The notes beneath the pieces were generated by a model, which saw only the letters and a program-made list of their open reading frames with translations, was not told the DNA's origin and did no database searches. Of a DNA stretch of 34,186 nt, positions 1 to 34,186 are shown one piece after another (the first letter of the stretch is position 1; each line of letters opens with the position of its first letter). Both the position numbers and the translations under genes were made by a program. Location of the stretch: the NCBI GenBank assembly GCA_022627515.1, contig JAKEGK010000199.1, positions 1-34,186 of the forward strand. Direction: 5' to 3'. This DNA comes from Gammaproteobacteria bacterium (GTDB lineage: Bacteria > Pseudomonadota > Gammaproteobacteria > SZUA-152).

Positions 1-561
1 CGCTGATATTGAATCAATCAAAGTGCCTTGTGAATATTGATAACGATTCACAGACTGGCAATCCAGTTTGGTGATGCCGCTGCAGGAGCTGATCTCGTTG
101 CTGATTTCGAGGTAACGGCCGACGGTAAGTTCACCATCGAGAACATAGAGTATGCCAACGGGTCCATCATAGCTGTGCAATGGTGTGGGCTGTTCTCCAT
201 AGACTGTCACCATTTCCGCCTCCATCATGTTGTCGAAGGCAAAGCGCCGGCGGCGCCAGGGGTGATCGCAATGCGATTGCGATTTCGCCTTTTCCAGCTG
301 TACGAGGAATTCCGGCAGTTGTTGCAAGGAATGAAGAAGCTGATAGGTATGATAAGCCACGATCCGGGTATAACCATTTTCCGGGTTATTATTACCAATA
401 AAATAGTCCTGTAAACAGGTTCTTAACCGCCACCAGAGAATTGCTGTGCCGTCTCCGGTATAGTCTGTTCCGCCATCCATTTCAAGCGGCGAGTATATTG
501 CCTCCGTTGGCGTAGTATTTCTACTGATCCTATTTTCAGCGCCAAACACTGGCTGCTTCAT
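1..561 (-). CDS. Cupin-fold, cysteine-dioxygenase-like protein (partial, 3' end outside window)
   Basis: An open minus-strand frame runs from an ATG at 561 to base 1 with no stop (187 codons), so the gene continues past the left edge. Residues about 117-150 look like the cupin core of the cysteine/3-mercaptopropionate dioxygenase family: P-L-H-S-Y-D-G-P, then a V-L-D-G-E-L-T-V strand pair ending R-Y. In the family the first motif is usually H-x-H with both histidines binding iron. Here H129 is followed by S-Y, so the second ligand appears to be Tyr131, which makes the catalytic role doubtful. No signal peptide is visible. The ribosome binding site is weak, and an in-frame GTG lies nine bases upstream. 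The plus-strand ORF over the same bases has no recognisable features and is read as its shadow. The cupin fold is fairly sure; the activity is not. Confidence 0.7.
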   Translation of the reverse strand, partial: MKQPVFGAENRISRNTTPTEAIYSPLEMDGGTDYTGDGTAILWWRLRTCLQDYFIGNNNPENGYTRIVAYHTYQLLHSLQQLPEFLVQLEKAKSQSHCDHPWRRRRFAFDNMMEAEMVTVYGEQPTPLHSYDGPVGILYVLDGELTVGRYLEISNEISSCSGITKLDCQSVNRYQYSQGTLIDSISA

Positions 562-578
562 AGCAGTCACCCATTCTG

Positions 579-782
579 TCAATCAATCCCATTCGCAACG
601 ACACTGCTGCGGGAATATAAGTTTAGTCCAAGACCGCGATTTAACCAGGTGTGAATCTTTGGTAAATGTTCTGGTAATAGTTCATATCGTTCCAAAGCCC
701 AATATGGTTTTATATGCTCATGCTTTGACAAATCCACATCCGCGGTTTCCTGACTAAACCCCACCGTCAATGGCGGTGTCAC
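579..782 (-). CDS. Small unrecognised ORF (67 aa), doubtful
   Basis: A GTG-started minus-strand frame of 67 codons sits between the cupin gene and the divergent sigma-factor gene. It has no signal peptide, membrane segment or motif I recognise. The peptide is rich in H, Y and L and looks protein-like rather than random. If real, it leaves only 15 bases before the sigma-factor start, so the promoters of the two would overlap. It could equally be a remnant of a longer gene, or chance. It is listed because nothing else explains 562-797. Confidence 0.3.
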   Translation of the reverse strand: MTPPLTVGFSQETADVDLSKHEHIKPYWALERYELLPEHLPKIHTWLNRGLGLNLYSRSSVVANGID

Positions 783-797
783 AAAGATCGACAGCTG

Positions 798-1352
798 ATG
801 GACGACAATACCTTATTAGCACGCTATATCAACGGTGATGATGCGGCGTTGACCTGCATCGTAAAACGGTACCAGAAGGACATTTACTGTTTTGTGTACC
901 GGCAGGTCGGTAACGAGGCGGATGCTGCCGATATTACCCAAAAGGTTTTTATAAATTTATTTTTAAAAGCCAGGCAGTTTGAAGGTAAATCCAGTTTCAA
1001 AAGCTGGCTTTATCAGATTGCCATTAACCAGTGTAAAAACCAGTATCGATCCAATGACCGGCGCCGGGAGCACGGGGTTGATGAGAGTGCAGAAGAATTT
1101 ATTTATGAAGACAATAAATTTGATGATGTTTTTGTCATGGAAAAGCGCAGGATATTACAGGACGCGATTAACAACCTGCCTTCGAAACAGCGCTTGACCA
1201 TGCAGTTGCGTGTCTACCAGGAATGCAGTTTCGCGGAAATCGCCGAAATCATGGCAAGCTCCATTGGCACCGTTAAAGCGAGTTATCACCAGGCTGTTAT
1301 CTCGTTAACCAAATCCTTAAAAGAGGAGGCTTATGAACCCGCTCAGATGTGA
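798..1352 (+). CDS. ECF-type RNA polymerase sigma factor
   Basis: This is a 184-residue sigma-70 family protein of extracytoplasmic-function size. Region 2 spans about residues 10-85, with the typical Y-x-x-D-I stretch, the D-A-A-D-I-T-Q-K-V-F helix and the S-F-K-S-W-L-Y-Q-I-A-x-N segment. Region 4 spans about residues 118-170, with L-P-S-K-Q-R and a helix-turn-helix containing S-F-A-E-I-A-E-I and G-T-V-K-A-S. It would direct RNA polymerase to a small regulon in response to an envelope signal. Its 3' end overlaps the next gene by 20 nt, and that gene encodes a zinc-finger anti-sigma factor, so the two form a standard sigma/anti-sigma pair. The ATG at 798 has no obvious Shine-Dalgarno. Such sigma factors commonly regulate their own operon, which here would include the two exported proteases downstream; that is inference. 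Confidence 0.93.
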   Translation: MDDNTLLARYINGDDAALTCIVKRYQKDIYCFVYRQVGNEADAADITQKVFINLFLKARQFEGKSSFKSWLYQIAINQCKNQYRSNDRRREHGVDESAEEFIYEDNKFDDVFVMEKRRILQDAINNLPSKQRLTMQLRVYQECSFAEIAEIMASSIGTVKASYHQAVISLTKSLKEEAYEPAQM

Positions 1353-2526
1353 CGAGGTAAGAAATTCCCTGCTGGAATATCTTGAGTTTGAGTTGCCGTT
1401 AACCGACCGTGAACACTTTTATGAACATCTGACATCCTGCGCCAAATGCCGCGTGACGCATGATGAACTGCTGCAGGTTCTGACAGACGTGAAAAGCATT
1501 GGCGTGGTTTATCCTGCGCAAGCCTATTGGGATGGGCTTGCTGGTAACGTGCTGGAAGAGGTCAAACATCTGCAACTGACAGCCGCACAGGTTTCCGCTG
1601 ATGCAATTCCAGATAGCGAGGCGATGGTAAATTACGCAAGCCACTCTGCCAATCATGATGGCAAGGTCATCGTGTTTTCCCGGATTAAGGACCGTAAGCG
1701 CAAAGCGGCGGCGGTACACTCCGGAACGCCGGCCATTACCAATATCCAGCAAGTTACTCCAGGCAATGAAAAGAAAGCAGCCGCGAGACTGTGGTCCAGG
1801 ATTGCGCTGCCTGCCGCTGCGGCCGTGCTCATGGGTATCGCCGTTGTGCTTTCATTGCTGGAAGAAAATGCAGTGATCATTCAAGACAATATTGGTTTCC
1901 AGGCGCAGATACAATCAGAAAAGTCCCTCGCGGAATTGGCGGAAAAAATCGCGCCGCTGTCACTACCTGGCAATCAATTCGGATTTGCGCAACAAAAGGC
2001 ACTGTTCAATGAGTTTTCCATCGGCTCGATGTTTTCCGAAGCAAAAGCCTATGCGCATGCGGGCCAATCGTTGGAACTGAAAACGCATTTGGCTTTGTTG
2101 AAAACCGCGTTGTTGAATGAAGCGGATTCGCAGCGCAATATCATTGATTCTGTCAGCCGGTTACAACTGCAATTGGAGACGCAGCTTGATTTTGCCGGGT
2201 TGAACCGGGAACTGACCCGGTTGTTGAATGAATATGCCGCCGCTATCAAGGAACAGGACAGCCAGCGCTATAGTCTGGTCAAGGCCGGCGCCTGGCTGTT
2301 TGACTTTGCATTGTCGGTGCTCGCGCAGGATGATGTCAGTATTGTCAAACAATCGAAACAGCTGGCGCAATTAGCAACGGCTTTGCGCGCAACCGGCGCG
2401 CCGCCGGGTGTAATAAAATCACTAAATAAAATTCAGGATATTGTTAAGGAGCCAGCATCTTTCACGCAAAGTAAGTATCAGCAGATTTTGAATGAAGTTG
2501 AGAATATCCGCAGCCTGTTGGGTTAA
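1333..2526 (+). CDS. Zinc-finger anti-sigma factor, membrane-anchored
   Basis: A 397-residue protein starting inside the sigma-factor gene behind a strong AGGAGG site. Residues about 1-50 form a ZAS-type anti-sigma domain with the H-x3-C-x2-C signature (E-H-L-T-S-C-A-K-C-R). A single hydrophobic segment, rich in Ala/Val/Leu, lies at about residues 159-177, so the N-terminal domain is cytoplasmic and about 220 residues face the periplasm. The periplasmic part is mostly predicted helix, rich in L, Q and E, with no domain I can name. The expected role is to hold the ECF sigma factor at the membrane until an envelope signal, often proteolysis, releases it. At nearly 400 residues it is longer than typical anti-sigma factors (about 100-250). 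The M48 gene follows after 54 bases. The metalloprotease next door could be involved in releasing the sigma factor, but nothing in the sequence proves it. Confidence 0.88.
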   Translation: MNPLRCDEVRNSLLEYLEFELPLTDREHFYEHLTSCAKCRVTHDELLQVLTDVKSIGVVYPAQAYWDGLAGNVLEEVKHLQLTAAQVSADAIPDSEAMVNYASHSANHDGKVIVFSRIKDRKRKAAAVHSGTPAITNIQQVTPGNEKKAAARLWSRIALPAAAAVLMGIAVVLSLLEENAVIIQDNIGFQAQIQSEKSLAELAEKIAPLSLPGNQFGFAQQKALFNEFSIGSMFSEAKAYAHAGQSLELKTHLALLKTALLNEADSQRNIIDSVSRLQLQLETQLDFAGLNRELTRLLNEYAAAIKEQDSQRYSLVKAGAWLFDFALSVLAQDDVSIVKQSKQLAQLATALRATGAPPGVIKSLNKIQDIVKEPASFTQSKYQQILNEVENIRSLLG

Positions 2527-2580
2527 ACAAAAGCGTTCCAGCGATAAACTTTTACAACACAATTGTGCAGGGATAAACGT

Positions 2581-4437
2581 GTGACTAATAAAAGAAGCGG
2601 CACGTGTCATTTCAGAGTAATGACTATTGCGGTGGGATACATGGCAATCCTGTACTCCGGGACGGTTGCCGCCTTACCCAATCCCCAGGAGCGGATTGAC
2701 TATTGGCAACAGAATTACAACGCCTTGACTGACGCCGATGATCCGCGCGTGGGGAATGCGCAGCGTATTTTCGGACGCATACTGCAAGCCGCCGGTACCC
2801 GCTATGGTGTCATACCCCGCCTGCACATTATCAGAGAAAATCCTTTTAATGTCGTGTTGCCAATTTCAATACCCGACGGCTGGATCATTCTCTCCAGACA
2901 GGTTCTGGATATGTGTTATGAGAACCGGCAGCAGGGGGATGACCGCCTGGCATTTGTGCTTGCCCATGAAATCGCTCATCTGCTTGATGATGATTTCTGG
3001 CATATGAATTTTTTCAGTGCGCTGAGCCTGTTGCAGGAGAACCGTAACGCCGAACAACAAAAGGTGGTTAACGAAATTCAGGATATATTCACTCATACCG
3101 CGAAGATCGAAGCCAAGGAGCTGCGCGCTGATGAAAAGGGAATACTGTTTTCCGCCATGGCTGGCTATAATCCGTTTGCGATTGTTAACGAGCAAGCGGG
3201 GGAGCAGGGAAGCTTTTTTCATGAATGGCACCGGTTGTTGAACGTGGCTCAATATGCTCAGCCGGGGCCAGTCACTACCCATCCAACGTCATCGCAACGT
3301 TCCACCGCTGTGCTGGCCAGGCTCAAACAGGTCAGCGAGCAGTCTGACCTGTTCAGGCTGGGTTTGATCCTGTATCAAACCGGAAAATTTGAATTGGCCG
3401 AGAAAGCTTTTAGTGAATTCCTGCGTTATTTCCCCAGCCGCGAGGTATATCACAACCTCGCCGCAGCGCATCATCAGATCGCATTGAACCATCATCAATC
3501 GGATCCGGAGCTTGCAAAACAACGCCTGCTGCCGTTTTATTTGCCTGTTATGGCCGATCCTTACACGCGCGCGGCATTCAGTGTTTCACGCGGTAAACCA
3601 GGCAGCCAGTCAACGTTTGGAGAACATATGGAACTGGCGATCAAAAACTATAAGTTAGCGATTGAGCAGGATGCCAACTACTTTTTAGCCTATCAGAATC
3701 TGGCCAGCGCGTATCTGGTAAATAATGAACCTTACAAAGCGATCGCGGTGTTGCAGGATATCGCCGCGCGCTTGCCGGATAATGCGAACCTCAATAACAT
3801 TTTGGGTGTTGGTTTCTATCTGACGGATAACGTGGATAAAGCCGCAGCGCTCCTGAAAAAGGCGATTGCCATTGACGATCTTTATGCACCGGCTTATTAC
3901 AATATGGGGAAAGTGGCTTATCTGCAGGGCGACAGGAACCAGGCAAAAACCTTCTGGAGAAAGTTTATTGCTATCGCGCCGGAACACCGCTGGTCGCAGC
4001 ATTTGGCAGCGAATTTCAATTTTCCCGACAGCGCCGCGCCGAAACAGAAAGTAAAAAGTACGCTATCCAAACAACCGGAAGCGCTGGCAGGTGTAAAGGT
4101 CGGCCTTTATCTTGATGAACTGCCGGCATCCCTGGGAGAACCCCGTGTGAAAAAATTCATGCTCAGTGAGTCCGAATATCTGTTGCTGGAGTATCCCAGC
4201 GGCATCAGCATTGTGGCGGAAGGCGATGAGATAAAGATTATAAACGCCAGTGAAAAATATCCTGCAGCGCAAGCTCAGGGTGTGCGTATCGGCAGCTCCC
4301 GTAATCATGTGATTTCCAGCTACGGCTTGCCGGAGCTGCAATTGGATGCGACGGGTGGCAAGAATTTGTTATATCCGCGCGAAGGCGTCTCTTTCCAGCT
4401 TGCGGACGATAAGGTGGTTTCCTGGTCGATTTACTAA
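2581..4437 (+). CDS. Exported M48-family metalloprotease with TPR repeats
   Basis: I place the start at GTG 2581, with AGGG a few bases upstream; the open frame itself reaches a TTG at 2563. The 618-residue product begins with a signal peptide, likely cleaved after V-A-A before L-P-N-P. The M48 zinc site is complete: H129-E-I-A-H133 plus E180 in E-L-R-A-D. TPR-like helices follow (about residues 255-470). The C-terminal 120 residues hold small beta-rich modules with G-V-R-I-G-S-S and Y-G-L-P motifs, reminiscent of BamE-like or stalk-type folds. The plan (signal peptide, M48, TPR) resembles the periplasmic chaperone/protease BepA, but the C-terminal module is extra. The next gene begins 18 bases later, so an operon with the CHAT protease is likely. 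Function in outer-membrane or secreted-protein quality control is inferred. Confidence 0.88.
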   Translation: MTNKRSGTCHFRVMTIAVGYMAILYSGTVAALPNPQERIDYWQQNYNALTDADDPRVGNAQRIFGRILQAAGTRYGVIPRLHIIRENPFNVVLPISIPDGWIILSRQVLDMCYENRQQGDDRLAFVLAHEIAHLLDDDFWHMNFFSALSLLQENRNAEQQKVVNEIQDIFTHTAKIEAKELRADEKGILFSAMAGYNPFAIVNEQAGEQGSFFHEWHRLLNVAQYAQPGPVTTHPTSSQRSTAVLARLKQVSEQSDLFRLGLILYQTGKFELAEKAFSEFLRYFPSREVYHNLAAAHHQIALNHHQSDPELAKQRLLPFYLPVMADPYTRAAFSVSRGKPGSQSTFGEHMELAIKNYKLAIEQDANYFLAYQNLASAYLVNNEPYKAIAVLQDIAARLPDNANLNNILGVGFYLTDNVDKAAALLKKAIAIDDLYAPAYYNMGKVAYLQGDRNQAKTFWRKFIAIAPEHRWSQHLAANFNFPDSAAPKQKVKSTLSKQPEALAGVKVGLYLDELPASLGEPRVKKFMLSESEYLLLEYPSGISIVAEGDEIKIINASEKYPAAQAQGVRIGSSRNHVISSYGLPELQLDATGGKNLLYPREGVSFQLADDKVVSWSIY

Positions 4438-4455
4438 AAACAAGGCGCTTTATTT

Positions 4456-6789
4456 ATGCTATCCAAATACAACAAAGTTTTAGTAATTTGCGCGCTATAT
4501 GCGTTAACTAACACGCCGACCATTTTATCCGCAGCGATAACAAAATCAGATGCAGCAGCAACGCAAAGCGCGGCGTCTTTGCAGGACGAGGGCGATTATT
4601 ATTTTGACCGGGGTTTTTATGCGCAAGCCATCCAAAAGTGGCGCGATCAATACAAGCAACTGCGTGAAGCCCAGGACCTTTCCGGCCAGATATCCATGCT
4701 ATACAAAATCGCCACAGCACAACGCATGCTCGGCCAACATGACCGCGCCATCCAGGGCCTGGAAGTCGCCAGCAAATTGGTGACATTGACCGATGACGCA
4801 AACTTCAGCCTGATGATCCGGGCTAATCTCGGTGGCGCATACCTTTACACCGGGCAGTATAATCTGGCCAAACCTCTGTTGGTGGACGCGCTTTACACGG
4901 CGGAAAAGACCGGTAACCAGCGCTTGAGCGCCTTAATCCATAATGATCTGGGAAATTTATATACGTTTACCGGGCAACCGGAAAAAGGATTTGATGCATT
5001 TTATAAAAGCGCCAATCTGGCCAAATCCATTAATGACAATTCTCTGGTGCTGCAGGCTTTAACCAATGCCATGATATTAGCGTCGGATCAAAACCAGCCG
5101 GAGCAAGCCTTGTCCGATCTTGCGATGTCACTCAACTTCATCGCGCAAATGGCGCCATCCTATCAAAAAGCGTTTACCGTTGAGAAAATTGCTTCCGCTG
5201 CTTATGGAATGCTGGAAAAATATGAGCCTTCGGATGCCTCATCCATCGCGTCCATCGTAAAGGTGGTTAGTGAACTGGGTGAACAGGCGCATTACGCGGA
5301 AATATCGGGCAATGGCTGGCTGGCGGCAAAATTGTTAATGACGCAAGCGAATTACTACGAGTTCGCGAAGCAGTACGAAGATGCCTTAACACTGGCAAAA
5401 AAAGCCATTTTTCATTCGCAATTGATCAGCGACAATAACCTGACCTACCGCCTGGAGTGGCAGGTGGCCCGGATCAACAACGTTTTGAAGAATGAGACGG
5501 AAGCCGCCGCGTTTTACCGCAGGGCCATTGAGACTCTGCAGCCTGTCCGGCATCTGTTGTATGACGATCCATTGCAAACTGGTTCTTATGAAAAAGAACA
5601 AGGCAATGTATATTTGCAGTTTGCTGATTTGCTGTTGCGCAAGGCGCATAACAGCGACGCTCCTGACTCGGTAAAAGAATTTTTGTTGGAAGCCCGAAAC
5701 GTTCTGGAACGGCAAAAAGCGGGGGAATTGCAGGACTATTTCAAGAATCAATGCGCAGTCGAAACCCGGGCGAAAACCATCAGTATCGAGGATGCCATCG
5801 ATGAGTCAACGGCCGTAATCTATCCCGTGTTGTTGCCCGACCGCACGGAACTGCTGGTGAGTTACAAATCCGGCATCAAGCAATATGTTGTGGAAAAGCC
5901 GCAAGACTATGTTACGGAGCAAATCCGCAATCTGCGAATCAAACTGGAAAAACACAGCACCCGGGATTACTTGGTTTATGCCAAGGATTTGTACCAGGTG
6001 CTGATTGCGCCGCTTGAAAAAGATTTATCGGCACAGCAAGTAAAGACGCTGGTATTTGTGCCGGGGCAATCCCTGCGCACCATTCCCATATCGGTATTGC
6101 ACGACGGCTCGGCGTTTCTCATCGACAAATACGCCGTTGCAACGACTCCCGGGATAACCTTGACTGACCCAAGACCGTTAACGCGCAAAAACATGAAAGT
6201 GTTGCTGAGCGGCGTGTCGGAGCCGGTGCAAGGCTATCCGCCACTGGATTATGTGCCGGTGGAACTGGAACAAATCCAGGATCTGTACGGGGCCAAAATG
6301 CTACTCAACCAGAGCTTTGATAAAAACAGCGTCACGAATGAACTTCAACAAACGAACTACAGTGTGGCGCATTTTGCCTCGCACGCCGAGTTTTCCGGCG
6401 ATGTGCGCAAGTCGTTTATTCTGACGTTTGATGACCGTTTGTCCGTGAATCAATTGGGTCAAACCATTTCCATCGGTCAATCCAGAAACAGGCCCATTGA
6501 ACTGTTGACCTTAAGCGCCTGCAACACAGCGGCGGGGGATGACCGCGCGGCATTGGGATTGGCAGGCATTGCGATCCAATCGGGCGCCAGAAGCGCGCTG
6601 GCATCGTTGTGGGCAATCAATGACAAGGCGTCATCCATGCTGGTGACTGAGTTCTACCGGCAACTGCAGGATGAGCAGGTCACCAAGGCCGTAGCGTTGC
6701 AGCGCGCCCAGCAAAAGCTGTTGCAGGATGTGCGCTACCGGCATCCCGGATACTGGTCCCCGTTTCTCCTGATTGGCAACTGGCTGTAG
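4456..6789 (+). CDS. Exported TPR-CHAT domain protein (caspase-like protease)
   Basis: A 777-residue protein with an N-terminal signal-peptide-like hydrophobic stretch (residues about 7-27, ending near L-S-A-A). Residues about 45-420 are helical TPR-type repeats of the tetratricopeptide family. The C-terminal third is a CHAT domain of the caspase/separase clan. The catalytic pair is intact: H643 in H-F-A-S-H-A, and C689 in L-T-L-S-A-C-N-T-A-A. The usual downstream block G-L-A-G-I-A-I-Q-S-G-A and A-S-L-W is present, as is the final W-x-P-F-x-L-x-G. The stop is TAG followed directly by TAA. It is the last gene of the cluster that begins with the sigma factor. CHAT proteins with TPRs usually cleave a specific partner; since this one looks exported, the two-partner-secreted adhesin encoded nearby is the obvious candidate substrate (inference). 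No Cas or gasdermin gene is present. Confidence 0.92.
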   Translation: MLSKYNKVLVICALYALTNTPTILSAAITKSDAAATQSAASLQDEGDYYFDRGFYAQAIQKWRDQYKQLREAQDLSGQISMLYKIATAQRMLGQHDRAIQGLEVASKLVTLTDDANFSLMIRANLGGAYLYTGQYNLAKPLLVDALYTAEKTGNQRLSALIHNDLGNLYTFTGQPEKGFDAFYKSANLAKSINDNSLVLQALTNAMILASDQNQPEQALSDLAMSLNFIAQMAPSYQKAFTVEKIASAAYGMLEKYEPSDASSIASIVKVVSELGEQAHYAEISGNGWLAAKLLMTQANYYEFAKQYEDALTLAKKAIFHSQLISDNNLTYRLEWQVARINNVLKNETEAAAFYRRAIETLQPVRHLLYDDPLQTGSYEKEQGNVYLQFADLLLRKAHNSDAPDSVKEFLLEARNVLERQKAGELQDYFKNQCAVETRAKTISIEDAIDESTAVIYPVLLPDRTELLVSYKSGIKQYVVEKPQDYVTEQIRNLRIKLEKHSTRDYLVYAKDLYQVLIAPLEKDLSAQQVKTLVFVPGQSLRTIPISVLHDGSAFLIDKYAVATTPGITLTDPRPLTRKNMKVLLSGVSEPVQGYPPLDYVPVELEQIQDLYGAKMLLNQSFDKNSVTNELQQTNYSVAHFASHAEFSGDVRKSFILTFDDRLSVNQLGQTISIGQSRNRPIELLTLSACNTAAGDDRAALGLAGIAIQSGARSALASLWAINDKASSMLVTEFYRQLQDEQVTKAVALQRAQQKLLQDVRYRHPGYWSPFLLIGNWL

Positions 6790-6971
6790 TAAATTCAAAT
6801 GCAGTTTTGACTATTATTACAGCGCAAGCCTGAATAACCTTAAGCCATAAAATTGATCAGTTCCGAAATCTCAAATCAGTCCACGATTTTCCACAGCACA
6901 CTAAACTGTAAATCCGGCTGCGGTGTCACCCTGAATAGATGCGATTAAATACCTAATCAAGGAGGCTGCGT

Positions 6972-7730
6972 ATGTATGCCGAAGCACTGACTTCTATATC
7001 CGCGACGCAACTAACCGGCTCAATCAATTCAATTAGCACTGAAGAACTCGTTGAGCAGACGCTAAGCCAGGACCCCATCCAGCGTTACTATGCCGCCAAA
7101 ACAGTGGCAAGCCTGGGGCCGGTGGATTCCGCATTCGTTCCCGCACTGCACCATCTACTGCAAGATGAAGAATTTAATGTGCGTCTGGCGGCCTGTTATG
7201 CACTGAGCGCCATGGGGCGCGAGGCGATGATTGCGGTAACGGGTTTATGTCATTTGCTGAAAGACAAAACCATTGGCGTTCGTCAAAGCGCCGCGTACGC
7301 ATTGCATGCGTTGTCCCCGCTGCCTCAGTCAACACATCGATCACTCACCCTGGCGCTTGCGGACTTTAATCCCAAGGTAAGAGAACATGCGGCAGCGGCA
7401 CTGGCGTCAAGCCAGCCAAAAGGTGTTTATATTGCGCTTGCTTTGCGTGATGCTTTGTTTGACCCTGTGGAAGCGGTGAGCTAGTATGCCGCCGCGGCTT
7501 TGAGTGAAATGGGGGCGGAAGCTAAACTCGCTATACCGGCATTGGTCACTATTTATTTGGAAGACGTGGACGTTGTCAGGGTAATTGCGCGCGACGCTCT
7601 AAGCAAAATCGTGCCGAATCTTGATATAACACTGGTTCGCAGGATTTATTCAACGAAGCATCGTGATCCGAAAATTAACAACAGCGCCTCTGAAAGGAAT
7701 AACACAGTGGCATTCGTTTTGAACTATTAA
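6972..7730 (+). pseudogene. HEAT-repeat protein gene interrupted by an in-frame amber stop
   Basis: An ATG at 6972 behind a near-perfect AAGGAGG site opens a frame of HEAT/PBS-lyase-type repeats, with units of about 30 residues carrying V-R-x-x-A-A-x-A-L. After 170 codons a TAG at 7482-7484 stops it. The same frame continues without any shift to 7730 and the next residues, Y-A-A-A-A-L-S-E-M-G, complete the interrupted repeat. One base change (for example CAG to TAG) therefore explains the break, and the intact protein would have about 252 residues. Such proteins are usually scaffolds for protein contacts. TAG is used as a normal terminator elsewhere in this window (the CHAT gene), so recoding is unlikely. 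It could be a recent pseudogene, a real 170-residue short form, or a sequencing error. The gene follows the CHAT protease by 182 bases. Confidence 0.8.
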
Positions 7731-7824
7731 TCGGCAGGTCTCTATAACGCTGTGGGGGAATAAACGCAGCGAATCTCTATATATTTAAGGAAGCGCCCAA
7801 TAACTGGCTTTTAAGTCATGTCGG

Positions 7825-7849
7825 CGCTTACGCCCTTTGGGTGAAAGCG
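7825..7849. other. Hairpin-forming sequence
   Basis: CGCTT and AAGCG arms, continued by C/G, a wobble pair and CCC/GGG around a TTT loop, form a compact stem of about 10 pairs with one mismatch. No T-run follows on either strand, so a simple intrinsic terminator is not well supported. It could be a structured 3' end for the HEAT gene or part of the neighbouring repeat element. Confidence 0.4.
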
Positions 7850-7901
7850 TCGAGATGTCTGCAGTTAAAACACATCAATTTGTATATAGGCTTCTTAACT
7901 G

Positions 7902-8154
7902 GAACCTATCTCAAACTTGATAAGTTAGCGATTTCGGGGAACGCCTTTCAAAACCGTCGGCGGCATGGAAGCCGCCGTCGAGCATTCTTTACGAAACAAG
8001 AACGGATGGCCGCTATCGGCATCCTGCCTCCCGCAGCACTTATGCGTCCCTGCACTTCGTATTTACAGCGTGTTTTGAAATGCGCCCCCCGGGACCGATA
8101 TCTTGGTTACCGTGACTTTCTTTCTCTGCTGAATTGTAATATTGAGATAGGTTC
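7902..8154. repeat. MITE-like inverted-repeat element, 253 bp
   Basis: The outer ends are perfect 13-bp inverted repeats: GAACCTATCTCAA at 7902-7914 and TTGAGATAGGTTC at 8142-8154. A second, inner pair of arms lies at 7935-7954 and 8072-8091 (17 of 20 positions match). Within the centre CGGCGGC at 7958-7964 faces GCCGCCG at 7971-7977. There is no transposase. Terminal inverted repeats around a short non-coding core are the mark of a miniature transposable element or the remains of an insertion sequence. No clear target-site duplication is seen. The extent is visible in the sequence; its classification is inference. Confidence 0.55.
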
Positions 8155-8316
8155 TAGTAACTTTGATCCTTGTGTTGCGATTCAATGCGTTCTTCCCAAT
8201 CCGGCTGCCAGGTGAAACAGCCTCCCTTAAGGCAGAGCAGGCAGCTAGCCTACTCTGGTGGAGGAGAGGCAATTCCACTAAAGCCCTATTGCACGCGCTT
8301 GCCTTGAGTGTGCGCT

Positions 8317-8544
8317 TTACTGACGGCATGCTTTGTTAGCCGGGTCATACGCGCAACATGTGGCTCTGAATTGCGCATCCGTGCTTAACAATTGATTATA
8401 CCCCACCGGATTTTGCTGTTGTAACCAGTCACACAATTTTTCATTTGTACTTCCCGGCTGGCCGGTGATATAGACAAGCGTGGATGCAAAAAGACCTAAC
8501 ATGCCGAGAATTTGAAAAACGTTTTTCCAATCAGCCAAGCTCAT
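8317..8544 (-). CDS. Small cysteine-rich membrane protein, unrecognised
   Basis: A 75-residue protein starting at ATG 8544 behind a strong GGAGG site (7 bases upstream), which argues that it is translated. Residues about 9-26 form one hydrophobic segment. The rest is a soluble tail with four cysteines (C38, C63, C64, C73) and the end A-Y-D-P-A-N-K-A-C-R-Q. Four cysteines in a short exported tail suggest disulfides in the periplasm, or metal or lipid contact. It lies 70 bases downstream of the TPS exoprotein gene on the same strand, so it is probably the third gene of that operon. I do not recognise a family. An accessory role in secretion or anchoring of the exoprotein is a guess from position alone. 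Confidence 0.7.
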   Translation of the reverse strand: MSLADWKNVFQILGMLGLFASTLVYITGQPGSTNEKLCDWLQQQNPVGYNQLLSTDAQFRATCCAYDPANKACRQ

Positions 8545-8614
8545 ATTATTTCCTCCGTTTGTGTTGTAGACAATATGTTCTGTGTAGATGTTATAATCGA
8601 TAGTAGAAAACAGT

Positions 8615-11260
8615 TTACTGCATGCATTTGTTGTTTGTTTGATCGATCAGCATAGTAATATACATATTATTTTCGTCGTCAATTGGTTGCAATATTGCTG
8701 TATCTGCAATTGTTAAATTGTAATCATAATTGCTGGGTAGTGAGTAGCTGTTTGTTACAATTGGTTGTGACTTAACGTTGTTTGACAAGATGCTTTTATG
8801 TTTAAAGTCGTCAAATTGGCAATTTTTGGAAAATTGGCTGGCCGGATCAATCTTGGAGTCTGGCAATTTTTCCAAAGAATTATTTAAATCAAGTTCGGAG
8901 TCTATATTAATAATTCCATCTACCGAAAGTTCTGAAGAGGCATCAATTATATTATTATCCAGAATCAGCATGTTTGTTGCATATACATCAATGTTACCAC
9001 CAGCGCCTGCGTAAGCTGTTGCCGTAATAGAGTTGCCATTTAACAATAAAAAGCCAGATTTTATATCTATATTTCCGCCATTACCCTCTGCTGATTGTAC
9101 TGACGTTTTAATATTGCTATTTTGCAAGAGCATAGATTCTGTACCAACTAGCTGAATATTTCCACCGTTTGCTGCAAATGATGTCGCGCTCACTGTGCTG
9201 TCAGAAATTCTGCCTTCATTGAATAATATTTCAATATTCCCTCCTTCTTTAAGTTTAGAATTTTCCGAAGACTCAAACCCATCAGCGTTGGCGCGAATTG
9301 CAGCGCCATCTTCCAGCGCAAAATTATTAGCCTCAATGTAGATCGATCCGGCGTTGTAAGTACTTTGAGGCTCATCATAGTATGTTTCTGCATATAGTGA
9401 ACTGCTCATTAATGACTGTGCTTCATGTAAAGCTGTTGTCTCACTATTTCCGGAATTTAATGAATGTTCATAGGCCAGTTGATTTACTCCCGAAATTGTT
9501 ATCTGGTTGGCGCGCACATGGATATTCCCGGAAGTAAAACTTGAAACAGAGGAGTCGCTGTAGATTTTTCCGCCATCTAGCACATAAATGTTTTGAGAAT
9601 TCAGTGAAATGTTAGATTCACCACTGCCAGTTCTAACAATACGCGAGAAATTATATCCGCCAAAAAGTGCATCCGGATTTGGAGAAACGCCGGAGATGAC
9701 AAGCTCCTCGCTTGTTATATTGATAGCTCCAGCATAGCCGTTATCTGAAGAAAATGTCTGTATATAAGATCCGCCTTCGATGCGCAAATATTGGCTTTGA
9801 ATATTGATATCACCTGATTTGTATCCTCCTGAAGTCCAGGTGCTGATAGCAGCGTTTTGATCCAGTGACATGTTGTTAGCGTTGATAGTAATGTTTCCAG
9901 CGTCATTTCCGTTGATTATACTTAGGCCCGCATTTATACCAGTGAAATCTGTAATTGCAATATCAAATGGGTCTTCCAGTCCGGTGATTTGCAAGTTGTT
10001 GGTGGAGATAGTTATGTCGCCTGACTTTCCCTCGCCAAATAGCCAGTCTGCCCCGCTCTTTATTGAAGACGCATTCTGAATGTCTATAGTATCTGTGCTA
10101 TCTATAGTGATATTGCCACTATCGCCCATGGAAAAAGTGCTGGTGCTAACTTGACTGTAATTGTCCAGCATGATGTGTTTGGCATCGACATTAATGTTTC
10201 CTGCATTTCCAAAGCTAAGAAATTCCGCTAGTGATTGAATGGACGATCCATTACTAATGTTTAAATTGTCAGTTTTTAATTGAATCCCTGTTGGCGTACC
10301 GTCCGCAAACTCTTTTAAATCGGCGGAGATTTTTCCGCCGTTATCCACAGTGATTGATTCGCGTGTGTCTATGTCTATATTGGATTCCATTTGCATGGCG
10401 TAAACTTCTGTATCTGCGGATACGTAGGAAGCACCAACCGTCAGTTGTCCACCACGTATAACTACGCGCCCGCCAAATGTGCCGGTAACGCTGACTGTGG
10501 AAGCATTGTTAATGCTAATGCTGCCCAGTTCAGAAAATGTGCCTAAATCTGTTTGTTGCGGATCCAAGTTTACTTCGCCATCAGACTTGACACTGGACAA
10601 ACTGATTTGTCCATCCGGTACACTGACGGTGCTTCCAGTTGTTATCTCAATATCGCCTGCGCTAATCGTGATGCCGGCGCCATCAATTGCATTTAATTGA
10701 CTACCATCGATAGTTATGTCTGACACTGAATCATCAAGAAATCCAAACGCCGACGGTGCGGCTACTGATAGTGTACTATCCCGGTTGATGTCGGCGTAAA
10801 ACCGTTCCTGATTTCCAAAGCTGATGTAATCAGCCGTGGTGGCGTGAAATGAGCCACTGATATTGATTTGGGCATTGGGACCGAACATCATGCCATTGGG
10901 GTTCATCAGGAACAGGTTGGCGCCCTGGATGGAGCTGCTGATGGTGCCGTCAATGCTGGAAGGATTACTGCCGGTTACTCGGCTAAAAATATTTTGCACA
11001 TTGTTTGGGCCTGAAAAGTTGGCTGTTTGACCGGTGTTGACGTTGAATTCACTAAAACTGTGAAATAAATTATTGCCCGCCAGCCGGCCCCGGTCAGCGG
11101 TGATTTCCATGGTCGATCCATTCAATGTGTCAGCTGTTCCTCCAAAACTCGTATCAAAAGTGACGTCGGCGTTGACGCCGGGTGAAACACAATAGAGACT
11201 CGCGCTGCCGATGATGACTGGTAGTATTTGTTTGTAGGGGATTTTGTGAACGTTGTCCAT
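8615..11260 (-). CDS. TPS-type exoprotein with filamentous-haemagglutinin N-terminal domain
   Basis: I choose ATG 11260, with AAGGA 9 bases upstream, giving 881 residues; the frame extends to 11332 but that part overlaps the transporter gene. A signal peptide ends near V-N-A (residue 31). The TPS secretion domain (about 32-150) carries the N-P-N-G motif at 120-123, and N-I-F-S-R-V-T-G. The body is a repetitive beta-helix with many G-G-N-I, I-N-I-x-S and S-G-D-I-x-I units, as in secreted adhesins. One cysteine occurs 68 residues from the end (S-K-N-C-Q-F) and another is third from the end (K-C-M-Q). It is exported by the Sec system and then by the FhaC/ShlB transporter encoded 13 bases upstream. 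At 881 residues it is short for an adhesin of this class. The gene looks more AT-rich than its neighbours, hinting at transfer. Confidence 0.93.
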   Translation of the reverse strand: MDNVHKIPYKQILPVIIGSASLYCVSPGVNADVTFDTSFGGTADTLNGSTMEITADRGRLAGNNLFHSFSEFNVNTGQTANFSGPNNVQNIFSRVTGSNPSSIDGTISSSIQGANLFLMNPNGMMFGPNAQINISGSFHATTADYISFGNQERFYADINRDSTLSVAAPSAFGFLDDSVSDITIDGSQLNAIDGAGITISAGDIEITTGSTVSVPDGQISLSSVKSDGEVNLDPQQTDLGTFSELGSISINNASTVSVTGTFGGRVVIRGGQLTVGASYVSADTEVYAMQMESNIDIDTRESITVDNGGKISADLKEFADGTPTGIQLKTDNLNISNGSSIQSLAEFLSFGNAGNINVDAKHIMLDNYSQVSTSTFSMGDSGNITIDSTDTIDIQNASSIKSGADWLFGEGKSGDITISTNNLQITGLEDPFDIAITDFTGINAGLSIINGNDAGNITINANNMSLDQNAAISTWTSGGYKSGDINIQSQYLRIEGGSYIQTFSSDNGYAGAINITSEELVISGVSPNPDALFGGYNFSRIVRTGSGESNISLNSQNIYVLDGGKIYSDSSVSSFTSGNIHVRANQITISGVNQLAYEHSLNSGNSETTALHEAQSLMSSSLYAETYYDEPQSTYNAGSIYIEANNFALEDGAAIRANADGFESSENSKLKEGGNIEILFNEGRISDSTVSATSFAANGGNIQLVGTESMLLQNSNIKTSVQSAEGNGGNIDIKSGFLLLNGNSITATAYAGAGGNIDVYATNMLILDNNIIDASSELSVDGIINIDSELDLNNSLEKLPDSKIDPASQFSKNCQFDDFKHKSILSNNVKSQPIVTNSYSLPSNYDYNLTIADTAILQPIDDENNMYITMLIDQTNNKCMQ

Positions 11261-11273
11261 AATCAATCCTTCG

Positions 11274-13010
11274 TTAAGGAAAATACGCAACCAGTTTGAG
11301 ATGAATGCCATCATCCTGCAGTGAATCATCATCGGGGTTACTGATATCTTTCAGCGGTTCGGCCCAGTAAAATTCCGCCAGCGCCGTGCGGTTCCATTGC
11401 CAGCGCAAACCAGCGCCGACGCTGTAAATGCTTTCCGGTTCCACCGGACCGCTATGCATCCAAGCCCGGCCGTAATCCGCAAATCCGGCGACCTGCACTA
11501 AATGCTGCGCGTCTTCGGATTGGAAAATGGCTTTACGCAGTTCCATGGATGCGATAAAGCCATTGTCCCGGACCAGTTGATTTTCGCGGTAACCGCGCAC
11601 GCTATTGGCGCCACCGGCGGCAATTTGTTCCATGGACATCAAGTCATCGAAAGCCACCTGCAGATCCGCTCTGAATACGGTTTGCAGCCCCAGGCTGGCG
11701 TATTGTTTTGCCACCTGGCCTTGCAGCAGCCAGGCAAAAAAATCGCTGTCCGGTTCAAGGCCGTCGTGCTGGGTGGAATCCAATGCGTCCAGTCCCACGC
11801 TCATGATATGGCGGAACGAATACACGGTTTGCGGAGAAAATTTCAGCCAATTCTGGATCAAACGTAATGCTGTGATTTTGCTGACGCCATCGACAGCGCC
11901 GGAGCCTGCGTATGAAACGGCTGTGCCATCGATGTACGAAGTGCTTTTTCTTTTATCCAGTTGCAGCGTGACATCAAATGTTTCAGAACTCGCTTTGTAT
12001 ACCGGGTAAGTCAATCCAATCGTGGCGGTGTCGGACTTATTCTCCAGATCCAGGCCAATGGCTTTGATTTCGTCAGTCACAATTATAGAGTCGCTTTTCT
12101 CGTAGGCGGCGTAGAGAATCTTGTCATCCGCGGTCAGCGGCCATTGATAATTGACATAGCCTTTGTTGAGTCCTTCGGTGTAGTTGACAGTGGCGTCGAT
12201 CTTGTCGCCGAAACCGGTGATATTAAAATGTTGAAACCTTAAAGTGCCCTGTTCCTCGCCGATCGACGGTGGCTGGTGGTTGTCGGCCTGCAATAAAATG
12301 GTATAAGGTCTTTCTTCAGTAATTTCTATATTGAGGATGCTCTCGCCGCGTTTCTCGCCCGGCCCAAGATCGGCGTTAATGCGCTTGATGCGCGGGTCCT
12401 GTTGCAACATGAACAGCCGTTCCTGCAATACATACAGGTTCAACGGTTTGTGCGGATCCAGGCGGATACGATCCGAAATATATTGATTCCTCAGGCGGCC
12501 TTTATTGGCGACGCGCACATCCGATAATTCGCCCTCAACGATTTGTATGTCAAGCGCGCCGTCCTGAATATCCTGGTCCGGAATGATGGCGCCTGAATTG
12601 AGATAGCCATTATCAATGTAGTGTTTGGTAATCAGGTTTTTAATCTGCTGAATATCCAGCGTATCAATTTCATTGCCGATATAAGACGCAATCAGCGCCT
12701 GTAATTGTTCGCCGCTGAATACGGTGTTACCGGAAAAATTCAACGCCTCCAGCTTGAACTTTAATACCTGGGATATTTGCTTATCGGAAGGTTCCGGCGG
12801 CTTGACCGGCGGCAGGCTGAGTTGGGGTTGCGTTTTGGGTTTGAAAGGCTGTTGTTCCAGCACGTCCGGCCGTTCGTCGGCGGGACGGCTGAGCGGAAAA
12901 GCAGATTCCTGCGCGAATATATTGCCGGAACAGAGCATAATCATGAATCCCGTGTAGTAGTCGGATTTGCGCAACATTTTCTTGTGAATTATTTTTTGTG
13001 AATTCCACAT
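11274..13010 (-). CDS. FhaC/ShlB-family two-partner secretion outer-membrane transporter
   Basis: This is the TpsB partner that threads the exoprotein across the outer membrane. From ATG 13010 the product has 578 residues, with a basic N-terminus, a hydrophobic stretch and a likely cleavage after I-F-A (residue 33). A proline-rich linker follows, then POTRA domains (about 84-240) starting F-K-L-E-A-L-N-F-S-G-N, then the 16-strand barrel. V-R-G-Y at 471-474 is the conserved loop motif of the Omp85/TpsB superfamily. The chain ends in an aromatic strand (V-A-Y-F-P). The open frame reaches a GTG at 13043, but that start would lie within a tandem repeat; another possible start is the ATG at 12977. 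It is transcribed ahead of the exoprotein as one operon. Specificity for the adjacent exoprotein is expected for the family. Confidence 0.93.
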   Translation of the reverse strand: MWNSQKIIHKKMLRKSDYYTGFMIMLCSGNIFAQESAFPLSRPADERPDVLEQQPFKPKTQPQLSLPPVKPPEPSDKQISQVLKFKLEALNFSGNTVFSGEQLQALIASYIGNEIDTLDIQQIKNLITKHYIDNGYLNSGAIIPDQDIQDGALDIQIVEGELSDVRVANKGRLRNQYISDRIRLDPHKPLNLYVLQERLFMLQQDPRIKRINADLGPGEKRGESILNIEITEERPYTILLQADNHQPPSIGEEQGTLRFQHFNITGFGDKIDATVNYTEGLNKGYVNYQWPLTADDKILYAAYEKSDSIIVTDEIKAIGLDLENKSDTATIGLTYPVYKASSETFDVTLQLDKRKSTSYIDGTAVSYAGSGAVDGVSKITALRLIQNWLKFSPQTVYSFRHIMSVGLDALDSTQHDGLEPDSDFFAWLLQGQVAKQYASLGLQTVFRADLQVAFDDLMSMEQIAAGGANSVRGYRENQLVRDNGFIASMELRKAIFQSEDAQHLVQVAGFADYGRAWMHSGPVEPESIYSVGAGLRWQWNRTALAEFYWAEPLKDISNPDDDSLQDDGIHLKLVAYFP

Positions 13011-13039
13011 AAAGAGTCCGGCGCCGCAATCCATTTCCA

Positions 13040-13073
13040 CCACCTGGTGCTACTATCCACCTGGTGCTACTAT
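13040..13073. repeat. Perfect 17-bp tandem repeat (two copies) upstream of the TPS transporter gene
   Basis: Two identical, directly adjacent 17-bp units (CCACCTGGTGCTACTAT on the plus strand) lie at 13040-13056 and 13057-13073, ending 30 bases before the chosen transporter start. Each contains a near-palindromic CACCTGGTG. Position in the leader or promoter of a secretion operon, next to a BTAD regulator gene, suggests either a regulator binding site or a length-variable switch. Both are inference; the repeat itself is certain. Confidence 0.85.
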
Positions 13074-13346
13074 AAAGGTGGCCGCAAGCGTTGCTATCAA
13101 TGCTGCATGGATAATGCGTTGTAATACGGAGCATGCCGTGGCGCCGTCCCAGCCATGAAAAACTATGATGAAACCAGTAATACTGCTGAAGTCAACACAC
13201 CGGACGGAAGTATAAAACCCTCCCATGCACGCCAACAATGGCGGTATTACCAAACGTTAATAGTTCACACTATTTGTTACTAATATTTGGTGTGGAAATT
13301 AGCGAACGGCATCTACGCTAGGCTTTTTAAGATGAAAGCCAGCCCG
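13074..13346. other. Intergenic region between the BTAD regulator and the TPS operon
   Basis: It should contain the promoter of the TPS operon (minus strand) and the 3' end of the regulator transcript. No strong promoter was found: TTGATA and TTTATA boxes 18 bases apart occur just upstream of the tandem repeat but match poorly. GGCTTT/AAAGCC arms near 13320-13340 could make a weak hairpin after the regulator stop. No credible gene is seen. Confidence 0.4.
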
Positions 13347-14276
13347 CTACGCGGCAGCGCGAAGTACCTGCTGATAAATCGCGCTGGTTGCCGCCGATGG
13401 TTCAAATCCGGTCAATGCCTTGAAAAGGCGCTGGCATTGCTGATAAACCGCGATCGCTTCAATCTTTCTTCCCCGTTGTGCGTAACATTTCATCAAGCGT
13501 TGATAGAAGGCTTCCGACAACGGGTCGATTTCGATGCCTTTACGGTAATAATCAATCGCAAGATGGCACTGCCGGTGTTGTTCAAACGCATCGCATACAT
13601 GTTCCAGGCTGCGGATGAAGCGGCTCTTCTGTTTTTCCCGGAAAGCGATAAACCACGACTGTTCGTCTTCGTTGCCAAGGAAGTGGCCCTGGTAAAGGTT
13701 TAATGCCTGGTTGGCAAGCGTCCTGATTTTTTCAAGATCCACGTTGCTGCAACGCAAGGCGTACTTGATGTCATTGAGGATATCTTCCAACGCCCACACG
13801 TCCACCCAGCAAACCTGCGGATTTAAAGTGAGGTGGCCGTCAGCGAGCAGCATGGATTCCATGGTCAGAAACTTGCGGATGCGGTGCAGGGTGACGGAAA
13901 ATGAAGTATGCGCCACGTCACCGTCGGCATCAGGCCATAAGGCATCACTGATTCGGATTTCTCCCACGGACCGGCCGCCCAGTGCAATAACCAGTTTTAA
14001 CAGTTCGCTGGGTTTGTGCTGGTTTTTTTCATGACTACTAATCAACTGGCCGTGCTTGTGTATAGCGAAATGCCCCAGCGTGGTGATGACGATGGGATAA
14101 CTGTCCGATGCGCCAGCAATGATCTGCCGGTTGTCAGCCGGCGCGGATAAATCCCGGTTTTTCGTTGTTTGTTTTGGTGTGGAAATAGTCTTCGGTGGCG
14201 AAATTTTAATTAAAAAGTCTATGTCCAGCGGCTGTAGTCCGGATGTAGCAGGCTTTTTGTATAGTGAAGTTTCCAT
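13347..14276 (-). CDS. BTAD-domain transcriptional regulator (SARP/OmpR-type winged helix)
   Basis: A 309-residue protein from ATG 14276 with GAGGGG 7 bases upstream. After a low-complexity N-terminus of about 55 residues comes a winged-helix DNA-binding domain (about 58-150) with L-G-H-F-A-I, K-P-S-E-L-L-K-L-V-I-A-L-G-G, and S-x-T-L-H-R-I-R-K-F. The rest (about 160-309) is a bacterial transcriptional activation domain of TPR-like helices, with L-Y-Q-G-H-F-L, D-P-L-S-E-A-F-Y-Q-R-L-M, and the closing Y-Q-Q-V-L motif. Regulators of this class bind direct repeats near promoters and activate nearby genes. The adjacent, same-strand TPS operon with its 17-bp tandem repeat is the natural target (inference). 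The gene's own leader holds a 15-bp palindrome that may serve autoregulation. Confidence 0.87.
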   Translation of the reverse strand: METSLYKKPATSGLQPLDIDFLIKISPPKTISTPKQTTKNRDLSAPADNRQIIAGASDSYPIVITTLGHFAIHKHGQLISSHEKNQHKPSELLKLVIALGGRSVGEIRISDALWPDADGDVAHTSFSVTLHRIRKFLTMESMLLADGHLTLNPQVCWVDVWALEDILNDIKYALRCSNVDLEKIRTLANQALNLYQGHFLGNEDEQSWFIAFREKQKSRFIRSLEHVCDAFEQHRQCHLAIDYYRKGIEIDPLSEAFYQRLMKCYAQRGRKIEAIAVYQQCQRLFKALTGFEPSAATSAIYQQVLRAAA

Positions 14277-14292
14277 AGCTTCCCCTCGGTGA

Positions 14293-14307
14293 TAAATAGG
14301 CTATTTA
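14293..14307. promoter_or_regulatory. 15-bp palindrome upstream of the BTAD regulator (possible operator)
   Basis: TAAATAG-G-CTATTTA is a perfect inverted repeat with one central base, 17 bases before the regulator start codon. A consensus TTGACA box lies further upstream on the same strand near 14396, but no convincing partner -10 box is at the right spacing. The position suits an operator; binding is not shown. Confidence 0.4.
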
Positions 14308-14495
14308 CCGCTTGTGACACGGCGAGCGAGGAGAGGGTTTAGTGCGCTGGTTACCGGAGGATTATGTTTTTATGTTAAAAGTTGGAGTAAGAGAAAAATG
14401 TCAAGGGTGCGCCATGCAGCGTCTTCAAAAAGCAGCGCAATCAATAACCATCCCGGCTGGCGCTGGATGATTGCCCGGATGTAAGAAAGATAAAC

Positions 14496-14516
14496 TCATC
14501 AGCGGATCGCTGGTGA
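14496..14516 (-). terminator. Possible terminator downstream of gltD
   Basis: Reading the minus strand past the gltD stop, TCA/TGA and CAGCG/CGCTG arms form a stem of eight pairs with one mismatch around ATC, followed by GTTTATCTTTCTT. The stem is modest and the T-run interrupted, so efficiency is uncertain. Confidence 0.4.
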
Positions 14517-14538
14517 GAAATGCGGGTTAGACTTCGAG

Positions 14539-15960
<1,422 letters not shown>

Positions 15961-16001
15961 TTAATCGCTATTGATATTGTTATGAGCCGGTTTGCGCCAC
16001 G

Positions 16002-19000
16002 TCAGGCTGCCAGTGTATGCAAATCAGCGAGCAACGCGCTGAGTTCCGCAGCTTTGGGTTTTACCAGCCAGAACTTGGGCGCAATGGTCACGAAATCATT
16101 CAATATCATTTGCCCGCGTTTGCTCGCTGTTTCATTGACAAACTCCCTGATCAGATCGCGCAAGTAATTGCGGTACTCTTCCATGGATTCCGGTGATAAG
16201 CGATGGATGTCTATCAGCTCGTGGTTGTAGCGGTCGACAAAGGTATTGTCTTCATCCAGTACGAATGCGATACCGCCCGTCATGCCTGCGCCGAAGTTCA
16301 CACCACAAGGACCCAGCACGGTGACGGCGCCACCTGTCATATATTCGCAGCCATGGTCGCCTATGCCTTCTACAATCGCGATGGCGCCGGAATTGCGTAC
16401 CGCAAAGCGCTCGCCAGCGAGGCCGGCGGCAAATAATTTTCCGCCAGTAGCGCCGTACAGGCAGGTATTGCCAATAATCGTGGTTTCATGACTGGCAAAG
16501 CCGCTGTTTTCGGGAGGTACTATCACCAGCTTGCCGCCCGCCATGCCTTTGCCGACATAATCGTTCGCGTCGCCCGTCAGTGTCATATGCAAACCGCCGG
16601 CGTTCCACACCCCAAAACTTTGACCCGCTGTGCCACGCAACCGGATATGAATCGGTTTGTCGCACATGCCAAGGTCGCCGTGGCGTGCGGCAATTTCTCC
16701 GGAGAGGCGCGCGCCGATGGAGCGATTAGTATTGTTGACTTGGTAACTGAATTCACCCCCGGTTTTGTTGGTGATGGCCGGCAGCATGTCTTTAACCATT
16801 TGTTCGGCCAGCTCGCCTTTGTCAAACGGTTCGTTCCTTGGGCTTTCGCAGAACTGCGGCTTGCCGGTATCGACACCCGCGTCGGAAAGAATAGGGCTCA
16901 GATCCAGTTTTTGTTGCCTTGAGGTATGTCCGGGCAATGCTTCCAGTAAATCAACCCGGCCGATGATATCCGTCAGTTTGCGCGCGCCGAGCTGCGCGAG
17001 CAGTTCGCGGACATGTTCCGCAACGAACCGGAAATAATTCATAACCCATTCCACTTCGCCCTGGTAATAATCCATGCGCAGCACTTTGTTCTGGGTGGCG
17101 ACTCCCGTAGCGCAATTGTTGAGATGACAGATGCGCAGGTATTTGCAGCCCATGGCGACCATGGGCGCGGTGCCAAACCCAAAACTTTCCGCGCCAAGTA
17201 TCGCGGCCTTGATAACATCAAGACCGGTTTTCAAACCGCCGTCAGTCTGCAGCCGGACCTTGCCGCGCAAATCATTGGCGCGCAGGATCTGGTGGGTTTC
17301 GGTTAAACCCAGTTCCCACGGGCTTCCCGCGTAATGCACCGAGGTTAACGGACTGGCGCCGGTGCCGCCGTCATGTCCGGCGATGGTGATCAGATCCGCA
17401 TAGGCTTTCGCCACGCCGGCCGCGATGGTGCCAACACCGGCTTCCGCAACCAGCTTGACGGATACCAGGCCGTCCGGATTGACCTGTTTCAAATCGAAAA
17501 TCAGCTGCGCCAGATCTTCGATGGAATAAATATCGTGATGCGGCGCGGGAGAAATCAATGAAACACCCGGCTTGCAAAAACGCAGTCGCGCGATTAACTC
17601 GTTAACTTTTTTACCCGGCAGCTGGCCGCCTTCACCCGGTTTTGCGCCTTGCGCAATCTTGATTTGCATGACTTCCGCACTGCGCAGATAAGCAGGGGTC
17701 ACGCCAAACCGGCCTGATGCGACCTGCTTGATCTTGGAGCGCTTGTCGCTATAGTAACGCGCGGGATCTTCGCCGCCTTCACCGGAGTTTGACCGGCCGC
17801 CCAGAAGATTCATGGCTTGAGCCAGTGTCTCGTGAGCTTCAGGCGATAACGCGCCCAAGGACATCGCCGCACTGTCGAACCTGATTACGATGTCTTCTAT
17901 TGATTCCACTTCTTTGATGGCAATGGGCCGGGCGCCGTCCTTGATTTTCAGCAAATCACGGAATGCCAGGGTGTGCCGTTCATCAACAAGCCGGGCGAAC
18001 TCCCGGTATTTTTTATAGTCGCCGGATTTCACAGCGGCTTGCAGCGCGCCCACAACATCCGGATTGTAGGCGTGATCTTCGCCGCCATGCACATATTTCA
18101 GCACACCCCCCTGGATAATCTGCTTGCGGGGATTCCACGCGGTTTTTGCAAGCCGGCGCTGGTCGGCTTCGATATCGTCGAAGTTACTGCCCTGCAAGCG
18201 GTTCGTGGTGCCGTTGAAACACAGGCTGACAACGTCGTTGTGCAATCCCACCGCTTCAAACAACTGCGCCCCCCGGTAACTGCTGATGGTGGAGATCCCC
18301 ATCTTGGAAATAATTTTGTAAAGGCCTTTGTTAATGCCCTTGCGGTAATGGCGCATCAGCTCAACACTGTTGCGTTCCACGATTTCGCCGCTGAGTTGCA
18401 TGCCTATGATGCATTCATACGCGAGATAAGGATAAATGGCCGTAGCGCCATATCCTATCAATACGGCAAAGTGATGCGAGTCGCGCGCCGAGCCGGTTTC
18501 CACCACAATATTGGCGTCGCAACGCAAACCTTCCCTGATCAGGCGATGATGCACGGCGCCGGTGGCAAGCAATGCGTGCGCGGGAATTTTGTCCGGCGCA
18601 ATTTCCCTGTCCGACAGGATAATCACAACCTTGCCGTTTTTCACGGCTGCGACCGCCTGATCGCAGATGCGGGTCAGCGCGGTTTTCAGTTCGTCATTCA
18701 CCGGGTAGTTAAGATCAATAATCGTGTGCGCATAATCGGGATCTTTTGTACCGAGCAGTTGTTTGTATTTGCTGTTAGACAGAATGGGCGAATCGATCAT
18801 CAAACGTTTGGCGTGCGCTTCGCTTTCTTCGAACATGTTTTTTTCCCGGCCGAGACAGGTGGCCAGCGACATGACTATTTGTTCGCGCAATGGATCAATT
18901 GCCGGGTTGGTCACCTGGGCAAATTGCTGGCGGAAATAATCATATAAAGGACGAACGTGGCGCGATAACACCGGCAGTGGCGTGTCGTCACCCATCGAGC

Positions 19001-20471
19001 CGGTTGCTTCCTGCGATTCTTCCGCCAAAACCCGTAATACCTGATCCTGTTCCTCAAAGCTGACGTGGAACATTTTTTTCGCCGCCTGCAAAATCTCAGG
19101 ACTCATGGGCTTGAAGATATTAGGTTGCTCGATGAGTTGCGAGCCCAATTGCTCTGAGCGGCCTTTCAGCCATTCTTTGTAGGGATGGCGGTTTTTCAGC
19201 TCGTTATCAATGTCGGCCGGCAATAACAGCTTTCCTGTTTGTGTGTCGATCGCGATCATTTCGCCGGGCTTTAGCCGGCCTTTCATTATGACGTCCTCGG
19301 GCTTGTAATCATAAACCCCGATTTCGGATGCCAGCGTCACATGGCGGTCCCTGGTCATTACCCAGCGCGCCGGACGCAAACCGTTGCGATCCATGGTGCA
19401 GGCGGCGTAACGTCCATCGGTTAGCACGATGCCGGCCGGACCATCCCAGGGTTCCATGTGCATGGAGTTGTATTCATAAAACGCCCGCAAATCCGCATCC
19501 ATGCTGGACATGTTCTGCCACGCCGGCGGTATCAACAAACGCATGGCGCGGAAAATATCGATGCCTCCCGCCAGCAGCACTTCCAGCATATTGTCCAGGG
19601 TATTGGAGTCTGATCCGGTCATGGAAACCAGCGGCCGGACATCTTCCATGGGAATGTTGGGTGACTCAAACTTGTGGCCCCGCGCGATGGACCAGTAACG
19701 ATTACCCTGTATGGTGTTGATTTCCCCGTTATGCGCCAGGAAGCGGAACGGCTGGGCCAGTCGCCACTCAGGCCAGGTGTTAGTCGAAAAGCGCTGATGA
19801 AACACGCACAACGCGGATGAAAGTTTTTCATTGTTAAGATCCTGGTAAAACACCGGCAGGTTCTCCGGCATCACCAGGCCTTTATACGATATGACCCGCG
19901 ACGACAGGCTGGATACGTAAAACATGTTGTCGGATTTTTGCAGCGTTTTTTCCGTGCGCCGGCGCGCTATATATAAGTGGCGCTCGAATGCCGTTTCGTC
20001 CATGCCCTCCGGGGCATTTACAAATATTTGTTCGATGACCGGCAGCGTTTTTAACGCTTCCTCGCCGCATGCTTCCGGATTGGTCGGAACGCTTCGCCAG
20101 CCCAGCACTTGCAGGCGTTCTTTCGTAAGTTCGTTCGCCAGCCGCTGGCGCGCGGTGGCCGCCAGATTTTTGTCAGTATTCAGAAATACCATTCCGGTGG
20201 CATACAGGCGGGCCAGCCGAAAGCCCTGCTTTTGTGCAACCAGCTTTAAAAAAGAATCGGGTTTTTTTAACAACAAACCACAACCATCACCGGTTTTCCC
20301 GTCGGCGGCAACCGCGCCACGGTGAGTCAAACGGGCCAGGGCATGAATGGCGGTTTTCACCAGCCAATGACTGGGTTGATTGTCCGCCTGCACAATCAGG
20401 CCAAAGCCGCAATTTTCCTTCTCAAATTCGGGGCGATAGAGCCCGCCGGGTAGTTTTTTAGTCACTGACAT
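16002..20471 (-). CDS. gltB: Glutamate synthase (NADPH) large subunit
   Basis: A 1489-residue protein, full length for GltB. After a 20-residue propeptide comes the nucleophile Cys21 (E-N-C-G-F-G) of the class II glutamine amidotransferase domain, which releases ammonia from glutamine. Then follow the central domain and the FMN-binding synthase domain, with the S-G-E-G-G-E-D-P and G-H-D-G-G-T-G-A-S motifs. The 3Fe-4S cysteines are C1109, C1115 and C1120 ([13 protein letters not shown]). The C-terminal beta-helix carries G-x-G/G-G-x repeats (T-G-G-A, M-A-G-G). A good sigma-70 promoter lies about 100 bases upstream. gltD follows, giving the complete ammonium assimilation enzyme. Long plus-strand ORFs across it are shadows. 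Confidence 0.98.
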
Positions 20472-20576
20472 TTTCCGCTCTAACGTTGATTAAAAACCAA
20501 TTAGAAAATATATGTTCTTATTATTCATTAGCTTAAAACTGGATGCCCTGCGCTTGCTTCAGGCAAATGGCCGGAA

Positions 20577-20605
20577 ATTATACTTTGCTATACCACGGTA
20601 TTCAA
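20577..20605 (-). promoter_or_regulatory. Sigma-70-type promoter of gltBD
   Basis: On the minus strand, TTGAAT (20600-20605) and a perfect TATAAT (20577-20582) are separated by exactly 17 bases. Transcription would begin near 20570 and leave a leader of about 100 bases before gltB. The gap separates the SPOR-protein gene from gltBD, so gltBD has its own promoter. No clear Lrp or sigma-54 site was recognised. Confidence 0.7.
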
Positions 20606-20753
20606 TGCGCAGCTACGAATTCCTATCATGCTAAATCCTGCTGAAAATTGCCAGCAACGTGTTGTTTAGACAATAAAAGAACATACAAATCCCGCGTTTA
20701 TTAATTACATGGGAGTTGAGACGGTAAAGCACGCACAAGAATACGCACGGTTG

Positions 20754-22331
20754 TTATTGCGCTCGCGTGATTTCACGTTGGATGCCGCTGAACTGCCGGA
20801 TCCAGGGTTTAACGCCAGCCAGTTGAGAAGGCAACTGGTCTAATGCCGCATTTACGGACTTTCGGTCAGGATAGGTTCCATAAATCAGATTGTGCCAGTT
20901 TTTTCCATTGCGGATCGAGTAAAAGTAAGCCAGTGATTGAGGTTGAATCTGGTGCTTGAGAATAAAACGGTCGATCGTGGTTTGTTGATGTCCGGTCACC
21001 AATTGCAGTGTGTAGTGTTCTGGATTTTGCCCCATTATCCACTTTGCATCTTTTAGCCGCGCGTCATTAGCCTGCGCTGCGGCCTGAATTTTGCCGCTGA
21101 TCTGTTCAGTTGCGGCTGAAGTCGCCGCTGATTGTTCCTGTTGATTGCTGTCAGCGGCTGGCAACGGCGCCGGTTCGGCAGGTTTCTCAACGGTTTTACC
21201 AGACAGTTCCGCTTTTAATGAGTGCAAGGAATCCACCGGCTCTGTGACGGAAGCGCCCGGCTGAGCGTCAGCCGTGTTTTCTGGTATGCTTGCCATCGTT
21301 GCATTTAGTTCGGGCAGCTTCAGCGGAGTGACGGTTTTGGCGGTGGATTTGTCAATGGTCTCGATTGCGCCGGTTGCCTCGCTGGTGCTTCCCGGCGCAT
21401 CGCTAAAATAATGCTGGAAAACGTATATCGCGCCTGCACACCCAAGCAACAAAACAACCGCAATATACCTGATGCCGGCGATTTTTTTCTGCGCCTGAAT
21501 ATTACTGGTGCGGCGTATTATCGGCGTGGTTTCAAAAAGCAGTTTGTCAGCTGCTTCGTTTATTCTGGCGGGGACGCCGTCCGACTGTTTGTGTATTTTA
21601 CGTATGGTTTGTTGCGTCAGGAATTGTTCAGTTTCCATGCCGGCCAGCGATAAGCGGTGATGCAGATAATTACCCGTTTCTATTTCATCGAAGGGCGGCA
21701 AATCAATTTTACGGACAATCAAGCGGTGTTTTTCATCCAGTTCCGGTTGGGCGAGAATAATCTTTATTTGCGGTTCGCTAAACAAAATAACGCGAACCGA
21801 TGTGCCACTGGTGACATTTCTGATGGATGCAAATTCCAGAATCAGGCTTAATACCTTGGTGGAAAACAAATGGGCGTCATCAACGAGCAATATTACTGGT
21901 AAAGCCAGCTGCAGCTGGCTGTCGAGCCGTTTTTTCAGATTGGCCAGCATGGTGTTTTTTTGGATGCTGGCGTGCGTAATGCCAAAGCCCACATACACAC
22001 GCTGCAGAAATTGTTCTTCGGACATCATTTTATGACCTTCCACCTTACAGATTTTCCAGTGTTCACTGGCGCTGTTAATGAACTGCTGCAGGAACATGGT
22101 TTTGCCTATGCCTTGCTCGCCGGTTACTACCAGCAGCTCGTTGGTGTACTGGGTGAGGTGTAACAGGATATCAAGGCGTTGCTTGCGGGCAGGTTCGACA
22201 TAATACATGTCGTTTTCAACCGCGGCGGAAAAGGGCGCCCGATTCATGCCGTAGTGGGCAAGATATTCGGGAAGCTCAGTTTTCTTTTTGAAAACTCCAA
22301 TCACAATAGTTAATACCGAATTCAATTCCAA
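20754..22331 (-). CDS. AAA+ ATPase with transmembrane segment and C-terminal SPOR domain
   Basis: A 525-residue protein at the place where other gammaproteobacteria carry damX-like genes (aroKB-SPOR-gltBD). The N-terminal ATPase is of the ExeA/GspA type: Walker A G-E-Q-G-I-G-K-T at 71-78 and Walker B V-I-L-L-V-D-D at 146-152. A single transmembrane helix (about 288-310) precedes a long P/E/A-rich periplasmic linker. The SPOR domain (about 430-520) has Y-T-L-Q-L-V and W-H-N-L-I-Y-G-T-Y. SPOR domains bind denuded glycan at the division septum. The TTG at 22331 overlaps the upstream WGR gene by 10 bases; GTG 22304 is an alternative start, and neither has a clear ribosome site. The domain set is sure; the start is not. 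Confidence 0.9.
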   Translation of the reverse strand: MELNSVLTIVIGVFKKKTELPEYLAHYGMNRAPFSAAVENDMYYVEPARKQRLDILLHLTQYTNELLVVTGEQGIGKTMFLQQFINSASEHWKICKVEGHKMMSEEQFLQRVYVGFGITHASIQKNTMLANLKKRLDSQLQLALPVILLVDDAHLFSTKVLSLILEFASIRNVTSGTSVRVILFSEPQIKIILAQPELDEKHRLIVRKIDLPPFDEIETGNYLHHRLSLAGMETEQFLTQQTIRKIHKQSDGVPARINEAADKLLFETTPIIRRTSNIQAQKKIAGIRYIAVVLLLGCAGAIYVFQHYFSDAPGSTSEATGAIETIDKSTAKTVTPLKLPELNATMASIPENTADAQPGASVTEPVDSLHSLKAELSGKTVEKPAEPAPLPAADSNQQEQSAATSAATEQISGKIQAAAQANDARLKDAKWIMGQNPEHYTLQLVTGHQQTTIDRFILKHQIQPQSLAYFYSIRNGKNWHNLIYGTYPDRKSVNAALDQLPSQLAGVKPWIRQFSGIQREITRAQ

Positions 22332-22582
22332 TTGGGCCGCTTGTCGCCTTGCACGAACGCGACACTGTAACCACGGCTGATATTTTTATCGCGCCACTTA
22401 AGCATTGCCTCGAGTGCCGCCTCCTGGTTCTGGAAATGTTCCCGTTTAATGGTGCCGGGTGAGCCTTGTTTTCCCGATTCCCTTATCAAGGTCCATCCGC
22501 CGATCAGATCTTCCTGAAGGATAAGGTGCACAAATCGAATCACACCGGTATCGGCTGGTTGCGTTTGTAAATAGATTCGCAT
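22322..22582 (-). CDS. Small WGR-domain protein
   Basis: From ATG 22582 the product has 86 residues; the open frame reaches a TTG at 22597. Almost the whole chain matches a single WGR domain: R-I-Y-L-Q at the start, then V-H-L-I-L-Q-E-D, G-G-W-T-L-I-R-E, G-S-P-G-T-I-K, and the final helix E-A-A-L-E-A-M-L-K-W-R-D followed by G-Y-S-V. The signature W-G-R itself reads S-G-K here, so a core residue of the motif differs. WGR domains occur in PARP enzymes and as stand-alone bacterial proteins, and are thought to bind nucleic acid ends. The gene sits between dgt and the SPOR gene with short gaps, in the same transcript. Its cellular role is unknown. Confidence 0.8.
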   Translation of the reverse strand: MRIYLQTQPADTGVIRFVHLILQEDLIGGWTLIRESGKQGSPGTIKREHFQNQEAALEAMLKWRDKNISRGYSVAFVQGDKRPNWN

Positions 22583-22606
22583 ACCGCTAAGGTGCAACAG
22601 ATCCTG

Positions 22607-23758
22607 TCAGGTCAATTTAATGGGATCGAAAATACGTTCATATTCCCTGATTGCGTATCGGTCCGTCATGCCAGCGATATAGTCGGCAATCACAACGGCC
22701 CGCGCGCCGTCGCCCGACGCATTATACTCGATTGAGGCATTTTTGCAGGTATCCGTTGGCAGTAACCGGATATCATCCATAAATGCCTGGAACAGTGACT
22801 TGATGACCAGTTTCGCCTTGGTGCTCATGCGATGCACGCGGTAATGCTGGTACAAACTGGTTCTGAGCGTTTTTTTTAACTGCCGGGTTTTTCCCTGCAT
22901 TTCATCACTGTAAACCGCGATTGGCGCCGGTAATTGTTTGATATCGTCTGCGCACGCGGGGTTGACAGATTTTATTTGTGCGCTGGTCGCCGCAAGAAAA
23001 TCGGTAATCTGCCGGTTAATCATGCGGCGGATAATTTCATGGATAGCGCGGCGTTCGCTGATAGCCGGATATTGTTGCATCACTTCTTCGTATTGCTGAT
23101 TGAAGAGATCGACTTCCCGCATTTGTTCAATGCTTAAAAGGCCGGCGCGCAATCCGTCATCCACATCGTGATTATTGTAGGCGATTTCATCTGCGAAGTT
23201 GGCGATTTGCGCCTCAAGTCCAGGCTGTTGCTTTTTAAGAAAGCGCTCGCCTATATCACCCAGTTGTTGGGCATTCTTAACGGAACAATGTTTGAGGATG
23301 CCTTCGCGGGTTTCGAATGTGAGATTCAAGCCATTGAACTCGGCGTATTTTTCTTCCAGGTGATCAACAATGCGCAACGATTGCAGGTTATGTTCGAAAC
23401 CTCCGTAATCCCGCATGCAATCATTTAACGCGTCCTGGCCGGCATGCCCAAAGGGCGTGTGCCCCAAATCATGCGCCAGCGAAATAGCCTCGGTGAGTTC
23501 TTCGTTGGCCTGTAAGGCCCGGGCAATTGTGCGGCCGATTTGCGCCACTTCCAAAGAGTGCGTAAGCCGCGTCCGGAACATGTCACCTTCATGATTGACG
23601 AACACTTGGGTTTTGTATTCCAGGCGCCGGAAAGCGGCGGAATGCACGATACGGTCGCGGTCGCGCTGAAACTCAGAGCGGTTATTGGGCGGCGCTTCGG
23701 GGTGGCGGCGCCCGCGGGATGAAGCGTTGCTGGTGGCGTAAGGTGCGAGTTCGCTCAT
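22607..23758 (-). CDS. dgt: dGTPase-family HD phosphohydrolase
   Basis: I take ATG 23758 (GAAGG 5 bases upstream; 5-base gap after aroB) rather than the TTG at 23767. The 383-residue product is a deoxynucleoside triphosphate triphosphohydrolase of the HD superfamily, which splits dNTPs (classically dGTP) into nucleoside and tripolyphosphate. The metal site is complete: H67 in R-L-T-H-S-L-E-V, then H96-D97 in [11 protein letters not shown], with a later D in [19 protein letters not shown] and [12 protein letters not shown] are family signatures. It is shorter than E. coli Dgt (about 500 residues), so it belongs to the shorter dGTPase-like type whose preferred substrate is often undefined. Confidence 0.93.
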
Positions 23759-23763
23759 GGCCT

Positions 23764-24843
23764 TCAATCACAATGTTGTTTCAGTACGGCGTCTAACAAT
23801 GCGGGATTATAGTCATCACAGACAATGGCTTCGCCAAGGTGCTTCAACAGCACCAGGTTGATTTTGCCGGCTTTTACTTTTTTATCCACGGACATCAGTC
23901 CGAGATATTGCTGCATACTCATGCCTGCGGGGCCTTTCACCGGCAATTTTGCTTTTGCGATCAAGGCAACGATGCGATCCAGCGTGGCCGGATCAAGCCA
24001 GCCATGCGCCGTTGATAGTTGCGCCGCCATCACCATGCCGGCGGCGACGGCTTCGCCATGAAGCCATGATCCGTAACCCATGCCGGCTTCGATGGCATGA
24101 CCAAATGTGTGTCCCAGATTGAGCAATGCCCGTTCCCCGGCTTCCAGTTCATCGGTTGCCACGACTTCGGCTTTATTCCGGCAGGAACGTTCAATGGCGT
24201 AAGCGAGGCAATCCGGATCCCGGTTCAGCAGGCGATCCATGTTGGATTCCAGCCAGCTGAAAAATCCGCTGTCGCGGATCAATCCATACTTGATGACTTC
24301 CGCAATACCCGCGCTTAACTCTCTGTCGTCCAGAGTGTTTAGTGTGTTGGTATCCGCAATAACGGACAGCGGCTGATAAAACGCGCCGATCATGTTCTTT
24401 CCCAGCGGATGATTTACGCCGGTTTTACCGCCGACCGAAGAATCGACCTGGGCGAGGAGGGTGGTGGGGACCTGGATGAAGTTGACGCCGCGTTGATAGG
24501 TCGCCGCGGCGAAACCGGTCATGTCACCGATGACGCCGCCACCCAGAGCAATCAGGGTGCAGTGGCGGTCGAAGCGTTTTTCCAGCAGCACGTTGTAGAT
24601 CCGGTTCATGGTTTCCAGGTTTTTATATTGCTCTCCATCGGGCAATATCACGGTTTCTGTCCGGGCGCCGGCCAACGTACCGAGCAACGTGCCGAGATAG
24701 AGCGGCGCAATCGTGTCGTTGGTGACTATTAAAAGCTGTTTCGTCGGGGCATGTTGCAATATCAGCCCGGCATTTTCCAGCAAATGATTGCCAATATAGA
24801 TTGGGTAGCTTCGCTTGCCCAGTTGAACAGTTAATGTTTTCAT
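23764..24843 (-). CDS. aroB: 3-dehydroquinate synthase
   Basis: A 359-residue protein of full family length. It converts DAHP to 3-dehydroquinate in the second shikimate-pathway step, using NAD+ and a divalent metal. Visible motifs are D-G-E-Q-Y-K-N-L, the glycine-rich [34 protein letters not shown], and the metal-binding [10 protein letters not shown] and L-H-G-E-A-V-A. It starts 11 bases after aroK in the same transcript and is followed 5 bases later by dgt. Confidence 0.97.
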
Positions 24844-24854
24844 AGAATCCAGTA

Positions 24855-25373
24855 TTAAAGATTTTTTCCTTTTATGATCTTCTGCAATTTGCTGACAACC
24901 TGCCGTACGGTGAATCCGTCAGTTTCAATTACGATATCCGCGACTTCCCGATACAGTGGATCCCGTTTAGTCAATAATTCTTCAATGGTCTTTTTCGGGT
25001 TTTTGGTCTGCAACAGCGGCCGGTTCTTATCGCGGGCGGTGCGCCGCACCAGTTGCTCCAGCGGCGCGCACAAATAGATGACAAAACCGTGGTTGGACAT
25101 ATATTTGCGGTTTTTCTCGCTGAGCACCGCCCCACCGCCTGTGGCGAGCACAATACTGTCTTTGGACAACAATTCCTTAATCATAGCGGATTCGCGCAGG
25201 CGAAATCCCTCTTCTTTTTCCAGTTCGAATATTAGCGGTATGGTGGCGCCGGTGCGTTTTTCCACTTCTTTGTCACTGTCGTAAAAGTCCCGGCCTAACG
25301 CCTTCGCAATCTGGCGGCCAATAGTCGTTTTGCCAGCCCCCATCGGGCCAACCAGTATGATGTTTTGCGGCAT
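24855..25373 (-). CDS. aroK: Shikimate kinase
   Basis: A 172-residue P-loop kinase that phosphorylates shikimate. Walker A is G-P-M-G-A-G-K-T at residues 9-16. The shikimate-binding D-S-D motif follows at 33-35, then G-x-x-I-P, F-R-x-x-E, and the A-T-G-G-G-A-V loop. The lid segment R-P-L-L is present. It leads the aroK-aroB-dgt run. A strong hairpin separates it from pilQ upstream, so it probably has its own promoter in the 138-base gap, although none is convincing by eye. Confidence 0.97.
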
Positions 25374-25474
25374 AAATCCGGCTTATCAGTTTGAAAAATT
25401 GTGTTTATTTTACAAGCGGATGGGGAGATTTAAAACTAAAACTTCATTACCGGATAGTTAAGGGGAAAAGCTGG

Positions 25475-25504
25475 CGCCCCCTGGATTGGCTAACCCAGGG
25501 GGCG
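25475..25504 (-). terminator. Intrinsic terminator or attenuator between pilQ and aroK
   Basis: A perfect 10-bp GC-rich stem (CGCCCCCTGG/CCAGGGGGCG) with a 10-base loop begins 7 bases after the pilQ stop. On the minus strand a CTTTT tract follows a few bases after the stem. The stem is strong; the T-run is short and slightly displaced. Confidence 0.65.
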
Positions 25505-25511
25505 GGTAAAC

Positions 25512-28229
25512 TTAAGGTGTTACGGAATCGGTGCTCAAGCTTTGTTTGAGTATTTTGGGGGTGACGAAAATCAGCAATTCATTCTTTTCGTCTTTAATTG
25601 TCTTCGAACGGAACAGTGCGCCAATAAATGGCAGGTCACCGAGGAACGGCACCTTGGTTATGCCGGTATTCTTGGCTTGTTCATACACGCCACCCAATAC
25701 CACGGTTGCGCCATTATCAATGAGCACCTCGGTTTGCACTTCCTTGGTATCAATACTGGGCACACCGTTAAAAATATCGCCCACGCTGTCTTTATTGATA
25801 GCCAGGTCAAGAATAATGCGTTCATCCGGCGTAATTTGCGGTTTTACCTTCAGCTGCAACACGGCATCTTTAAATGATACGCTGGTAGCGCCACTGGAAC
25901 TGGCTTCCTGATAGGGAATCTGGCTGCCTTGTTTGATGATCGCTTCCTGCTGGTTCGCCGTGACTACGCGTGGATTTGAAATTACTTCACCGCGTCCTTC
26001 GATTTGCAGGGCGGACAATTCCAAGTCCACCAGGGTATTGGAACCCAGCACGGCAAACGCGATGGAGCCCGGGATACCTGCCGGCGGCAGAGCGGGCAGA
26101 TTAACGTTCAGACGGTCGTTCAATGAACCGACGTTTACCGGCGGCGGAATCGGCGTACCGCTGGCAATACCTTGCTGAATAATGGTATCGGTAGCGCGCG
26201 CACTACCGGACGTGGTGGTGATGGTTGACTCGTTATTGATAGCCGTGACACCGAATCTTACGCCCAGGTCTTTGGCAAAGTTGTTGTCCGCAATGACGAT
26301 TCGTGATTCGATTATGACCTGGCGAACCGGGATATCCAGTCGGGCTACCAGTTTGCGCACATCGAGCAGCCGATCCGCGGTATCAACAACTATGATAGTG
26401 TTGGTGCGGTCATCCACCGTGGTGCTGCCGCGTTCGGAAAGCACGCCCGTGCCTTTCGCCTGCAGAATGGTGGCAACGGTTGTGGCCTTGGCGTAATTCA
26501 CCTGAATAATGTCGGAGCGTAAAGGTTCCAGTGTCTCAATGGATTTTTTAGCTTCCAATTCCAGTTTCTCACGCGCCGCGATTTCTTCGGTGGGCGCCAC
26601 AAGTATGACGTTGCCGGAACGGCGCATCGCCAGTCCTTTGGTCTTGAGGATGATGTCCAGCGCCTGGTCCCAGGGGACGTTTTTCAAACGCAGGGTGAGG
26701 TTACCTTTTACGGAATCACTGGTTACCATATTCAGGCCGGTGAAGTCGGCGATCAACTGCAGTACCGCGCGAACTTCGATATCCTGGAAATTCAACGACA
26801 GTTTTTCACCTGTATAGCCTTTTTCTTCCTCTTTTTCTTTCTCTGCTTCCGCCTTGATTCTGGGTTTTACTTCCACGGTATAGGTTTGTCCGGCATGATA
26901 GGCCAGATATTCGTAGTCACCGGCAGGCGTAATGGATAAGCGCACCCGGTTGCCGACCCGTGTCGTATCAATAAATTGTACCGGTGTGGCGAAGTCAATG
27001 ACGTCGAGGCGTTGCAGCAAGTCATTGGGAACGCCGGTGTTGCCAAAATCAACGAATATCTGATTGCCTGATTCGCCGGTGCTGGCTGGTGTGTTGGCGT
27101 CGGACAAGGTTATGATAATCTGGCCTTCGCCCTGTGCGCCGCGGCGAAAATCAATATTGGTGATGTTGTGCAGCGTGTCATCGCCGGGCACTGCTGTGGA
27201 AATTTTGCTGGGAGCGCTGGGCGCCTCCTTGCTGGCGGCGCGGCCGCCGTCCAGAGTGACATACACATTACTGCCGCTGACTTCAGTCTCAAACGGCAAC
27301 AATTGAACGAGGTTCAGTATGACACGCGTGCGGTTACCTGCTTCGACAGCGGTAATGCTTTTCGCAAAACCGATGCCGACATTTTTGTTTTTCCAGGTCA
27401 ATGCGCTAACGGTATCGGGAAAGTCCAATGCAATGCGGGCAGGATTATCGATTGTGAAACTGCCGGGTTCCACAGCGCTTCGTGAAAAAGACAATTTAAA
27501 TTGCACCCGTTCGCCGGGCAGCTGAGTAAACGTAACATCCTGCAACGCGGTGCCGCTGCCGGCGTATCTTGGCCGGGGCGGAGGAACCGGTTCCGGGACT
27601 GTGCGCCGCGGCTCAGGCTCCGCAACCGGTTCGGGTTGTGGTTCCGGTGCGGCTGTCGCCGGTGCGGCGGCGGCGGCTACTGTGGCGGATTCGCCGGAAG
27701 ATGCCGAACCTTCATCGCCCGGAAAGGTTACAAACATATTGTTGCCTTCAGAGCGGATCTTGTATGCCTTGAGCGTGTCGAGGTCAATGGAGACACGGGT
27801 ACGGTCGGTGGATTCGCTGGCTTTTAAGGATTTTACTCCCGCAACATCAACCGGGAGCGGCAGGCTCCACGGTAAATTATTTTTGGTTTTGGCTAGGTCA
27901 ATTGATAACCTTGCCGGACTTTTTGACGTAAACTCCGTTGGTGTGGGAGGGGCATTGGAAAAGGCCAGCCGGATTTCCACGCCGCCGTCAGCGGTCGATT
28001 TAAAGTCCGCAAAATCCAGCGTTCTGGTTATTTCCGCCTCTTGCGCGAAACCTGTTGCTGCGGGAAACGTGAAAAGGGTGAGCGCCAGAATGACAAACGC
28101 TGTCAGGCCGGTTATTTGTGTGATTATGCCGCAATGATTTTTGGGCAGCCTTCGCATCAACATTTTGCTGGATACAGGATTTGTCTTTTTAGTAAATGCC
28201 ATTTCTACAGTCCTCATCGCGATAATCAT
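25512..28229 (-). CDS. pilQ: Type IV pilus secretin
   Basis: A 905-residue outer-membrane secretin through which the pilus fibre leaves the cell. After a signal sequence (hydrophobic core about 41-60, ending G-F-A-Q) come two AMIN domains (about 65-170 and 225-330), a Pro/Glu-rich linker between them, and a further beta domain. Then follows the STN/N0 domain (L-S-L-N-F-Q-D-I-E-V-R-A-V-L), a secretin N1 domain (I-I-Q-V-N-Y-A-K-A), and the C-terminal secretin domain. The end has V-L-G-G-V-Y-E and the V-P-F-L-G-D-L-P-x-I-G-A-L-F signature. The ATG overlaps the pilP stop as ATGA, so translation is coupled. It is longer than many PilQ proteins, because the linker between the AMIN domains is extended. 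Confidence 0.97.
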   Translation of the reverse strand: MIIAMRTVEMAFTKKTNPVSSKMLMRRLPKNHCGIITQITGLTAFVILALTLFTFPAATGFAQEAEITRTLDFADFKSTADGGVEIRLAFSNAPPTPTEFTSKSPARLSIDLAKTKNNLPWSLPLPVDVAGVKSLKASESTDRTRVSIDLDTLKAYKIRSEGNNMFVTFPGDEGSASSGESATVAAAAAPATAAPEPQPEPVAEPEPRRTVPEPVPPPRPRYAGSGTALQDVTFTQLPGERVQFKLSFSRSAVEPGSFTIDNPARIALDFPDTVSALTWKNKNVGIGFAKSITAVEAGNRTRVILNLVQLLPFETEVSGSNVYVTLDGGRAASKEAPSAPSKISTAVPGDDTLHNITNIDFRRGAQGEGQIIITLSDANTPASTGESGNQIFVDFGNTGVPNDLLQRLDVIDFATPVQFIDTTRVGNRVRLSITPAGDYEYLAYHAGQTYTVEVKPRIKAEAEKEKEEEKGYTGEKLSLNFQDIEVRAVLQLIADFTGLNMVTSDSVKGNLTLRLKNVPWDQALDIILKTKGLAMRRSGNVILVAPTEEIAAREKLELEAKKSIETLEPLRSDIIQVNYAKATTVATILQAKGTGVLSERGSTTVDDRTNTIIVVDTADRLLDVRKLVARLDIPVRQVIIESRIVIADNNFAKDLGVRFGVTAINNESTITTTSGSARATDTIIQQGIASGTPIPPPVNVGSLNDRLNVNLPALPPAGIPGSIAFAVLGSNTLVDLELSALQIEGRGEVISNPRVVTANQQEAIIKQGSQIPYQEASSSGATSVSFKDAVLQLKVKPQITPDERIILDLAINKDSVGDIFNGVPSIDTKEVQTEVLIDNGATVVLGGVYEQAKNTGITKVPFLGDLPFIGALFRSKTIKDEKNELLIFVTPKILKQSLSTDSVTP

Positions 28230-28789
28230 TCGCTCACACTTAAGGTGGCCTGACGTCTCACCCAGCCACCAAGTCCATCCGGTACGGTTTCTTGTAATAC
28301 AATCTCAGTTTCCGTTACGCGGATTATTTCTCCATAATCCTGGCCGATATAACGGCCTTTTTTGGTTCTGTACAAGGTGCCATCCTTGGCTCTTATCAAC
28401 GCCCAGCGTTCACCACCCTGTTCCAGACTGCCAACCATCGCCAGGGTATCCAGAGGAAACTGCTCCAGGATTTCACGCTGGCGCTTCATGTTGGGACGAT
28501 ACGCGTCATCAGAGCGAACGACTTTGCGCGCCACCGATGCTTGAAACGGATCACGCAACGTTGTTTCGTCGTAAACGTAGGTTTCGTATGGCTTGATTTC
28601 GGGTAGCGGTGGTATGGGCGGCGGTTTTTTTGCCTTTACCTGCGCAACATGCGCCTGCAGGTCAGATACATTGTCGTTGACGCAACCCACCAGAGCGATA
28701 AACAAAAATATGGTACCCAGGATGCTTTTTAACGGTAGTCCTGCTTTATGGTGTGCGGGGGTAAATTGTGTATGTGTTGCTAACATCAT
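28226..28789 (-). CDS. pilP: Type IV pilus assembly lipoprotein
   Basis: A 187-residue inner-membrane lipoprotein. The N-terminal hydrophobic stretch ends in a lipobox L-V-G-C at about residues 33-36. It is followed by a proline-rich segment (K-K-P-P-P-I-P-P-L-P) and the P-E-I-K-P-Y-E-T-Y-V-Y and R-D-P-F motifs typical of PilP, then the compact C-terminal beta domain. PilP links the PilMNO platform to the PilQ secretin in the periplasm. ATG 28789 is followed immediately by a second ATG; 39 bases separate it from pilO. Confidence 0.95.
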   Translation of the reverse strand: MMLATHTQFTPAHHKAGLPLKSILGTIFLFIALVGCVNDNVSDLQAHVAQVKAKKPPPIPPLPEIKPYETYVYDETTLRDPFQASVARKVVRSDDAYRPNMKRQREILEQFPLDTLAMVGSLEQGGERWALIRAKDGTLYRTKKGRYIGQDYGEIIRVTETEIVLQETVPDGLGGWVRRQATLSVSE

Positions 28790-28828
28790 TGCAGCTGATA
28801 CCTGTCCTTGATTGATAAACTAACTGAA

Positions 28829-29488
28829 TTACTTTTTACCTTTTTTCGCTGCGGTTGCTTTGGCTTTTGACGCAGCTTTTTTCGCATCCAGTTCTTCCTG
28901 ATCCAGATAACGGTACGTGTTGGCGGTCGCTTCCATAATTAGCATTGCGTTACCTTCATCTTTTTTCCCCTTTTTTTGTGCTCCAATCTTCAGATTGTGC
29001 AGGGTTACGATGCGCGGGAGGGCGGCTATCCCGCTGGCGAAATTGCCAAATTGATGATAGGTTCCCACGACACGCAGGTTGATCGGGTATTCGGCATAGA
29101 AGTCCTTGGTTACTTCCGCGCCGGGTTTAAACAATTCGAATTCCAGACCGGCTTTGAGTCCTTCGCGCGAGACGTCCACCAGCAGTTCCGCCACTTCGGT
29201 TTTACTGGGGAGCTGCAATAATAATGCCCCAAAGGATCGTTCCATTTCTTTCATTTGTTGTTTGTAGGCGTCAAGATTTGCCGCAACTGCCTGCTTGGAT
29301 TCAAACTCTTTTTTCAATTCCTCTTCTTTTGCTTTTGCATTCTCAAGCACTTTGATCTGGTCCTTGGTGTCGAACCAGTAGCCGGCAAAGCCAACAGCCG
29401 CGCATATTAAAATAATGGCAACCAGTTTCACCGGTAACGGCCAGTTACCGGCGTTGCTAAAATCCAATTCATTCAAATCAATGTTCAC
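28829..29488 (-). CDS. pilO: Type IV pilus inner-membrane alignment protein PilO
   Basis: A 219-residue bitopic protein with one transmembrane helix (about 18-36), a coiled-coil stretch rich in K/E (about 45-85) and a ferredoxin-like C-terminal domain with E-L-F-K-P-G and the Y-H-Q-F-G-N-F-A-S-G-I-A motif. It pairs with PilN to form the periplasmic alignment complex. The GTG start overlaps the pilN stop (GTGA). The tail is lysine/alanine rich. Confidence 0.95.
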   Translation of the reverse strand: MNIDLNELDFSNAGNWPLPVKLVAIILICAAVGFAGYWFDTKDQIKVLENAKAKEEELKKEFESKQAVAANLDAYKQQMKEMERSFGALLLQLPSKTEVAELLVDVSREGLKAGLEFELFKPGAEVTKDFYAEYPINLRVVGTYHQFGNFASGIAALPRIVTLHNLKIGAQKKGKKDEGNAMLIMEATANTYRYLDQEELDAKKAASKAKATAAKKGKK

Positions 29489-30065
29489 GCTTTTTCCTCT
29501 TCCGCTTGTGCCGGGGATTTTGCCGAGGGCGCTGTTTGAGTGACTTCCAGGTTAAACCAGCTGGAATTTTCATATTCTTTTTTCGATGAATCGATCACGC
29601 TCAGCTTGGGATTGCTTAGCCACTCGGACGCATCAAGATTGCGCATAAACGCGGAAACGCTGTCGTTGGAATCGGCGACGCCGGTAATAGTTAACTTGTC
29701 ACCGTTGCGTGAGGTATCCAGTAAAAAGACGCCCTTGGGTGTTGCATTGGCAATTTCTTCGAATAAATGCACGATTTCCGGGCGGCTGCTTTGCAGTTTT
29801 TGAATAACCTCCATACGCGCCAGCAGGTTTTCCTTGGCGTTTTTCAGGTCGCGAATTTCCTCGATCTCCTTTTCCACTTGCTTAATGGTGTTTTCGAGGA
29901 ATTGATTTCGCTGATTCTGGCTTGTGATCATGCTGGTCATTTGTATGTGCACGAAAACCACGGCTAATGCTGTAACAATAGCGGCGCCACCCATCGCGGT
30001 ATTGAACTGGCGTTTTTTGGCAGTGCGAAGTTCTTCACGCCAGGGTAACAGGTTAATATGCGGCA

Positions 30066-30066
<1 letters not shown>
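29485..30066 (-). CDS. pilN: Type IV pilus inner-membrane alignment protein PilN
   Basis: A 193-residue protein beginning with the conserved I-N-L-L-P-W-R-E cytoplasmic tail that docks into PilM. A transmembrane helix (about 23-43), a coiled coil and the PilN C-terminal domain (G-V-F-L-L, I-T-G-V-A-D-S-N) follow. Its start codon overlaps the pilM stop (TAATG) and its stop overlaps the pilO start, so pilM, pilN and pilO are tightly coupled. Confidence 0.96.
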
Positions 30067-31174
<1,108 letters not shown>

Positions 31175-31408
31175 GTTTTGAGTTGAAGTGTATATCGGTA
31201 CGGTTTTCGCAAACTTAAAGAAAAGAGATTGAAAAACCTGAGCAAAATGAAATATAGATCAAAATTTAGTTAAAGAACAAATACTATTAGGTTGATGTTA
31301 TTGAAAGTTTTATACTTTGTCGACATGGAATTTTTGAACTTGATCACACTCTAATCGAACCACTGGCAAGATAATTGAACACTCCGTAGAACAGAAATTG
31401 AAAATTGT

Positions 31409-34015
31409 ATGCCTGGTAAATTTAAAAAAATCTTTAGCGCCCCCGTTCTGATTACTCTAGTAAGTGGATGTTTTGTAGCCGTTGCTGTTGCTGGATTAGC
31501 CATTTACTGGTTTGTAGTGCCTAAACTTCCATCCATTGAAAGTCTTCGAGAAGTGCAATTGCAAGTTCCGCTCAAGATATATACAAAAGATGAAAAGCTG
31601 CTTTCAGAGTATGGCGAGAAACGCCGCGCACCGCTCGACATTAATCAAACACCGAAAACATTGATCAATGCCGTTTTAGCGGCGGAAGATGACCGTTTTT
31701 ACGAACATTATGGTGTTGATCCCAAAGGCTTGCTGCGAGCCGTTGCCTACTTGATTCGCACCGGTGAAAAAGGTCCCGGTGGCAGCACCATTACCATGCA
31801 GGTGGCGCGAAACTTCTTCCTGAGCCGGGAAAGAACATATCTGCGTAAACTCAATGAAATTCTGTTGTCGTTCAAAATTGAACGCGAACTTACCAAGAAT
31901 GAAATTCTGGAGCTTTATCTCAACAAGATTTACCTCGGTAACCGGTCTTATGGTTTTGCGGCAGCGGCGCAGGTTTATTACGGTAAGACACTGGATGAAA
32001 TGACCGCGGCGCAAATTGCCATGATCGCAGGTTTGCCCAAGGCGCCTTCCGCCTACAATCCCATTATCAATCCTGAACGCGCCTTGCAGCGGCGTAATTA
32101 TGTGTTAAGCCGTATGCATGAATTGGGAAGCTTGGCCGACGAAGAATACCAGACTGCGCTGAATACACCCGATGACTCTGAGTTGCACGGCTTGCGCGTC
32201 GAAGTTGATGCGCCTTACGTGGCGGAAATGGTGCGGGCGGAGTTGTACGACAGATTGGGGGAAGATGCTTATACCCAGGGTTACAAGGTTTACACTACTG
32301 TCGATTCACGTCTGCAAAATGCGGCAAATAATGCGTTGCGCAAATCATTGCTCGAATACGAGGAACGGCACGGTTTTCGCGGACCAGAGGCAAATGTTGA
32401 TTTAAGCCAGATTTCTGAAAATGATGAAAGCGCCTATCGCGCTGTCCTGTCGGATTACCGGTCTGTCAATAAATTATGGCCGGCGCTGGTAGTCAACGTC
32501 GAGGACAAAGCGGTCAAGGTTTACCAATCGCGGCATGGCTACATAAAAATCGAGTGGGACGGTTTAAAGTGGGCCAGGCCCTGGAATGGTGACGGCAAAG
32601 ATCCTGGTGACGAGCCTTCCAAGGCCACGGATTTTCTGAAAGCCGGGGATATCATTCGTATCGTAAAAACAAAAGAAAGCAAAGGCGATGAGCCGGATAT
32701 CTGGAAGCTCGCCCAGGCGCCCCGGGTGGAAGGCGCGCTGGTGTCACTGTCAGCGCATGATGGATCCATATTGGCGCTGGTTGGCGGATTCGATTTTGAG
32801 AAAAGTAAATTTAACCGCGTTATCCAGGCTGAACGTCAGCCTGGTTCGAATATTAAACCTTTTAATTATTCCGCAGCCCTGGAAAAAGGTTATACCGCGG
32901 CAAGTCTTATCAATGACGCCCCCATCGTGTTCGATGATCCAGGCCTGGAAAGCACCTGGCGGCCGGAGAATTACAGTGGCAAGGTGTACGGACCCACCCG
33001 GCTGCGCAATGCGCTGATTAATTCCAGAAACCTGGTATCGATACGCCTGCTGCGCGCCATTGGTATACCGTACGCAATTGAATACCTGCAAAAATTCGGT
33101 TTTCGCCGCGAGAGCCTGCCGCGTGATCTATCCTTGTCGCTTGGAAGCGCAGCCATTACTCCACTGGAATTAGTTACCGGTTACGCCGTGTTTGCCAACG
33201 GGGGATATAAAGTCGAACCTTATTTTATTGATCGTGTGGAGACGGCGGATGGCGTTGTCATCATGCGCGCCAATCCATTGGTGGTATGCGACCGCTGTGA
33301 ACCGGATGCAGACGAGGGTGCGCCGCCCGCGGAACAGGTATTGCTTACACAAACCAATCTTTCCGGGGAAAATTTACCGGGAGACAACATCATTCCGGAG
33401 AATACGGCGCTGTTGGTTCCGGTAAACGAAGATCCCAACGACCCTGCGCTTAACGTGAATGGCGAGTCGCAAGCAATCAGCACTATACGTCAGCGTACCG
33501 CAAAACGCATTGTGCCGGCGCAAAACATTTATATCATGAATAGTATCTTGCGGGATGTTATCAAGCTTGGTACCGCAAAGGGCGCGCTGGTCTTGAACCG
33601 CGGGGATATTGCCGGCAAGACCGGCACCACCAATGATCAGCAGGACGCATGGTTTTCCGGCTTTAATCCGGATGTCGTAGCCACCGCATGGGTCGGATTC
33701 GATGAGCCGCAGACTCTCGGCAACAATGAATTTGGCGGCCGTGCAGCTCTGCCCATGTGGATTGATTACATGGAAGAAGCGCTGAAGGGATTGCCCGAAC
33801 CGGCGATTGAAACGCCGCCCGGCCTGGTGACAGTGCGTATTGATCCGGAATCAGGGCTGCTGGTAGGCGCGGGATTTCCAGGCGCGCAGTTTGAAATTTT
33901 CCGTGCTGACACCGTGCCCAAGTCGCTTGATGAAGAGCCGGCGGTAATTGACCTGGATTCAGGCGAGACTGAGCCGGCAAAGGCTACTGAAAATATTCCC
34001 GAGCAAATATTCTAA
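31409..34015 (+). CDS. mrcA: Penicillin-binding protein 1A (bifunctional peptidoglycan synthase)
   Basis: An 868-residue class A PBP, also called ponA, that polymerises glycan strands and cross-links them. A cytoplasmic tail and one transmembrane helix (about 12-35) precede the glycosyltransferase domain. That domain has catalytic E93 in A-A-E-D-D-R-F-Y-E-H, then G-G-S-T-I-T-M-Q and the long E-L-Y-L-N-K-I-Y-L-G block. An OB-like insert follows (about 310-440). The transpeptidase has S480-N-I-K483, S539-R-N541 and K737-T-G-T-T. All motifs are intact. No clear ribosome site precedes the ATG. It is divergent from pilM, the usual order in gammaproteobacteria. Confidence 0.97.
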   Translation: MPGKFKKIFSAPVLITLVSGCFVAVAVAGLAIYWFVVPKLPSIESLREVQLQVPLKIYTKDEKLLSEYGEKRRAPLDINQTPKTLINAVLAAEDDRFYEHYGVDPKGLLRAVAYLIRTGEKGPGGSTITMQVARNFFLSRERTYLRKLNEILLSFKIERELTKNEILELYLNKIYLGNRSYGFAAAAQVYYGKTLDEMTAAQIAMIAGLPKAPSAYNPIINPERALQRRNYVLSRMHELGSLADEEYQTALNTPDDSELHGLRVEVDAPYVAEMVRAELYDRLGEDAYTQGYKVYTTVDSRLQNAANNALRKSLLEYEERHGFRGPEANVDLSQISENDESAYRAVLSDYRSVNKLWPALVVNVEDKAVKVYQSRHGYIKIEWDGLKWARPWNGDGKDPGDEPSKATDFLKAGDIIRIVKTKESKGDEPDIWKLAQAPRVEGALVSLSAHDGSILALVGGFDFEKSKFNRVIQAERQPGSNIKPFNYSAALEKGYTAASLINDAPIVFDDPGLESTWRPENYSGKVYGPTRLRNALINSRNLVSIRLLRAIGIPYAIEYLQKFGFRRESLPRDLSLSLGSAAITPLELVTGYAVFANGGYKVEPYFIDRVETADGVVIMRANPLVVCDRCEPDADEGAPPAEQVLLTQTNLSGENLPGDNIIPENTALLVPVNEDPNDPALNVNGESQAISTIRQRTAKRIVPAQNIYIMNSILRDVIKLGTAKGALVLNRGDIAGKTGTTNDQQDAWFSGFNPDVVATAWVGFDEPQTLGNNEFGGRAALPMWIDYMEEALKGLPEPAIETPPGLVTVRIDPESGLLVGAGFPGAQFEIFRADTVPKSLDEEPAVIDLDSGETEPAKATENIPEQIF

Positions 34016-34042
34016 GAATCGCGCTTCGTCAAAATAACGCGT

Positions 34043-34066
34043 GGATTATCGTCTTAACGATAATCC
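34043..34066. terminator. Hairpin terminator shared by convergent genes
   Basis: GGATTATCGT and ACGATAATCC form a perfect 10-bp stem with a CTTA loop, 27 bases after the mrcA stop. No long T-run follows on the plus strand. The stop codon of the convergent minus-strand gene (34046-34048) lies inside the stem, so one structure may end both transcripts. Confidence 0.55.
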
Positions 34067-34186
34067 GCCAATCATGCCTTCACCTGGCGCGGGTTCATCG
34101 TGTTGCAGGCTAAGCGATGTTTCATTGCCGCCCACCTTGCCTTCACTCAAACTGATCTTGAGGCGCAGGTTGTTTTGCGAGTCAGC
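34046..34186 (-). CDS. C-terminal end of an unrecognised convergent gene (partial)
   Basis: A minus-strand frame is open from the window edge for 46 codons and ends with TAA at 34046-34048. The peptide looks like real protein: alternating polar and hydrophobic residues (L-R-L-K-I-S-L-S-E-G), then P-A-P-G-E-G and the basic end L-S-L-R-R. The frame stops beside a hairpin and converges on mrcA, as expected for a true gene end. No family is recognised. In Pseudomonas the neighbour of ponA encodes malic enzyme, which this does not resemble. Confidence 0.55.
   Translation of the reverse strand, partial: ADSQNNLRLKISLSEGKVGGNETSLSLQHDEPAPGEGMIGGLSLRR

What the first reader, a model, noticed from the sequence alone, without database searches (positions are those of the whole stretch)
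798..14276. Candidate sigma-controlled protease/two-partner-secretion system
An ECF sigma/anti-sigma pair, an exported M48-TPR metalloprotease and an exported TPR-CHAT protease lie opposite a BTAD-regulated FhaC-type transporter, its TPS exoprotein and a small cysteine-rich protein, with a HEAT-repeat gene between. Both proteases appear to share the periplasm with the exoprotein in transit. The hypothesis is that the sigma factor senses envelope or secretion stress and induces proteases that mature, release or clear the adhesin. Gene contents and signal peptides are visible; the functional link is inferred.
Basis: partly seen in the sequence, partly recalled or inferred. Interest (0 to 1): 0.75.

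Follow-up and report, generated by a model that had tools for sequence, protein, structure and literature searches.

The report
Sigma-controlled adhesin secretion with paired proteases
A bacterial stress-type switch (ECF sigma factor with its membrane inhibitor) shares an operon with two exported proteases and appears also to switch on a separate adhesin-secretion system, and in other bacteria one of those proteases sits beside, or is even fused to, the secreted adhesin, so it may be the long-missing enzyme that processes or releases it.

Summary
The genes are as described. They form two blocks: A = gene X | ECF sigma, anti-sigma, M48-TPR, TPR-CHAT, HEAT; B = BTAD, TpsB, TpsA, small Cys protein, beside gltBD. 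In three related genomes A and B are on different contigs, so their contiguity here is not conserved in this family. Yet the link is real. (1) A promoter-like motif, ACTAAACC-N14-GGTGTCA, precedes sigma in 6/6 loci and the BTAD gene in 6/6, even where A and B are unlinked; 0 of 804 other upstream regions score as high. (2) Two other gammaproteobacterial MAGs hold BTAD | sigma-antisigma-M48-CHAT | TpsB-TpsA as one locus. (3) Exported TPR-CHAT relatives lie beside TPS genes in 41/71 and 13/20 loci, and two proteins fuse a TpsA to a C-terminal TPR-CHAT or CHAT. (4) A and B co-occur in the same 4 of 24 family genomes. (5) TpsA has two cysteines, 68 and 3 residues from its C-terminus, as in HMW1/HxuA-type anchors. 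Best model: sigma induces CHAT and M48 and, through BTAD, the TPS pair; CHAT trims or releases the TpsA tail. Regulation is well supported; the cleavage step is inferred.

The parts
1..582 (-). Gene X, C-terminal part missing (contig end): conserved uncharacterised protein (looks cupin-like by eye, no Pfam match), divergent from sigma
   Evidence: Orthologues next to sigma in L012, L013, L014; missing C-terminus found at the start of own contig C102, upstream of hemE; no Pfam hit
599..627 (-). Promoter-like motif (3 mismatches) facing gene X
   Evidence: weak, but a motif with 2-3 mismatches is in front of gene X in 4/4 genomes
753..781 (+). ECF-type promoter ACTAAACC-N14-GGTGTCA in front of sigma (predicted autoregulation)
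   Evidence: invariant in 4 family genomes, 2 mismatches in L143/L200
798..1352 (+). ECF sigma factor
   Evidence: Pfam/NCBIfam; orthologues 55-66% identical in G008-G010
1333..2526 (+). Transmembrane anti-sigma: zinc-finger HxxxCxxC N-terminus, one TM helix, about 220-aa all-helical periplasmic domain
   Evidence: C6/H32/C36/C39 invariant in 6, TM at 157-175, model pLDDT 75-91 over residues 221-397, no PDB fold match
2563..4437 (+). Exported M48 metallopeptidase with TPR repeats and a C-terminal alpha/beta domain; real start probably an ATG inside the ORF
   Evidence: (H135-E136-H139 and E186/E191 invariant in 6)
4456..6789 (+). Exported TPR-CHAT cysteine peptidase
   Evidence: His643, Cys689 invariant; sigma-linked CHATs form one clade, SH-aLRT 100
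6900..6928 (+). Promoter-like motif (1 mismatch) in front of the HEAT gene
   Evidence: not found in front of the G008 HEAT gene
6972..7484 (+). HEAT-repeat gene, probably truncated by an in-frame TAG (frame open to 7730)
   Evidence: orthologue at the same place in G008
7895..8160 (.). Dispersed genomic repeat between blocks A and B (likely site of rearrangement or assembly join)
   Evidence: 61 matching places in the genome
8317..8544 (-). Small protein, 75 aa, one TM-like segment, 4 Cys
   Evidence: conserved beside TpsA in G008 (L057)
8615..11332 (-). TpsA exoprotein; only two Cys after the N-terminal 60 aa, 68 and 3 residues from the C-terminus; real start probably Met25
11274..13043 (-). 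TpsB (FhaC/ShlB-type) outer-membrane transporter
13347..14276 (-). Stand-alone BTAD (SARP-like) transcription activator, predicted direct target of sigma
14315..14343 (-). ECF-type promoter (1 mismatch) in front of BTAD
   Evidence: same position relative to BTAD in G008, G009, G010, L143, L200

Best explanation
This is one regulon built around two-partner secretion (type Vb). The membrane anti-sigma holds the ECF sigma factor until an envelope or secretion signal frees it (inferred). Sigma then transcribes its own operon (sigma, anti-sigma, M48-TPR, TPR-CHAT), probably gene X, and the gene of the BTAD activator (supported by a shared, position-conserved promoter motif). BTAD switches on TpsB-TpsA (inferred from adjacency). 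TpsA is threaded through TpsB; its tail carries a Cys pair that may lock it in the transporter as in HMW1/HxuA (sequence shown, function inferred). TPR-CHAT in the periplasm cuts the tail or another part of TpsA to mature or release it, and M48-TPR probably clears stalled TpsA or TpsB or assists (both inferred).
For: Motif in front of sigma 6/6 and BTAD 6/6, in three of these genomes with the two genes on different contigs. A matrix trained on sigma promoters only scores five of the BTAD regions 21.7-26.4 against a maximum of 15.2 in 688 and 11.5 in 116 control upstream regions; the sixth (L200, 1 mismatch) overlaps the called ORF start and is counted. Single-locus arrangement in L143 and L200. 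Same 4 of 24 genomes hold block A and the stand-alone BTAD. CHAT beside TPS genes in 13/20 class loci and 41/71 named loci. TpsA fused to TPR-CHAT in Desulfonema magnum (complete chromosome) and to CHAT in a Parabeggiatoa MAG, with CHAT at the C-terminal end, after the TpsA tail in Desulfonema. Sigma-linked CHATs form one clade within the sampled CHATs. TpsA Cys pair in 34/51 complete CHAT/sigma-linked exoproteins.
Against: No cleavage, secretion or transcription data. BTAD to TpsB/TpsA is inferred from adjacency only; no convincing shared BTAD site was found. Blocks A and B are not neighbours in G008-G010. CHAT beside TPS is common but not universal (27 of 67 tree rows show no TPS in the stretch held, many on short contigs). 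17/51 TpsA fail the Cys-pair criterion, so that anchor is not general. All loci but Desulfonema are draft assemblies or MAGs.
Confidence: 0.6

Rival explanations
1. The proteases act on the switch, not on the cargo: CHAT and/or M48 recognise the TPS state (for example a TpsA tail held by their TPR repeats) and cut the periplasmic domain of the anti-sigma, as DegS does for RseA and as the TPR-CHAT Csx29 does for the sigma inhibitor Csx30; the TPS genes are simply the output.
For: CHAT and M48 always sit directly behind sigma/anti-sigma in this clade; the anti-sigma has a long folded periplasmic domain; precedent PMC10028731.
Against: In all other lineages the same kind of exported TPR-CHAT is found with TPS genes and without the sigma/anti-sigma pair, and it is fused to TpsA, not to anti-sigmas. 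The periplasmic domain is the least conserved part (16-35% overall identity).
Confidence: 0.25
2. Two unrelated loci brought together by a rearrangement or an assembly join at a repeat; block A is a self-contained envelope-stress operon.
For: Blocks are separate in G008, G009, G010; dispersed repeat between them; block A keeps its hemE neighbourhood and block B its gltBD neighbourhood.
Against: Shared motif in front of BTAD 6/6, contiguous loci in L143/L200, co-occurrence 4/24, and fusions. Explains the window layout, not the functional link.
Confidence: 0.08
3. The shared motif is the binding site of another regulator (for example BTAD itself or a second sigma), which co-regulates both operons.
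For: Only sequence conservation is known; BTAD regulators often autoregulate.
Against: Two short blocks at a fixed 14-nt spacing, AAC in the first and GTC in the second, 10-180 nt before the start, is ECF promoter layout; the motif lies in front of the sigma gene itself in 6/6.
Confidence: 0.07

Closest known systems
PUMA3 / VreA-VreI-VreR cell-surface signalling of Pseudomonas aeruginosa (PMC2729926)
   Same: An ECF sigma factor with a membrane regulator controls a nearby TPS pair, and the association recurs in other genomes
   Different: PUMA3 uses a receptor-like VreA and a CSS-type regulator with exbBD and T2SS genes; here a zinc-finger anti-sigma, M48, TPR-CHAT and a BTAD relay, no receptor gene seen
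Craspase / CASP: Csx29 (TPR-CHAT), Csx30, CASP-sigma (PMC10028731)
   Same: TPR-CHAT peptidase next to an ECF sigma factor and its inhibitor
   Different: Csx29 is RNA-guided through Cas7-11; here CHAT is exported, there are no cas genes in the 34 kb, and the anti-sigma is a membrane zinc-finger protein
FHA/SphB1, CdrA/LapG and HMW1/HxuA (review PMC5422565)
   Same: Proteolytic maturation or release of a TpsA; LapG cuts a periplasmic C-terminal tail; HMW1/HxuA tails are anchored by a disulfide loop
   Different: SphB1 is a subtilisin autotransporter and LapG a c-di-GMP-controlled protease encoded apart; [quoted passage not shown]
BepA / LoiP (M48 proteases of the outer-membrane assembly pathway)
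   Same: Exported M48 HExxH peptidase with TPR repeats
   Different: Not BepA by the curated model (17.8 bits against a cut-off of 570); extra C-terminal domain

Membership tests
Two-partner secretion (type Vb) | TpsA with N-terminal TPS domain and TpsB with POTRA + ShlB barrel, adjacent | tested here: met
   PF05860 1.5e-44; PF08479 3e-19 and PF03865 2e-28
ECF sigma / zinc-finger anti-sigma pair | sigma regions 2 and 4 only; anti-sigma with HxxxCxxC, overlapping genes, autoregulated promoter | tested here: met
   promoter motif 6/6. Zinc binding and binding of sigma not testable
CHAT peptidases | CHAT domain with His-Cys dyad | tested here: met
   PF12770 7e-56; His643, Cys689 invariant; activity not testable
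Craspase (type III-E CRISPR protease) | Cas7-11 effector and CRISPR array with a cytoplasmic TPR-CHAT | tested here: not met
   No cas genes among the window ORFs, signal-peptide-like N-terminus, sequence search of PDB chains returned TPR proteins, with no Csx29 among the best 60 of 69
PUMA3-type cell-surface signalling | FecR-type regulator and TonB-receptor-like partner | tested here: not met
   Anti-sigma is zf-HC2 type, no receptor gene in the window
BepA | NCBIfam equivalog M48_BAM_BepA over cut-off | tested here: not met
   17.8 of 570 bits
SARP regulators | winged-helix DNA-binding domain followed by BTAD | tested here: inconclusive
   BTAD 5.5e-20; helix-turn-helix part not called by Pfam, but NCBIfam AfsR aligns over residues 60-307
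HMW1/HxuA-type anchored TpsA | C-terminal disulfide loop that locks the tail in TpsB | tested here: inconclusive
   Only two Cys after the first 60 aa, at -68 and -3, in the window; 34/51 relatives alike; disulfide and anchoring not testable

The most novel reading that the evidence does not exclude
TPS systems of many Gammaproteobacteria and Nitrospirota have a third, dedicated partner: an exported TPR-CHAT protease that cuts the periplasmic, Cys-locked tail of TpsA to release it; in the sigma clade the same protease also reads the secretion state and cuts the anti-sigma, so that secretion and gene expression form one feedback circuit.
Probability: 0.25. Interest if true: 0.88.

Novelty: new variant of a known kind. 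Interest (0 to 1): 0.7.

Why it matters
The identity of the proteases that mature TpsA proteins is an open question, and a review states that their genes appear not to be part of TPS operons (PMC5422565). Here a protease family is genetically tied to TPS in two phyla, fused to the exoprotein in two cases, and in one clade placed under the sigma factor that also controls the TPS activator. It gives a specific enzyme, substrate region and promoter to test. No paper in the library searched held CHAT domain together with two-partner secretion, filamentous hemagglutinin or CHASE2.

Tried and rejected
After I took the link for accidental (blocks on separate contigs, repeat at the junction) and noted it so; the promoter search, L143/L200 and the fusions reversed that. 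A first control set for the promoter scores held motif-fetched and duplicate loci and was discarded (background; replaced). A search for a shared BTAD binding site in front of TpsB/TpsA gave only an 11-bp-period direct repeat in L143 and a weak one in L200: not used. Fold search of the anti-sigma found nothing (best E 0.72); of M48 only TPR proteins. The M48 model is poor in the protease domain. The first peptide-pattern scan of genome contigs with a single CHAT sequence found nothing. PADLOC gave no CHAT/sigma defence system. A strict regular expression for the TpsA tail was too narrow; the Cys-pair count replaced it. The phylum scan found the M48 subfamily only in the own genome (1 of 398). 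One-mismatch genome-wide motif hits are near the control level outside the named targets, so no wider regulon is claimed.
Full report
OBSERVATION. Block A runs on the + strand: ECF sigma, anti-sigma, M48-TPR, TPR-CHAT, HEAT. Block B runs on the - strand: BTAD, TpsB, TpsA, a 75-aa protein with four Cys, downstream of gltB-gltD. The M48 metal ligands and the CHAT His-Cys pair are invariant among orthologues. The anti-sigma has an HxxxCxxC zinc-finger N-terminus, one membrane helix and a helical periplasmic domain of about 220 aa. The HEAT gene is probably truncated by an in-frame TAG.

SYNTENY IN THE FAMILY. Only 24 genomes of the order are held, all of one family. Block A is present in G000 (own), G008, G009 and G010, each time as sigma, anti-sigma, M48, CHAT beside gene X, and gene X is next to hemE in all four: in the own genome the window's left end continues into contig C102, which starts with the end of gene X followed by hemE. 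Block B lies next to gltBD in G008 (C60), G009 (C169) and G010 (C1), that is, on other contigs than block A; in G008 and G010 both lie deep inside long contigs. So the direct contiguity in the window is peculiar to this genome. It falls on a dispersed repeat with 61 matching places and may be a rearrangement or an assembly join; I could not decide which. At this point the finding looked accidental.

PROMOTER. The four sigma genes share ACTAAACC-N14-GGTGTCA just upstream. In the window the motif occurs four times with up to 3 mismatches (expected 0.55; none of 100 shuffles had four), and all four copies face gene starts: gene X, sigma, HEAT and BTAD. In the other genomes it precedes BTAD as well: G008 (L057), G009 (L213) and G010 (L060), each with one mismatch and each on a contig other than that of sigma. 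A matrix built from sigma promoters only scores five BTAD upstream regions 21.7-26.4; the sixth (L200) has one mismatch and overlaps the called ORF start. Among 688 upstream regions from loci of genomes picked for CHAT relatives without this sigma factor the maximum is 15.2, and among 116 other genes of the same loci it is 11.5. Gene X scores 13.0, 16.2, 17.1 and 20.8. In G009 TpsB has its own copy. In the exact genome-wide search the reversed control pattern had no match in any of the four genomes.

LOCI ELSEWHERE. A scan of named genomes with the CHAT alignment gave 71 relatives. Two (L143, L200; unnamed gammaproteobacterial MAGs 8_1_Jan_SF_Bin63 and Bin82) carry BTAD | sigma, anti-sigma, M48, CHAT | TpsB, TpsA in one locus, with the motif in front of BTAD and of sigma (Pfam check of L143). 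The six sigma-linked CHATs form one clade (SH-aLRT 100; one change, 0 of 500 shuffles as low), so the association probably arose once. Within the family, the stand-alone BTAD (E below 1e-140) occurs in exactly the four genomes with block A; other matches are to larger, different proteins. Four of four shared out of 24 has a chance of 1 in 10,626 if genomes were independent, which related genomes are not.

CHAT AND TPS IN GENERAL. Outside the sigma clade, full-length TPR-CHAT relatives lie with TpsA or TpsB in 13 of 20 class loci; of the 71 named loci, in Gammaproteobacteria, Nitrospirota and Thermodesulfobacteriota, 41 carry TpsA/TpsB genes (this count includes L143 and L200). They often have CHASE2-cyclase and DUF928 genes too, and none has the sigma/anti-sigma/M48 set. 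Two proteins join a TpsA to a CHAT domain in one chain: 2664 aa in Desulfonema magnum (complete chromosome; TPS domain 67-272, TPR repeats, CHAT 2394-2662) and 1222 aa in a Parabeggiatoa MAG (TPS 54-255, CHAT 951-1220). In the Desulfonema protein the TPR-CHAT part follows the TpsA tail. The complete TpsA proteins of these loci typically have only two Cys after the first 60 residues, about 70 and 3 residues from the C-terminus (34 of 51; -68 and -3 in the window). HMW1 and HxuA tails are held in the TpsB pore by such a disulfide loop, and LapG releases CdrA by cutting a periplasmic tail (review PMC5422565).

MODEL. Shown by sequence: gene order, promoter motif and its positions, CHAT-TPS linkage, fusions, Cys pair, catalytic residues. 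Inferred: sigma recognises the motif; BTAD activates TpsB-TpsA; CHAT acts on TpsA, most likely at the tail; M48 clears or assists. Unknown: the signal, and whether the proteases also cut the anti-sigma, for which the TPR-CHAT Csx29 and its substrate Csx30, a sigma inhibitor, are a precedent of principle (PMC10028731).

KNOWN OR NEW. ECF control of a TPS pair is known from PUMA3 of Pseudomonas aeruginosa (PMC2729926), with other parts. Proteolytic maturation of TpsA is known, but the review states that the protease genes appear not to be part of TPS operons. The combination with M48, TPR-CHAT and a BTAD relay, the CHAT-TPS association and the fusions were not found in the papers searched; that library lacks most subscription journals. 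I file it as a new variant of a known kind.

LIMITS. Draft genomes; homologous but few independent lineages of the sigma clade; no signal-peptide predictor; no complex prediction; no experiment.

Noticed in passing
window 7895-8160: Dispersed intergenic repeat family with 61 matching places in the genome, made of several conserved sub-blocks (about 183-264, 227-289 and 339-441 of the query).
   Followed up: partly
window 6972-7730: HEAT-repeat gene with an in-frame TAG at 7482-7484 where the G008 orthologue has Trp; the open frame goes on to 7730.
   Followed up: partly
window 1-582: Gene X: conserved, uncharacterised, no Pfam hit; its missing end starts own contig C102, next to hemE, so contigs C199 and C102 adjoin.
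   Followed up: yes
L184:4280-12274 and L195:7925-11593: TpsA exoproteins fused to a C-terminal TPR-CHAT (Desulfonema magnum) or CHAT (Parabeggiatoa).
   Followed up: partly
L113, L116, L122, L125, L126, L150, L154: Recurrent TPS-CHAT-CHASE2-cyclase-DUF928 gene clusters in Gammaproteobacteria and relatives; role of the CHASE2 cyclase and DUF928 in TPS unknown.
   Followed up: no
G000:C67:20945-20971 (L216:4945): Further motif match (1 mismatch to the full motif) in front of a 110-aa exported-looking protein downstream of hydrogenase genes; possible extra regulon member.
   Followed up: no
window 8317-8544 (-): 75-aa protein with a TM-like segment and four Cys, conserved beside TpsA in G008; may handle the TpsA cysteines, pure guess.
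   Followed up: no
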